NCBI GenBank assembly: GCA_938036315.1
Contig: CALHPK010000002.1
Span: 1 to 64,000 of the forward strand
Source: an uncultured bacterium
GTDB taxonomy: Bacteria > Calescibacteriota > Calescibacteriia > Calescibacteriales > Calescibacteriaceae
DNA length: 64,000 bases
Direction: 5' to 3'
The notes under the pieces: generated by a model
Databases searched by the model: none
What the model was told of the DNA's origin: nothing
Seen by the model: only the letters and a program-made list of their open reading frames with translations
Part shown: one piece after another, positions 1 to 64,000 of the stretch
How positions within the stretch are numbered: position 1 is the stretch's first letter
Layout: each line of letters starts with the position of its first letter
Program-made: the position numbers and the translations under genes

Positions 1-167
1 TTTTTCTTTTGCAGATATTTTTCTTCTATGGCTTTGTAAAGTGGCAAAATAAAATACGCAGATACACTATTTTTGTTAAGATATTTTGCTAGAGAGTAAG
101 TGAAATCCGCCAACCCACCTGCTTTAGCTAAAGGGTAAATCTCAGTAGATATTATTCCTATCTTCAT
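1..167 (-). CDS. glgA: Glycogen/starch synthase (GT5), N-terminal fragment running off the left edge
   Basis: Hand translation of minus strand from ATG at 167: MKIGIISTEIYPLAKAGGLADFTYSLAKYLNKNSVSAYFILPLYKAIEEKYLQKK; typical GlgA start with K-x-G-G-L-A-D motif. Not in the ORF track because it is short and truncated. Confidence 0.85.
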   Translation of the reverse strand, partial: MKIGIISTEIYPLAKAGGLADFTYSLAKYLNKNSVSAYFILPLYKAIEEKYLQKK

Positions 168-565
168 CTTTTCTGATATCTTGCGTTATATTATAGTCCT
201 AATTTTAAGATTTACATTTTATCCTACACTAAAAGCAAGTAATTGCAGTGTAAAGCTATGATAAATCAAAGATGGCAAGATTTGATTACAGAGATGATTT
301 AGCTTTTCTTTATTTTTTTTAATTTTTACAAACCACGCCTTAGCAAGGAAATTGTTATGGTTTAGTGAGTGGGAACAAATGTGTCAAGAGATTCAAGCCA
401 AAGATTTGTCAACTCAAAAAATTTTCAAAATGAGAAAGATTTATAAAATTGCTTTTATAGAAAGTAGGTATTTGGAGTTACGAAGATTTGATAAAAATTT
501 CTTGACAGATAGTTAAGCTTCCAGTAGATGAAAAAAATGAAAATTCTTTCCGAATATGAAAGAAT

Positions 566-931
566 ATGAAAAACGAAAAAGACAATAAAAATAAGCATAA
601 AGATAGCGAAGAGGAGAAAAGCGGAATTGATGATTCAGATGAAATCTCCAACGAGAAAACTTTAGATGACAATTCAGATATAAAAGTTGAAAATTATTAT
701 GAAGAGGATGAAATTATTCCAGAAAGAGATAAAGCTATGCATAGATTAAAAAAAGTTGTCAAGGTAATAGATATTCTGGAATTTGTAGATTCGTGCTTGA
801 TTGTAAGTGAAAGGTTTCTCAGTGATGATGAAGCAAAAGAAATAATTTACAGTATAAGGGAGAAAATACTATGCGCAGAGATGTTATTTACGGACTATCT
901 TATAACCGGAAAGATTCCTAAGATTCAGTAA
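566..931 (+). CDS. Hypothetical acidic protein, low-complexity charged N-terminus
   Basis: 121-aa ORF; K/E/D-rich N-terminus then a helical C-terminal region; no family recognised. Confidence 0.55.
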   Translation: MKNEKDNKNKHKDSEEEKSGIDDSDEISNEKTLDDNSDIKVENYYEEDEIIPERDKAMHRLKKVVKVIDILEFVDSCLIVSERFLSDDEAKEIIYSIREKILCAEMLFTDYLITGKIPKIQ

Positions 932-936
932 TTCGG

Positions 937-1737
937 CTACAGCAAGAGGGATTCCTTACTTACAAATATTTTGATCTCTATAAACTTTCCTCTATCTCTG
1001 AGCCTCACATCCCCGGGCTCTATCTGAGCCTGAGAAAGTAAAGGTTTTATTCTTTCTTCTAATTTGGTCACAATATCATTTTCTTTTGATTTCAATTTCT
1101 TTACTATATTCTCGAGTTCTCTTACACTAATTTTGTGGTTTACAATCTGTTCAGAAAGTTCTTTCAGCAGATTCTTATCTGCTATTGAGCACAAGATTTT
1201 AGCGTGTCCAAGTGAGATTTTGCCCTCATCTATAAGCTCTTTGATGTAATCCGGTAAATTCATAATTCTCATAATGTTTGTTATCCATGGACGAGATTTT
1301 CCGACTTTCTTTGCTATCTCTTCGTGGGTGTATCCCATTTTCGTAAGTTTATCAAATGCTAATGCAAATTCAAGAGGGGTTAAGTCTTCCCTCTGTAGAT
1401 TTTCAATCAGAGCTAGCTCGAATGCCTCTTCATCAGATACGTTTTTGACTATAGCTGGGATTTTATCTAAACCAGCTATTTTGCTTGCTCTTAATCTCCT
1501 TTCTCCGCATATCAGCTCGTAATATCCATCTTTCCCTGTCCTTACAATTATAGGTTCTATAACCCCTTTTGATTTTATACTTTCTGCAAGTTCTATAAGT
1601 TTTTTGTTATCTATTTTTTTTCTCGGCTGGAATCTTGAGTGCTTTATGCTATCTATACTTAGCATTACTACCTCATCTTTTTTTATTGTTGAACCGAGCA
1701 GAGAAGCAAGTCCTCTTCCAAGCCTCTTTTCCACCAT
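937..1737 (-). CDS. parB: ParB/Spo0J chromosome partitioning protein
   Basis: MVEKRLGRGLASLLG start, SIKHSRFQPRK, GERRLRA CTP-binding motif, helix-turn-helix region. Confidence 0.93.
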   Translation of the reverse strand: MVEKRLGRGLASLLGSTIKKDEVVMLSIDSIKHSRFQPRKKIDNKKLIELAESIKSKGVIEPIIVRTGKDGYYELICGERRLRASKIAGLDKIPAIVKNVSDEEAFELALIENLQREDLTPLEFALAFDKLTKMGYTHEEIAKKVGKSRPWITNIMRIMNLPDYIKELIDEGKISLGHAKILCSIADKNLLKELSEQIVNHKISVRELENIVKKLKSKENDIVTKLEERIKPLLSQAQIEPGDVRLRDRGKFIEIKIFVSKESLLL

Positions 1738-1861
1738 TTCAATATCAGATCAATTTAATTTTTGTTTTTTTAATTTTAATTATAATAATACTGCCAAGAC
1801 AGAAAATTTCCAACTTAATGAAAATTTGTTAACCTGTTACTTGCAATCTACATATAGATTT

Positions 1862-3223
1862 ATGGATATTCTGCAAATTCTGACAGAAGATAAAGACGGA
1901 GGAGCAGTAAGAGTTCCGATGTATCTGAGGGGTGAATATAAAAGGCTTTCTCATAAAGTTCTGGTATGTGTAGGTAGAAAGAGAACTCAGGAAGAGGATA
2001 TCGTTGAAATACCAAACTTAAAGTATAGAAACCTTCTTTTTCGGATCATATATAGATTTATAAACTCAGGAGCGCTAAGCTTTCGCGGTGGCTGGAGAAT
2101 AAAAGAGTTTTTAAAATTTTTAGCTGATCCTACAAGACAGCTCAGAATTTGGCTCGGATATGAAGATTTCGATTTCCCAGGTACAAAAGTATTGCTGAAT
2201 CTGGTATCAAAGTTTGACATACTTGAATGTCATAATTTGTACGGGTTCTGGCTCGAGGACGGAGGATATTTTGATCTGAGGCTTTTACCACAACTTACTA
2301 AGAAGATCCCAACAGTCCTTGTTGTGCATGATATGTGGCTATTTACAGGGCACTGCTCATATTCCTTCGGATGTGAAAGATGGAAGATAGGCTGTGGAAA
2401 ATGTCCAGATATAAACCTTGCTCCGCCAATAAGACGAGATAAATCCTCTGAAAACCTTGCCATAAAGAAACAAATATATCAACAAAGTAAGTTCTGGGTC
2501 ATAGTTCCATCTCGATGGCTCTATAGCATGGTTACTGAATCTGTGCTAAAGGATGGTATGATCGATGTCCGAATAATCCCAAATGGTGTGGACACAAAGC
2601 TATTCTTCCCACCTAAAGATAAAGGTGAGCTTAAAAGAAAGTTTGGTTTCCCTGAAGATAAGATTATTATATCAGTATCAGGTAAGGGGATAGGAGTGAG
2701 TAGATGGGTGAGGTATTACAAAGGGATTGATATTCTGATGAAAGCTCTGGAGATAAGTGAGAAATCTTTTTATGTTGTGCTTATAGGGGGAGTGCTAGAA
2801 AATCAACCGCAAAGAATCGAGAGAGTTGGGAATTCTGTTGTTTTATACCTTCCTTTTACACAAGATCATAGCAAAGTTAGGGAATTGCTCTCAGCATCCG
2901 ATATTTATTGTCAGCCATCTCTGGCTGAAAATTTTCCACTTGCTATACTTGAGGCTCAGGCTTGTGGGGTGGTTCCGGTTGCATCGCAAGTGGGAGGTAT
3001 TACAGATATTATTGAAGATGGCAAAACAGGTTTCCTTTTTGAGCCAGGGAACTTTGAGGAACTTGCGAGAAAGCTTGAGATAATCTCAGATAAACCAAAG
3101 AAGCTTTATGAGATTTCCGCAAACTGCATTGAGCATGCCCGGAGACTTGACATATCTGAGCAAGCAAAAAATTATCTTCTTTTTTATGAGGAGATATTGA
3201 AAAAAGCGAACAAAAGGAGTTGA
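1862..3223 (+). CDS. Glycosyltransferase family 4 (WcaI/RfaB-like)
   Basis: Start re-assigned to in-frame ATG 1862 (MDILQILTEDKDGGAVRV); the upstream part of ORF 1604 is antisense to parB. Motifs IPNGVD, EAQACGVVPVASQVGGI. Confidence 0.85.
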   Translation: MDILQILTEDKDGGAVRVPMYLRGEYKRLSHKVLVCVGRKRTQEEDIVEIPNLKYRNLLFRIIYRFINSGALSFRGGWRIKEFLKFLADPTRQLRIWLGYEDFDFPGTKVLLNLVSKFDILECHNLYGFWLEDGGYFDLRLLPQLTKKIPTVLVVHDMWLFTGHCSYSFGCERWKIGCGKCPDINLAPPIRRDKSSENLAIKKQIYQQSKFWVIVPSRWLYSMVTESVLKDGMIDVRIIPNGVDTKLFFPPKDKGELKRKFGFPEDKIIISVSGKGIGVSRWVRYYKGIDILMKALEISEKSFYVVLIGGVLENQPQRIERVGNSVVLYLPFTQDHSKVRELLSASDIYCQPSLAENFPLAILEAQACGVVPVASQVGGITDIIEDGKTGFLFEPGNFEELARKLEIISDKPKKLYEISANCIEHARRLDISEQAKNYLLFYEEILKKANKRS

Positions 3224-3317
3224 GCCATTAAAGCTCATCTGTAAGAGCAATACAAGTTTTTAATAATAGATTTTTCAATTTTGCGCAAAATTCAGATAAT
3301 TCTTTATCCTATTAGAT

Positions 3318-4484
3318 GTGAAAAGGAAGATTAAGGTTGGTATAGTGAGCCCTTACTTTTTCCCGCATTACGGAGGGGTGACTACTTATGTGTATAACCA
3401 ATATATATGGCTGAAAAGATTCGGTTTTGATGTCAAGATTATTTCTCCTGATTTTGGTTCGAGCAAAGAGAATATCTCTTCAGAGGACCACATAAAATTA
3501 GGGAAACCATTATCAGTGTTAAGTAATGGCTCCTTATCTTATATAGCTATTCCAGTGAGGGCTAAGGAAGTTTTGGAAAGAGAAAAATTTGATCTTTTGC
3601 ATATACATGAGCCATATCATCCATTCTCTTTTTGGTTCCTCAGATACGATATCCCATCTGTTGCGACGTTTCATATTTTTAGGGAGGATACAGGAATTGC
3701 TTTTTCTTTGGGGGAACCATTCTTCAAATTTATAAGGAAAAATATCACTTTTGCTATTGCTGTTTCTCGAACCGCTTCGCTGATGGTTGAAGAGTTTTTC
3801 AGAATTCCTTCTGAGAAGATCAAAATTATCCCCAATGGTGTGGATTTTAATTTTTTTAGTAATGCCGTACCGTATGATTTTTTAAGGTGGGATGGGATTT
3901 TTAACATACTTTTTGTTGGGCGCCTTGAACCGCGCAAAGGTGTAAAGCATCTCATAAGAGCTTACAGATTAGTCAAAAGAGTCCTACATAACTCAAAATT
4001 AATAATTGCTGGAAGAGGACTGCTTACCTACTACGCATCATTTCTCACAGAAGATATACAAGAAGATGTGATTTTCCTTACTGACTTTACGTATCAAGAA
4101 CTTCCGAGAATTTACAAATCAGCTGACATATGTGTATTCCCTTCTACAAGGGGAGAGAGTTTCGGAATTGTACTTCTTGAGGCGATGTCGGCTGGGAAAC
4201 CTATAGTTTCTGGGAATGCAGCAGGGTATGTCGAGCTTCTCAGAGGTGGAGAATATGGGGAGATTGTTGATCCAAAAGACGAAGATTCCCTTGCTCGGGC
4301 AATAATAAAGCTTTATTTTGATAAAGAGAAAAGAGAAGAAATAGCTCGCAAAGGATATGAGTACGCAAAGCAATTTGATTGGCAAAATATAATCGCTAAA
4401 ATCGCAAGACTATACCTTGAGATCCTGAAGGGCTCTTACGAAATTTATCAAGGAGAAAATGCCAACCTAATTTACGGATCGTGA
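3318..4484 (+). CDS. Glycosyltransferase family 4 (PimA/PimB-like)
   Basis: GTG start; VGIVSPYFFPHYGGVTTYV, IPNGVDFNFF, VGRLEPRKGVKHLI, EAMSAGKPIVSGNAAGY. Confidence 0.9.
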   Translation: MKRKIKVGIVSPYFFPHYGGVTTYVYNQYIWLKRFGFDVKIISPDFGSSKENISSEDHIKLGKPLSVLSNGSLSYIAIPVRAKEVLEREKFDLLHIHEPYHPFSFWFLRYDIPSVATFHIFREDTGIAFSLGEPFFKFIRKNITFAIAVSRTASLMVEEFFRIPSEKIKIIPNGVDFNFFSNAVPYDFLRWDGIFNILFVGRLEPRKGVKHLIRAYRLVKRVLHNSKLIIAGRGLLTYYASFLTEDIQEDVIFLTDFTYQELPRIYKSADICVFPSTRGESFGIVLLEAMSAGKPIVSGNAAGYVELLRGGEYGEIVDPKDEDSLARAIIKLYFDKEKREEIARKGYEYAKQFDWQNIIAKIARLYLEILKGSYEIYQGENANLIYGS

Positions 4485-4515
4485 TCTAATATTTGGTATA
4501 TCTTTGGGGGGATTT

Positions 4516-4552
4516 TGAATTTTGTTATTGAATCAATGAATTTTGTTATTGA
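4516..4552. repeat. Two-copy direct repeat TGAATTTTGTTATTGA (4516-4531 and 4537-4552)
   Basis: Read directly; 16 bp, period 21. Confidence 0.9.
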
Positions 4553-4649
4553 CTGGGTCAGCCTCGTAGATTTTTTATTAGGGCAATTTATAGAAAATTT
4601 TGAGAACTTGCTTTTTATTTTGGTTTGTTAATATATTTTATTTTGAAAG

Positions 4650-4741
4650 GGAGAGGTGGCCGAGAGGTCTAAGGCAACAGCCTGCTAAGCTGTGACGGGT
4701 TAAAGCCCGTCTCGCGGGTTCAAATCCCGCCCTCTCCGCCA
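4650..4741 (+). tRNA. tRNA-Ser(GCT), 3' CCA encoded
   Basis: GGAGAGG/CCTCTCC acceptor, anticodon loop CTGCTAA, long variable arm, terminal GCCA. Confidence 0.97.
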
Positions 4742-4934
4742 CACTTGTGCACAATACATTCCTATCTTGTCCCCCAGATCACCAGAGCAACAGATCAACA
4801 TATCACCATAAAGATCTTCTCAACTGGTAAAGGCACTAGTGGTCAAGGGCACTTTTCAGAAGTTGAAATATCTCATCCTGAAATTGTAATATTTAGTATA
4901 ATATTCAGATAACTTATTTACTTATTTACTAGCT

Positions 4935-6671
4935 ATGAAAATAGCTTTAGGATCAGATCATGCCGGATTTGAACTGAAGGAAAAAATCAAAAAGTTTCTC
5001 GGAGAGAAAGGAATCGAGTTTGAAGATAAGGGAACTTTTTCTGAAGAGAGTGTAGATTATCCTGACTTTGGATACTCTGTTGCAAAGGATGTGTCAGAAG
5101 GCAAAGCAGATCTGGGGATTTTAGTTTGTGGAACTGGAATAGGAATGAGTATAGTTGCAAACAAATTACCTAAGGTAAGAGCAGCTTTTGTATTTAACGA
5201 ATACACAGCAAGAATGGCTAAAGCTCATACAAATGCAAACGTGCTGGTTTTCCCCGGAAGAATACTTAATTTTGAATATACAAAAGAGCTTATTATATCA
5301 TTCCTTGAAACATCATTTGAGGGTGGAAGACATCAGAGAAGATTATCAAAAATAAGAGAAATAGAGGACAAAATTTTGTCTACCAATTCTGAAAAAGATA
5401 TTTTTACTTACTGGATGAAGGACCTGAAGAGATTTGATCCAGAGATTTTCCAAGCATATATCAGGGAAATTGAAAGGCAAGAGTATTCAATAAATCTGAT
5501 AGCCTCAGAAAATATGACGTCTTTGAGGGTCTTATCAGTAATGCTGAACCCCATGAATAACAAATATGCTGAGGGATATCCTAATAGGAGATATTATGGT
5601 GGATGTGAATTCGTTGATATCGCTGAGGAGCTTGCAAAGGAAAGAATTAAAATTCTGTTTGGAGCAGAACACGCTAATGTTCAACCTCATTCAGGAACAC
5701 AAGCCAATCAGGCTGTATACCTTGCTTTCTTGAACCCAGGAGATAAGATATTAAGCTTAGAACTTAGTTCAGGAGGGCATCTTTCCCACGGTGCAAAAGT
5801 TAATTTTTCAGGAAAAATTTATCAGCCAGTTTTTTACAACGTTGATGAAAAAACTCATATGATTGATATTGAGAAAGTAAGAGATATAGCTCGCAAAGAA
5901 AGACCAAAAATTATTATTGCAGGAGCTTCATCATACCCACGTTCGATAGATTTCAAAGCTTTTGCCGAGGTTGCAAAAGAAGTTGGTGCATATCTCCTTG
6001 CAGATATCGCTCATCCAGCGGGACTGATTGCAGGGGGAGTTTTCCCATCTCCAGTAGGATATGCAGATTTTATAACAATGACAACTCATAAAACTCTAAG
6101 GGGACCTAGGGGAGCAGTAATTCTATCCAGAGCTGAGTATGCTAAAAAGATAGATTCCGCGGTATTTCCTGGTTCCCAGGGCGGTCCATTTATGCATGTT
6201 ATATTAGCAAAGGCAGTCTGCTTTAAAGAAGCTATGGAACCCGACTTCAAAGACTATGTAGGGCAGATTGTTAAGAACGCTCAAGCTCTTGCTTCGGAAT
6301 TTATAAATCTTGGATATAAAGTTGTAACAGGTGGAACAGATTCCCATATTGTTCTTTTAGATTTATCTCTGAAGGGAGTTTCAGGCGGAGAGGCGGAGGT
6401 ATTCCTTTATAAAGCCGGGATCATCGTTAACAAGAACGTCATACCTTTTGATCCAAGACCTCCTATGAACCCATCAGGAATAAGGCTAGGGACCCCTTCA
6501 ATAACGACTCGAGGGATGAAGGAAGAAGAATCAAGATTTATAGCATGCCTTATAGATAAAGTTATATCTTCAAAGGGAGATGAAAAAGTAATCGAATCCG
6601 TCAGAAAAGAAGTTAGGGATCTGTGCTCCAACTTTAAGTACTACTCCTCTTTGATCTCAGCTATTGCATAA
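4935..6671 (+). CDS. Fusion protein: ribose-5-phosphate isomerase B (N-terminal) and serine hydroxymethyltransferase (C-terminal)
   Basis: MKIALGSDHAGFELKEKIKKFL...CGTGIGMSIVANK (RpiB) followed in frame by DPEIFQAYIREIERQEYSINLIASEN...TTHKTLRGPRG (GlyA). Confidence 0.95.
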   Translation: MKIALGSDHAGFELKEKIKKFLGEKGIEFEDKGTFSEESVDYPDFGYSVAKDVSEGKADLGILVCGTGIGMSIVANKLPKVRAAFVFNEYTARMAKAHTNANVLVFPGRILNFEYTKELIISFLETSFEGGRHQRRLSKIREIEDKILSTNSEKDIFTYWMKDLKRFDPEIFQAYIREIERQEYSINLIASENMTSLRVLSVMLNPMNNKYAEGYPNRRYYGGCEFVDIAEELAKERIKILFGAEHANVQPHSGTQANQAVYLAFLNPGDKILSLELSSGGHLSHGAKVNFSGKIYQPVFYNVDEKTHMIDIEKVRDIARKERPKIIIAGASSYPRSIDFKAFAEVAKEVGAYLLADIAHPAGLIAGGVFPSPVGYADFITMTTHKTLRGPRGAVILSRAEYAKKIDSAVFPGSQGGPFMHVILAKAVCFKEAMEPDFKDYVGQIVKNAQALASEFINLGYKVVTGGTDSHIVLLDLSLKGVSGGEAEVFLYKAGIIVNKNVIPFDPRPPMNPSGIRLGTPSITTRGMKEEESRFIACLIDKVISSKGDEKVIESVRKEVRDLCSNFKYYSSLISAIA

Positions 6672-6756
6672 AATCATATTTTTAGAAAAAATCTATAGAT
6701 ATTCCTGAGTTCATTATATTCTATTTGTACAGCTTTGTGGGTTGAGCTTTCTTTAT

Positions 6757-6829
6757 GGGTCAGTAGCTTAGTTGGTAGAGCGGTGGACTCTTAATCCACA
6801 GGTCGCGGGTTCGAATCCCGCCTGACCCA
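6757..6829 (+). tRNA. tRNA-Lys(CTT)
   Basis: GGGTCAG/CTGACCC acceptor, loop CTCTTAA, TTCGAAT T-loop; CCA not encoded. Confidence 0.96.
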
Positions 6830-6838
6830 CAAATACGT

Positions 6839-7093
6839 ATGGAAACCGATATTTTCAAAACGCTTGCAAAATTTCTGATACTGGCTGGAATTTTTCTAAT
6901 AATTATTGGAAGTGCTTTTTTTATTCTACCATATCTCGATCTATTCAAAGCAAAAGAGATCAAAGGACTTCCCGGAGATATTCTCATAAAAAAGGATAAT
7001 TTCGTATTTTATTTCCCAATTACAACCTCTATTATCCTTTCCATCGTGCTCACAGTAATATTGAGTTTTCTTGCAAAAGTATTGAAAAGGTGA
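6839..7093 (+). CDS. DUF2905 family small membrane protein
   Basis: 84 aa, two TM segments, GLPGDILIKKDNFVFYFPITTSIILS signature. Confidence 0.85.
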   Translation: METDIFKTLAKFLILAGIFLIIIGSAFFILPYLDLFKAKEIKGLPGDILIKKDNFVFYFPITTSIILSIVLTVILSFLAKVLKR

Positions 7094-7104
7094 TTTGAAA
7101 ACAA

Positions 7105-7905
7105 ATGAAATTAAGCATCTCAACTCAGCTTTTTCTCAGAGATCCAATAGATGAAGAGGTTTTTAAGCTCATTTCAAGTTACGGATTTTCAAGATGTGAA
7201 TTGTGGGCAATGGGGAGACATTTCAATTATAAAGATAAGAAGGTTGTAGAATCTGTAAAGCACTGGAGTGAAAAATTTGGTTTGTCATTAGATTCCGCTC
7301 ATCTGCCACTTTACACAGAAGATAGTTCTGGTAGCAAGTTGATGAAAGTTGCTCTTGGTGATAGAGAATGGGCTAAAAAATCTGTGGATGAACTTTTGTT
7401 TTCAGCTGAAGCCCTATTGCGGCTTGGTGTTAAGCTTTTCGTAATCCACGTTGGAGGAGAAAAAGAGATCTTTATTGAAAACTTTGAAAAATTGTATAGG
7501 GAAACGGATTCTGCATTCGCCATGGAGAATGATCCTATGGGCTACCCACTCTCGACAGATGTTTTTGATATAGTTAATATACTGAGAAAGGAGCTCAAAG
7601 GAGGTGAGGAAAGAATTGGAGCGTGTATAGATGTTGGGCATGCGAACATATGGGAAAAGCCACCAGAATCTGTGATTGAAAAAGGAAAGGGTAAAATTTC
7701 CGCAACTCATATATCAGATAATGACGGAAACTCAGATCTTCATCTTGTACCAGGTGATGGGGTAATCAATTGGGAAAAAGTGATCTCAGCTTTCAAATCT
7801 ATAGAATACAGTGGAAATTTTACATATGAGTTGGCACCCGCAGAGAACAGAAAAGAAGTTTTGGACAAGCTCAAAAAATTTTCTGAGCAATTTGATCTTA
7901 TCTGA
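7105..7905 (+). CDS. Sugar phosphate isomerase/epimerase (xylose-isomerase-like TIM barrel)
   Basis: ACIDVGHANIW, HISDNDGNSDLHLVPGDGVINW motifs. Confidence 0.85.
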   Translation: MKLSISTQLFLRDPIDEEVFKLISSYGFSRCELWAMGRHFNYKDKKVVESVKHWSEKFGLSLDSAHLPLYTEDSSGSKLMKVALGDREWAKKSVDELLFSAEALLRLGVKLFVIHVGGEKEIFIENFEKLYRETDSAFAMENDPMGYPLSTDVFDIVNILRKELKGGEERIGACIDVGHANIWEKPPESVIEKGKGKISATHISDNDGNSDLHLVPGDGVINWEKVISAFKSIEYSGNFTYELAPAENRKEVLDKLKKFSEQFDLI

Positions 7906-8030
7906 ATTGTTTCAAGACTTCAATTGAAAGAAATCTGAGTTATTCTTTGATTTTTGTAGAATTTTCTAAAATCAGATTCAAGTAGATAAAATAATAAAAA
8001 ACAAAAAAAAGTAATAGGAGGAGTAAGATT

Positions 8031-9350
8031 GTGGTAAGATTCTTGAGCCCGAGTGTTTTACTATCCTTTACATTTTTTATTGTATCTCAGGTGAGAGCAG
8101 ATTTGATTCAAAACCTCGCAAAAGCTGTGATATATGCAGAAAAAGGAGATGTGAGAAAGGCTTACGAATCTATTTATAGATATGAGTTGACAAACTCGGC
8201 GATAGTCAGTATAATAATATCAAAGGTAAAAAAAGATACTTCATTGCTTCAGAATACATTCGAATTTGTTCCTGATCTCAGGAATGAATTCAATGATAGG
8301 ATAAAGTACGAGTTATCTAGAATATTATTTAGCAAAGGGGACTATGCTGAAGTGAAGGGTAAGATCGAAGAGATCTCGCAAAAAACCGATAGCGTTAAAT
8401 TTCTTACTGCAAATATAGCCTTTCTGGATGGAGATTATAGAAAAGCAAATCAGCAGATATCTATTATTGCACAGAGTAAGTATACCGATGACAACAAAGT
8501 ACGTTATAAGATGTTAGAAAGAGCAATAGATGAGGAAAGTTCACCAATATTGTTCTCTGGAGACTTTCATTCCTCTGTGTTTTTTACACCTTACCATCCT
8601 CCAGTAGAGTATGAAAATTTTCAGACTTACAAAAGCTGGGATATACTATCTAATTTTTATGGTAAGCTATATGGAGAGTTTTTCAGATATTTGCTGATTT
8701 ATCCATTTTTAGGATATGAATTTGCTGGTGAGTTCTATACTGATATAGGAAATTTTACTTTGCACAAGATAGTAATTGGATTGGAGAGCTCAAGAAATTT
8801 TGTGGCAGGTATTAAATACTCCCCGGTGATATCTGTTTTCCAAAATGATATATTTTCCATTACGCATAGGTTTAGCTCATATCTATTTCCTATTCATATT
8901 CTATTTTTGGGATTGAATTTTGGTCTTGAGTCTAAAAATAAGATTGATGAGAAAAGTGGGATAATTCCCTCTGTGGAAGTGGGTGTGAAGCTTGAGAAGA
9001 AGGCAGGTAATATAACATTGGGCAATTTATCGCTTTTGGAATTTGGAAAAAAATTTGCAAAAACGCAGAGGTTTTCTGAATTATACGCTTCTCCGTATCT
9101 TAGAAATTATCTTAGAGCTGGAGATTTTAGGCTTGATTTAAATCTGTACTTCAGCCTTAAGATGTTTCCAGCCAAATTTGAGGAAAGAGGTATGGATTTT
9201 TTATGGTTTGCTGAGCTATCTCCGGCATTTGACAAAGAGTTTGTTAGATTGGAGTTTGCAAAATTTATTATGGAAGGGAATTTATCTGACTCCGATGCTT
9301 TTTCCTGGTCAAGGCTGAGGGCTGGTGCTTCTGTAAGTATACTATTCTGA
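8031..9350 (+). CDS. Exported protein with TPR-like N-terminal part and probable outer-membrane beta-barrel C-terminal part
   Basis: GTG start with AGGAGG SD; signal peptide; ends ...RAGASVSILF with terminal Phe. Confidence 0.55.
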   Translation: MVRFLSPSVLLSFTFFIVSQVRADLIQNLAKAVIYAEKGDVRKAYESIYRYELTNSAIVSIIISKVKKDTSLLQNTFEFVPDLRNEFNDRIKYELSRILFSKGDYAEVKGKIEEISQKTDSVKFLTANIAFLDGDYRKANQQISIIAQSKYTDDNKVRYKMLERAIDEESSPILFSGDFHSSVFFTPYHPPVEYENFQTYKSWDILSNFYGKLYGEFFRYLLIYPFLGYEFAGEFYTDIGNFTLHKIVIGLESSRNFVAGIKYSPVISVFQNDIFSITHRFSSYLFPIHILFLGLNFGLESKNKIDEKSGIIPSVEVGVKLEKKAGNITLGNLSLLEFGKKFAKTQRFSELYASPYLRNYLRAGDFRLDLNLYFSLKMFPAKFEERGMDFLWFAELSPAFDKEFVRLEFAKFIMEGNLSDSDAFSWSRLRAGASVSILF

Positions 9351-9369
9351 GAGAAAGTATGGAGTACAT

Positions 9370-9413
9370 AATAAATCTGGTTTTGCAGATTTATTGATCA
9401 CGTCAGTAGTGAT
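9370..9413 (+). other. Tandem stem-loops (AATAAATCTG/CAGATTTATT and ATCAC/GTGAT)
   Basis: 10-bp perfect stem with 6-nt loop, then 5-bp stem with 7-nt loop, immediately after CDS 8031-9350. Confidence 0.6.
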
Positions 9414-9492
9414 GGATGGGTTGAAAATTTTAGGGCAATTGTATTGTTTATATAATGATGTATTATAATAATAAAGTAATTTGTTATGGGGT

Positions 9493-9564
9493 GGGCCCAT
9501 AGCTCAATGGTAGAGCAGCCGGCTCATAACCGGCAGGTTGGGGGTTCGAGTCCCTCTGGGCCCA
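9493..9564 (+). tRNA. tRNA-Met/Ile2 (CAT anticodon, not initiator-like)
   Basis: GGGCCCA/TGGGCCC acceptor, GCCGG CTCATAA CCGGC anticodon arm. Confidence 0.95.
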
Positions 9565-9574
9565 CCCAAAGGAA

Positions 9575-10315
9575 TTGATTTCGCTTCACAAGCTTTTTTC
9601 AGAACTCGAGAGAATAGAAGAAAAAGAGGCTATGTGTAAAGCCAAAGAAGAAATGCTGTTGGAAAGAATAAAAAGAACAAATGAGATAGTTGCGGAAGCA
9701 GAGAGAAATTTTAAAGCTAAAGAGCAAAAACTCATGGAGTTGAAGGCCCAGATAAAACAGCTTGAATTAAGTATCCAGGAAGAAGAGGGGAAGATAAAAA
9801 AATGGGAGAGCCAACTAAGAGATGTGCAAAAATATAGAGAGCAACTTTCTCTTATGGCTGAGCTTGCAGAAGCCAGGAGGGAAAAAGGTAAGCTGGAGGA
9901 TGAAATTTTGAAGCTTATGGAAGAGAAGGATCGCCTTGAGAGAGAGATTCAAAAAGCTGAGGCTGATCTTAGGGAATTAAAGAAGGTTTCAGAGGCAAAT
10001 ATAGAAAGATGGAAGAACGAAGCTCTTGAATGCTTGTCAGAATTTAAGAATTTGAGTGAGGCAAAGAAAGAGATTCTGAAGAGTTTAGAATTGGCATATC
10101 CTGATGTTTATAAAAAGTATCTTGAGATAGCATCGGATTCGCACCTTAGAAAGCCCATATCGCGCGTTGAGGATTCTACTTGTTCCTCCTGTAATGTGGT
10201 AATTTTTCCTGATGTGGAGGCTCGTATTTATTCGGATATAAATTCTTATGAAATTTGCCCAAATTGCGGGGCCATACTTTACGTTTATTTAGATGATGAG
10301 GATTCGGGCGCGTAG
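9575..10315 (+). CDS. C4-type zinc-ribbon, coiled-coil protein
   Basis: TTG start; long coiled coil, CSSCNVVI...CPNCGAILYVYL; stop TAG lies inside tRNA-Val. Confidence 0.88.
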   Translation: MISLHKLFSELERIEEKEAMCKAKEEMLLERIKRTNEIVAEAERNFKAKEQKLMELKAQIKQLELSIQEEEGKIKKWESQLRDVQKYREQLSLMAELAEARREKGKLEDEILKLMEEKDRLEREIQKAEADLRELKKVSEANIERWKNEALECLSEFKNLSEAKKEILKSLELAYPDVYKKYLEIASDSHLRKPISRVEDSTCSSCNVVIFPDVEARIYSDINSYEICPNCGAILYVYLDDEDSGA

Positions 10316-10377
10316 CTCAGTGGGAGAGCGCCGTCTTGACGAGGCGGAGGTCGACGGTTCAATCCCGTCCGCGCCCA
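10306..10377 (+). tRNA. tRNA-Val(GAC)
   Basis: GGGCGCG/CGCGCCC acceptor, CCGTC TTGACGA GGCGG anticodon arm. Confidence 0.95.
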
Positions 10378-10384
10378 CATCAGC

Positions 10385-11137
10385 ATGCTACTCCAGATAA
10401 AAAACATCGAAACAGTCTATTACGATAGACTATACGTAATCAAGGGAGTCTCTCTCGAACTCAACGAAGGAGAAATAAGAATTGTAGTGGGACCAAATGG
10501 AGCGGGAAAAACCACATTACTTAAATCTATAGCAGGCCTCATAAAGGATCAACCCAGAAAGGGAGAAATACTATTTGCAAATCAGAATATAGCAAGGAAA
10601 AGTGCTGAAAAAATCTCAAAAATGGGGCTGATACTGGTTCCCGATGACAGAGGCTTGTTCCCAGAACTCACCGTCGAAGAAAATCTCAAGCTTGCCGGAT
10701 GGGATAAAAAGACAGACTCTTATATCTTTGATATCTTCCCAAATCTCAAAGCAAAGCTTAAAGAAATTTCAAACTACCTATCGGGAGGAGAGCAACAGAT
10801 GTTGGCCTTAGCTAGAGCAATACTAAAAAAACCAAAAATTATGCTCCTTGATGAACCATCCTTCGGTCTTGCCCCAAAGGTGGTTTCAGAACTTTTCAGA
10901 ATAATAGCAGATCTCAGAAAAGAATTTGGTATGTCATTTCTTATAGCAGAGCAAAATGTCAGGGCATCAATTGAGATTGCAGATTACGGATACATTATCG
11001 AGGAGGGAAAAATTGTATTTCAAGGTACCCCATCTGATCTGAGAGATAGTGAACTTGTAAAAGAATTGTATCTTGGAGGGAGTGTAAAGAAACCTGAGAA
11101 AGGCTGGCAGCTTTATAAAAGAAAAAGGAGGTGGTAG
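10385..11137 (+). CDS. LivF-type ABC transporter ATPase, orphan
   Basis: GPNGAGKTT, LSGGEQQMLALARAI, LLDEPSFGLAP; LivF-like PDDRGLFPELTVEENL. Confidence 0.92.
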   Translation: MLLQIKNIETVYYDRLYVIKGVSLELNEGEIRIVVGPNGAGKTTLLKSIAGLIKDQPRKGEILFANQNIARKSAEKISKMGLILVPDDRGLFPELTVEENLKLAGWDKKTDSYIFDIFPNLKAKLKEISNYLSGGEQQMLALARAILKKPKIMLLDEPSFGLAPKVVSELFRIIADLRKEFGMSFLIAEQNVRASIEIADYGYIIEEGKIVFQGTPSDLRDSELVKELYLGGSVKKPEKGWQLYKRKRRW

Positions 11138-11196
11138 TTCAAATTTTCAGATTTTTTATATATTTGTGAAAATTTATTAAATTTGAATTTTTAGCT

Positions 11197-11269
11197 GCGG
11201 GCGTAGCTCAGTTGGTAGAGCGACAGCTTGCCATGCTGTAGGCCGCGGGTTCGAGTCCCGTCGCCCGCT
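11197..11269 (+). tRNA. tRNA-Gly(GCC)
   Basis: GCGGGCG/CGCCCGC acceptor, ACAGC TTGCCAT GCTGT anticodon arm. Confidence 0.96.
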
Positions 11270-11571
11270 CCCTATTCCCTCAAAGTATATATCACCGTAA
11301 TCAAAACTAAAAACCAAAAAATCCCATAAGCCGAAAAAATATATAAAGAATATTCCATAAAGAAAAAATAATATCACCTCGAATAATCCAGAAAATTTTC
11401 CATACTTTTTCAGCTATAATGAAACCAAGTGAAAACCAAAAAGATAAAGATAAGGAAAGTAAAAAAATTTTGTGTGAAAATCCCTTTTTAATCCGCTTAC
11501 ATCAAAGATAGTGGATATACTGATTTGAGAAAAATAAAATAATAATCCGATTTGAGATTATAATTTTTTGT

Positions 11572-12855
11572 ATGGGAAGACCAATGGGTGGGTTAGAGTA
11601 CTGTTCGTTCTGTGGGAAGTCGAAGAATGAAGTCAAAAGACTTATAGGCGGAATGAACGGAGCTGCTATCTGCTTTGATTGCGTCAAGATTTGTTATGAT
11701 ATGGTAGAAAGCTCCTTGCTGGAGGAGCAGGAAGTCGAAGCATCAGATCTAGATCAGCTTTCTAAAGTAAAAAACCTTACCCCTAAAAAAGTGAAAGAGT
11801 TCTTTGACCAGTACATAGTTGGTCAAGAGTTAGCTAAAAAATACGCATCTGTTGCAGTGTATAATCACTACAAAAGAATAATTCTTCAGGATCCGGAGAT
11901 AGAAAAGAGTAATTTACTCTTCATCGGTCCGACAGGTGTTGGCAAAACTTTACTTGCTAGAACAATAGCAAAAATTCTTGATGTCCCAATGGTAATAGTT
12001 GACGCAACGAGCTTTACTGAGGCAGGATATGTTGGCGATGATGTGGAAAATATCCTATACTACCTTTATGTAAATTCCGGCTATGACATAAATAGGACTC
12101 AGATGGGAGTCGTCTACATAGACGAGATAGATAAGATTGCAAGGAAATCCGGAGAGCACGCTTCGTCGACGCGCGATGTATCAGGCGAAGGGGTTCAATA
12201 TGCTCTACTGAAGATAATCGAAGGTAGTGGAGTTTATATACCAATAAGGGGGAAAAGAGGAGGCTCAGATACACTATGTATAAACACTTCAAATATCCTT
12301 TTTATAGCTGGGGGAGCCTTCTCAGGCATTGAAGAAATAGTAAAATCCAGACTCGGAAAAAATAAGATAGGATTTAAAACAGATAAAACAGATAAAACTG
12401 ATAAATCTCTGATCAGTGGTAAAAATGAATCCCAAGATGAGAATATCTATCAGTATGTAAGAAGCGAAGATCTTATAAAGTTCGGTATGATTCCAGAACT
12501 TGTCGGGAGATTTCCGATCATAGCTCCTTTCCATCCCCTGAGTCAGAAGGAATTAGAAAGCATTCTCACCGAGCCCAAAAATTCAATACTAAAGCAATAT
12601 GTCAAGCTATTTGAGATCGAGGGAGTAAGCCTTGTATTCACTGATGATGCAATAAAAGAGATAGTAAAGACAGCTGATGTTAAGAGGGTAGGTGCTCGGG
12701 CCCTCCGCTCATCTATAGAAAAAGTTATGCTCAACATTATGTTTGAAGCACCAGAAATTCCTAACCTCCGCGAGATCATCATAAATGCTGAAACTATAAG
12801 AACTGGAAAACCAATATATGTTGAAGGGAAGAAAAAAAAGATAGTGGCAGTATAA
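11572..12855 (+). CDS. clpX: ATP-dependent Clp protease ATP-binding subunit ClpX
   Basis: C4 zinc-binding domain YCSFCGKS...CFDCVKICYDM, GPTGVGKTLLA, GYVGDDVE, IDEIDKIARK, RDVSGEGVQYALLKIIEG, IGF motif. Confidence 0.95.
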   Translation: MGRPMGGLEYCSFCGKSKNEVKRLIGGMNGAAICFDCVKICYDMVESSLLEEQEVEASDLDQLSKVKNLTPKKVKEFFDQYIVGQELAKKYASVAVYNHYKRIILQDPEIEKSNLLFIGPTGVGKTLLARTIAKILDVPMVIVDATSFTEAGYVGDDVENILYYLYVNSGYDINRTQMGVVYIDEIDKIARKSGEHASSTRDVSGEGVQYALLKIIEGSGVYIPIRGKRGGSDTLCINTSNILFIAGGAFSGIEEIVKSRLGKNKIGFKTDKTDKTDKSLISGKNESQDENIYQYVRSEDLIKFGMIPELVGRFPIIAPFHPLSQKELESILTEPKNSILKQYVKLFEIEGVSLVFTDDAIKEIVKTADVKRVGARALRSSIEKVMLNIMFEAPEIPNLREIIINAETIRTGKPIYVEGKKKKIVAV

Positions 12856-12902
12856 ACCCATTCCACCTCACCCCAACACCTGGATAACAGAAAACACAAA
12901 AT

Positions 12903-12962
12903 GTAAAATTAAACTACAAAGGTAAAATTAAACTACAATACCATATAAATATACCATATAAA
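12903..12962. repeat. Two adjacent two-copy direct repeats: GTAAAATTAAACTACAA (12903, 12922) and ATACCATATAAA (12938, 12951)
   Basis: Read directly. Confidence 0.9.
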
Positions 12963-13042
12963 AAGTAGTATTTCCACAATAAGTGTGAAAATACAAAAGA
13001 ACAAATTTCTGAAAAGGTTTTAAAATTATTTACATTATTATT

Positions 13043-16000
13043 ATGAAGGTAATCTGTAAAAATAAGCAAGATAAAAATATTTACGGGAAGTTGAGGGGGT
13101 TACTGTTTTTCTCTTCTACATTGGTTCTGGTTCTTCTGGTCGTATTTTCTGTGTTTATTATTCTGAGCCAGTGTGGGAAGAGGGACTCGGGAGTTGGGCA
13201 GGCAATAGGTTCGATAAAAGTTGAGGAACTTGCGTATACTCCTGAAATAGAGGATATCATTGCACAGGTTCCGCCACCACAGATTATAAACGTAAAAGAG
13301 CTTACCATCCAGGATATTCAGAAGTTAAAACCAATTCCAGCCGAGGACGGAGGGGCATTCAAAGCACGTCCAGGAGATCTCATGATCGAAACAGAGAATA
13401 TAAGATCCATAATTCAAGCTCCATCCCGAGAGATAGGTCCCTTTACCTACGGCGGTAACCTTGTAGATGTAGATGTGAAAAGGGGAGATGAATACTTCAG
13501 GGATACCCTTGGCGAGGAGAATCTGTTCGTATTCCTTGGCCACACATTAAAGCCAGCAAAAATAGGGCTCTTTAAGAACAATGTAGTGGTTGCAACTGGG
13601 GAACTTGATATTCTCGATTACATCAATGCAACAGGTCTTCTGCACATAATAAAAGGTATCGCCCCAACTTTCGACTTGAAGTTCAAAATAGACGAAGCAA
13701 AACCCATAAAAGTCACAAAATACTTCATCTTTTCAAGTGGTAGGTACATAAAAATTATCGATGTCCTATGCAATGAAAGCGACAATGAAATTCCATACTT
13801 TTTCTTTGCAGATCTTATAGATTCAGGGGGATCAGGGGAATTTTTCATTCCATCTTCGATCTTGAAAGGGTATGGCTACTCAGCATACCAGCTTTTTGGA
13901 TTGGGACTTTTCAAATCTTCATTGCTTGGCTTTGTATCAGAAAAGGTGGATTCATCCTATGGAATCTATTCCCTTGAAGAAAATAATCTGGTTCTGATAA
14001 TATCAGGTGTTGCAGCTTTAGCATACAATGTATTTGAGAAAGATGAAATTAACTCTCTTTTGGGCATCATGATGGGAACATCAAGTAAGCTCATAACAAT
14101 TCAGCCACGTCAGTGTTTGCTAAATCAAAAATATTTTATTGTTGGAACTGGTTCTGCTTCATCACTTACTGATGAAGTCTTTAGAATCAAAGCACAAACT
14201 CAGGGTATAAAAATTCATGAAGTAACAGGGAGAGTAGTAATAGAAGGAGAGAACTTTATTTACTCAACAGCCCGTGTTGCAATCTTCGATAAATCTGGGA
14301 ATTTTATAACAACTGCTACAACAGACAAAAATGGTGTGTTTAAGGTAGTTCTACCGGAGGGAAGCTATAAATTCGTAGCAGATACTCCGTACTCTCCACA
14401 GCACAGGGATGTAGATGTACAGCTTCCAGCTTCGGGACAAATTGTGATATCTCTGCCTCAGCCAGCAAAAATATATATCGAAGTTTTTGATGTAGAACAA
14501 AAAATCAACATTCCAGCTAAGGTTTCATTCCTGTGTGATGGTTTGTGTCCCAAGCCCATCTGCATTGATCCGCAAAAATGCCAAGTTATGACCACATCCT
14601 TCAGAGATGTTGTATATGATATGCTACCCCCAGAGGTTCAGCATGTGGAGTTTTTGAAAGATGGGAAAAGAACTCAAATACTAATTCCTCCAGGGAAATA
14701 TAAAGTCATAGTATCCAGAGGTATGGAATATTCAAGGTATGAAGAAAGTATAACTGTTGGTTCCGGACAGGAAAAAAGTATAACAGCATATCTTCACAGG
14801 GTTGCGGATGCAGGTGGTTGGATTTCAGCTGATACTCATGTACACTCAGTTAATTCCCCTGATAGCCCGGTTGATCTCAAAGATAGAGTGATAACATTTG
14901 CCGCAGAAGGTGTTGACCTGATAATTTCAACAGATCATGATTGGCTTACCGATTATGAACCAGCAATTGCCGAGCTTGGACTTAAAGATTTCTTAGTATC
15001 TCTTATTGGTCAAGAGATAACAACTTTTTCATATGGACATTTCAATACATATCCTCTTAGGATCTCCCCAGGAGAGCCTCAAGACGGAGCTCTTGATTGG
15101 TCTGATAAATATGATAGGCCAGAAAAGTACGGTATTAACTCAGAAGAGAGGAAAAATTATAGGTTTTTAAGAGCTCTTCATCCGCTTGAGATATTTGAGC
15201 AGGCTCATCTTATGAAACCCGGTGCTATAAAAAGAAATATAGTTCAGGTAAACCATCCTCGATCAGGAGGTATGGGATATTTCGACTATGTCATGGTAGA
15301 TACAAAACTTTTCACATCCTGGCAAGATCCTTGCATACATAGAATTATTCCACCGTTGGGGCAGTGCGGAACAGCTGGGGACCTAAAAGTTTCTGATACA
15401 AAACTTTTGCCAACACTTGACATACTCCGTGATATGAATAATCCCAAAAGATTCGATGCTATTGAAATTTATAACTCATACTCTGAAGTAACTATTGTTG
15501 TGAATGACTGGTTTACTCTCTTAAATCATGGGATCCACATAACTGCAGTCGGCTGTTCAGATACCCACCAGAAGGTATCGGCAATATCTGGAATAGCAAG
15601 GACTTTTGTTAAGATTTCGGATGATTCTTTAGAAAACTTCAGGAATAAAACGGAAATTAAAAACGAGTTTGTTGAGAATTTGTTAGATGGGCAAGTTTTT
15701 GTCTCAAATGGTCCAATACTAGAAGATATAGCTATCTGTGGATTGTATGGTTCTCAGGAGGTATGCACAGGTATGGGCAGATCTCAGATGAAGCACATCA
15801 CATCTAATTTTAGGCTCAAAATAAAGCTCAAAAGTGTGGATTGGGTTGATTTCGATAAGATGATGGTTTTTATAAACTCGCGCGATGTCGCAAGCAAGTC
15901 AAAAAGTAAAGTCTACGGATTCCCAACTCCAGCTATCTCAAAAAGTGTAGCCCCCCAACTATCAGAAAAAATTGTTGATGGAAGATCCTTTCGGTACAGA

Positions 16001-16324
16001 ATATATGAGGATAATATTCAACTCCCCCCACAAACTCAGGATTTCTGGGTAGTTGTAGTAGTAGAATGCTCTGTGGAGCGTTGCGGTGGGGGCAAGAATC
16101 CTATGTTTCCTATAATTTCAGATAAGAACGTGAGACCATTGCTCATTACCAATCCGATTTATATTGACGTAGATGGAGATGGTAGGTTTACTCCTGCTGG
16201 TCCTGAGTATGCACCTTCTCAGCGACAAGCTCCAATTTTCAAAGAGAAGAAGATAAAACAAAAGTCAGACTCAGATGAAGAAGCGCTCCGAGAAGCTCTG
16301 AAGAACCTAATGCATAAACACTAA
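13043..16324 (+). CDS. Large exported CehA/McbA-type PHP-domain metallohydrolase with carboxypeptidase-regulatory-like domain
   Basis: Hydrophobic N-terminal signal followed by SQCG; GRVVIEGENF...TDKNGVFKVVLPEGSYKF; ADTHVHSVNSPD, ISTDHDWLTDYEP, VGCSDTH. Confidence 0.82.
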   Translation: MKVICKNKQDKNIYGKLRGLLFFSSTLVLVLLVVFSVFIILSQCGKRDSGVGQAIGSIKVEELAYTPEIEDIIAQVPPPQIINVKELTIQDIQKLKPIPAEDGGAFKARPGDLMIETENIRSIIQAPSREIGPFTYGGNLVDVDVKRGDEYFRDTLGEENLFVFLGHTLKPAKIGLFKNNVVVATGELDILDYINATGLLHIIKGIAPTFDLKFKIDEAKPIKVTKYFIFSSGRYIKIIDVLCNESDNEIPYFFFADLIDSGGSGEFFIPSSILKGYGYSAYQLFGLGLFKSSLLGFVSEKVDSSYGIYSLEENNLVLIISGVAALAYNVFEKDEINSLLGIMMGTSSKLITIQPRQCLLNQKYFIVGTGSASSLTDEVFRIKAQTQGIKIHEVTGRVVIEGENFIYSTARVAIFDKSGNFITTATTDKNGVFKVVLPEGSYKFVADTPYSPQHRDVDVQLPASGQIVISLPQPAKIYIEVFDVEQKINIPAKVSFLCDGLCPKPICIDPQKCQVMTTSFRDVVYDMLPPEVQHVEFLKDGKRTQILIPPGKYKVIVSRGMEYSRYEESITVGSGQEKSITAYLHRVADAGGWISADTHVHSVNSPDSPVDLKDRVITFAAEGVDLIISTDHDWLTDYEPAIAELGLKDFLVSLIGQEITTFSYGHFNTYPLRISPGEPQDGALDWSDKYDRPEKYGINSEERKNYRFLRALHPLEIFEQAHLMKPGAIKRNIVQVNHPRSGGMGYFDYVMVDTKLFTSWQDPCIHRIIPPLGQCGTAGDLKVSDTKLLPTLDILRDMNNPKRFDAIEIYNSYSEVTIVVNDWFTLLNHGIHITAVGCSDTHQKVSAISGIARTFVKISDDSLENFRNKTEIKNEFVENLLDGQVFVSNGPILEDIAICGLYGSQEVCTGMGRSQMKHITSNFRLKIKLKSVDWVDFDKMMVFINSRDVASKSKSKVYGFPTPAISKSVAPQLSEKIVDGRSFRYRIYEDNIQLPPQTQDFWVVVVVECSVERCGGGKNPMFPIISDKNVRPLLITNPIYIDVDGDGRFTPAGPEYAPSQRQAPIFKEKKIKQKSDSDEEALREALKNLMHKH

Positions 16325-16341
16325 ACTAAATATGATTAGAT

Positions 16342-16911
16342 TCAAGTAGAACTCTGCTTAATTATCTCGATTATTCTTTCTATCTTTGGATGTTCTGCTA
16401 TGTTGTCGCTAACAAAGGAAAATTTGATATTGCCATCTTTCCCAATTAGAAATATTGCTGGGATTTGCATAGGATCCCCTTTTACACCACCTTTTAACCA
16501 CTTATAGTTTCTCAGATATTTCAGAAACTTGAGTGACTCAGTTATTACTTTACTGCTGAGCCACTTCCCGTGCTTGTCTACTTTATATAGTTTATACAGC
16601 TTTTTCTCAGGGTCTGATATCATCTTGAGAAATGTCTCAGAGGGCGCATACTCTTTTAGTACTTCTTCTTTGCTCTCAGATATAACAATTACTTCAGTAT
16701 CAAGTCCCTTCAGAATTTCAGTGTATCTTTTTATATCCGCAATAAACATTTGACACCATACGCATCCAATATAGCGAGAGAAAAATAAAAGGACATTTTT
16801 CTTCCCTCTGTATAAACTAATTTGGATGGTATTGTTGTATATATCATTTGCCTTAAAGTCAGGTGCTATTTCTCCAACATTCAGACCATTTTTCTTAATA
16901 TTTGAACTCAT
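16342..16911 (-). CDS. Peroxiredoxin-like (AhpC/TSA) thioredoxin-fold protein
   Basis: GEIAPDFKANDIYNN, LFFSRYIGCVWCQMF, IPAIFLIGKDGNIKF. Confidence 0.8.
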   Translation of the reverse strand: MSSNIKKNGLNVGEIAPDFKANDIYNNTIQISLYRGKKNVLLFFSRYIGCVWCQMFIADIKRYTEILKGLDTEVIVISESKEEVLKEYAPSETFLKMISDPEKKLYKLYKVDKHGKWLSSKVITESLKFLKYLRNYKWLKGGVKGDPMQIPAIFLIGKDGNIKFSFVSDNIAEHPKIERIIEIIKQSST

Positions 16912-17218
16912 TATTTATTTATCCTCCAAGCTCTTTCTACTTTTACCATGCACTTTAAAAATATTCTATTTTAGTTAAATTTGGTTAAAGAAGAAATTTT
17001 CTTTTTCCAAAATTTCTCATCATTTCTTCTGTTTGTTGATCTCCTTTCTGATTGCCGGCTATTTTCCAGAAAGGTTTTGAATTACTTTGTCACAATTATT
17101 TTGTTATCTACTCATCGCGTTGGGATCGTGGTTGCTTGCTGTTGCTTTTGATTGATAACCTGTGATTTACTAACCTAACTTAGCTTTTACTTCTTATAAA
17201 GATAGACTATTTGGAGTG

Positions 17219-17244
17219 AGTAAACAATTGGCAGTAAACAATTG
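17219..17244. repeat. Two-copy direct repeat AGTAAACAATTG (17219, 17233)
   Basis: Read directly; 12 bp, period 14. Confidence 0.85.
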
Positions 17245-17336
17245 TCAATTTTCTATTATGTTCTTCTCTGATTATAATTTTTATAATTTTTAAGATTTTA
17301 AGAAATTTGCTCTTCAGCGCTTAGCAGATAAGCACT

Positions 17337-18713
17337 ATGCTTTTTGTCGATCTATATGAATTAACAATGATGCAAGCTTATTTCATCTATGGATACAATG
17401 AGACAGCAGTCTTTGATTTTTATATAAGGAAGAGAAAGGGAATCTCGAGAAATTTCTTTGTATTTGCAGGCTTGGAATATCTTCTCGAGTTTATAAGTAA
17501 TCTCAAATTTTCAGAGTCTGACTTAGAATATCTGGATAGTCTAAAGATTTTTAAAAAGGAATTTCTTGATTATCTGAAGGATTTTAGATTTGAAGGGGAT
17601 ATTTATTCTGTGGAGGAGGGGAGAATTGTATTTCCCGATGAACCTTTGGTAGAAGTTGTGGCAGATCTTACTCAAGCACAGTTTTTAGAAACTGCCCTGA
17701 TAAATTTAGTCCAATTTTCTACTCTTGTGGCAACAAAGTCGGCAAGGTGTTTTGCTGTAGCTGGGGGGAGAATTCTTGTAGATTTCGGAGCACGCAGAGC
17801 ACATTCATTTCAATCAGCAGAAGCCGCAGCTAGAGCCTCATTTATAACAGGATTTGCAGGGACTTCTTTAGTCTATGCCGGAAAAAAATATGGAATCCCC
17901 GTATATGGAACAATGGCACATTCATATGTTATGATATTCGATGATGAGAAAGAGGCATTTGAAAAATTTTCAAGGATGTATCCGGGAACTATTCTTCTTG
18001 TAGATACATACAGTACTGAGAAAGGGATTAAGAATGCCATATCTGTTCTGAAAAAGCTCAGAGAAGAAGGAATAAATATAAAGGGTATAAGAATAGATAG
18101 TGGAGATGTTGTAAAGCTATCAAAATATGCAAGGGAAATTTTCAAAAAAGAAGGATTAGAAGACCTGATAATATTTCTGTCAGGAGCCATAAACGAATAT
18201 AAGATAAAGGAAATAATAGATAGCAATGGAGAAGTAGATGGTTTTGGCGTTGGCTCAGAACTTACTGTTTCTGCAGATATGCCCTACCTTGACTGTGCAT
18301 ATAAACTCGTCGAATACGGTGGCAAACCTAAAATGAAGCTCTCAGAAGGTAAAAAAACAATACCATCTCGAAAATCTCTAATCAGGCTCTATAAGAATTC
18401 AATGATGATCACAGATGTTATAACTCCATTCGGTTATGAGGAAGAGGCGATAAGAAATAAGGATATGATAAGATATGATCAGAGCGAACTAATTCTTAAG
18501 AAAGTTTGTAGCAAAGGTAAAATTCTCGATGATATTTGCCTGAAAGATAAAAAACAGTATATACTTACGTGCAGAGATAGATTCCTAAAAGATTTCTCTT
18601 ACCTACCAGATGAATTTAAAAATATCTATCATAGCAGAGAATATCCGGTCATATTCTCAAGTTCTATTAGAAAAATAACAGAAGATTTAGAAGCAAATCT
18701 TCGGATGGAATAG
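17337..18713 (+). CDS. pncB: Nicotinate phosphoribosyltransferase
   Basis: DLYELTMMQAYF, DFGARRAHSFQSAEAAARA, GTMAHSYV, IRIDSGDVVKLSK. Confidence 0.92.
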   Translation: MLFVDLYELTMMQAYFIYGYNETAVFDFYIRKRKGISRNFFVFAGLEYLLEFISNLKFSESDLEYLDSLKIFKKEFLDYLKDFRFEGDIYSVEEGRIVFPDEPLVEVVADLTQAQFLETALINLVQFSTLVATKSARCFAVAGGRILVDFGARRAHSFQSAEAAARASFITGFAGTSLVYAGKKYGIPVYGTMAHSYVMIFDDEKEAFEKFSRMYPGTILLVDTYSTEKGIKNAISVLKKLREEGINIKGIRIDSGDVVKLSKYAREIFKKEGLEDLIIFLSGAINEYKIKEIIDSNGEVDGFGVGSELTVSADMPYLDCAYKLVEYGGKPKMKLSEGKKTIPSRKSLIRLYKNSMMITDVITPFGYEEEAIRNKDMIRYDQSELILKKVCSKGKILDDICLKDKKQYILTCRDRFLKDFSYLPDEFKNIYHSREYPVIFSSSIRKITEDLEANLRME

Positions 18714-18721
18714 ATACCGCT

Positions 18722-19705
18722 GTGAAGCTTGTTGTAATACAAACTGCGTTTTTGGGTGATTTCATTCTTACAACACCAGTACTGAAAAAGCTTTCTGAGC
18801 ACTTTGGGAGAGAAAATGTAATTGTAGTTGCCCGTCCTCATATCTCTCAGATAAGCAAAAATAAAGTTATATCGTTTGATAAAAGTTCTGGAAGAAAATT
18901 TAAAGAATTGATAAAAGTCATAATTCAGGTGCGAAAAATAAAACCTCAAATAGCAGTTGTCCCTCATCTTTCAGCAACAAGCGCACTTATACCTATCTTT
19001 GCTGGAGTGAAGAACGTGGTCGGCTTTGAGGAAAATTCTCTGTCTTTTCTTTTTTCAAAAAAGATAAGAAAGTATATCAGTGGTATAGTGTCCGAATCAG
19101 AAAGAATAGCAAGGGTTCTTATTCCCTTAGGTATAGAACCAATCCAACTTGAACCAGAAATACGTCTTGATTTAGAAAATCTAAACTACTGGAAGAGTGT
19201 AATGGGTGAAGCTGAAAAAAGGAAGATTGTGTTTGCTCCGTTTTCAAATTGGGGGACGAAAACATGGCCGTGGTGGAATAAGTTTTTGAGTATCTACTCC
19301 GGTATCTACTCCGCAGGAATAAAAGACAGAATAATTGTCCTTGGCGAAAAAGAAGTTGACATACCAAGTCCTAAAAATCAGTCAATTTTGAATCTTACTG
19401 GGAGGACTACTTTAAGGGATACGGTTTCGATAATATATCTTTCAGATCTATTTTTAGGTGTAGATAATGGTCTTTCTCATATTGCATCTGCCCTCAAAAA
19501 AAGATGTCTTATAGTTTTTGGTCCTACAACTCCTAAGTTCGGGTTCTTCCCAAATTTTTCGGATTTTACAGCTTTAGAATTAGCTGGTCTTCCATGCAAA
19601 CCTTGCTCTCTTCATGGACCTCAGTCCTGCCCATTAAAACATTTTAAATGTATGATGAATCTTTCCCCTGATATAGTATTAAAATTTTTGAAAGATTTCA
19701 GATAG
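18722..19705 (+). CDS. Glycosyltransferase family 9 (heptosyltransferase-like)
   Basis: GTG start; QTAFLGDFILTTPVLKKL, LFLGVDNGLSHIASAL, FGPTTP. Confidence 0.88.
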   Translation: MKLVVIQTAFLGDFILTTPVLKKLSEHFGRENVIVVARPHISQISKNKVISFDKSSGRKFKELIKVIIQVRKIKPQIAVVPHLSATSALIPIFAGVKNVVGFEENSLSFLFSKKIRKYISGIVSESERIARVLIPLGIEPIQLEPEIRLDLENLNYWKSVMGEAEKRKIVFAPFSNWGTKTWPWWNKFLSIYSGIYSAGIKDRIIVLGEKEVDIPSPKNQSILNLTGRTTLRDTVSIIYLSDLFLGVDNGLSHIASALKKRCLIVFGPTTPKFGFFPNFSDFTALELAGLPCKPCSLHGPQSCPLKHFKCMMNLSPDIVLKFLKDFR

Positions 19706-19741
19706 GTTTTTAATATTAAATTAAAAAGTAGTGTATAAGTT

Positions 19742-20725
19742 ATGAAAAAATTTCTCTCTTTTGTTTTGTTTGTTATTTATGGAGGGGTTTCTGTTTATGC
19801 TCAGGAAGAGGTGATAAAAATCGCAACGCTCTCGCCAGCTGGCTCCATTTTTAATGATCTCCTTCAGGATTTTTCAAAGGAGGTTGCAAGTAAAACCGGA
19901 GTAAAGTTTATAATCTATCCCGCAGGTGTTATGGGAGATGAAGAAACTATGATAAAGAAGATAAGGGTGGGTCAGCTTCATGGAGCAGCCATAATTATAA
20001 TTGGAATTAGAAAGATCGCCCCCGAATTTTCTGCTTTAGATGTTCCTTTACTATTCAAGGACTATAAAGAGATAGATTACATATACGAGAAATTCAAGAG
20101 AGAATTTGGCAGATTGTTTGAAGAGAGAGGTTTTAAAGTTCTGGCATTTACGGAACACGGGATAGCTTATTACTTTTCTAAAAAAGAGATCTCAGGATTT
20201 AGAGATATGGGGAAGACTAGGATATGGGCCTGGAAAGGAGAAAGGGTAGCGGAGACTTTGCCGAGGATCTTGGGAACAAGTCCTATATTTCTCCTTGTGC
20301 CGGATCTGCTTCAGGGAATTGAGACTGGAATGATTGAGTCATTCCAGACAACGCCAGCATCTTGCTTAAGTTTACAGTGGTGTAGGTACGTGAAAGTGAT
20401 GATAGACTTCCCATATAGATTTGAGCCAGCGGTCGTGGTTATTTTGAAAGATGTATGGGATAAATTTTCTCCGTCCACAAAAAAGATAATCGAAGAAACA
20501 GCTCTGAAATTTCAGAAAATTGCAACTGATCAGATAAGAAAAGCGCAAGAGGAAGCAAAGGAGAAGCTTAAAGGTTTGGGAATAAAATTTGTAAAGCTAC
20601 CTCAAGAGGAGATAAAATGGCTTGAAGAAGAAGTGAAAAACAAAATCTGGTTTGCTCCAAATTCTGATTACCCACCTGAATTCCTCAAGAGAATAGTAGC
20701 AGATCTTGAAGCAATAAGAAAGTAA
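19742..20725 (+). CDS. TRAP transporter substrate-binding protein, DctP family (orphan)
   Basis: Signal peptide; IKIATLSPAGSIFNDLLQDFSKEVASKTGVKFIIYPAGVMGDE. Confidence 0.88.
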   Translation: MKKFLSFVLFVIYGGVSVYAQEEVIKIATLSPAGSIFNDLLQDFSKEVASKTGVKFIIYPAGVMGDEETMIKKIRVGQLHGAAIIIIGIRKIAPEFSALDVPLLFKDYKEIDYIYEKFKREFGRLFEERGFKVLAFTEHGIAYYFSKKEISGFRDMGKTRIWAWKGERVAETLPRILGTSPIFLLVPDLLQGIETGMIESFQTTPASCLSLQWCRYVKVMIDFPYRFEPAVVVILKDVWDKFSPSTKKIIEETALKFQKIATDQIRKAQEEAKEKLKGLGIKFVKLPQEEIKWLEEEVKNKIWFAPNSDYPPEFLKRIVADLEAIRK

Positions 20726-20824
20726 AATTTTATAAATTAAAAACAAATTCTGTATCTTATAAGTCTAAATTATAATTTTGCAAATCTAAATAAAGATAGT
20801 GGTTGTAGTAATAATTCTTTAGCT

Positions 20825-21235
20825 ATGAAATTCCCATCCCCAGAATGGATAGAAAAGTATAAGGAGGAATTAAATAAGGGTCCATGGAAGGAATCCGGCA
20901 AAGAGTGGGTTTACGGTCCTGTTTGCTTTGTTATAGAAAAAGATGAGAGAATAGGACTTAGTGAGCCTGTTTACATGCTTATCGACATAGATAAAGGGGT
21001 GTGCCGTGATGCGAAAATAGTCAGCAAAGAGGAAGGAGAGAAAGCTCCATTTGTAATATATGGCGAATATGAAAGGTGGAAACAAATAATAAAGGGACAA
21101 CTTGAACCCATAACAGCGCTGGCTCAAGGAAAACTTAAATTGAAAGGCAATCTTGCAATAATAGTAAGATTTGTAAAGGCAGCAAATGATATGGTAAAAA
21201 CTGCTCAGAATATCCCGACAGAATTTCTGAACTGA
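20825..21235 (+). CDS. SCP2 sterol-binding-domain-like protein
   Basis: YGEYERWKQIIKGQLEPITALAQGKLKLKGNLAIIVRF pattern. Confidence 0.65.
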   Translation: MKFPSPEWIEKYKEELNKGPWKESGKEWVYGPVCFVIEKDERIGLSEPVYMLIDIDKGVCRDAKIVSKEEGEKAPFVIYGEYERWKQIIKGQLEPITALAQGKLKLKGNLAIIVRFVKAANDMVKTAQNIPTEFLN

Positions 21236-21242
21236 AAAAATC

Positions 21243-21833
21243 GTGATAAAGGATGGAAAATTTTGGCTTATGCGTGATATAGCTATTGCCATATTATTAG
21301 CTCTGTTCGTCAGAACTTTTATAGTACAGGCTTACAAGATACCCTCCGGCTCTATGATGCCAACACTACTTCCCGGAGATTACCTCCTTGTGAATAGACT
21401 AGCATATGGAATAAGATTACCATATAAAGGGTATATTGTGAGATGGAGGGAGGTAAAAAGGGGAGATATTGCAATTTTTGTTTTCCCAAAGGATCGTAGA
21501 AAAGATTTCGTAAAAAGAGTAATAGCTCTTCCCGGAGAGGAAGTAAAAATAAAAAATAAGAAAATTTACATAAATGGTAAGGAAATAGAAGATAGATGGG
21601 GTATTTTTTCAGATAGCAACTATGTTGGATATCCCCGAGATGACTTCGGACCGGTGAGAGTTCCACCTGGATCAGTTTTTGTCTTAGGAGATAACAGAGA
21701 CGAATCTAATGACTCAAGATATTGGGGATTTGTTCCAATAGAAAACATAAAAGGTAAACCTCTTGTGATATACTTCTCGGTCGGCTCGGAAGAAGGAATA
21801 AGATTTAAAAGGTTATTTTCAACGCCAAAATAG
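21243..21833 (+). CDS. lepB: Signal peptidase I
   Basis: GTG start; IPSGSMMPTLLPGDYLLVNR, FVKRVIALPGE, VLGDNRDESNDSRYWGFV. Confidence 0.95.
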   Translation: MIKDGKFWLMRDIAIAILLALFVRTFIVQAYKIPSGSMMPTLLPGDYLLVNRLAYGIRLPYKGYIVRWREVKRGDIAIFVFPKDRRKDFVKRVIALPGEEVKIKNKKIYINGKEIEDRWGIFSDSNYVGYPRDDFGPVRVPPGSVFVLGDNRDESNDSRYWGFVPIENIKGKPLVIYFSVGSEEGIRFKRLFSTPK

Positions 21834-21853
21834 AAAGTTCTGAAAAGATCTTC

Positions 21854-21895
21854 AGAATTGAGAATTATCACATTAGAATTGAGAATTATCACATT
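21854..21895. repeat. Perfect 2 x 21 bp tandem duplication AGAATTGAGAATTATCACATT
   Basis: Read directly. Confidence 0.95.
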
Positions 21896-21909
21896 GTGAA
21901 ATTTGTAGA

Positions 21910-22359
21910 TTAGAATAGTTCAAAACAAGAGCCTATGATTATTCCTCCCAGAACATCTGAAAACCAATGATCTTGAGCTAATATTCTTCCTATCCCAACC
22001 AAGAATGGAAGAGTCAAAAATGGAATCTTGCATAATGTGCTCTCACAAATATTATTGCCAATCGTTATATATACTGCAGCCGATGCCTGCGAATGTCCTG
22101 ATGGAAAGGAGCGATTATAATTTCTCAAGCCCAGAAAAGAGAAGTTGTAAGGACTTCCAGATGATGAGGCGTAAGGTCTAAACCTTCCTGAGAATTTAAT
22201 AAGCTGAACTGTTGCGGTAGTGAGTGCTAATGAAATTCCTGCACGTAGGAATATCAGTTTTAGCTTATCATCTTTAAAGATTATACCAGATGCATAACCA
22301 GCCATTGTAAAAGGTAAGATAAAGTATCCATCTCCAGGCAAGCTCAGTATCTCCCCCAT
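21910..22359 (-). CDS. PAP2 phosphatase, C-terminal (catalytic) part of a frame-split gene
   Basis: KFSGRFRPY, RSFPSGHSQA, DHWFSDVLGG motifs; N-terminus continues in the ORF ending at 22344 in another frame. Confidence 0.85.
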   Translation of the reverse strand: MGEILSLPGDGYFILPFTMAGYASGIIFKDDKLKLIFLRAGISLALTTATVQLIKFSGRFRPYASSSGSPYNFSFLGLRNYNRSFPSGHSQASAAVYITIGNNICESTLCKIPFLTLPFLVGIGRILAQDHWFSDVLGGIIIGSCFELF

Positions 22360-22580
22360 TCGTCCAATTGTAATCTTTTTGATAGATCATTTATGGGTTT
22401 ATCCAAAATAGATGCTGATGCTGCTACGATCACACCGATTCCAACACCAAACCCAAGTTCATGAAGTTCTTCTATCCCTATACCGTATTTCATTTCAAAA
22501 GATGGGGTTGCGCTAACAGGTTGTGAAATTACCACGCTAACAGATTGTGAAATTACCACAAGTATCAGAGCTTGTATCAT
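22344..22580 (-). CDS. PAP2 phosphatase, N-terminal part (signal peptide plus DKPINDLSKRLQLDEWG) of a frame-split gene
   Basis: Overlaps 21910-22359 by 16 nt in another frame; merging at the G5 run gives ...LQLDEWG-EILSLPGDGYFILPF..., as expected for PAP2. Confidence 0.75.
   Translation of the reverse strand: MIQALILVVISQSVSVVISQPVSATPSFEMKYGIGIEELHELGFGVGIGVIVAASASILDKPINDLSKRLQLDEWGRY
22511..22558. repeat. 2 x 24 bp tandem duplication (1 mismatch) inside the signal peptide coding region
   Basis: CGCTAACAGGTTGTGAAATTACCA / CGCTAACAGATTGTGAAATTACCA. Confidence 0.95.
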
Positions 22581-22610
22581 ATTATGCTTTCTTATTCTGC
22601 CTCATCTGTT

Positions 22611-23288
22611 TTACAACCTTATGTATATCATTTTTATTTTTCTCTTTTTAGGGTTAATCCTTTTGGCAATGTAGTAGCCGGTTAGAAATCCACCTATGTG
22701 TGCCCACCAAGCTACCCCTCCTAAACCAGAAAATGGTAAGGTTATTATGCCGTTGATAATTTGTGATAAGAACCAAAATCCAATAAAAACTATAGCAGGG
22801 ATTTCTGAAAATGTGACGAAGAAGAAGATAGGTATTAGCGTAAGGATTCTTGCTTGTGGAAAATATAGCATATATGCTGCCAAAATCCCAGAAATTGCCC
22901 CACTTGCACCAACCATTGAAACTTTACTACCACCAAAAGCCATACCTACCAATATCTGAATTATCGCTGCTCCTATCCCGCTTAGGATGTAAAAGAAAAT
23001 AAACCTTATTCTACCCATCAGAGCTTCTACATTATCCCCAAATATCCATAAAGTCCACATATTGCTTATTATGTGTAACCAGGACCCATGTAGGAACATA
23101 TGCGTAATCATACTTTTAGGATTTTCAAGTAGCCGAGCAGGAGTAATGCCGAACTCCTGTATGAATATCTGAAAAGCAATTTCATCTAAGTTATATTGGT
23201 ATATCCACACTGCGGAATTTATAATAATGAGAGCTATTGTGATTATTGGAAATTTTTTGCTACGGTTTGCATCCTTTATCGGGAGCAT
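22611..23288 (-). CDS. Rhomboid family intramembrane serine protease
   Basis: HGSWLHIISNMWTLWIFGDNVE, GASGAISGILAAY, HIGGFLTGY. Confidence 0.93.
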   Translation of the reverse strand: MLPIKDANRSKKFPIITIALIIINSAVWIYQYNLDEIAFQIFIQEFGITPARLLENPKSMITHMFLHGSWLHIISNMWTLWIFGDNVEALMGRIRFIFFYILSGIGAAIIQILVGMAFGGSKVSMVGASGAISGILAAYMLYFPQARILTLIPIFFFVTFSEIPAIVFIGFWFLSQIINGIITLPFSGLGGVAWWAHIGGFLTGYYIAKRINPKKRKIKMIYIRL

Positions 23289-23420
23289 AAACGAAAGGAT
23301 TGCCTCACTTCTTTACTAGTTCTTGCTCATCATCTATACTTCATTAAAGCTTATGTTTTGTCGCAGATATACAGAATTTTACAATAATTTTTCAACCGGA
23401 GTTTCAAGATCCTAACCTTT

Positions 23421-23448
23421 GGAAAAATTCCAATGGAAAAATTCCAAT
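23421..23448. repeat. Perfect 2 x 14 bp tandem duplication GGAAAAATTCCAAT
   Basis: Read directly. Confidence 0.95.
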
Positions 23449-23501
23449 GTTAACATTAAAACCATGATAAAAATCCGTAATGAATAAAATATTCATACTG
23501 T

Positions 23502-24074
23502 ATGTTCAAAAGAGCTTTTAGCAATATATATGAGAAATTACAGAAGTTCGTAGGTAAATTCAATTTAGATGATCTCATATTCCTGATTGTAGAAGCTATA
23601 TACTTTGTTAAGTCAGAAATTGGTAAAAGTCGCAAAGCTAAGTCAGCTGGTAAATTGAATAAAGATAGGATCTACAAAAGTATAAAGGAAGACCCAATAT
23701 TTAGATTTGCTATCCCAGTTATATCAAATACTTTTTTATTCTTAGCTACAAAAAACATAAGCTTTTTGATTGCTGATTTAATCTTTACAATGATATTTCT
23801 TTCATTTTTGAGTATCAAGGTAGCTGAATCTTCAAAGATTGATCTGTCGGAAAGGAGAAATAGAAAAATCATATCAGCAGTTGTTCGGAAAATTCTGAAA
23901 AAGTATTGGAAGCAAATATTAGTTCAGAAGGGGACAGAATTTTCAAAGAAAAGATTCTTGCGAAAAAACAAAGCATCAATCACCTTTGACATTTTATCTT
24001 CTAGTTCAGAAATTATGGATATCATAACAAAAGAGCTTATAGATGAATTTAGGCATGATATGCAAAGTAAGTGA
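23502..24074 (+). CDS. Hypothetical protein, two hydrophobic segments
   Basis: 190-aa ORF overlapping rimI by 32 nt; no family recognised. Confidence 0.55.
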   Translation: MFKRAFSNIYEKLQKFVGKFNLDDLIFLIVEAIYFVKSEIGKSRKAKSAGKLNKDRIYKSIKEDPIFRFAIPVISNTFLFLATKNISFLIADLIFTMIFLSFLSIKVAESSKIDLSERRNRKIISAVVRKILKKYWKQILVQKGTEFSKKRFLRKNKASITFDILSSSSEIMDIITKELIDEFRHDMQSK

Positions 24075-24561
24075 GGTTGATCCAGCAGTAAGTCAAGATG
24101 CTACTTTAGGATCTGAAGATTTAGAAATTCAAAATGTTACCATAGAAAAATCATCTTTAGATGATCTTCAAGATATAGTAAGAATAGAGAGCGAATCATT
24201 CAAAGATCCATGGCCTGAGAGTATAATAATTAAAGACATCTTGAATGACAATCTTTTTGTAGCTAAAGTAAAAGGAAAGGTGATTGGGTATATATCAATT
24301 GAAAAAATTCTCGATGAAGTGCATATTCAAAATATAGCGGTTGATAAAAAATTCAGGAGAAAGGGGATTGGTTCATTGCTTATCAGATTTGCAATTGATA
24401 GTAACCCTGGTTGTTCATTTTTTCTTGAAGTGCGCCGGTCAAACTCTCCAGCTATATCTTTATATAAAAAATTTGGATTCCATGAAGTAGGAATAAGGAA
24501 AAATTACTATGGTGATGAAGATGCTATAGTAATGGCAAAGCAGAAAAAAGAAGATGGATAA
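24043..24561 (+). CDS. rimI: GNAT acetyltransferase, RimI-like (S18-alanine N-acetyltransferase)
   Basis: FKDPWPESI, HIQNIAVDKKFRRKGIGSLLI, LEVRRSNSPAISLYKKFGFHEVGIRKNYY. Confidence 0.88.
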   Translation: MNLGMICKVSEVDPAVSQDATLGSEDLEIQNVTIEKSSLDDLQDIVRIESESFKDPWPESIIIKDILNDNLFVAKVKGKVIGYISIEKILDEVHIQNIAVDKKFRRKGIGSLLIRFAIDSNPGCSFFLEVRRSNSPAISLYKKFGFHEVGIRKNYYGDEDAIVMAKQKKEDG

Positions 24562-24565
24562 TCCT

Positions 24566-24603
24566 TTTTAGATATTTTATCCTGTTTTTAGTATTTTATC
24601 CTG
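24566..24603. repeat. Imperfect two-copy tandem repeat TTTTTAG(A)TATTTTATCCTG in the rimI/ferredoxin convergent gap, overlapping the ferredoxin stop
   Basis: Read directly. Confidence 0.8.
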
Positions 24604-24874
24604 TTGCCTTTTTCTGCCTTCTATAATATTCTGCATTTTTCTCAATAAAGTTTTTCCATTTTTCTGGTAAGGATGATTCGGGGAATATTGCGTTTACAGG
24701 GCATACCGGTTCACAAGCACCACAATCTATGCATTCTTCTGGATTGATGTAAAGTTGTTCCTCCTTCTCAAAATCTGCTTCATCCTTTTTCGGATGAATG
24801 CAATCAACAGGACAAACCTCAGTACAAGCCGTATCCTTCACGCCAATGCAGGGTTCCGCAATTATGTAAGCCAT
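24596..24874 (-). CDS. Ferredoxin, two Fe-S clusters (FdxA-like)
   Basis: CIGVKDTACTEVCPVDCI and CIDCGACEPVCPVNAI motifs. Confidence 0.93.
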   Translation of the reverse strand: MAYIIAEPCIGVKDTACTEVCPVDCIHPKKDEADFEKEEQLYINPEECIDCGACEPVCPVNAIFPESSLPEKWKNFIEKNAEYYRRQKKATG

Positions 24875-25013
24875 CTCTTACACCTCCGCAGGTACAGTTT
24901 AATTATCAAAATCATATTTTAGCCTTTTTCAAGTTAGATTGGCTGTGGTCAGAAATCTTGCAATTTTTTGATATGCGTTCAGATCTCTGCTGACCGACAG
25001 CCAACCAAAGTAA

Positions 25014-26255
25014 TCAATGGCAGTGTGGTGTTGCTCCTGGGATATGGATCCCTTCCGCTTCTGCAAAGTCAATTTCAGATACTAGATACTTTTTCCCATC
25101 CTTATCAAGAGCGTATATCCGCGTGTACCCCTTGCCCTGAGCAAATAGATAAACATAATTGTTATGGTAGATCCCCTCGCCTGGAATTTCATCAAATTCG
25201 ATCATTGATTCAAGTCCACCTTTTGAATTTAGAATTGCCACCTTCTTTTTATCATGCATAATAAGGAAGAGTTTACCAGGGTATTCGATGCCAAATTGTG
25301 AGAAAAATTCTTCAGGGTATTCCCAGACCCACCATATATCACGAGCTACAAAGTTGTATCCTATAACGCCTTTTTTGAAGATGACATAGCCTATACTTCC
25401 TCCGAAGGTATGAGCATTTGATTTGAATGCTCCTTTGTCATCTAACTTTGAGTACACGGGCGAAAGTTTGTTGTGTTCCTCTCCAATAACTCTATCGATT
25501 CTGAGGTTTTTGGCATCGAAAGAAAGAATAGTTCCTGTTCTGTTGTGAGAAGCCAGCCCCATACCAATTTCTTTATTTATTGATAGATCGAAAAATGCAC
25601 ACTCATCTGGGGTTCCATCTTTCTCTTTGCATGGAGGAACACTTTCAAGCCTCAGATCTTTCTCTATTTTTTTTGCATCAAGGTTCACAACAGATATTCT
25701 GTTATCTGAGAAGTTAGCTACAAACCAGAATCCGTTGTAGTATCTTGCAAAGTGTGGAGTCGAGAAACCTGAAACTCTTGCAATCTCTTCGAGAGTATCC
25801 ACGGATATAAAGGAAACATCTCCGCTATCTTCATTGACTACTGCTACTATTTTGTTAGCATCGTCGATATCCATATGCGATGGGTGTTCACCAACACTGA
25901 TGCTTTTGACCAGAGCTCCGGTTTCACCATCGAAGACATCCACTTTGTTTTGGGCTGAATTAGCAGCAAATGCATACCTGCCATCTTTTGAGAACATAAC
26001 TTGGTGGTATACAGCTCCTGGTACCTGCTTTATGCGCACTGTTTTGCCATTTATGATAATTGCTATTTTCCCTTCTGTTTCGCCACCGAGAACGATTTTT
26101 TCTGGGATGACATCATATGGTAGTTTATTCTCTTTGTCTTCTGATTTGGCACATCCTACAGATAGTATTCCGCACATCAATAAGATGTGAGTTGCCTTTT
26201 TAATTTGTGTTAGACCTTTTTGGGGGGAGTTGTGGTTTAATACTTTTGTCTTCAT
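25014..26255 (-). CDS. Beta-propeller (YVTN/WD-like repeat) lipoprotein, C-terminus HIPGATPHCH
   Basis: ATG 26255 has SD GGGAGGTG 8 nt upstream; lipobox-like LLMCGILSVGC; repeats such as YAFAANSAQNKVDVFDGETGALVKSISVGEHPSHMDID. Confidence 0.78.
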   Translation of the reverse strand: MKTKVLNHNSPQKGLTQIKKATHILLMCGILSVGCAKSEDKENKLPYDVIPEKIVLGGETEGKIAIIINGKTVRIKQVPGAVYHQVMFSKDGRYAFAANSAQNKVDVFDGETGALVKSISVGEHPSHMDIDDANKIVAVVNEDSGDVSFISVDTLEEIARVSGFSTPHFARYYNGFWFVANFSDNRISVVNLDAKKIEKDLRLESVPPCKEKDGTPDECAFFDLSINKEIGMGLASHNRTGTILSFDAKNLRIDRVIGEEHNKLSPVYSKLDDKGAFKSNAHTFGGSIGYVIFKKGVIGYNFVARDIWWVWEYPEEFFSQFGIEYPGKLFLIMHDKKKVAILNSKGGLESMIEFDEIPGEGIYHNNYVYLFAQGKGYTRIYALDKDGKKYLVSEIDFAEAEGIHIPGATPHCH

Positions 26256-26278
26256 GTTTTTCACCTCCCGGAGTTTTT

Positions 26279-26473
26279 TTGCTCTGCTGGGTCTTCCGAC
26301 TTCCCTCAGTGCAAGTTTCCTTGCACTTAGAGTGGTTTTTTACAGAAGTTACCTTCCCAGACGGCAAGCTTTTATTCACCCCACCATCCAGTGGTAACTT
26401 CTAACCACCCATTCGGGTCACGGCGGCCGAGAGACCGCGCCCGAATCCCACGGGCTTCCCCTTCACAGAGCAA
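26279..26473 (-). promoter_or_regulatory. Cobalamin (B12) riboswitch
   Basis: On minus strand: 8-bp closing helix TTGCTCTG/CAGAGCAA; GGGAAGCCCGTGGGATTCGGGCGCGG...CCGCCGTGA; GAAGTTACCACTGG...TGGGAAGGTAACTTC helix; AAGTGCAAG-GAAA-CTTGCACT hairpin; B12-box-like AAGTCGGAAGACCCAGCA (approx. 26289-26302). Confidence 0.92.
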
Positions 26474-26608
26474 CAAAATACTAAAACACCATATCTGTGT
26501 TTTTAATTTTTCAAAATATTTTAATCAGCATCTTCAGGAATTCATAATCATAATGAACCTTGATCCAAAGTCCCAAAATGTCCCCTTGAAAATACATAAA
26601 CCTATAAC

Positions 26609-26653
26609 ATCATATATTCTGAATATATTCTGACAAACATCATATATTCTGAC
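26609..26653. repeat. Duplicated ACATCATATATTCTGA(CAA) segments
   Basis: Read directly. Confidence 0.8.
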
Positions 26654-26656
26654 AAA

Positions 26657-28150
26657 TCATCTATTGTATATCTTGCATAAGTCAAGTAATTTTTCAACTA
26701 TATCGTCATAGTTTATATCTGCAGGAAGTCTCCAGATCCAGTTATCAGATGGTTTTGATGGAAAATTCATTCTTGACTCTTCTCCTAGGGACAAGATATC
26801 CTGCATCTGTACAATGGCGTATCTTGATGGAGAACTATATGCTATCTTTATAACCTCCCAACTAACTTCTTCCTCTTTAAATTCTCTTCCTACATACTTG
26901 AATAATCTTTTTTTAGTATCATCACCGATAAATTTAAACCATCCTCTTATTGGTAGATTGTCATGTGTACCGGGGTAGACTACCGAATTCTGGTCAAATG
27001 TGTGTGGTAAGCTTCCTTCTTCAAAAGAGAACTGAATAATTTTCATCCCTGGGAATCCAAATTTTTCCTTTATGTATTTCACTTCATTTGTGATAAACCC
27101 GAGATCCTCGGATATGATTTTTACGTTAGGGATAGATTTTTTGACTTCAGAGAAGAATTCCTCGGCTGGGGCACTTTCCCATCTTCCATTTACAGCAGTT
27201 TTTTCACCAGCTGGAATCTCCCAGAAGCCTACAAAACCTCTGAAATGATCTATCCTAATAAAATCAAAGAGCTTAACAGCATGTCTTATTCTCATTATCC
27301 ACCATAAAAATTTGTCCTTTCTCAAATTCTCCCAATTGTATACAGGAGTTCCCCAGAGTTGTCCTGTTTCACTGTAAAGATCTGGCGGTACGCCGGAGAC
27401 ATATATTGGTCTGAGATTGCTGTCAAGTTTAAAAATGTGTGGATTTGCCCACACATCTGAACTGTGGAAGCTTGGATATATGGGCAAATCACCTATTATG
27501 AACACTTTTTTTGAATTAGCGTAATCTTTAAGCTCTTTATATTGCTCAAAGAATATAAATTGTTCAAATTTGAAAAACTCTACTTCTTCTTTGAGTTCAT
27601 TCTTCAGAGAATTGAGAGATCTTCTGAACTTTATATCATCATCCATTTCATACCAATCTTTACCGGTTTTCAGTTTCAAGGCTGAGAGGATTGAATAATC
27701 TTCGAGCCAGTAATTATTCTCTTCGCAGAATTTCTCAAAACTATAGTCATATTTTTTTGCTTTTTTAAATGATTCAAATGCAATTGTTGTATATTTCCTT
27801 TTGATTTTATAAGCCCTTTGGTAATTCACCTTTTGTTCATAATAATTCTCATTTTCGTAATCTTCTAAATCCATTTTGTTAATAAGTCCCATTTTGTAGA
27901 GCTTGTGGAGATCTATAAATATTGGGTTGCCAGCAAATAGAGATATTGAGTTGTATGGAGAATTCCCGAGCTTTTCTGAAGTTGGATTCAATGGGAGGAT
28001 TTGCCAGAGGGTCTGCCCGGCTGAGGAAAGGAAGTCTACAAATCTGAAGGCACAAGTGCCAAAATCTCCGCAAGCTCCCTCAGGCAAAGATGTGATGTGA
28101 AGCAAAATCCCCGCTCGCCTGACGTCATACAATAGTAACCCGCCTACCAT
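26657..28150 (-). CDS. malQ: 4-alpha-glucanotransferase (GH77)
   Basis: RRAGILLHITSLPEG, DFIRIDHFRGFVGFWEIPAGE, ISEDLGFIT, YPGTHDNLPIRGWF. Confidence 0.94.
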   Translation of the reverse strand: MVGGLLLYDVRRAGILLHITSLPEGACGDFGTCAFRFVDFLSSAGQTLWQILPLNPTSEKLGNSPYNSISLFAGNPIFIDLHKLYKMGLINKMDLEDYENENYYEQKVNYQRAYKIKRKYTTIAFESFKKAKKYDYSFEKFCEENNYWLEDYSILSALKLKTGKDWYEMDDDIKFRRSLNSLKNELKEEVEFFKFEQFIFFEQYKELKDYANSKKVFIIGDLPIYPSFHSSDVWANPHIFKLDSNLRPIYVSGVPPDLYSETGQLWGTPVYNWENLRKDKFLWWIMRIRHAVKLFDFIRIDHFRGFVGFWEIPAGEKTAVNGRWESAPAEEFFSEVKKSIPNVKIISEDLGFITNEVKYIKEKFGFPGMKIIQFSFEEGSLPHTFDQNSVVYPGTHDNLPIRGWFKFIGDDTKKRLFKYVGREFKEEEVSWEVIKIAYSSPSRYAIVQMQDILSLGEESRMNFPSKPSDNWIWRLPADINYDDIVEKLLDLCKIYNR

Positions 28151-29144
28151 CTTTAGCCTCTTTTATAAATCCAACTTCGAAAACTTGCACCTTGCGGTCA
28201 GATAGAATTTTCTCACCTACCTTTCTGGGATATACCATCAAAAATCCAACCCCCATATTGAATACTTTAAACATTTCATCCTCGCTAACAAAATCCGAAA
28301 TATATGAGAATATACCGAATGAAAACTTTTCTTGAATCTGCAGAATTTTCTCTTTATCGATCAAGGCTGTGAGTGAAGGTGGAATAACTCTTCCGAGATT
28401 CCCTGGTATTCCTCCACCTGTTATGTGAGCTGAGACTTTTGGAAATGAGTAAAGTTTCACGAGCTGAAAAAATTCAGATACATATATTTTTGTAGGGGTG
28501 AGCAATAATTCAATGATACTTTTACCGCGGATCTGCTTTTGAGGATCTATCTTGCCGTCAGATATCAGCTTTCTTATTAGGGAGAACCCGTTTGAGTGAA
28601 TTCCTTGAGATGGAAAGGCAAGTATGATGTCCCCTGGTTTTACTTTATTTATCTTTGGTAGTGCATTTTTCTTTGCGGTCCCTACACAAAATCCGACAAG
28701 TTCTATTGCGCCTTCTGAGTAGAATCCCGGCATTTGGGCTGTTTCTCCCCCAACTAAAGAACAATCGGCTTCCCTACAAGCTTCTGCTATCCCCTCTAAA
28801 ATCTGTATAATATCTACTTTCTCGTCCAATGAAGAAACCCCTATGTAATCAAGAAAAAATAGAGGCTTCCCGTGCATAGCTAATATGTCATTGACATTCA
28901 TCGCAACAAGATCATATCCCAGTGTCTTTATTCTTCCATATTTTACTGCAAGGAGAGTCTTTGTCCCAACACCATCGGATGTTGCAAGCAGAATATTTCC
29001 CTTGAGTTTAAGAACTGCGGAAAAAGGACCGACCCCTTCGAGAACAAAAGATTTATAAGTATGTCTTGCTATCTCTTTTATTTTCTCTTTTATAATGTCA
29101 GCCTTATCTATATCTACCCCTGAACTTTTATAATTACCCCCCAT
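28125..29144 (-). CDS. purM: Phosphoribosylformylglycinamidine cyclo-ligase
   Basis: GVDIDKADIIKEKIK, LLATSDGVGTKTLLA, DYIGV, LVGGETAQMPGFY, HITGGGIPGNLGRVIP. Confidence 0.95.
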   Translation of the reverse strand: MGGNYKSSGVDIDKADIIKEKIKEIARHTYKSFVLEGVGPFSAVLKLKGNILLATSDGVGTKTLLAVKYGRIKTLGYDLVAMNVNDILAMHGKPLFFLDYIGVSSLDEKVDIIQILEGIAEACREADCSLVGGETAQMPGFYSEGAIELVGFCVGTAKKNALPKINKVKPGDIILAFPSQGIHSNGFSLIRKLISDGKIDPQKQIRGKSIIELLLTPTKIYVSEFFQLVKLYSFPKVSAHITGGGIPGNLGRVIPPSLTALIDKEKILQIQEKFSFGIFSYISDFVSEDEMFKVFNMGVGFLMVYPRKVGEKILSDRKVQVFEVGFIKEAKDGRRVTIV

Positions 29145-29279
29145 CTGATAAATTCTTTTTTCAGCAAGAATTCGAGAAAGTTGAGAAAATCAAAAATATT
29201 TGGATAGAGGGAAAATTTAGTAATGAAATTGCAAAGGAGTTAATATTATAATGTATTCCGAAAAGGAGGAGAGTAGGGT

Positions 29280-31727
29280 ATGAAAAAAGATAATGAAGGC
29301 AATATAGTAAACAAAAAAGAAGCGAATTTTAAGAAAAGCAGAAAAATCCCAAGAGCGGAGGATATAAAAGTTGATAAGGAAGAAGAACAAATATCAATTT
29401 CTGAATCTATCCTAAAGGTTCTGCCATTTGCTCTCTTTGCAACCTTAGTACCGTTATATAAATACAGGATAGAATTTGTTTGGTCAAAAATAGCAGTAGG
29501 GTATTTATCTATTGCACTTGCAGGACTTACCTTAGTTTATCTTCATCTCAAACATAAAAAGATTACTTTCAATATCCCATTAACTCTTTTTCCGGTTTTG
29601 ATTCTGATAGTTTACGGGAGCTTATCCTCCTTTTGGGCTATCAATCCGTACAAATCTCAGAATATTGCAACAATGATTGGACCTGGAGTTCTTGCCTATT
29701 TTGTGGTCCAACTAATGAGATTGGATCTGCGCGATGTGAAATTTATTTCAATTTTTATAGCTATAGCATCAAGTGTGGTTTCTGGATATGGCCTTTTACA
29801 GCTTATTGGAATCTTCCCCATGCCCCCAGACCAGTATGGGAACCCTAATCCTATTACAACTTTCGGGCTTTCTAATTTTGCAGTTGAATATCTATTGCTC
29901 GCATTCCCTTTAGTTGTAGGTTTTGCAATTGCAGAGAGGAGTATTATTAAGGTTCTTTATATAATTTCTGCTGTTGTTAACTTTCTTTATATTTTCGGGT
30001 GCAAAAATAGAGCTGGATGGGTTGGAACGTTTGTTTTTTTTGTTGCTTTGGGATATATATATGCCTTGTACCTTATCATAAAACACAGAATCGCTCCCAC
30101 TAAAGTCCTCAAGTATGCTGGTATAACTGTTGTAGCTATCGTTGTGATTTTTATCTTCCTCATTTCCTTTACAAATTACGGTAAAGTAGTTGCAGATAGA
30201 TTAAAGTCATTTACAATAGTCGGACCTGGTTCATCTGTTTCAACTAGGTTGTGGGCATGGAGGGGTGGTCTTGAGATGATAAAAGAAAATCCAATCTTTG
30301 GCGTTGGTGGAGGAAACTATGAGATACTATCTTGGAAATATGCCCCCAGAATACTTGACGAGGCTACAATGATAACAAATACAAGAGTAGATAAAGCTCA
30401 TAATGAATATATACAGATCTTTGCTGATCTTGGGATTGTAGGTTTTTCTATCTTCATAAGCATAGTATTTCTTATCTTCAAACTATTTTTTGATATATTC
30501 CGAAAAACCGAAGAGAGAGACGAATATTATTTCCACATAGGCACCGGATTATTTTTGGGAATTTTTGCAACTTTAGCAGCTTCATCTTTTAACTTTGCTC
30601 TACAGTGGCAGGGTTCTGCTATTCATTTTTGGTTTTTCCTGGGACTATTAGAGGTAGTGAGAAACAGGATCGTTAGTATTAAGCCATATGAAATTGATAT
30701 CAGGAACCGCAGTTGGCTAGGACTATTACCTGGGGGATTTATCTTCTTAGGGGCCCTTGGAGCACCCTGCTATAATGGTATCCCCACTTGCAAATCAAAG
30801 TTTTGCTTAGATACTTTCATATGCAGAGCTTCACCTGGGTTTTTTCAGGCAAGAAACTTAGCCCTTGCTGAGGTTTACTATAGAGTAGGTCAGTTTTACA
30901 AAAGGATGAGAAATTTTGATATTTCCGAAAGATATTATCTGGCATCACTAAAACATGAAAATCCAGCGGAAAGAACATTTTATGACCTTGCCTATCTGTA
31001 TCTTGGGGCAAGCAACGGAGTCATAAATGAAAGAGTTATTACTCTTCTTGAAGAGGTACTAAAACTTGTTCCGAATTTTGGGAAGGGAAGGAGGGAGTTG
31101 GGGAGAATGTATATTCAGATAGGACAAGTAGATAAAGGGATAGACTATGTTTTGAGGTCAACCGACTCGAATCCAGCAAATATTCCCGAAGCTTACGCAG
31201 TTGTTGCCAACGCCTACCTTGATAGAGGAGATTACACAAAAGCCCTAACCTATGCTCTGATGGCTATTGCAGAAATAGATAACTCCCCTTCAAAAAAGCG
31301 CTATGGCATAAATCCTATCCCTTCTGTAATCTTTGATGAGAACAAGATAAGATTTATTGCCTACTTTGTTGCTGGTTCAGCATATGCAAGGTTAAAGGAT
31401 TACGACAATGCCGAAAGATATCTCAATTTAGCAAATAGCATCGAACCTTCAAACCCCAGAGTTATAATCAACCTTTCAACACTGTATCTTGATAGAGGTG
31501 AGATAGATAAAGCTGAAGAGCTCCTGAAAAATTTTGAACCCACATCTGATATAGAAAAAGCGTCCAAACTTTTCAATCTGGCTTCTGTGTATGCAGCTAG
31601 GGGGAATAAGGAGAAAGCTATAGAGTATCTTCAAGCTGCCTCGAGTATAATTCCTTCATTTTTTGATAGAGCTTTTTATGATAAGTATCTTAAGACCGTA
31701 CTTCATGGCGAGGGGAGTCAAAAATAA
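29280..31727 (+). CDS. O-antigen ligase-like (Wzy/WaaL) membrane protein with C-terminal TPR repeats
   Basis: Multiple TM segments, STRLWAWRGGLEMIKENPIFGVGGGNYE, DKAHNEYIQIFADLGIVG; TPRs at C-terminus. Confidence 0.87.
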   Translation: MKKDNEGNIVNKKEANFKKSRKIPRAEDIKVDKEEEQISISESILKVLPFALFATLVPLYKYRIEFVWSKIAVGYLSIALAGLTLVYLHLKHKKITFNIPLTLFPVLILIVYGSLSSFWAINPYKSQNIATMIGPGVLAYFVVQLMRLDLRDVKFISIFIAIASSVVSGYGLLQLIGIFPMPPDQYGNPNPITTFGLSNFAVEYLLLAFPLVVGFAIAERSIIKVLYIISAVVNFLYIFGCKNRAGWVGTFVFFVALGYIYALYLIIKHRIAPTKVLKYAGITVVAIVVIFIFLISFTNYGKVVADRLKSFTIVGPGSSVSTRLWAWRGGLEMIKENPIFGVGGGNYEILSWKYAPRILDEATMITNTRVDKAHNEYIQIFADLGIVGFSIFISIVFLIFKLFFDIFRKTEERDEYYFHIGTGLFLGIFATLAASSFNFALQWQGSAIHFWFFLGLLEVVRNRIVSIKPYEIDIRNRSWLGLLPGGFIFLGALGAPCYNGIPTCKSKFCLDTFICRASPGFFQARNLALAEVYYRVGQFYKRMRNFDISERYYLASLKHENPAERTFYDLAYLYLGASNGVINERVITLLEEVLKLVPNFGKGRRELGRMYIQIGQVDKGIDYVLRSTDSNPANIPEAYAVVANAYLDRGDYTKALTYALMAIAEIDNSPSKKRYGINPIPSVIFDENKIRFIAYFVAGSAYARLKDYDNAERYLNLANSIEPSNPRVIINLSTLYLDRGEIDKAEELLKNFEPTSDIEKASKLFNLASVYAARGNKEKAIEYLQAASSIIPSFFDRAFYDKYLKTVLHGEGSQK

Positions 31728-31827
31728 GCCGGACATTTTCGACTATAAATCATTAATTAATTTTATTTTATATTGATAATTGAAAATAATTTGCAAAGTT
31801 GGCGGTTTAATTTTTAGTAATTTTAAA

Positions 31828-32607
31828 ATGATAAAAATTAAAACTCTCGGAGCATATGGTTCTCGCTTTGGAGGAATGGCAACAGCCTGCTTTCTAATAA
31901 ATGATAAGATTGTAGTGGATGCAGGCAACATAACATCAGTTGGGAAAAAAATCCTAAAAATAAATCATATTTTTATAACTCATCACCATCTTGATCACAT
32001 CTTTGATATTCCATTCCTTATAGCTGAATCATTCCCTCAAAGATATGAACCGCTTACGATATATGGGAATCAGGAAAATCTTGAAGCTCTCAAGAAAAAC
32101 ATACTCAATCAACAGATTTGGCCAGATTTTTCCGAAATAAACATTATAGGTTCCGATAGAGCATCGCTGAGATATCAATCACTTAAGGCTTGGAATACCG
32201 TAACTGTTGATGGGATCGATGTTCTCCCATTCGATTCAAATCACATAGTCCCGACTTATGGATATAAAATATCAAAGGGGAATAAAAGTGTGGTGATAAG
32301 TGGTGATACTTGGAAACAGGATAATATTTGGAAGATCGCAAATGAAGATCCTTCGGTAAAAGCAATATTTATAGACGTCTCGTATCCAAAAAGATTAAGT
32401 TCTTTGGGCTGGAGAGCTATGCATCTTTCTACCGACGCGTTTGAAGAGGAAGTATCTACAAAGCTCAAAAGAGATGACATAATACTGATAGTATATCATA
32501 TAAAACCTACTTTATTCAGAGAAGTGGAAAGGGAAATCAAGCAAGTGGGAAGGAAGTTGAAGAGAAGAATTATTATAGCCAAAGATAATGATGTTTTTAA
32601 ATTTTGA
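31828..32607 (+). CDS. MBL-fold metallohydrolase (class II cyclic-nucleotide phosphodiesterase/RNase Z-like)
   Basis: Start moved to ATG 31828 (MIKIKTLGAYGSRFGG); HIFITHHHLDHIFDIP, SGDTW. Confidence 0.82.
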   Translation: MIKIKTLGAYGSRFGGMATACFLINDKIVVDAGNITSVGKKILKINHIFITHHHLDHIFDIPFLIAESFPQRYEPLTIYGNQENLEALKKNILNQQIWPDFSEINIIGSDRASLRYQSLKAWNTVTVDGIDVLPFDSNHIVPTYGYKISKGNKSVVISGDTWKQDNIWKIANEDPSVKAIFIDVSYPKRLSSLGWRAMHLSTDAFEEEVSTKLKRDDIILIVYHIKPTLFREVEREIKQVGRKLKRRIIIAKDNDVFKF

Positions 32608-32734
32608 TTGAGGTTGATCTGATTTTTTACCTATAAAATTTAGAGAACCTATAAAGTGTAAATCAAAACTTTCTGTTTTTCATATCCCAACATAAACAAA
32701 ATAATATTTATAAGAGAAAGGAGGTGATATCCCT

Positions 32735-34321
32735 ATGGGACAGAAAATGAGAGAACTTGTAGAGGAGTTGCATAAATTGAGAGCAGAGATTAAAAAAATG
32801 GGCGGACCCGACAAGGTTCAGAAACAGCATGAAAGGGGAAAACTTGCAGTGAGGGAGAGATTAGATCTCCTGTTTGATAAAGATTCTCCGTTTTTTGAGA
32901 TCGGAATTTTGGGGACAGAACCTGGGGATGAAAGGACTCCAGCAGATGGGGTTGTAACTGGGTTTGGCAAAATAGACGGTAGATGGGTCGGTTGTATCGC
33001 CTACGATTATACAGTAAAAGGAGGCTCTATGGGGTTTGTTAATGAGATCAAGTGCACAAGAATAAGAGAATTATGTCTTAGATTTAAGATACCACTTGTT
33101 TGGCTCATTGATTCTGGGGGTGCCAGAATTTCTGCTCAATCAGCATCTTCGATTGGAGGTGGACTTGCTGGCGAAGCTATAGCCTTGTTTGCAAACTCAG
33201 GATGGTTATTCAAAGAGGAATCCATAATGTCTGGAGTTATCCCCTTGGTTTGCGCCCAGGTTGGACCCGGATACGCTGGAACTGCTTACATACCAGGACT
33301 AGCTGATGTTGTCTTTATGGTAAAAGGCACAAGTTTTATGGCTCTTGGCGGTCCATCGCTTGTCAAAATGGTCACAGGAGAATCAATAGATGAGGAGAAC
33401 CTCGGAGGTTCAAAAGTTCACACAGAAATTTCTGGATGCGCTGACAATGAATACCCAGATGACCCCTCATGCCTGAAAGCTATAAGAGATTATCTATCTT
33501 ATATGCCTTCATCTAATGAAGAAAAACCACCAAGAAAAAATTTTAGCGGGGACCCACTCGCACTTCTGCCGGACCAGATTCTTGATGTCCTCCCAGATAA
33601 CCCAAAGCAGGCTTACGATATGCACAAGATAATAAAGTTTATTGTAGATGACGGGGAATTCTTCGAGCTAAAACCAAAATGGGCAAGAAATATAATTGTC
33701 GGGTTCGGAAGAGTAGGGGGATACCCAGTTGGATTTGTTGCAAATAACCCTATGTTCTACGGAGGAGTCCTGGATGTTAACGCTTCAGATAAAGCCGCCA
33801 GATTCATTTGGCTTTGTGACTCCTTCAACATACCCATCGTATTTCTGGCTGATGTCCCAGGTTTTATGGTCTCCTCAAAAACAGAAAAAGATGGACTCAT
33901 AAGACACGGGGCAAAAATGATCCATGCAGTTGCAGAAGCAACAGTTCCCAAAATCACAATCATAATAAGAAAAGCTTACGGAGCAGGATACTATGCTATG
34001 TGTGGAAAGTCGTTTGATCCAGATATCATAGTAGCATGGCCAACAGGGGAAATTTCTGTAATGGGACCAGAGGGTATGGTTTCTATTTTCGCCAAAAAAC
34101 AACTTGAAAGCTTAGACCCAGAATCTGCAAAAGAATTCACCTCACAGATGGCGGAAGCTATAAGACCCTACATAGACATAAAAAAACCTGCTGGCTGGGG
34201 ATTCATAGATGACGTTATAGACCCCAGAGAAACAAAGAGAGTAATATATATGGCTTTAGAACTTACTCAACGTAAGCAAGTTTTACGCATGATGAGAAAA
34301 CACGGTGTATATCCTGTCTGA
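32735..34321 (+). CDS. Acyl-CoA carboxylase carboxyltransferase subunit (PccB/MmdA family)
   Basis: SD AGGAGGTGAT; KQHERGKLAVRERLDLLFD, IDSGGARI, VFMVKGTSFMALGGPSLVKMVTGE, GAGYYAMCG. Confidence 0.92.
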   Translation: MGQKMRELVEELHKLRAEIKKMGGPDKVQKQHERGKLAVRERLDLLFDKDSPFFEIGILGTEPGDERTPADGVVTGFGKIDGRWVGCIAYDYTVKGGSMGFVNEIKCTRIRELCLRFKIPLVWLIDSGGARISAQSASSIGGGLAGEAIALFANSGWLFKEESIMSGVIPLVCAQVGPGYAGTAYIPGLADVVFMVKGTSFMALGGPSLVKMVTGESIDEENLGGSKVHTEISGCADNEYPDDPSCLKAIRDYLSYMPSSNEEKPPRKNFSGDPLALLPDQILDVLPDNPKQAYDMHKIIKFIVDDGEFFELKPKWARNIIVGFGRVGGYPVGFVANNPMFYGGVLDVNASDKAARFIWLCDSFNIPIVFLADVPGFMVSSKTEKDGLIRHGAKMIHAVAEATVPKITIIIRKAYGAGYYAMCGKSFDPDIIVAWPTGEISVMGPEGMVSIFAKKQLESLDPESAKEFTSQMAEAIRPYIDIKKPAGWGFIDDVIDPRETKRVIYMALELTQRKQVLRMMRKHGVYPV

Positions 34322-34377
34322 AGAAATCAATAAATTTCCGGTTAAATAAAAATAGAATTTTTAAAATTTAATCAGTT

Positions 34378-36039
34378 ATGATATTATCATATTTGCCAAG
34401 AAGATTACTGGGAAGTATACTTTTATCGGCCATTGTAGCTTCCTCCTGCGGTAAAGGATTGAATGAGATAAAAAAAGAGGAGAAAGAAGTATCTCTCTCC
34501 CCAACAGAACAAGTCACCTTAGGAAAATCCTTATTAGAAATAGGTAGACCTTCCGATGCTAAAGAGCTTTTTTCTTCAGCTCTGGACTCGAAAGCTCTCT
34601 CCCCTGCTGATTGTACTGAGTCAGAACGAGGCTTTAAGAGTTGTCCCTATTGCGATGCTATCTATGGCAAGGCTATTGCTGATCTAGTGGGGACGCTACA
34701 GCTTATCTCTCAACTTGCAGAGTCATTAGCAGGTAGCAAAGAACACCAGGCAAATCCGCGCCTGAACAAAATGGAAGAGAATAAACAGAATAAAACAAAG
34801 GTGGACAAACTAATATCTGGAACCATTGATTCACTTGTAGAACTTTTGCTCATAAAGATCGATTCACTAAGAAAAAACTTCAAAGAAGTGATAGATCAAA
34901 AATGTGAGACCCAGGTAAATGCAACTGCAGTGGTAAACCTTCTCGGAAGAGAGATTATTATCCCCGGCAAGCCTAAAGAAGATGAGAAAATAATATACTC
35001 ACCATATTTTGCAAATTTTGTTAACTCTCTTTTATCTTTAATCTCAGGAATTTTAGATATAGCTTACTCCCAAAACTGGGGAATAAGTGCTATTTATATT
35101 CGTGATTTTACAAAAGAGCTATTGTCGCAAACCGAACAAAAAAACTTACTTGAAATTGTAGCAGGATTTGGGGATCTGTTTGCTAATAATCCTGAACTGT
35201 GGACCCAAAAAGAAGGAAGAGAACATCTGTGGAATAAATCCGCAACAGATCTTGCAGAAGCTCTCGAAGGTGCTGGAGAATTTTTGAAAAAACTCCCGAA
35301 TATATGTTCTATCTCAGGAGAAGCAACACAAAAATTTATTGTATCCTTACCACTGGGGGAAATTATATGTAGCGGTGCAAATCTGCTATCTCCAACTTTT
35401 GGTAAATTAGCAGATGTGTTGGCAAAATGGGCAAGATCACTAAAGGGAGAATCAAAATGCAATGTGATAGATGGAAAGAAAATTCCTATCTCAGCTAATG
35501 ATGGGTGCATAAAAATCTTCGAAGATATTGTCCTGGCAACCAAGGGAACACTATTAGAAAACATAGGAGTAACTGAAATTTTTGCTCTTGCACCTTCTGA
35601 ATTTTTTATTCCTCGTGACCTCAGAGCTTTCTTGCCTCTTGTGAAAGAAATTGATGTTGGGAAAAAGGTATATATCTTTCACTTTGAAAAGGAAGAAAAT
35701 GAAAAAGATGATGAACACTTTAAAATTGGACTTCATACTCTCTCTAAAGGACATCCTAAACCATTAACAAATACAAATATACCTGCGGATGGTATCTCAG
35801 GATCACCTTTATATATTCCTTTTGGAGATCCGACATTCGGAGGTTCTTTATTTATTACGCTATACTATTTAAATGATGGGAAGTGCAATACATACGAGAA
35901 TGAGAAAGAACTTTGTGAAAAGGAATGGTACGTCAAGGTAGATGAATGGGGGGCTGGCAATTACGCTCTTAACAAATTTATGGCTAAATTGCTGACCTCA
36001 CCACTTATCAAAGGATTAATCGGAAACATACTTAAGTGA
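34378..36039 (+). CDS. Hypothetical lipoprotein
   Basis: Signal peptide with lipobox IVASSC; 553 aa; no family recognised. Confidence 0.6.
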   Translation: MILSYLPRRLLGSILLSAIVASSCGKGLNEIKKEEKEVSLSPTEQVTLGKSLLEIGRPSDAKELFSSALDSKALSPADCTESERGFKSCPYCDAIYGKAIADLVGTLQLISQLAESLAGSKEHQANPRLNKMEENKQNKTKVDKLISGTIDSLVELLLIKIDSLRKNFKEVIDQKCETQVNATAVVNLLGREIIIPGKPKEDEKIIYSPYFANFVNSLLSLISGILDIAYSQNWGISAIYIRDFTKELLSQTEQKNLLEIVAGFGDLFANNPELWTQKEGREHLWNKSATDLAEALEGAGEFLKKLPNICSISGEATQKFIVSLPLGEIICSGANLLSPTFGKLADVLAKWARSLKGESKCNVIDGKKIPISANDGCIKIFEDIVLATKGTLLENIGVTEIFALAPSEFFIPRDLRAFLPLVKEIDVGKKVYIFHFEKEENEKDDEHFKIGLHTLSKGHPKPLTNTNIPADGISGSPLYIPFGDPTFGGSLFITLYYLNDGKCNTYENEKELCEKEWYVKVDEWGAGNYALNKFMAKLLTSPLIKGLIGNILK

Positions 36040-36156
36040 TTATGTTATTTATTACTATTAGTAACCATTACTCTGGAATAATCTTCAGTTGTAATAGCTA
36101 TTCTTGATTTGAAAAGATATAATCTACAGCTAATTTTTTAAGGATATAAAACAAGA

Positions 36157-37752
36157 TTACAAAAATTTGCGTGAGAACGTTGCAAATTCCTCATACAGCT
36201 CAGTATTATATTTTTTAATTGGCTCCAGAAGTTTTAACCTCCTTCTGATAAAATCTTTTGTGTCTTGAACTCCACCTTCTTTCTCGACAATTTTGGCAAC
36301 TTTTTCAATGCATAAGATCCCGTTGCATAGCGAATCACATGCCCAGGTCCTTCTTGAAACGTCAGAAACTGTCATTGCTAATTCTCTTTTTACTGCCCAC
36401 TTCACCTCTCCTTCAAAGACTTGAGAACATTTGCATATAAGTTCTCCAAGCCCAAATTCTTTAATAAGCTGCTTTGCTCTTACTCCATATTTTTTGACAA
36501 GAAGATAACTTATGTTCTCAGGCGCAAAGCGAGATACCTCCGAGATCACTTTTTCTGTTGCATCCTCGAAATTATTTTCCCAAATCATACCCTCAGCCCC
36601 TGGCAGAAAGATATACTTTGTTTTGGATTTTTTGCTGATTCCAAGTTTTTTACAAACGTAATCAGAAACATGCTCAGATAAAAGCCTGAAGCTGGCAAGT
36701 TTCCCTCCAAGAACTGATATGAATCCAAAATCATCATGAATTTCCTCCTCACGAGTTATTTTGTCTTCATTCTTCCCGTACGTGTATGGGGTTGGTCTTA
36801 ACCCGACTTTTGTAGAAAATGGCCTTAAAGATCTTATTTCTGGAATATATCTTTCTGCAGAATGCATAAGGTACTCTACTTCGTCTCGGAGTATTTCTAT
36901 ATCATCAGGATCACCAAAGAAATCGTCATCAGTTGTTCCTAAGATAGTTCTATCTTCTAGTGGGACAAAGAGCAAGTATCTTCCATCTATTGCCTGAAAA
37001 CTTACAACCGTGTTGAGAACTTTTCCTGGAAACACAATGTGTATTCCTTTTGTCGGCCTCAATTTTTGTCTTGGCTTCTTTAATCTTATATTTAGGTTTT
37101 TCACGACTTTATCTATCCAGGGACCTGATGCATTTACAATGAGTTTGGCTTTGATTTTTATCTTCTCTGAGGTTAGATTGTTTTTAGCTATTATTTCAAA
37201 GTTACCTTCGCTGCCTGAGACCTCTATAACTTCGGTATGGTTAAGAACAGTTGCTCCATTTTCATAAGCAGCTAAAGCATTAGCGACCGCCAATCTCTGG
37301 GGATCGGTTGCGTACTCCTCTATGAGTATCCCCCCATGCTTACTTCTCACAGCTCCTCCAGTGAACCATTCAACTTCCTCTTTACTCAAAACTTTGTGAA
37401 CCATAGAATTCCTCATAAGTGAGAACAGATCATAGACTCCCATATATATCCTGAATGCTTCTTTCATAATCCACGAATCAAGTAAAATAAGAAATGTTCT
37501 TCTGGATATCATATATGGGATGGTTCTTATTAGAACGCCAGCCTCCTTTGAAGAAGATTGAGTGACACCTATGTCGTGGATGATATATCTTGCTCCACCG
37601 TGAATCAAGCATGAGGACGCCCAAGTTGTAGCCCAACCGAAATCCTCCTTTTCCACTAAAATAACCCTAACTCCACGCAGGGTAAGATCTAATGCTATCC
37701 CTACTCCGTTTATGCCTCCCCCTATTATGGCTACATCGTAGTTATTCTCCAT
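36157..37752 (-). CDS. glpD: FAD-dependent glycerol-3-phosphate dehydrogenase
   Basis: DVAIIGGGINGVGIALDLTLRGVRVILVEKEDFGWATTWASSCLIHGGARYI; LRPTKGIHIVFP; TILGTTDDDFFGDPDD. Confidence 0.93.
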   Translation of the reverse strand: MENNYDVAIIGGGINGVGIALDLTLRGVRVILVEKEDFGWATTWASSCLIHGGARYIIHDIGVTQSSSKEAGVLIRTIPYMISRRTFLILLDSWIMKEAFRIYMGVYDLFSLMRNSMVHKVLSKEEVEWFTGGAVRSKHGGILIEEYATDPQRLAVANALAAYENGATVLNHTEVIEVSGSEGNFEIIAKNNLTSEKIKIKAKLIVNASGPWIDKVVKNLNIRLKKPRQKLRPTKGIHIVFPGKVLNTVVSFQAIDGRYLLFVPLEDRTILGTTDDDFFGDPDDIEILRDEVEYLMHSAERYIPEIRSLRPFSTKVGLRPTPYTYGKNEDKITREEEIHDDFGFISVLGGKLASFRLLSEHVSDYVCKKLGISKKSKTKYIFLPGAEGMIWENNFEDATEKVISEVSRFAPENISYLLVKKYGVRAKQLIKEFGLGELICKCSQVFEGEVKWAVKRELAMTVSDVSRRTWACDSLCNGILCIEKVAKIVEKEGGVQDTKDFIRRRLKLLEPIKKYNTELYEEFATFSRKFL

Positions 37753-37814
37753 ATTTACAAAATTAAGCTATAAAATAGAAAAATTACTTTTCTGAAACAT
37801 TCTTAAAAGCAGAT

Positions 37815-39005
37815 TTGAAAAAACTTTATCTTTATATCCGGAATAGTAATTTAATAGATAGAGTGATAAAAGTAGGATTTCTCGGCACCAGGGGGGTTCC
37901 AGCAAGCTACTCAGGGTTTGAAACTTTTTATGATAAGCTAGCTTCTGGACTCTCACAGAAATTCGAAATACTGGTATTTAATAGATGGAACTATATTCGC
38001 TATCCATTCAAAAACTACAAAGGAGCCCAAGTTATTTCGCTTTATTCCATACCTCAAAAACATCTTGACACAATCTCCCACACTTTTATATCAGCTTTAT
38101 ATTGCATTTTAAACTGGAAACCAGACATAGCTCTGATATGCGGGGTTGGAAACTCAATACTTCTCCCTATTTTCAAAGTATCCAGAATCAAAACCGTAAT
38201 TAATGTCGATGGTGCGGATTGGAAGAGAAAAAAATGGGGAAAATTTTCTTCATGGTATCTGAGAGTGAGCGAGGCTCTAGCATCACGCTGGGCGGATATA
38301 ATAGTCGCAGACGCAATAGATGTTAAAAAATATTATCAGGTAAATTACAAGGTTCCAGAAGAAAAAATTGTTTACATTCCATACGGAGGAATAACAAAAG
38401 AAGATATTGAAAAATCTGAAATGTTTGGAAATACCAAGGAATTCCTTGAAAGATTGGGATTGGAACCTTACAAATATTTTCTCTTTGTTGGCAGACTTGT
38501 GCCTGAAAATTCACCGCATATGCTCATAACCGCTTTCAAGAGGGCAAGAGTAAAAAATGAAACCCTCAAGAAATTCAAAGTCGCTATAGTTGGGGATGCT
38601 CCGTACTCTGAAGACTATAAATCCTTTCTGAAAAAAATAGCAAAAGATGATCCTTCAGTGGTGTTCACTGGATATCTTTTTTCAGCAAGCTACATAAATA
38701 TATCGTTAAATGCTTTTGCATTCGTCTTTTGCGCTGAAGTCGGTGGTACTCACCCGGTCCTTGTTGAGCAAATGTCCCTGGGGAGTTTAATCCTGTGCCG
38801 TGATACCTCATCGAACAGGGAAGTTCTTGGAGATTCTGGATTGTTCTTCAGAACTGAAGAGGAAGTAGCCGATTTGCTATGCAAAACTGTGGAGTCAGAT
38901 TTTTCGGAACTCAAAATTAAGGCAAGAAGTAGAGCCGAAGAATTATTCTCGTGGGATAAAATATCTAAGGAATATGAAGAACTTTTCCTAAGATTAGCGG
39001 GTTAA
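37815..39005 (+). CDS. Glycosyltransferase family 4 with DUF1972 (rhamnosyltransferase-like)
   Basis: VGFLGTRGVPASYSGFETFYDKLASGL, FVGRLVPENSPHMLI, EVGGTHPVLVEQM; core may begin about 20 codons downstream. Confidence 0.88.
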   Translation: MKKLYLYIRNSNLIDRVIKVGFLGTRGVPASYSGFETFYDKLASGLSQKFEILVFNRWNYIRYPFKNYKGAQVISLYSIPQKHLDTISHTFISALYCILNWKPDIALICGVGNSILLPIFKVSRIKTVINVDGADWKRKKWGKFSSWYLRVSEALASRWADIIVADAIDVKKYYQVNYKVPEEKIVYIPYGGITKEDIEKSEMFGNTKEFLERLGLEPYKYFLFVGRLVPENSPHMLITAFKRARVKNETLKKFKVAIVGDAPYSEDYKSFLKKIAKDDPSVVFTGYLFSASYINISLNAFAFVFCAEVGGTHPVLVEQMSLGSLILCRDTSSNREVLGDSGLFFRTEEEVADLLCKTVESDFSELKIKARSRAEELFSWDKISKEYEELFLRLAG

Positions 39006-39898
39006 TGCAGAAGGTCTTCGATTTTTACGATTTCTCCGATTTTGGGGATTAAAGTTCTAACTTTGTACTTTTCAGCACATTCTTTCATATACTCTATAGA
39101 TTCTCTGGGTGTATCTAATCCTTGCTTGAAAGTCCCATAGTGCATAGGAATCATAATCTTTGCTCCGATCTCAGCTGATATGATTACTGCTTCGCATGGC
39201 GAGATGTGATTCCTTTTCATAAACCATCTGGGTTTCCAGGCACCAATTGGCATCAAGGCAACATCCGGTTCAATCCTTGGAAGCTTTATATACGCTGTGT
39301 CCCCTCCAAAAAATATTTTTAGATTATTTATTTCAACAAGATAAGCATTCCACTTAGAAAGGTTCCAATCGAAAAGGTTCCTCCCAGAGAAGTGTTTTAC
39401 TTTAAAAGAAGATATTTTTGCAGACTTTACTCTATATTGCTCACCCCAGATAATTTCCTTAGTATTAGCCTTTATGTCTTTGAGATATATAGATGCCTTT
39501 TCAGGAACAAAAATGTATGGAATTTTTCCTTCCACTATAGATTTTTGACTGAGAAATGAAAGTGAAAAAATATCCATATGGTCATAGTGGTTGTGACTTA
39601 TTAATATGAAATCTGGAGCTATTAATTTTTCTTTCTCTATAGGAAGCTGAGTCTGCCTCTTGACTATTACAATCTTTTCGGAAATAACAGGGTCGGTATA
39701 GAAGGTGAGTCCTTCTACCTTTACGATAAAGGTTGAATGTCCAAGCCAGACTAAAAAATTATCTTCCGGCAGGTCGCTTATTTTAACAACCTCAGGCGCT
39801 TCAAATTCGACTTTCTCCACTATCCTATATATAGCCACTACGCAACTGATTAGAAAAATAGAAAGTATTGTAATGATAGTATAATAAAGCATCTTCAT
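39002..39898 (-). CDS. MBL-fold hydrolase (UlaG/NAPE-PLD-like)
   Basis: VWLGHSTFIVKVEGLTFYTDPVIS, ISHNHYDHMD, FFGGDTAY, PMHYGTFK. Confidence 0.9.
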   Translation of the reverse strand: MKMLYYTIITILSIFLISCVVAIYRIVEKVEFEAPEVVKISDLPEDNFLVWLGHSTFIVKVEGLTFYTDPVISEKIVIVKRQTQLPIEKEKLIAPDFILISHNHYDHMDIFSLSFLSQKSIVEGKIPYIFVPEKASIYLKDIKANTKEIIWGEQYRVKSAKISSFKVKHFSGRNLFDWNLSKWNAYLVEINNLKIFFGGDTAYIKLPRIEPDVALMPIGAWKPRWFMKRNHISPCEAVIISAEIGAKIMIPMHYGTFKQGLDTPRESIEYMKECAEKYKVRTLIPKIGEIVKIEDLLH

Positions 39899-39938
39899 CC
39901 CAATCCCAAAATATCTACGAAAATTTAAAATAATTTAT

Positions 39939-41213
39939 ATGAAAAAACGCAAAATTGCAGAATTCAAAGGTGTAAAAAATATACATTTCACATTGGCGGT
40001 TTTAACAGTAATTTTTCTGTTGTGTAAAGATGAGAAAAAAACGAGCGTATCAATTGATAATTTCTGTGCGAAGTTTGCGGAGGCTATTGACAACCTCAGC
40101 CTTAAGATGTTTTCCTGTACTGGAAGTAGCCTGCTAAATCCCAAGGAATATAGAAGAAGATGCGAGATACTGATTGGGAATGCAGAGAAAGTTATAGAGA
40201 AGCGAAAAAGTGTAAGTTTTAATAGCAAAAATGCAGAATTGGTTATAGGTGAGCTTATTGCCTTAAGTAATGAAAAGTGTGAAAATCTGATAAAATTGCA
40301 GACACTCAAGAGATTTTCTTCTATAGTATACGTAGCAGAGAAAAAGATACTTGAAGGGAAACTCAATGAAAATGACAAGTGCTTCTTTAACTTTGAATGT
40401 CAAAGTGGGTTATGCGGAGGGAGGAGCTGTCCTGGGATCTGTATCTCACCTGTTGGCGAAGGAGAAAAATGCTATCCGGATGCAAGCGACTCTGATTTGG
40501 GGGAAATCAAACCATGTAGAGAGGGACTTGTTTGTTATAAAGATTCTTGCACAAGGTCGGGGTCAGCTGGGGCTCCGTGTGCTCTTGATATACATTGCGA
40601 AGATGAGTTTATATGCGTCAAGGGAATTTGTCAGAAACCTACACCAGCTGGGGCTTATTGTGAGTCGGATACCCCTTGTGAATACTTATATAGATGCAAT
40701 TTTGAGCAAAAACTTTGTGTGAATATAAAGTATGCAAAGGAAGGAGAATCCTGCGGTGATTTCGGGAACGAGATTGTACTCTGTGATTTTTCCAAGAATT
40801 ATTGTTCAGAGAAAAAAACGTGTGAACCCCTGCCCAAGGAAGGACAAGATTGTGTAATCCCTGGGATAGCTACTCCACGAATCTCAGAAAGACAGATTTT
40901 AGGTCTATTTAGATATTCCCAATGCCAGAAGGGGTTATATTGCGCTCCAGATAGAAAGTGTCGGAAACTCCCTCAAGAAGGTGAAAACTGCAATCTAATC
41001 TGTGCGGAAGGATTAACATGTATTGCTGGGAAGTGCCAAAAAGTAAAAAATGTTGGTGAAGTTTGTATATATGATGAGCAATGTATAACTTCTAAGTGTT
41101 ATAATGGTATTTGTAAATCAGATCTGAAAAGTGAAGGAGAAAGCTGCGAATCCGATAAAGAGTGTCAGAACTTTAACTGTAAAGGGAAACTCTGCTGTTC
41201 CCCAATTTTATAG
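39939..41213 (+). CDS. Exported cysteine-rich repeat protein (Dickkopf-N-like modules)
   Basis: Single hydrophobic N-terminal segment; repeated G-E-x-C...C...L-x-C...C-x2-x-C modules over residues about 140-424. Confidence 0.7.
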   Translation: MKKRKIAEFKGVKNIHFTLAVLTVIFLLCKDEKKTSVSIDNFCAKFAEAIDNLSLKMFSCTGSSLLNPKEYRRRCEILIGNAEKVIEKRKSVSFNSKNAELVIGELIALSNEKCENLIKLQTLKRFSSIVYVAEKKILEGKLNENDKCFFNFECQSGLCGGRSCPGICISPVGEGEKCYPDASDSDLGEIKPCREGLVCYKDSCTRSGSAGAPCALDIHCEDEFICVKGICQKPTPAGAYCESDTPCEYLYRCNFEQKLCVNIKYAKEGESCGDFGNEIVLCDFSKNYCSEKKTCEPLPKEGQDCVIPGIATPRISERQILGLFRYSQCQKGLYCAPDRKCRKLPQEGENCNLICAEGLTCIAGKCQKVKNVGEVCIYDEQCITSKCYNGICKSDLKSEGESCESDKECQNFNCKGKLCCSPIL

Positions 41214-41272
41214 TAATTAATAATACTAAACCTTTACATACCAAATCTAATCTACAAGATATCAAGATCTAA

Positions 41273-42880
41273 TCAATCAATTTTGATATATCCTTTCAAC
41301 CTGTTTCTATAGTAAAGAAGTAAGGGTGGATTGACTATTACAGCTTTTCTCCCTACTGTACGGAAGGGTGGGGTAGTGTGAAATTTAGAAAAAACTTTCG
41401 AAGCGGTGTCAAGTATACTCCTTGGGGTCTTCTGCAGAACTTTATCGTGAATATAAATTTTCCCCTCCCTGAATAGTTCAGTGAATTTGTTTCTTGCTAT
41501 ATCAAGATTTTTCAGTACACTATGAAGATCTAATTCGAGCCCATCTATAAGCTCTAAAGCTCTTATTTCGTCACTTTCTCCTACCTTCTTCAGAGCCATC
41601 TCAAAAATTGTCAAAGCCGATAAATTTGTGGAAAGAACCGTATTATTTTTCCTATATGTTTCAATAACTTTTTTCATAAGCTCTTTTGTGAATTCTTCAT
41701 CTCGCTGTGGGTCGTGTTCTGGTTTCCCATCTTTTATAACATATCTTGAAGGTTCTATCACTCTCCCGTGCGGATCAAGAGAATTTCCCTCATCATCTAC
41801 GTGATTTCCAAAGGGATCGAAAGCATCGGTTATCCTGACAATACATTTCATATCAAGGCTTACAAATCTTTTTATGAATTTGAAAACTCGCCCTATCATA
41901 AATGCTTCGTCTGAGTATGAGATCCAATCTTCTTTTGTGGCATCTTCAAGATATTGTTTTATAAGGCTTTCCGCCTCAAGCGTAACCTGATATGTGATTG
42001 TTGCTGGCACGATATAGATATTTGGTCTGGGATTACCGCTTTGCAGATTGTTTATGAATGACTTTATACCACATCCTAAAAGCCCCATTTTTAATTTCTG
42101 AGCAATCTCTCCGGATCTTGATCTAGTTCCTTCTGGGAAAAATATATGATCATACCCCCTCTCTAGTGTTGCGCAAACATAATTTTTCAGAGTATTGAGG
42201 TAAAATTGATGTTTTCTGCTCCTATCAACTTTATATGCCCCAAGGTTTCTCATGAAAAAGCCTAAGATTGGGTTCGCAAAGAGATTAAGCCCAGCTCCAT
42301 AAAGAAAGGGGGGAAGCCCTAATTTATAAACAATATACCCAATAAGAGGAGAATCAAGATGGCTCACATGTGTTGGAACAAGTATTACGGTACCTTTTTT
42401 AGCCAAGTTAATTACCTTTGTAGTGTTCCCAGCAAGAATAATGTAGTTATCTATATTCGGGAGGTAAGGGAAGTAACTTATGAGGCTTGAGGGAGTAATG
42501 CTTGCAAGAAGAAAAGACATCCCTCGGGGAACAACTACTGTTGCTATTGAATATATGAATTCTGAGAAATTTCCTTGTATTTCATCAAGATACATCTCTG
42601 CAATTTTCTTCAAGATAAACCTTCTTTCTGTATCTGATAATCCATGAAGCTTTTTCTTGAGAGGTTTAAGAAATTTAAGGTATCCAGATGCGAGCGCAGG
42701 ATTATCCCCTTTTTTCCATCTATTTATTTCGGCAGAGACTGTTTCGTTGAGTAGTGTTCTCATATATGAGTCGTCTTCTTTTATGTTCAGAAACACATCA
42801 TAAAGTACCCTTGAGGTTACATCAGCTTTTATTTCCTCTCTCTCTTTTTTGTCGGGAAGATATCTTCTGTAGATTCCCAT
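41273..42880 (-). CDS. PlsB/PlsC-type acyltransferase
   Basis: VPTHVSHLDSPLIGYI (HxxxxD-like), NLGAYKVDR, IFFPEGTRSRSGE. Confidence 0.88.
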   Translation of the reverse strand: MGIYRRYLPDKKEREEIKADVTSRVLYDVFLNIKEDDSYMRTLLNETVSAEINRWKKGDNPALASGYLKFLKPLKKKLHGLSDTERRFILKKIAEMYLDEIQGNFSEFIYSIATVVVPRGMSFLLASITPSSLISYFPYLPNIDNYIILAGNTTKVINLAKKGTVILVPTHVSHLDSPLIGYIVYKLGLPPFLYGAGLNLFANPILGFFMRNLGAYKVDRSRKHQFYLNTLKNYVCATLERGYDHIFFPEGTRSRSGEIAQKLKMGLLGCGIKSFINNLQSGNPRPNIYIVPATITYQVTLEAESLIKQYLEDATKEDWISYSDEAFMIGRVFKFIKRFVSLDMKCIVRITDAFDPFGNHVDDEGNSLDPHGRVIEPSRYVIKDGKPEHDPQRDEEFTKELMKKVIETYRKNNTVLSTNLSALTIFEMALKKVGESDEIRALELIDGLELDLHSVLKNLDIARNKFTELFREGKIYIHDKVLQKTPRSILDTASKVFSKFHTTPPFRTVGRKAVIVNPPLLLYYRNRLKGYIKID

Positions 42881-43057
42881 AATATAACTTTAATTATCCC
42901 AGAGAAAGTTTGCTTTTTATCAGATCTGCAGTTACTAAGTTTCGAGGGTGGTTGGCAAAAAGATTGAAAAAGTGTAAAAAGGAGAATTTTTAATAAATTT
43001 AGTCAAAAAGCTGAAATTTAGTAAACTTGATAAGAAATATATGTAAACTTAGTTAAA

Positions 43058-44020
43058 ATGATAAGAGTTGGAATAATTGGGTTGGGGTTTGCCGGGAAAA
43101 TCCACATAGAAAAATTATCCGACATTCCTTATGTTTGTATAAATGCTTTATGTGATATTGATAGCGAGAAAATTGAGATCGCTAAAGATTTTCTATCAAA
43201 ACTTGGAGCTAAGAGGAATGTATTCTCATCACGCGATTTTACTGAAATAATGCCGCACTGCGATGTTGTTTTTATAGCAACTCCAGCAAAGACACATTAT
43301 CATATTCTCAAAGAAGCTATAGAGGCCAGAAAGCATGTTTTTGTCGAAAAACCGCTTACAACAAAGTATAAAGAAGGAGAAGAAATTTTCAATCTCGCAC
43401 AAGAAAAGGGAGTAGTAGTGCAGGTTGGACATGTAGAGAGGTTCAATGATGCTTTCATTTTTGGGAAGCAGTACGTCAGTCTTCCCGGATATATCAAAGG
43501 AGAAAGGTTGAGCCAGTTTCCCGGGAGAGGTACTGATATAGATGTGATATTTGATCTGATGATCCACGATATTGACGCAGTGGTCGGGTTCCTTAATGGG
43601 AATGCAGTTGTAGATTCTGTTGAGACTATGGGCATTCCTGTAATTACCGATAAGCCCGATATAGCTATGGCCAGAATAAGGTTCTCATCAGGATGTATAG
43701 CAGATCTGACAGCGTCACGTGTCTCTTACAGAAAATTCAGAAAAATGAGAATCTTCCAGCCGGGAGTTTACATATCTATTGACTTTCTTGAAAGGAGGGT
43801 CGAAATATATCGTAAAGAGAGGGAAAATGGAAAATTTGAAATAAAGGCTACTATAAAAAGTTTCGAGAATTCAGACCCGATGAAAATGGAAGTGACTTCA
43901 TTTATAAGCAGTGTTGTTGAGGGAAAACCATTTGATTTGTCTGAAGCAATGAAATCAGTTTTTATAGCAGAGAAAGTAAGAGAATCGCTTTTTTTTATGC
44001 CTGAAGGACCTATGGGATAG
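43058..44020 (+). CDS. Gfo/Idh/MocA family oxidoreductase
   Basis: GIIGLGFAGKIHIEKL, VFIATPAKTHYHILKEAIEARKHVFVEKPLTT, QVGHVERFND. Confidence 0.93.
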   Translation: MIRVGIIGLGFAGKIHIEKLSDIPYVCINALCDIDSEKIEIAKDFLSKLGAKRNVFSSRDFTEIMPHCDVVFIATPAKTHYHILKEAIEARKHVFVEKPLTTKYKEGEEIFNLAQEKGVVVQVGHVERFNDAFIFGKQYVSLPGYIKGERLSQFPGRGTDIDVIFDLMIHDIDAVVGFLNGNAVVDSVETMGIPVITDKPDIAMARIRFSSGCIADLTASRVSYRKFRKMRIFQPGVYISIDFLERRVEIYRKERENGKFEIKATIKSFENSDPMKMEVTSFISSVVEGKPFDLSEAMKSVFIAEKVRESLFFMPEGPMG

Positions 44021-44036
44021 CTTTTACGCTTTTACG
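44021..44036. repeat. 2 x 8 bp tandem repeat CTTTTACG
   Basis: Read directly. Confidence 0.85.
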
Positions 44037-44097
44037 CAGATATTACCGATGAGATTTTTTAGATTTTTCAACCGGTGGGCTATCTTATTGCTCAGTG

Positions 44098-44706
44098 CTA
44101 AGAGTTCCTGTTTGGTCTGAGTCCTTCCATAATCATTTGGGAAAACATCCTAGCTATTTCCTGTGGTGAGAACTCTTTTTGTGGGGAGAACCAATGAAAC
44201 ACCCAGTTTACCATACCAAAAATAGCTAAAGCGATTATCTTAGGACTTATATCTTTTCTTATTGCTCCACTTTTTTGCCCCTCCTCTATCACGTTTCTCA
44301 GGATAGCCTCGTAGTTTTTTCTGAGCTTTAGAATTTTTTTCTTCCATTTTTTAGGTAGGGCTCTGTATTCATTGAAGAAAACCGCGGCTCTATCCAGATT
44401 AGATGTAAGAACGTTTATGTGATTGCCGATAAACAATTTTAGCTTTTCATCTGGCTGTATATCTTTTCTCATCAATGAGTTCACTGTGCGAAGGAAGAGT
44501 TTAGACTCTTTATCGATAAGGTGGTATAATATTTCATCTTTGCTTTTTACCCAGTAATATATTGCTCCTTTTTCTAAACCGAGCTTGTCTGATATATCTT
44601 GTATAGAGGTGGCTTCAAAGCCCTTTTTGCTGAAAAGCTTAGCAGCAACATCAAGGATCTCTCTTAACCTATCTTTATATCTCCTTACTTTTTTTCCCCT
44701 CTTCAT
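44098..44706 (-). CDS. TetR/AcrR family transcriptional regulator
   Basis: ILDVAAKLFSKKGFEATSIQDISDKLGLEKGAIYYWVKSKDEILYHLI. Confidence 0.93.
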   Translation of the reverse strand: MKRGKKVRRYKDRLREILDVAAKLFSKKGFEATSIQDISDKLGLEKGAIYYWVKSKDEILYHLIDKESKLFLRTVNSLMRKDIQPDEKLKLFIGNHINVLTSNLDRAAVFFNEYRALPKKWKKKILKLRKNYEAILRNVIEEGQKSGAIRKDISPKIIALAIFGMVNWVFHWFSPQKEFSPQEIARMFSQMIMEGLRPNRNS

Positions 44707-44737
44707 CTGATTTTACAATGTCTTTTAAATATAAATT

Positions 44738-45667
44738 TTGGAATTTTCGGAAAATTTCATCTTTCAAATAGGAATAGTTTACTTTAGTAGATTTGATGAG
44801 ATTTTTAAAAGATTTATGCTTTATGTACAGAAAGAGGTAAAAAGTTTATTGACAAAAAGGGAAGCGGCGGACATATCAGATATAGATCATTACGAAGAGT
44901 CGAATGAAGATATAAAGATTCAAGTTGTCAATCTTAATTTTTTTTATGGAACAAAGCAGGCGATAAAGAACGTAAATGTTGATATATACCGAAACAGAAT
45001 AACTGCAATAATGGGACCATCAGGATGTGGTAAGACAACCTTCTTAAGATGCATCAATAGAATGCACGACTTTTACAAAGATATAAGATATGATGGCTCG
45101 ATATACCTTTATCCAGAGAAAATAAATATAATAGATAAAAAAGTGGACCCTATACAGATCAGGATGAGGTTCGGAATGGTCTTTCAGAAACCAAATCCAT
45201 TTCCTAAATCCATATATGAAAATGTAGCTTATGGGCTGAGAATAAGGGGAGTGAAAGATAAAAATGTATTAGATGAGAAAGTTGAGGAGGCTCTGCGGAA
45301 CACAGCCCTGTGGGAGGAAGTTAAAGATAGATTGCATGAAAACGCATATACTCTCTCAGGTGGACAACAACAGCGCCTTTGCTTAGCAAGAGCAATAGCT
45401 GTTGATCCAGATATACTTTTGCTCGATGAGCCTACCTCTGCTTTAGATCCAATATCAACCGCAAAAATAGAAGAGCTACTCCTACAGCTGAAAAATAAAT
45501 TGACAATCATCATCGTAACACACAGCATCCATCAAGCTTCCAGAGTCTCAGATTATACAATGTTTATGTACTTCGGAGAATTAATAGAATATGATAGAAC
45601 TCAAAAAATATTTATCAATCCATCTCATAAACTCACAGAAAAGTTTATCTCCGGAGCATTCGGTTAA
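44738..45667 (+). CDS. pstB: Phosphate ABC transporter ATP-binding protein PstB (orphan, N-terminal extension; start may be ATG near 44819)
   Basis: [70 protein letters not shown]. Confidence 0.93.
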
Positions 45668-45692
45668 ACTTAGCATAACCTAAAAGCATCAT

Positions 45693-45719
45693 TAATCTAA
45701 AAACAGTAATCTAAAAACA
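45693..45719. repeat. Two-copy direct repeat TAATCTAAAAACA (45693, 45707)
   Basis: Read directly. Confidence 0.85.
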
Positions 45720-45895
45720 ATTAGTAAATAAAGAAAGAAAGAAAATGATAATCAATAGAAATAGTAATCAATAATGAAGAAGATAGATAAATAAAGTATA
45801 TCACGAATAAGTTAAGTAATAATAAAAAATATCAACAAAGAGAGTAAACGATAATAACTGAATAAATGATAGAGGTTAAGTAAAGATAAAGGAAA

Positions 45896-46786
45896 ATGAT
45901 AAAGGGGAACAAGAATAAGGATAAGGAAAGAGAATTCGATATTGATGAGCTTGTAAAAAGGGTTGCCTCCGGTGTTATGTTGGGAGGGTTAGCCCTTGCT
46001 GTATCAATATGGGGAGGATTCCCTTTCACTCTTTTTGTTGCTATATTCGTTTTGTTAGGATCAATTGAGATTTACAACCTTCTGGAAATGAAGGGGGAAA
46101 CTCCTTACAGAGAAGTAGGAATATTGATCTCATGTCTTCTCCCTTTTGCGGCTTATTTTTTTCATCCGGAGATTCTTTTTGGTCTATTGTCATTTTCCAT
46201 TATAGCCATCTTTATGGTTCAGATAATATCTCGGGAATACAAAGGAGCAATAGAGAAAGTTCTTATGACTTTTTTTGGAATAGTATATATTGGATGGCTT
46301 GGCGGAGCTCACGCTATTATGCTCAGAAATATATCAAGGGAAGTAGGAGAGCAAAATTTTGCAAAGATTGAAACTGGTCTCTTCTTTTTTATATTTACAG
46401 TCGCTTCAACCGTAGCAGGTGATATAGGTGCTTATTTTGCCGGTAAGAAATTTGGAAAAATTAAGATTGCAGAAAAAATATCTCCTGGAAAAACTCTGGA
46501 AGGATTTATCGGTGGGCTTGCATTTGGAGTAGCTATTGCTGTTATCCTTAGATTGATTTTCGCTCCCAAAGGTGGTATATTCACTTATGCAGTTTTAGGA
46601 GCTGTGATTGTTCTTGTAGGACTTATAGGAGATTTGGCAGAATCCGCACTAAAAAGAGATGTTCATATTAAGGATTCAGGTTTCCTGATCCCAGGCCATG
46701 GCGGAGTTCTCGATAGAGTAGATAGCGTAATTTTTTCAGTCCCTACAGTTTACTACATCTCAAAATACCTGATAAGAACACTATAG
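45896..46786 (+). CDS. cdsA: Phosphatidate cytidylyltransferase
   Basis: AGDIGAYFAGKKFGKIKIAEKISPGKTLEGFIGGL; S-x27-P signature KRDVHIKDSGFLIPGHGGVLDRVDS. Confidence 0.94.
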   Translation: MIKGNKNKDKEREFDIDELVKRVASGVMLGGLALAVSIWGGFPFTLFVAIFVLLGSIEIYNLLEMKGETPYREVGILISCLLPFAAYFFHPEILFGLLSFSIIAIFMVQIISREYKGAIEKVLMTFFGIVYIGWLGGAHAIMLRNISREVGEQNFAKIETGLFFFIFTVASTVAGDIGAYFAGKKFGKIKIAEKISPGKTLEGFIGGLAFGVAIAVILRLIFAPKGGIFTYAVLGAVIVLVGLIGDLAESALKRDVHIKDSGFLIPGHGGVLDRVDSVIFSVPTVYYISKYLIRTL

Positions 46787-46860
46787 AGTATGAATTTTAT
46801 GATCTACACGCTGTATTTTTTATTTTCACATTCGTTCTTACTTATTCATACTTGCAATTT

Positions 46861-48093
46861 CTATGTTCCCTCCTCCCAGGATGATAAATATTTTATCTGT
46901 TCTGGGGTGAGTTTTTCTATCTTTATATTCATAGTTTTGAGTTTGAGTTCTGCAACGTATGAGTCTATCTCGGGTGGTACTTTGTAGACCCTCTTCTCTA
47001 ATTTTTCCCAGTTTTCGGCAATGAATTTCACTGAAAGTGCCTGGTTTGCAAAGGACATATCCATAACCGCAGAGGGATGTCCCTCCGCAGATGCAAGATT
47101 TACAAGTCTCCCACCTGCCAGCAGATATATCCTTTTCCCATTTATCAAAAATTCTTCGACAAATGGTCTTATCTCTCTTGATGGGAATAATTCCCTCATT
47201 TTTGCTACTTCTATCTCGACATCAAAATGTCCAGAATTTGCAAGTATAGCTCCATCTTTCATCTTCATTATATTCTCAATCTTTATCACAGATTTGTTAC
47301 CAGTAACAGTTACAAATATATCACCTTTTTCGCTTGCAGAATCCATATCGGTCACCTCAAATCCGTCCATTACTGCTTCAAGGGCTCTTATTGGGTCGAC
47401 TTCAACTACTATAACATGGGCTCCCATACCTTTAGCCCTCATTGCAACTCCTTTACCACACATTCCGTATCCAGCTACGACAAATTTTTTGCCGGCTAGC
47501 AGTATATTAGTCGCTCGTAGAATTCCGTCTATTGTACTTTGCCCAGTTCCATATCTATTATCAAAAAGATGTTTAGTTTGGGCATCGTTAACAGCTATTA
47601 CTGGGAACTTTAGAACGCCTGCCTTTTCCATAGCCTTAAGCCTTATTACTCCTGTTGTAGTCTCTTCAGTTCCTCCCATAACCACTATATTTTTTTTATG
47701 TGCAGTAGAATTCAGATCAGCCCCGTCATCGACTATAATATCTGGTTTTTTATCTAAAACTGCTTCTATGTGCTCATAGTATTTCTGTGTTGACTCACCT
47801 TTTATTGCGTAAACATCGATACCCTCTGATACCAGGTACGCTGATACATCATCTTGAGTTGAAAGAGGATTTGAAGCACAGAGATAAACATCTGCTCCTG
47901 CTGATTTTAGAGTGAGCACTAGGTTAGCTGTTTCGGTTGTGACATGTAGGCAACATCCAATCTTGAGTCCCCTTAATACCTTACTTTTTTCGAAGTCTTC
48001 TTTTATTAGTCTTAGAACTGGCATTTGACCTGATGCCCATTCAACCCTTCTTTTCCCCAAATCCTTAAGTCCCATATCTTTTATATCCGGCAT
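46861..48093 (-). CDS. ahcY: Adenosylhomocysteinase
   Basis: [56 protein letters not shown]. Confidence 0.95.
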
Positions 48094-48310
48094 ACCTCAG
48101 CATACCTCCTTTTTATCAGTTTAAAACTTTTACAAAATAGAGTGAATTACAAAATAAAACAGATTTACAAGATCATATAGATATAGATATAGATAAGCAA
48201 CCTTAGCGCATATTTAGTGTATTTTAGTGTATAAGTATAAATTATACAGAACCTACGACTGGATTTAGAGTATAGCCAGATAAGAAAGGGTGCTTACAAT
48301 GAAGGGAGTT

Positions 48311-49966
48311 TTACAAAGTTATTGGAACAATAAGAAGTTTGACCACAAGCTTATCTTCTGTTAGTGAAGGGAAAAGTATAAAAGCTGATGTTTGCCTTCT
48401 TGATAGAGTAATTTTGGGGTTTGTCCCAGAAATTGAGCCAGTCGTCTTAGGGATGGAAATCCATGTGCTGTAAAGTGGAATAGAAACTTTAAGATCCGCA
48501 GTAAAGGGAGAAAAGTAGGCAATAACCGGCATCCCGTCATCTGTGACTGCCAAAGAAACACCTGCTGTTCCTTGCTGATATATCCCTTTCCCCCCTCCGT
48601 CAACTCTTACAAACCTTGATGTGAAAATTTCTTCACCGTCCTCACTCCTTATTTTTGATATCATACCATACTCGACTGCTCTGCTAGGTCTTAGATCAAG
48701 GTAATAAGCTATATGGATATTGCCAAATCTATCAGCACCAGCAGATATATGAGATATATTCTCTCTGAACGGATAAGCCTCGTATCTGAACAAGGGGTAG
48801 TAGACCACAGAAACTTCAGTAGGGTAGGATAGGGAGCTATGTAAGTATAGCTCAGATGGAGATTTCACATAATATGTTACTGGGGAGAAGGTATCTTCTG
48901 AAGTTTTTGCATATACTCCCTGTACGATTCTGAATGGTTGTGGGAGAGAAACTTTGAGTAATGCTCCCATTGCAGGAACACATTGGTTTAGCTCGGGGTC
49001 TCGCCTATCATAAGCGATGAATATTCTATCAGATGATTCTAATTTTGTTGTGTAGGTACTGATATCTGATGGCCAGATGGGTTCGGTTTGTTTGAATTCT
49101 ATCCAGAAAGCTCGATTATCTATAGGGTCGTAAAGAGCAATTCCTGTCATCTGAATTCTGTTTCTTGTGAATGAGCTGAGAAAATCAAGCGAAAAGCTCT
49201 CTTTGGATATAAGCGGGTTACAAGATGGGTCAATCTGGTTCTTTAAAGCCTGTTCACTTTGGCCAAAGTAATATATATATCCATATGAAAAATCGCTGTT
49301 TTCTTTTTCATCCACTTGTTGAGAGCAAATTTTAATATCTTTGTTGCGTTCTTCTCCTGGGGTAAAGCTACCTATAACTATTCCTTTCTTTTTGCTATCA
49401 AAGAATACAACCGCAATCTTTTTTGATTGTGGTAAGTATCCTGCTTTGACAAGCGGAATTTCTGTTTCCCATTTTTTTATAACCCTGCATCTCCAGAGCC
49501 CCTGAGAATCTTTGAAGGCTTCCTTCAATAGATAATACTTTGGGACTTTATCTGCAGTGGAAGAGGATAGATATACTATATGAAGTTTATCTCCAACAAA
49601 GAATATGCTTGGGTTTTTTCCAGCTACAAAGTCCTTTATAGTTTCTGGTGGATCAATAGATTCTGACTTCCAGTTCCCATCCAAATCCAGATACAGGTAA
49701 AATAGAGCTCCCTGAAACGTGTCCCATATAGCAACATGTGGGAAATCATTTTCGTCAAGTAAGAAGTCCCACTGTCTAAAATCTGGGAACGAAGGAGATT
49801 TTATTACGTAGATATCTCCGGATTTTAGGTTAAGTGGTAAAACACCTTCTTCGAGCCTGAATCCCTTCCATGATCTTCCGCATTCAACCAGCAGGAAGGA
49901 AATCAAGGTCAAAGTTAATACAGATGTGGGCAATCTGAGTGATTTTATCCTGTATTTTTTCTGCAT
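48311..49966 (-). CDS. Hypothetical lipoprotein, probable repeat/propeller type
   Basis: Signal peptide with lipobox-like FLLVEC; 551 aa; no family recognised. Confidence 0.6.
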   Translation of the reverse strand: MQKKYRIKSLRLPTSVLTLTLISFLLVECGRSWKGFRLEEGVLPLNLKSGDIYVIKSPSFPDFRQWDFLLDENDFPHVAIWDTFQGALFYLYLDLDGNWKSESIDPPETIKDFVAGKNPSIFFVGDKLHIVYLSSSTADKVPKYYLLKEAFKDSQGLWRCRVIKKWETEIPLVKAGYLPQSKKIAVVFFDSKKKGIVIGSFTPGEERNKDIKICSQQVDEKENSDFSYGYIYYFGQSEQALKNQIDPSCNPLISKESFSLDFLSSFTRNRIQMTGIALYDPIDNRAFWIEFKQTEPIWPSDISTYTTKLESSDRIFIAYDRRDPELNQCVPAMGALLKVSLPQPFRIVQGVYAKTSEDTFSPVTYYVKSPSELYLHSSLSYPTEVSVVYYPLFRYEAYPFRENISHISAGADRFGNIHIAYYLDLRPSRAVEYGMISKIRSEDGEEIFTSRFVRVDGGGKGIYQQGTAGVSLAVTDDGMPVIAYFSPFTADLKVSIPLYSTWISIPKTTGSISGTNPKITLSRRQTSAFILFPSLTEDKLVVKLLIVPITL

Positions 49967-50071
49967 AGATAATAATTTAATCTTCTGAATAAATTAGTGA
50001 AAAATTAGCCGATTGCGTAGGGGCTACCACCTGAGGTGTTTTGCAGTTCTGTACTTTACATAATGTCCCTT

Positions 50072-50107
50072 ATCGGAATTAAACCCATTATTCGGAATAA
50101 AACCCAT
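50072..50107. repeat. Imperfect two-copy repeat around CGGAATTAAACCCAT / CGGAATAAAACCCAT
   Basis: Read directly; period 19. Confidence 0.8.
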
Positions 50108-50183
50108 CTCCCCCCTGATTTCTGAGAAAATTTTTTGAAAAAAAACAAAAATATATAAAAAATAATTTAAAACCATAAAAACT

Positions 50184-50585
50184 ATGAAGATACCAAAGAA
50201 TCTCTCTTTTTCAGAAGAACATGTCTGGATTGCAAAGAAAGGTAAAAACAGGGTCAGAATCGGAACTACGGAATACTTACTCTCAAAACTCGATAGCATC
50301 GACGAAATAAGAATTGAAGAAGGACTAGAAGAAGGCAGTGAAATAGAAGTTGGAGATCTGATCTGTGAAATCATATCAGGTAAAGACTCCACAGAAATCA
50401 TCTCCCCAATCTCAGGCAAAATAGTGAGAATAAATTCTGAGCTCCTCCAGGATCCACAAATAATTACTGAATCCCCTTACTCAGACGGATGGATATTCGA
50501 AATAGAAGTAGAAAAAGGCAATATGAGCCATTTTAAGTTATTAACACCAGCGGAATACAAAAAATTTATTGAAGAAATTGATTGA
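50184..50585 (+). CDS. GcvH-like lipoyl-domain protein (orphan, divergent)
   Basis: LSFSEEHVWIAKKGKNRVRIGTTEYLL, SPISGKIVRINSELLQDPQIITESPYSDGWIFEIE; candidate lipoyl-Lys in ISGKDSTE. Confidence 0.82.
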   Translation: MKIPKNLSFSEEHVWIAKKGKNRVRIGTTEYLLSKLDSIDEIRIEEGLEEGSEIEVGDLICEIISGKDSTEIISPISGKIVRINSELLQDPQIITESPYSDGWIFEIEVEKGNMSHFKLLTPAEYKKFIEEID

Positions 50586-50727
50586 TTGCGCACCGAGTGT
50601 TTGCAACAGAGGAAATTGATTGAAAATATAAAAATTGATAAAAAAATACAAAAATTGGAAAATATAATATTGGGAGATTCTTTTTTTTTTTTCTAAAGTG
50701 TGAAAACTTTGTAAAAGTAAAGAAAGT

Positions 50728-52284
50728 ATGCTACATAATAAAGAAGTATCCTATTCGCCCTTGCCAAAAGAAGTACCAGTAGATCTTGGTGGTAACGGTG
50801 TTTACCTTCCGGAACTGGGAATAAGGTCAATCCAAGATACATCAAAAAAAATTCTGAAGATACTAAAGACTGCACCAGCAAGAATACCAGAAGAAAAAAG
50901 AAGTACCATTTTCTTAAAGAGGTTTATAAACACCGCTGCTTTAATCTTTGCAGATATATTGGCTATATCTGCGGTCCATATTCTTGCAGTTGGGAAAAGC
51001 TTAAATCTGCAAATTATGGTTCCTATTTTTTTGTTCTCTGCTCTATCTGGAAATCTTTACTCAAAAAAATTCCCATTTTGGGATGAGTTTGTAAAGCTCA
51101 TAAAAGTATCAGCTCTTTCTACCCTGCTCTATATGGGATATCTATTGATATCTGGCAAAAATGTGAATATTTTATTTGCTGGAATATTATTGAGTGGGAT
51201 ATCTTTACTGTCTACTTTTATAAGATTCGTAGTTAAGGAGCTTCTGTGGATATTCGGAGTGAGATTTAAGGTACTTATAATAGGTGGGGGACTCGGGGGA
51301 CAAAAAATTATAAGGGCTCTAGACTCAGAAAGGGGGCTAGGATATGAAATCATAGGAGTACTCGATGACGATAGAACAAAACAATGGAAGCCAATAGGCA
51401 AATTCAGGGGAAGAGATGTCCTCATCATAGGGAGATCAGAGGATATCTGGGATATACTTCAGGAATCCCAAGTTGATGAAGTCATCCTTGCTATTCCATC
51501 ACTAGGAGATAAAGTCCTCACAGCTTTAGCTATACACCTTCAGAAGTTTGTTCCAGTCGTAACTATTGTGCCAGATATGTTTGGACTTCCAACTACAGTT
51601 GAGGTCGGGCACTTTTTTGGTGAACAAAGTATCTTTCTTTCTGTAAAAAACAATCTTTCAAACCCAGTAAATCGTCTACTCAAGGAATTATTCGATAAAA
51701 TTGTCGGAACGATAATTTTCCTAACACTTGCTATTCCCATCATTATCATAGCTATTCTCATAAAAATTGACTCTCCGGGACCTATTTTCTTTGCCCATGA
51801 GCGAGTGGGGAAAAACGGTAAAAGATTCAAGTGCCTGAAATTTAGAACTATGTATGTAAATAACGAGGAGATCCTAAGAGAATATCTCAAGAATCATCCA
51901 GAAATCTTTGATTACTATACTAAAACAGGTAAGATTCCTGGGGAGGATCCGAGAGTAACCCGGATTGGCAGATTTTTGAGAAAATTTTCCCTCGATGAGT
52001 TGCCCCAGATCATAAATGTTCTGAAGGGGGATATGAGCCTAGTTGGCCCGCGTCCTTTAGTTCCAACGGAAGTCGAGTTCTGTAAAGAGTACTACATGGA
52101 ATGGGCAAAGTATGTGAAACCAGGGATGACTGGTCTTGCTCAAGTTATGGGCAGAGCAAAAATATCGCATATTGACAAGAATATGATTTCAATATGGTAT
52201 GTGAGAAATTGGTCTCTTTGGCTTGATATTACAATTCTGCTCAAGACGGCAAAAGTTGTTCTCACAGCAGAGGGAGCTTATTAG
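50728..52284 (+). CDS. Polyprenyl glycosylphosphotransferase (WbaP/WcaJ-like)
   Basis: FDKIVGTIIFLTLAIPIIIIAILIKIDSPGPIFFAHERVGKNGKRFKCLKFRTM, LDELPQIINVLKGDMSLVGPRP. Confidence 0.93.
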   Translation: MLHNKEVSYSPLPKEVPVDLGGNGVYLPELGIRSIQDTSKKILKILKTAPARIPEEKRSTIFLKRFINTAALIFADILAISAVHILAVGKSLNLQIMVPIFLFSALSGNLYSKKFPFWDEFVKLIKVSALSTLLYMGYLLISGKNVNILFAGILLSGISLLSTFIRFVVKELLWIFGVRFKVLIIGGGLGGQKIIRALDSERGLGYEIIGVLDDDRTKQWKPIGKFRGRDVLIIGRSEDIWDILQESQVDEVILAIPSLGDKVLTALAIHLQKFVPVVTIVPDMFGLPTTVEVGHFFGEQSIFLSVKNNLSNPVNRLLKELFDKIVGTIIFLTLAIPIIIIAILIKIDSPGPIFFAHERVGKNGKRFKCLKFRTMYVNNEEILREYLKNHPEIFDYYTKTGKIPGEDPRVTRIGRFLRKFSLDELPQIINVLKGDMSLVGPRPLVPTEVEFCKEYYMEWAKYVKPGMTGLAQVMGRAKISHIDKNMISIWYVRNWSLWLDITILLKTAKVVLTAEGAY

Positions 52285-52890
52285 ATGTTTGAGGAACAAA
52301 TCAGTAAGCTTTTTCGGGATTCCATTTTGGTGAAAGAAAAGATTTTAGGCGATAAAAATTTTATTAAGCTAATTTCTACAGTTGCTCAAGAGATTATACG
52401 AGCTTTCCGGAGGAAGAATAAAGTCCTTCTGTGTGGTAATGGTGGTTCTGCTGCTGATGCCCAACATATTGCAGCCGAGCTCAGTGGAAAATTTTACATA
52501 GATAGGGAGCCTTTATTTGCTGAAGCTTTACATGTTAATACTTCATATCTTACTGCGGTAGCCAATGATTACTCTTATGAAGAGGTGTTTGCCCGGCTCG
52601 TAAAAGCCAAAGGTAGCAGTGGAGATGTTCTCATTGCAATCTCAACTTCTGGAAACTCTCCCAATGTTATAAAAGCTATTGAGACAGCAAATTTAATGGG
52701 GATGATAACTGTGGGATTAACCGGCTCAGACGGGGGAAAGATGAATGGCATATGTAAGTATCTATTAAAGGTCCCTTCCAATCAGACTCCGCGAATTCAA
52801 GAGGCACACATTACAATAGGGCACATAATTTGCGAATTAGTAGAGAAGGAGCTTTTTCTGAAAAGTAAATCTGAGTTTTCTGATTTTTAA
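52285..52890 (+). CDS. gmhA: Sedoheptulose 7-phosphate isomerase
   Basis: LLCGNGGSAADAQHIAAELSGKF, AISTSGNSPNVIKAIE; ATG directly abuts the upstream TAG. Confidence 0.93.
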   Translation: MFEEQISKLFRDSILVKEKILGDKNFIKLISTVAQEIIRAFRRKNKVLLCGNGGSAADAQHIAAELSGKFYIDREPLFAEALHVNTSYLTAVANDYSYEEVFARLVKAKGSSGDVLIAISTSGNSPNVIKAIETANLMGMITVGLTGSDGGKMNGICKYLLKVPSNQTPRIQEAHITIGHIICELVEKELFLKSKSEFSDF

Positions 52891-52933
52891 AAATTCTCTG
52901 AAGGCAAGCAATAAGAATATATAACTAATAACT

Positions 52934-53743
52934 ATGCGGAAAGTCCTGCTTTTATTGATATTACTTGTAAAGCCCGCATCTGCTATAGCTGAGTACACAG
53001 ATGAGATTGTAGCTGTAGTCGGGAATAGACCCGTATCTCAGAGCCTTGTAGCATCTGTGATGAAGGTTTTTAATATCCAGGATGAAGATGAGGCTTTAGA
53101 TTTTATTATAACTTCATTTATAGTTCTTGATTACGCATCAAAGCGCGGGATAAATATTTCAGATGATGAAATAGAAAAAAATGTGCTCAGGTTCTCAAAA
53201 ATGGAAGATAGAGCATCATTTGAAAAGTTTCTCCTATCCCTGGGAATGACCCTTGATGAGTACAAAAATTTTGCTAAGGCAAGATATATAGCTGATCAAA
53301 TATTTATTGAGTTAGGAGGAAACTTTCTCATATCCGATCAGGACCTTTATAGTTTCTACCAAAAGAATGAAAAGAAAGTAAGAGAGGCATTCGAAAGGAG
53401 ATATGTTCTCTACACAGAAATTGATAATATTCAGGGTGAAAGTAAAAACAATGATATTCAGAATTTTAGAACTTTGGGATGGGTTAGAAGAGGAGAACTA
53501 TTACCTGATTTCGAGAACGCTATTTTCTCGTCCACAACCACTGGCATCTGCTCGCTCCAAAAAGAAGGAAAGACTTTCATTTTTTTTGTGAAAGACATAG
53601 ATATTCCCGATTTTCCATATCTTAAAAATACCATAGAATTCAGAGAATTTTACATTAGAGAAAAATACAAGGAGGTATTTGGGAAATGGGTAGAACTGCA
53701 AAAACAGAAAATATCCGTAAAGGTAAAGAATCAGAAAAAATAA
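52934..53743 (+). CDS. Exported SurA-like chaperone/PPIase-family protein
   Basis: Signal peptide, DEIVAVVGNRPVSQSLVASVM, SurA_N-like helices; no clear parvulin catalytic domain. Confidence 0.65.
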   Translation: MRKVLLLLILLVKPASAIAEYTDEIVAVVGNRPVSQSLVASVMKVFNIQDEDEALDFIITSFIVLDYASKRGINISDDEIEKNVLRFSKMEDRASFEKFLLSLGMTLDEYKNFAKARYIADQIFIELGGNFLISDQDLYSFYQKNEKKVREAFERRYVLYTEIDNIQGESKNNDIQNFRTLGWVRRGELLPDFENAIFSSTTTGICSLQKEGKTFIFFVKDIDIPDFPYLKNTIEFREFYIREKYKEVFGKWVELQKQKISVKVKNQKK

Positions 53744-54909
53744 AGGGCAGAGGGAGAGTAGAACTTTCTGCCAAAGAGGCAGATTCTAAAAAAGAAGAAA
53801 AAGTAATAATAGGGATCACCATGGGAGATCCCACTGGTATAGGTCCCGAAGTCATAATAAAGTCTCTGATCGATAAGAATGTAACAAAGGAAATCATACC
53901 TGTGATTTTCGGTGATAGAGGTGTTCTTATGAGGGTAGCAGAGGATATAGGAATCAAAATGAGATTCAGAGAAATATCATCTTTGGAAAACGTAAAAGAT
54001 ATCGAACTTGATTCAAGAGAAGTTCTTGTGAGGAGTATATCTAACCTGAAGATGAACAGATTAAGATATGGTAGACCTGACAGGAATTGTGGACGAGCTA
54101 TGGTAAACTACATAAAAGAGGCTGTGGGAGAATGTTTGAAAAATAATATCCATGCAATAGTAACAGCACCGATAAATAAGGAGATAATAAATGAAGCTGG
54201 GTTCAGATATTCTGGACATACCGATCTTATAGCTGAGCTTACAGGTGCAAAAGAATTTACAGCAATGTTTGTGTCGAGACACTTCAAGGTCTCCTTTGCC
54301 ACCTTACATCTCCCCCTCAAGGATGTCTCCTTGCGCATAACACCTCAGAGAATTTATAGGGTTGGCCTTATGACTTGGCGAGCTTTGAGACAATTTTTCG
54401 GTGTAAAGAATCCCAAAATAGGAGTATGCGGACTTAATCCACACTCCGGAGAGGGTGGACTCTTCGGGGATGAGGAGAAAGATATGATATACCCAGCTAT
54501 TGTTTCTATGAGGAGTATCGGGATGGATGTGGAGGGGGTTTTATCCCCTGATAGTGCCTTCTGGAAGGCATATAACAAAGAGTTTGACGCCATAATTGCT
54601 ATGTATCATGATCAAGGTTTGATACCTATTAAGCTTTTGGACTTTGACAATGCAGTAAATGTTACAATAGGTATACCAATAATAAGAACCTCACCTGATC
54701 ATGGAACTGCATATGACATAGCTGGTAAGGGCATTGCTAATCCAAATTCTATGAAATCAGCTATAGAGCTAGCAAGGCAAATGTACCTTGCAAAACGTAA
54801 AATTGAAATTGAAAAATCAGAAAAAGCTGAAGTAGAAAGTAAAATTGAGCAAGAAATTAAAAGGTACAGAATCACAGAAGAAGAATTAAAGGAATACGTA
54901 TATCTATAA
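53686..54909 (+). CDS. pdxA: 4-hydroxythreonine-4-phosphate dehydrogenase with about 40-aa charged N-terminal extension
   Basis: GITMGDPTGIGPEVIIKSL, APINKEIINEAGFRYSGHTDLIAELTG, MYHDQGLIPIKLLDF; SD AAGGAGGT upstream of ATG 53686 lies within the preceding CDS. Confidence 0.93.
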   Translation: MGRTAKTENIRKGKESEKIKGRGRVELSAKEADSKKEEKVIIGITMGDPTGIGPEVIIKSLIDKNVTKEIIPVIFGDRGVLMRVAEDIGIKMRFREISSLENVKDIELDSREVLVRSISNLKMNRLRYGRPDRNCGRAMVNYIKEAVGECLKNNIHAIVTAPINKEIINEAGFRYSGHTDLIAELTGAKEFTAMFVSRHFKVSFATLHLPLKDVSLRITPQRIYRVGLMTWRALRQFFGVKNPKIGVCGLNPHSGEGGLFGDEEKDMIYPAIVSMRSIGMDVEGVLSPDSAFWKAYNKEFDAIIAMYHDQGLIPIKLLDFDNAVNVTIGIPIIRTSPDHGTAYDIAGKGIANPNSMKSAIELARQMYLAKRKIEIEKSEKAEVESKIEQEIKRYRITEEELKEYVYL

Positions 54910-54939
54910 AATATCTCAATAGTGGTGATCTAAAAAAGA

Positions 54940-55461
54940 GTGTTAAGTGAACCTTACTTTGTCAAATTCTTAATTACTATACTCTTTTCCGACAGCGAAA
55001 AATTACGCATAGCTATAAATGAACTTGAAAATTCCTTTGGAGAAATTGATTTCCAAAGTGAATACTTCATATTTGATTCATCAGATTACTACCAGGAGGA
55101 GATGGGAGGTGAAATAAAAAGGGTATTTTTATCATTTTTACAGCTCAAGCCACCCGACATTCTCGTAGAGGCTAAAAAAAAGAGTACTGAAATTGAACAG
55201 AAACTGGCAGTTGAGGGGAAAAGGAAGGTTAATATTGACCCAGGTTATATGGATTATAGCAAGTTAGTTTTAGCGACACACAAAGGAGGTGGATGTAAAA
55301 TTTACCTTAAAGATGGTGTTTGGGCTGATCTTATCATGAGATATGAGAAAGGTAGATTTTTACCATTCCCGTGGACATTTCCAGATTTCGCATCTGGTAG
55401 GTACTCAGAAGTTCTACTTCGCATAAGGTCAATATACAAAAATCAAAAAAGACAACGCTAA
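54940..55461 (+). CDS. DUF4416 family protein
   Basis: GTG start; KRKVNIDPGYMDYSKLVLATHKGGGCKIYLKDGVWADLIM...FPWTFPDF. Confidence 0.85.
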   Translation: MLSEPYFVKFLITILFSDSEKLRIAINELENSFGEIDFQSEYFIFDSSDYYQEEMGGEIKRVFLSFLQLKPPDILVEAKKKSTEIEQKLAVEGKRKVNIDPGYMDYSKLVLATHKGGGCKIYLKDGVWADLIMRYEKGRFLPFPWTFPDFASGRYSEVLLRIRSIYKNQKRQR

Positions 55462-55495
55462 AAGATAATTACTAAATGCTAAAAGATAACTACTA
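55457..55495. repeat. Two-copy repeat GCTAAAAGATAA(T/C)TACTA spanning both stop codons of a convergent gene pair
   Basis: Read directly. Confidence 0.85.
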
Positions 55496-55949
55496 GATCC
55501 CCTTCATGGACTAAGTCAAAAAGCTCGACTATATCTTTTATTCTCATTCTGATACAACCGTGGGACAGTGGCTTGCTTATATCTCCATCTGTTCCGTGAA
55601 TATATATATATCTTTCTTTTGTGTCCACTACTACTCCGTGGTTCATTCCTTTATTTATTCCTTCCTCACAGCCCTCGAGCCAGATTACTCTTGCTATAAT
55701 TCTATCTTGCAGATCTGGGAATTTGATTTTTACTTCTTCTGGAGTATACGGGATTCTTTCTACAAACACTGTATTTTCTGGAAGCCCCTCTCCTATTTTC
55801 TTATATACTCTGTGGATACCTGTAGGAGTTTTAAATGAGTCTTTTTCATTGCCGACTCCGAATTTTGACGTTGAAATTTCATACTGCTTTATTATATTTT
55901 CTCCGTCTATAAGATAGAGCTTCTGTCTTTCAATTGAAATTAGAATCAT
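55479..55949 (-). CDS. L,D-transpeptidase (YkuD)
   Basis: IYIHGTDGDISKPLSHGCIRMRIKDIVELFDLV. Confidence 0.93.
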   Translation of the reverse strand: MILISIERQKLYLIDGENIIKQYEISTSKFGVGNEKDSFKTPTGIHRVYKKIGEGLPENTVFVERIPYTPEEVKIKFPDLQDRIIARVIWLEGCEEGINKGMNHGVVVDTKERYIYIHGTDGDISKPLSHGCIRMRIKDIVELFDLVHEGDLVVIF

Positions 55950-56071
55950 AATAATTAATTTTATGATTATAAAAAGGAAACTTAGGATTGGAAAATCTTA
56001 AAAAACCCTATTGATCTTCTTTTTTTCATCAATAGAGCTTTTTGAAATTTTCCCCTTCGCTGGTTACCGTA

Positions 56072-57787
56072 TTACTTTTGTAGTATTATTCTTATAGTTT
56101 CGTCAGCAATTGCCCTTGAGAGAGAAATCATATCAATTCTTGTAAGAGCGGAGGAAACTTTTTCAGCAAATCCATAACTATCCCCTACTCTTGATTCTAT
56201 TACCCTGAAAGCTTGGACGATTTCAGGGAAGGTGGTGTGGGTATAGAACTTTGCCATATTTTCGTAATATTTTCCATATGGCTTGTTTTGGTGCTTTGTG
56301 GCTCTTGCTACAGAAGATTCAGCAAAGTAAATACCAATAAGGGCATTTGAGAATTCTGCGAGTATTTCTTGCTCGTTTTGGATCTCCTCTCCGAACTTTG
56401 AGAACATTCTTTGGGCGAGTATGAGTAAAGATCTCTTAGCAAATTCAATAGCATATAGCTCATCTTGTGCTGTGTGTCCAGAAACTATCTTCTTTATCTC
56501 GGATGGATTATCAATTAGTTTTTGAGCCTGCTGAACCCAACCGAAGAAATCTATTCTTCCTCTCATTGCTCTTCTTATTATCATCTCGGGAATGTTCAAT
56601 CTATTTATTTCATTTGTTCCTTCATATATTCTGTTTACTCTTTCATCTCTGTATGCCCTTTCAACTTCGTATTCCTTCAGGTATCCGTATCCGCCATGAA
56701 TTTGGACTGCTTCATCGGTTATGTATCTTAGAGCTTCACTGCCTCCCACCTTTAATATAGTTGCTTCCACTGCAAATTCTTCGAAAGCTTTCCACTCTTC
56801 CCCAAGCTGAGCTTTATCTATAAGATCTGCGGTTCTGTAGGATGCACTCTGGATTGCAAAGGTTTTTGAAATCATATTAGCTATTTTCCATTTTATCAGT
56901 GGGAATTCAATTATGGGACGTCCAAACTGCACTCTTTCCGCTGCATATTTTACTGCGATTTCTGTCAAGAGTTTCCCGCCTCCGCCTGCCGATCCTCCAA
57001 GCCTCATTCTACCAACATTCAAAGCATTCAGAGCTACTTTGTGGCCTTTTCCTATTTCACCGAGAACATTCTCAGCCGGTACCTTTACATCCTCGAGGAT
57101 AACCTGTCTGGTTGATGAGCCTTTCTGACCCATTTTCTCTTCTTCTTTTCCGGTTTTTACTCCCCATTCTTCCTCTACTATAAATGCTGTGAAATCTTTG
57201 CCATTGACCTTTGCAAAGATTATGAATAAATCGGCTATTCCTGCATTTGTTATAAATTGCTTGGTGCCGTTGAGAACATAGTACTTTCCATCACTGGTTG
57301 GGGTAGCCACTGTTTTGCTATTGAGAGCATCTGAGCCAGCTTGAGGTTCTGTAAGGGCATAAGCGGAGATTTTCTTCGCATATGCCAGATCTGGCAGATA
57401 CTTCTTTTTTTGCTCTTCAGTTCCGAAAAAGATAATAGGATAAGAACCTATTGTCACGTGTGCTTCGCACGAGACAGCAAAGGAAGCATTATACATCATA
57501 AGTTCTGTTACCATAAGTGCTGACACTTTGTCGAGTCCGAGACCACCATACTCTTTAGGTATTTCGATTGCAAACATTCCCATTTCTCCTGCCTTTTTGA
57601 GAAGTTCTTTTGTTACTTCGATTTTTCCTTTTTCCATTTCATCTGCGCGTGGTACTACTTCTTCTTTCATGAATTTTTCAATGGTTTCTTTTAGCATCTT
57701 TTGCTCTTCGTTGATATCTTCTGGAGTGAATATATCTGCCGGAGCGACCTGAGTCATAAATTCGCATCCTTTCTGATTTGTACTCAT
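56072..57787 (-). CDS. Acyl-CoA dehydrogenase
   Basis: IPKEYGGLGLDKVSALMV, AYALTEPQAGSDALNSKTVA, AVQIHGGYGYLKEYEVERAYRDERVNRIYEGTNEINR. Confidence 0.94.
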   Translation of the reverse strand: MSTNQKGCEFMTQVAPADIFTPEDINEEQKMLKETIEKFMKEEVVPRADEMEKGKIEVTKELLKKAGEMGMFAIEIPKEYGGLGLDKVSALMVTELMMYNASFAVSCEAHVTIGSYPIIFFGTEEQKKKYLPDLAYAKKISAYALTEPQAGSDALNSKTVATPTSDGKYYVLNGTKQFITNAGIADLFIIFAKVNGKDFTAFIVEEEWGVKTGKEEEKMGQKGSSTRQVILEDVKVPAENVLGEIGKGHKVALNALNVGRMRLGGSAGGGGKLLTEIAVKYAAERVQFGRPIIEFPLIKWKIANMISKTFAIQSASYRTADLIDKAQLGEEWKAFEEFAVEATILKVGGSEALRYITDEAVQIHGGYGYLKEYEVERAYRDERVNRIYEGTNEINRLNIPEMIIRRAMRGRIDFFGWVQQAQKLIDNPSEIKKIVSGHTAQDELYAIEFAKRSLLILAQRMFSKFGEEIQNEQEILAEFSNALIGIYFAESSVARATKHQNKPYGKYYENMAKFYTHTTFPEIVQAFRVIESRVGDSYGFAEKVSSALTRIDMISLSRAIADETIRIILQK

Positions 57788-57892
57788 ACCTTTAATTTTT
57801 AAATAAAGTAATTAAAAATTTAATTTTCAACTTTTTTGTTCGGATTATCACCTTTTCAAAGGTTTTACCTTTTATTTTCAGAGATTTTACCT

Positions 57893-58777
57893 TTAGATTA
57901 TCCCCCTTTCTTTAAGATATTTGCACAGAGCTGGCTCAATTTCCATCATATCATTTTTACCACATTTCTCGAGAATAGAATTCCTAAGGACAGAAAACAT
58001 AGGTCTTTTTGCTATTGTTTCAAGCTCTCTACGGCTTACCGGCTGTATAAGGCGATCACTAAATCCAGAATGCTTGGCAATAAGTCTAGCAAACTCAAAC
58101 CACGAAATAATTCCATTTTGCATAATATGTACAAGACCTTCAAACCCTTCAAAAGTTATTTCAATCATCTTTCTAGCAAGATCCTGGGTATAGGTAGGAG
58201 CGGAAAAAACATCATAGACAACTTTCATCTGATTCCCAGACTTTAGCGCGTCTAAAACCTTCTCAGGAAAATTACCGCGAGTTCTACCGAACATAGGAGA
58301 ACCACCTATCCCATAAAGTCCCCCCGATCTGACGATAATATATCTTTGACAAAATGTTTTCACTAAAAGCTCCCCGAGTAGCTTCGATAAAGCATAAATA
58401 GAAAGTGGATTCGGCTCATCATTTTCTTCGTACGGAGATCTTTTCTCCCCATCAAATACATAATCAGTGGATACATTTATAAATTTTGAACCGATTTTAT
58501 TTGCAACAAGTGATATGTGAAATGGTGCAAAAGCATTAAGCTGAAAAACCTTCTCCGAATTAGCTGGGTTTTCTGCCCCATCAACATCGTTCCAAGCAGC
58601 TGCATTGAAAATAAAGTTTGGCTTTATCTCGTTTAGTATCTCAGAAACTCTCTTTTTATCTGTGATGTCAACTTGGTCTTTCCCAAATGCGAAAACCTCT
58701 ACCCCCCCTTTTTGACTTAAAATTTTCGTAAGATCACGCCCAAGCTGTCCCTTAGCTCCAAATATCACAACTTTCAT
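57893..58777 (-). CDS. rfbD: dTDP-4-dehydrorhamnose reductase
   Basis: VVIFGAKGQLGRDL, FNAAAWNDVDGAE, NVSTDYVFDGEKRSPYEENDEPNPLSIYALSKLLGE. Confidence 0.92.
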   Translation of the reverse strand: MKVVIFGAKGQLGRDLTKILSQKGGVEVFAFGKDQVDITDKKRVSEILNEIKPNFIFNAAAWNDVDGAENPANSEKVFQLNAFAPFHISLVANKIGSKFINVSTDYVFDGEKRSPYEENDEPNPLSIYALSKLLGELLVKTFCQRYIIVRSGGLYGIGGSPMFGRTRGNFPEKVLDALKSGNQMKVVYDVFSAPTYTQDLARKMIEITFEGFEGLVHIMQNGIISWFEFARLIAKHSGFSDRLIQPVSRRELETIAKRPMFSVLRNSILEKCGKNDMMEIEPALCKYLKERGII

Positions 58778-58781
58778 AACA

Positions 58782-58820
58782 ATAAGATAGATGAGCTATA
58801 AAAGATAGATAAGCTATAAA
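58782..58820. repeat. Two-copy tandem repeat AAGATAGAT(G/A)AGCTATAA
   Basis: Read directly. Confidence 0.85.
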
Positions 58821-59899
58821 AAGTGCGGTGGTAAATTTTCAAGTCCTTCTGTTTCCGAAAATCCAAACTTCACATTCATATTTTGAACCGCCTGTCCACT
58901 TGCTCCTTTGATAAGATTATCAATAACAGAAACTATCATAGCGTAATTTTTGTGTAACCTCACACCAACCCTGATGAAATTTGTACCAACAACCGAGTAT
59001 AAATCCGGGAACTCCTCTCCCCAAAAATCAAAGAAGAAATTCTGCTGAGAAAATTTTTCGTAAGCATCAAAAATTTCGTTCTTCATACCAGATACATCAG
59101 AAGAAAATCTTACCCATATTGTCTCTAAGATCCCACGCTTTGATGGTATAAGCTGGGCGGTAAAAAGTATATTCTTCTCAATTCCGAATTTTTCTTTAAG
59201 CTTTTCTTCTATCTCAGGTACGTGCCTGTGTTCAACCCATGCATATACTTTCATGTTCTCAGAAAGATACCCATATGTAAGGTGAGGTAGAGCCTTCCTC
59301 CCTGCACCTGTAACTCCACTTTTAGCATCAATTATAAAATCTTGGATTTTGTCCCGAGCCACACTAATAAGGGGAGAAACTGCAAGAAGGAATGCATTTG
59401 AGTAGCATCCGGGATTTGCCACAATGGCTGAGTTCTTTATCTCTTCTTTCCAGAGTTCGGAAATTCCATACGAGACACTACTGAGTAAGCTTGGAATGGC
59501 GTGATCAAATTTGTAAATCTCTTTATATTTTTTAATGTCTTTGAATCTGAAATCAGGGGAAAGGTCAACAATGAACGGAGTTACCCCTTTTTCAATAAGT
59601 GATGCAACAATCTTATGCGCTTGAGCCTGCTCAAGGCAAAGAAAAACAACATCACAGTCCGAAACCTTGTCATAAGAAAGAATTTCAATCTTATCATCCA
59701 AAATCTTCCTGAAAGATGGAATAGACTCTTGGATAAGATCTTCAACCTCTGTTGAGAAAAGCTTGAGTCTTTTCAATCTTGGATGATTTTTTAGTATTTT
59801 TACTATTTCTGCTCCAGTATAACCCCTAACCCCTACAACCGCTGCAGTGAAACTATCTCTTTTTCCACTGCTGTGTTTTCCTTGCTTTCCTTCTTCCAT
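58814..59899 (-). CDS. argC: N-acetyl-gamma-glutamyl-phosphate reductase
   Basis: AAVVGVRGYTGAEIVKIL, VANPGCYSNAFLLA, DAKSGVTGAGR; start placed at ATG 59899 (ORF open to GTG 59929), inside rpsI. Confidence 0.9.
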   Translation of the reverse strand: MEEGKQGKHSSGKRDSFTAAVVGVRGYTGAEIVKILKNHPRLKRLKLFSTEVEDLIQESIPSFRKILDDKIEILSYDKVSDCDVVFLCLEQAQAHKIVASLIEKGVTPFIVDLSPDFRFKDIKKYKEIYKFDHAIPSLLSSVSYGISELWKEEIKNSAIVANPGCYSNAFLLAVSPLISVARDKIQDFIIDAKSGVTGAGRKALPHLTYGYLSENMKVYAWVEHRHVPEIEEKLKEKFGIEKNILFTAQLIPSKRGILETIWVRFSSDVSGMKNEIFDAYEKFSQQNFFFDFWGEEFPDLYSVVGTNFIRVGVRLHKNYAMIVSVIDNLIKGASGQAVQNMNVKFGFSETEGLENLPPHFL

Positions 59900-60272
59900 A
59901 CTTTTTCCGTTCAACCTCTCTCGGGTCACGAGTCAAAAGTTTGTGAGGTTTAAGCAATTTTCTAAGTTCCGGTTCTTTTTTTTCCAAAGCCCGGGAGATC
60001 CCATGCGCTACTGCCTGTGCCTGAGCGGATTCTCCGCCTCCTTCCACTGTTGCATAGACTAAATACCTCCCAATTCTCTGGGTAATCTCCAGTGGCTTCA
60101 GAACTATCTTCTGCAAATATGGAGATCTAAAGTAATCCTGCATGGGCTTTCTGTTCACATATACTTGTGGAGTATCGCTTGAGAACTGCCTATCGATTAG
60201 CCACACTCTTGCCACTGCTCTTTTTCTCGCACCTCTTACTGGGACTTCAGTCTCAGGAATTCTTATATCCAT
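59853..60272 (-). CDS. rpsI: 30S ribosomal protein S9
   Basis: GARKRAVARVWL, ATVEGGGESAQAQAVAHGISRAL, LTRDPREVERKKYGRRKARKTQQWKKR; ATG 60272 has SD GGGGGAG. Confidence 0.95.
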   Translation of the reverse strand: MDIRIPETEVPVRGARKRAVARVWLIDRQFSSDTPQVYVNRKPMQDYFRSPYLQKIVLKPLEITQRIGRYLVYATVEGGGESAQAQAVAHGISRALEKKEPELRKLLKPHKLLTRDPREVERKKYGRRKARKTQQWKKR

Positions 60273-60273
60273 A

Positions 60274-60549
60274 TCACGCTCCCCCAGCAATTGCCGGAAT
60301 TATAGATACTTCATCCCCATCTTTAAGTTCTGTATCAAGCCCATTTAGGAATCTTATATCCTCATTGTTCACGTAAATGTTTATAAATTTTCTGATTTCC
60401 ATTTTCTCATCCAGAATTCTTGATTTTACTTCTGAGTTTATTTCAGAAAGCTTTTCTATAACTTCTCTCAGATTTCTCGCTTCAACCTCTACCTCCGATT
60501 TCCCACCTACTAATTTTCTCAGTGGACCAGGAATCTTAACCCTAACCAT
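60274..60549 (-). CDS. MoaD/ThiS-family ubiquitin-like sulfur-carrier protein, C-terminus -GGA
   Basis: MVRVKIPGPLRKLVGGKSEVEVEARNLREVIEKL...LNGLDTELKDGDEVSIIPAIAGGA; SD GGAGGT. Confidence 0.9.
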   Translation of the reverse strand: MVRVKIPGPLRKLVGGKSEVEVEARNLREVIEKLSEINSEVKSRILDEKMEIRKFINIYVNNEDIRFLNGLDTELKDGDEVSIIPAIAGGA

Positions 60550-60794
60550 GAATCTAACCTCCAGTTTTCTTGTCTAATTTAAAAAAGATATTAGATTATG
60601 TGAAATTTGCAAAAATTAAAGTTTATCATAGTTACAACAGAAGAATCAAAAATTGCTCCCTGTAAGAGTAAACCGTCACGCTCCTGACGGGCAGATCAGT
60701 ATGTTAGGATGTCAAATCAGAATACCAGAGGGTGCATCCCTTGTATCCTATTAGGAACAATCATTAAAATATATTAGATGAAAAAATTTCATCT

Positions 60795-60923
60795 ATGTTA
60801 ATGAGCCCGGACAGAAGCGAGATACGAGCTACATCAATAGATTCTAAGGCAACAGAAAAAACAGAAGCTCTAAAGGAATTCTTAAAAAAATTTAGTAGGA
60901 AATCATGGAATAATAACATTTAA
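60795..60923 (+). CDS. Possible small ORF (42 aa) immediately upstream of the LOG-family gene
   Basis: Hand translation: MLMSPDRSEIRATSIDSKATEKTEALKEFLKKFSRKSWNNNI; below the ORF-track length cut-off; no clear SD. Confidence 0.25.
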   Translation: MLMSPDRSEIRATSIDSKATEKTEALKEFLKKFSRKSWNNNI

Positions 60924-60929
60924 TACAAG

Positions 60930-61733
60930 ATGAAAAATAAGAATGGAGAAAAGTTATTATTGAACAGAAGACTTTATTCAGATGCGGATCTGCGAATTCT
61001 ATCTGAGTTGAAAATAAAGCAGGGTGATCTATGGCGCATATTCAAAATAATGAGTGAATTTGTCATGGGGTTTGATGAGCTTTCAAAAGTTTCCCCAGGA
61101 ATCACAATATTTGGAAGTTCCAGAGTAAGCAGAGATAGCAAATATTGCAAAGAAGCTTATGAGCTTGCATATACTCTTGGCAAATACGGATACACAATAA
61201 TAACAGGCGGAGGTCCTGGAGTTATGGAGGCTGCAAATAAAGGGGCATACGACGCTGGCACAACCTCGGTCGGACTCACAGTAGACATCCCAGGTGAACA
61301 GCCCGTAAAAGAATACCATACCCTCTCCATACATTTTGACTATTTTTTCATAAGAAAAGTTATGTTGGTCAGATATTCAATAGCCTATGTGATATTCCCA
61401 GGAGGATTCGGAACCTTAGATGAGCTCTTTGAAGTATTGAATCTCATCCATACAGAAAAGCTTCTGCCTTATCCTGTCATTCTTTTCGACTCTGAATTTT
61501 GGGAGCCAATCATAAAATTTATAAAATCTCTCAGCGAGAAAAAATTTATTCTGCCACATATTTTCGATTCAATACATGTAGTTGATAACACTATGGTGGC
61601 TGTGGAGATAATAAATAATTTTGTCATCAAGAACTTCAGAAAGATCACTAACTATTTCCATCCCCTTGAAAAAAGTAGAGTAAGCAGACTTATCAAAAGT
61701 ATAGCATCTAGCAACAAGAGGAAAAATGGATAA
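60930..61733 (+). CDS. LOG/TIGR00730 family Rossmann-fold nucleotide-binding protein
   Basis: ITIFGSSRVSRDSKYC, ITGGGPGVMEAANKGA, PGGFGTLDELFEVL. Confidence 0.92.
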   Translation: MKNKNGEKLLLNRRLYSDADLRILSELKIKQGDLWRIFKIMSEFVMGFDELSKVSPGITIFGSSRVSRDSKYCKEAYELAYTLGKYGYTIITGGGPGVMEAANKGAYDAGTTSVGLTVDIPGEQPVKEYHTLSIHFDYFFIRKVMLVRYSIAYVIFPGGFGTLDELFEVLNLIHTEKLLPYPVILFDSEFWEPIIKFIKSLSEKKFILPHIFDSIHVVDNTMVAVEIINNFVIKNFRKITNYFHPLEKSRVSRLIKSIASSNKRKNG

Positions 61734-63957
61734 AGACCATGGACAATCATTTGTTGTTTGTCTCCCAGATGGCAAAATTATCCGTATCCCAGCTGGTTCT
61801 GAAGACAAAATAGGATACAGGGTAATCGTAAATCTAAGAAACAATTGGAAAGATATGGGGCTTGTAATTAATAAAGAGGAAAGTCGACCAAGTGAGGAAG
61901 TAGTCAATTTATATTTCCCGGATGAGATTCCCCTCATTTCAAAGCAAAATATAGAGCTTTGTAAGTTGATATCTAAAAAATATCTCTGTCCGCTTTTCTC
62001 GGTTCTTCAACTTATGATTCCATCAGACTATCTTACATTAGAGATCAAAATATCAAGATCTCTAAAATCTGCAGAGAAATCAGTTGATGAATTTTTTAAA
62101 AGTGCCAGAGCATTAAAACTTTTTAAAGTTTTGAAAAAGAAGAAAAGGCTGAATCTCAGACAGGCCAGAAAATTTTCTAGTCTGGAAAAGCTAAAAAAAC
62201 TCGAAGAATTAGGGCTTATCGAGGTAAAACCTAAGAAGATGGTTCCAGATAGGCAAAAAGTCTTGGAAGAATTTTTGAAAAGGATTGAATCAGCAGAGAA
62301 GGAGGAAACAAAAGAGAGTGGAATTAGTAATGAGCAGAAAGTATTGACCGATGAGCAAAAATTTGCATTAGAGAGGATCTTAAAATCTGGAAATAGAAAA
62401 TTTCTTATCTTCGGGGCTACAGGGAGTGGGAAAACAGAAGTCTACATAAGGGCGATCAAAGAGGAAATCGAGACCGGAGGCGGTGCTATATTCCTTGTGC
62501 CAGAAATATCACTTACAACATTTCTTTTAGGGAGGATAAGAGATACCTTTAAAGATGCGGTAGTTTTACACTCTGGAATTCCCCAAAAAGAGAGGGAACT
62601 GAACTGGTGGGCACTCAGATATGGAATATCCCGCTTGGCAATCGGAGCAAGATCTGCAGTATTCTCACCAATCCAAAACCTTAAAGTAATCGTTGTTGAT
62701 GAAGAGCATGATCCATCATATAAGCAATCGCCGCAGAATTCAAATTCACCGGTATTTTATGATGCCAGAGATGTAGCTGAAATGAGAGCCACTATTGAAA
62801 ATGCGAAGGTCATTTTTGGATCAGCAACTCCATCAATAAACAATTTCTACAGGGCAAAAACATTAGGTAGTATAGAGCTAATAAAGATGAAAAAAAGAAT
62901 ACCAGGAATGACATTTCCCAAAAATATAGTTTTGGATCTGAAGAAAGAACCAGCAGTAGATTTTGCCACTGTACCACTAACCTGTAAGCTTAAGGAAGAG
63001 ATTGAAAAGAGAATAGAAAAAGCTGAAAATATCATTCTCCTTTTCACGCGAAGAGGCTATAGCATTTCTATAATCTGCAGGAATTGCCTTTATAAATTCA
63101 AATGCGTTGCTTGTTCCTCAACATTGGTTTATCACAAAAATGAGGGATTAGTTTGCCACTGGTGTGGAAGGAAATACCCAAGACCTTTCAGTTGTCCCAA
63201 TTGCGGTTCTACAGAACTTGACACCATAGGATTCGGAACAGAAAAAATTGAAGACGAACTCAAAGCAATATTTAAAGTTCCTGTTCTGAGAATGGATTCA
63301 GATGTAGTAAACTCAGAAAGGAAGGCAAAAAAGATATTGGAAGAATTCAAGAGAAACTCTCCTGCAATACTGCTTGGAACTCAGATGGTATCAAAAGGCT
63401 TCGATTTTCCAAAGGTAAGTATGGTTGGGGTGATTCTCATCGACACAGAGTTTACTCTTCCTGCGTTTAATGCTGATGAAAGAGCTTTCCAACTTATAAG
63501 CCAAGTATCTGGTAGAGCCGGAAGGCAGAGGGCAGAACAAAATAATATAGAAAACGTAAGCATAATACAGACTTATTTTCCAGAGCACCCTGTAATAAGA
63601 TACTGCATAGATAATGACTATGAGAGTTTTTTTGAAGAAGAGATAGAAAAGAGAAAAGAATTTGGACTTCCTCCGTTTTCAACTTTAGTATTGGTTTTAT
63701 TTTCACATAAAAATGAGGAGTTGACGTGGGAGATGGCTAAAAGATTCTTTGAAAGAGTAAAATCAGCAGGGATAAGGTGCGAGATGCCCACAAAGTCTCT
63801 AAGATATATTACATCATCAAGATATAACGTGAAAATGATTATATACATTCAAGATAAATCTGAGTTTTCTACGTTAGCAAGAATTTTCCATAAATCAGTA
63901 TTCTATTTAAAAGGGGTGAAAATCACGGTCGACGTTAACCCAGAAAATATTCTCTGA
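61726..63957 (+). CDS. priA: Primosomal protein N' (replication restart helicase PriA)
   Basis: GATGSGKTEVYIRAI, VVDEEHDPSYKQ, zinc-binding CRNC...CVAC...CHWCGRKYPRPFSCPNCGS, LGTQMVSKGFDFP. Confidence 0.95.
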   Translation: MDKDHGQSFVVCLPDGKIIRIPAGSEDKIGYRVIVNLRNNWKDMGLVINKEESRPSEEVVNLYFPDEIPLISKQNIELCKLISKKYLCPLFSVLQLMIPSDYLTLEIKISRSLKSAEKSVDEFFKSARALKLFKVLKKKKRLNLRQARKFSSLEKLKKLEELGLIEVKPKKMVPDRQKVLEEFLKRIESAEKEETKESGISNEQKVLTDEQKFALERILKSGNRKFLIFGATGSGKTEVYIRAIKEEIETGGGAIFLVPEISLTTFLLGRIRDTFKDAVVLHSGIPQKERELNWWALRYGISRLAIGARSAVFSPIQNLKVIVVDEEHDPSYKQSPQNSNSPVFYDARDVAEMRATIENAKVIFGSATPSINNFYRAKTLGSIELIKMKKRIPGMTFPKNIVLDLKKEPAVDFATVPLTCKLKEEIEKRIEKAENIILLFTRRGYSISIICRNCLYKFKCVACSSTLVYHKNEGLVCHWCGRKYPRPFSCPNCGSTELDTIGFGTEKIEDELKAIFKVPVLRMDSDVVNSERKAKKILEEFKRNSPAILLGTQMVSKGFDFPKVSMVGVILIDTEFTLPAFNADERAFQLISQVSGRAGRQRAEQNNIENVSIIQTYFPEHPVIRYCIDNDYESFFEEEIEKRKEFGLPPFSTLVLVLFSHKNEELTWEMAKRFFERVKSAGIRCEMPTKSLRYITSSRYNVKMIIYIQDKSEFSTLARIFHKSVFYLKGVKITVDVNPENIL

Positions 63958-64000
63958 ATATTACCATCTCTTACACCCTAAATTTAGGATTCTCTCCTCC

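Follow-up and report, generated by a model that had tools for sequence, protein, structure and literature searches.

Gene and riboswitch at the locus

The window, which is the whole stretch of 64,000 nucleotides that was analyzed, carries on its minus strand a cobalamin riboswitch followed by a gene for a putative beta-propeller lipoprotein. The features of this locus are as follows.

26268..26485, minus strand: cobalamin riboswitch aptamer (RF00174), matched by cmscan with 49.6 bits over model positions 1-189
26262..26269, minus strand: Shine-Dalgarno sequence GGGAGGTG, read from the sequence, directly 3' of the aptamer
26130..26255, minus strand: signal peptide and lipobox region, from the family alignment; in the structural model the N-terminus is of low confidence and contains a single helix
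25014..26255, minus strand: 413-aa predicted eight-bladed beta-propeller lipoprotein with a PHCH end (xCH-tail propeller), from the ORF, its orthologues, AlphaFold and the conserved His/Cys residues

The propeller gene runs from the ATG at 26255 to the stop at 25014 and comprises 413 codons. Near the N-terminus of its product, a hydrophobic stretch precedes Cys35-Ala36, a pair that is invariant in the family and, judged by sequence only, consistent with a lipobox; the protein matches the YncE, lactonase and cytochrome-d1 propeller models and ends in PHCH. These observations agree with the sequence-only reading, in which the gene was taken to encode a lipobox-bearing propeller with this C-terminus. 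As was also claimed there, no BtuB, BtuFCD, Cbi, MetE or Nrd genes adjoin the propeller gene in the window. A ferredoxin gene comes next on this strand, 140 nt away, so that the propeller gene appears to be solitary behind its riboswitch, in line with the same reading.

The riboswitch itself, likewise proposed from the sequence, was recovered by a cmscan search of the entire window as a minus-strand match with an E-value of 2.1e-9, above the RF00174 gathering score of 31.5 bits. The core elements GGGAAGCCCGTG...CCGCCGTGACCC, CCACTGG...GGGAAGG and GTCGGAAGACC are present as had been described. The aptamer thus stands as proposed, but its earlier 5' limit at 26473 does not, since the RF00174 match extends about 12 nt further, to 26485. 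The leader folds far more stably than its dinucleotide shuffles (z -5.9), it is kept across five genomes of the family, and its aptamer is the only RF00174 match in the host genome. The predicted Shine-Dalgarno sequence sits between the aptamer and the ATG, as expected from the initial reading, and the distance from the end of the aptamer to the start codon is 12 nt in the window and 14-16 nt in four relatives. Since this interval contains the Shine-Dalgarno sequence but no terminator-like site, control by the riboswitch at the level of translation would be the simplest reading.

Conservation in the host family and B12 metabolism

The host is a hot-spring bacterium, and its genome (1.87 Mb in 32 contigs) is 85% complete. 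Scanning of genome contigs with the single protein gave no match, and a search with a five-sequence alignment then found four relatives, with matches in Ca. Calescibacterium sp. SKYB43, Ca. C. nevadense, HRbin19 and BF2.bins.44, which places the host genome with Candidatus Calescibacterium. An orthologue is present in 4/4 of the other family genomes examined, at 50-57% identity, or 53-59% when only the matched part is counted. RF00174 occurs once per genome in all five family genomes, each time directly before the propeller orthologue, and scores 58-64 bits in the four relatives. The gene 3' of the propeller gene encodes CobT in two relatives; in a third (G002) it encodes a core methionine synthase. 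Because synteny around the propeller gene is otherwise largely lost between genera, what is conserved as a unit is the riboswitch together with the propeller gene. The methionine synthase of G002 (L028:10441-11475), directly 3' of the pair, is of the core-MetE type and is possibly co-repressed by B12.

B12-binding domains are found in all five family genomes. Contigs C18 and C22 of G002 also contain clusters of B12-binding-domain proteins, nine in all and 460-566 aa long, which might be B12-dependent radical SAM enzymes. Six TP-methylase matches were obtained in the host, five of which are named above the NCBIfam cut-off, namely CobA (CobA-HemD), CbiL, CbiF, CbiH and CbiE-CbiT. Based on these five corrin methylase matches, synthesis of the corrin ring looks largely present in the host, with its genes dispersed. 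A metagenome study assigned ~33-53% of the B12 pathway genes to the host lineage (PMC4791363). CobT was not found in the 85% of the host genome that is represented. A FecCD permease (BtuC family) was found in 0/5 family genomes by a search whose control was positive in 13/14 genomes, and a TonB plug had no match in the host, being detected within the family only in G002 and G004 (3/5 genomes without). Import of corrinoids by the host would thus have no evident machinery.

Fold and conserved residues

Two AlphaFold models were obtained for the window protein, with pLDDT values of 83.7 and 87.5 (pTM 0.84 for the latter). Both contain ~32 strands, read as eight four-stranded blades, and the C-terminal tail is modeled at low confidence (63). 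The residues conserved among 17 sequences map to the gene as follows.

26004..26006, minus strand: codon of H84, candidate pore metal ligand, conserved in 17/17 sequences, at the start of an inner strand in the model
25875..25877, minus strand: codon of H127, candidate pore metal ligand, 17/17
25752..25754, minus strand: codon of H168, candidate pore metal ligand, 15/17
25017..25022, minus strand: codons of the C-terminal Cys412-His413, 17/17, a pair absent from the C-termini of 16 generic propeller relatives

H84, H127, C412 and H413 are therefore invariant, and H168 is missing only from two paralogues linked to RND pumps; conserved His/Cys ligands had been anticipated for this protein. In the alignment and the AlphaFold models, H84, H127 and H168 are found close to where the inner strands of three consecutive blades begin, which would place them at the mouth of the central channel.

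In Foldseek searches the first model drew 1l0q, NirF, the hydrazine synthase beta subunit, BtuG and AztD as its leading matches, with AztD seventh, whereas for the second model NirF, NirN and BtuG-corrinoid complexes ranked high and AztD fell outside the top 50. Query coverage is complete for the propellers of NirF, NirN and cytochrome cd1 (6tv2, 6rte), which also reach the best query TM-scores (0.63-0.66). The modeled fold alone is thus undecisive between a metal and a tetrapyrrole.

Recurrence in other lineages

A profile search for propeller relatives covered 386 genomes; neighboring genes were named by family search for some and by eye from the sequence for the rest. The distant homologues end in x-Cys-His, mostly NYCH, and recur in cobalamin-biosynthesis operons. 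The association with B12 riboswitches that was asked about in the sequence-only reading is thus found for them as well as for all family orthologues. With RF00174 above its threshold and His/Cys ligands conserved, the proposal came through the refuting conditions set in that reading.

Two operon types are directly linked to B12 synthesis. In G009, G157, G425, G423 and one G419 copy, RF00174 is followed by the propeller gene, CbiX, CbiC and further cob genes (CbiD), and the riboswitch-propeller start of such an arrangement is visible up to the contig end in G422 and G426. In G101 and G367 the order is RF00174, CobQ, CobB, propeller, CobO, CobN, a ChlI/D-like gene and CbiX. A small membrane protein without a Pfam or NCBIfam match above cut-off is encoded inside a cob operon (L141:1652-2263); by eye it is a candidate NicO/UreH-like cobalt or nickel permease.

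Several loci also contain transport genes. The RF00174-propeller unit of G395 adjoins a second unit comprised of RF00174, a TonB receptor and PepSY, and TonB receptors with their own RF00174 adjoin the propeller in G423 and G009 too. These receptors fit a siderophore model above its cut-off, whereas they score far below the cut-offs of the BtuB models. Two siderophore-type receptor and PepSY sets with their own cobalamin riboswitch beside the propeller (L144:4119-8925 and L141:10996-16946, the latter also with TonB and EF-hand proteins) may encode cobaltophore or corrinoid receptors. The neighborhood of the G425 propeller includes a BtuFC-like set (BtuF, ATPase, BtuC). Upstream of CobQ and the propeller operon at L140:2160-8940, two further cobalamin riboswitches are found around BtuF/BtuC-like genes and a TonB receptor-like gene.

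On three plasmids of Ca. Manganitrophus (Nitrospirota), a cob operon is followed in turn by RF00174 (about 92 bits), an OprB-like porin and a propeller ending in SPNYCH, which on the GAC1 plasmid is split into two reading frames. Several genes on these plasmids (L149:7426-10215, L150, L151), the GAC1 propeller among them, are split by apparent frameshifts. Second copies in G419 and G422 follow the order RF00174, porin, propeller, adaptor and RND pump; at L145:3067-7015 and L143:1-5533, the riboswitch leads an OprB-like porin with a Cys-rich N-terminus, the propeller, a CzcB-like adaptor and the RND pump. The RND-linked homologues adjoin CusA/CzcA-type pumps and heavy-metal-binding adaptors. 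A heavy-metal RND system is present in G033 and G315 with no RF00174 nearby, and the G315 propeller additionally adjoins the cobalt transport genes CbiM, CbiQ and an ABC ATPase. One generic tail-less relative sits among copper genes.

Overall, RF00174 is located upstream on the same strand in 20/22 testable xCH-tail loci vs 0/16 tail-less propeller loci within the stretches scanned. The Fisher p-value is 4.6e-6 by locus (matches within 1.5 kb) and 8e-6 after collapse by hand to nine lineages, both to be taken as guides because the loci are not independent. In a maximum-likelihood tree the tail-bearing proteins fall on one side of a branch with a support of 92/94, and the Calescibacterium sequences are placed on a very long branch (3.36).

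A putative cobalt chaperone made when B12 is short

The host's only B12 riboswitch precedes the propeller gene, and relatives of this gene in other bacterial phyla lie in operons for B12 production or metal transport; the propeller is therefore probably an undescribed part of the bacterial capture of cobalt, or of B12 itself. Our favored explanation, which we hold with modest confidence and prefer over a corrinoid binder of the BtuG or NirF kind, is that of a putative extracytoplasmic cobalt chaperone or scavenger produced when B12 is in short supply. What was observed directly is the riboswitch and its conservation, the recurrent proximity to genes for cobalamin synthesis and metal transport, the class of fold, and the set of conserved residues. 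That the ligand is cobalt and is held in the pore, which way the riboswitch acts, to what partner the metal is passed and where in the cell the propeller resides are inferences from these. A lipid-anchored eight-bladed propeller outside the cytoplasm would bind Co(II), probably in the central pore via H84, H127 and H168, with the C-terminal Cys-His assisting, and would hand the cobalt on for cobamide synthesis. At low cobamide levels, the riboswitch would be unoccupied, the ribosome site open and the propeller made, and at plentiful cobamide the aptamer would close the ribosome site.

It is the genomic context that makes us lean toward cobalt rather than a corrinoid. The partners of the propeller include the chelatases CbiX and CobN as well as CbiM/CbiQ and RND systems, and the host appears to make B12 de novo and to lack an importer of the FecCD type. 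The cobalt reading is favored by the single RF00174 ahead of the propeller gene in every family genome, by the homologues that lead riboswitch operons ahead of the chelatase CbiX, CbiC and CbiD, by the propeller gene placed between CobB and CobO, by the gene order on the Ca. Manganitrophus plasmids, and by the homologues beside CusA/CzcA-type pumps and, in one case, beside CbiM-CbiQ-ABC ATPase. The corrin methylases of the host, CobT as the next gene in two relatives, and the lack of FecCD matches in five genomes and of a TonB plug match in the host argue in the same direction, as does the seventh Foldseek rank (first model) of AztD, an eight-bladed propeller that holds zinc in its pore by three His residues. 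Counting against this reading are the position of AztD outside the top 50 for the second model, for which BtuG-corrinoid complexes and NirF rank high, the low confidence of the C-terminal tail, the BtuF-ATPase-BtuC set near the G425 propeller, and the long branch of Calescibacterium.

The ligand could instead of free cobalt be a corrinoid, whether cobamide, cobinamide or an intermediate of the corrin pathway, and a pore His might then coordinate its cobalt axially. This is a live though rather unlikely rival, given the example of BtuG and the nearby TonB receptors. BtuG is a riboswitch-controlled propeller lipoprotein that holds B12 in its central cavity (PMC10404256, PMC6143338), and BtuG-corrinoid complexes and NirF/NirN are among the best Foldseek ranks for both models; the receptors with their own RF00174 in three genomes and the BtuFC-like genes of G425 could be read in the same way. 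However, FecCD is absent from 5/5 host-family genomes and a TonB plug from 3/5, the adjoining receptors resemble siderophore rather than BtuB receptors, BtuG differs in blade number and known distribution, and the associations with CbiX, CobN, CbiMQ and CusA are metal associations.

Less probable still is that the metal handled is a different one, such as zinc, copper or nickel, or that the propeller is an enzyme taking the place of a B12-dependent function, which would explain repression by B12. The former would suit the RND-linked members with their CusA/CzcA-type pumps and heavy-metal-binding adaptors, as well as the tail-less relative among copper genes, but the genes that recur beside the propeller belong to cobalamin synthesis rather than to copper or zinc. 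The latter would suit the gene 3' of the propeller gene in G002, core-MetE being a B12-independent type of methionine synthase, but no enzyme family model matches the propeller above cut-off. Finally, an ordinary YncE-like propeller placed beside a riboswitch by chance, or via annotation of a decayed element, is very improbable: generic propeller repeats are common and RF00174 is weaker here (49.6 bits) than in other lineages, but this idea is already contradicted by the recurrence of RF00174 at xCH-tail loci and not at tail-less ones, and by the five conserved orthologous leaders.

Extending the cobalt chaperone reading beyond the host, we tentatively suggest, as a possibility that we would not yet call likely, that the xCH-tail propellers form a dedicated family of extracytoplasmic cobalt metallochaperones under B12 riboswitches in several phyla, which in some lineages would pass cobalt along together with a Cys-rich, OprB-like porin and either an RND or a CbiMQO system; such a relay would be an undescribed envelope route for cobalt into B12 synthesis. 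Extracytoplasmic capture of scarce cobalt and its routing to corrin synthesis are poorly known, and a 2021 review lists no confirmed cobalt-specific outer-membrane receptor (PMC7689651). Our literature search, which reached few of the subscription journals, found no work that joins such a propeller to cobalamin synthesis. The xCH propellers offer a defined family with named candidate ligands and a built-in response to B12, open to direct in vitro work, and the proposed role accounts for the sole B12-riboswitch gene of an uncultivated lineage. It also flags the B12-controlled porin-propeller-RND operons, as induction of an RND system by low B12 would be unexpected if such pumps export metal only.

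Comparison with known systems

BtuG (3dsm, 8bai, 8okv) resembles the window protein as a propeller lipoprotein under a cobalamin riboswitch, the lipobox here being assigned by sequence. In contrast to the eight blades predicted for the window protein, BtuG is seven-bladed, and it has been reported only from Bacteroidetes; it is partnered with BtuB and has a corrinoid ligand, whereas the host has no BtuB or BtuC match and its propeller has an xCH tail. No btuB or other Btu transport genes adjoin the propeller in the window or in the family loci. Membership in BtuG, considered on the basis of the PDB matches, was rejected because generic YncE-type proteins match at least as strongly and the number of blades differs. 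Models of L-NosZ, hydrazine synthase and PQQ propellers were also rejected, as they share only repeats and score far below cut-offs.

NirF, NirN and cytochrome cd1 bind haem d1 and are encoded in nir operons. The likeness to NirF is one of fold only, and no nir genes occur in the neighborhoods read.

The predicted cobalt transporters CbtAB to CbtG, CbtX and CbiMNQO were likewise found by their position in B12 operons or under B12 riboswitches. Among the Cbt systems the comparison covered CbtG, which is described as membrane-spanning (PMC4428469), unlike the xCH propeller, which is predicted to be soluble or lipid-anchored.

A loose analogy with AztD was proposed from the sequence, and it suits both the class of fold and the pattern of ligands. 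In AztD of P. denitrificans, an eight-bladed zinc chaperone, the pore holds His124, His167 and His218, while the C-terminal His408 serves a second zinc site (PMC6689063). The NCBIfam AztD model lists 4/11 members at E-values up to 5, the best being 1.9e-4, short of its cut-off and without the window protein. No AztABC zinc transporter genes occur in the neighborhoods read; searches of plasmids yielded no AztD for residue alignment, and a phage search for propeller relatives gave nothing. Like AztD (PDB 6n01), the window protein is predicted to be an exported eight-bladed propeller, and it ends in His; H84, H127 and H168 may correspond to the three pore His residues conserved in AztD, whereas the xCH tail is particular to the window protein. 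AztD is repressed by the nutrient that it serves, as would be expected of the xCH propeller under its B12 riboswitch, with Zur exerting the control in one system and the riboswitch in the other.
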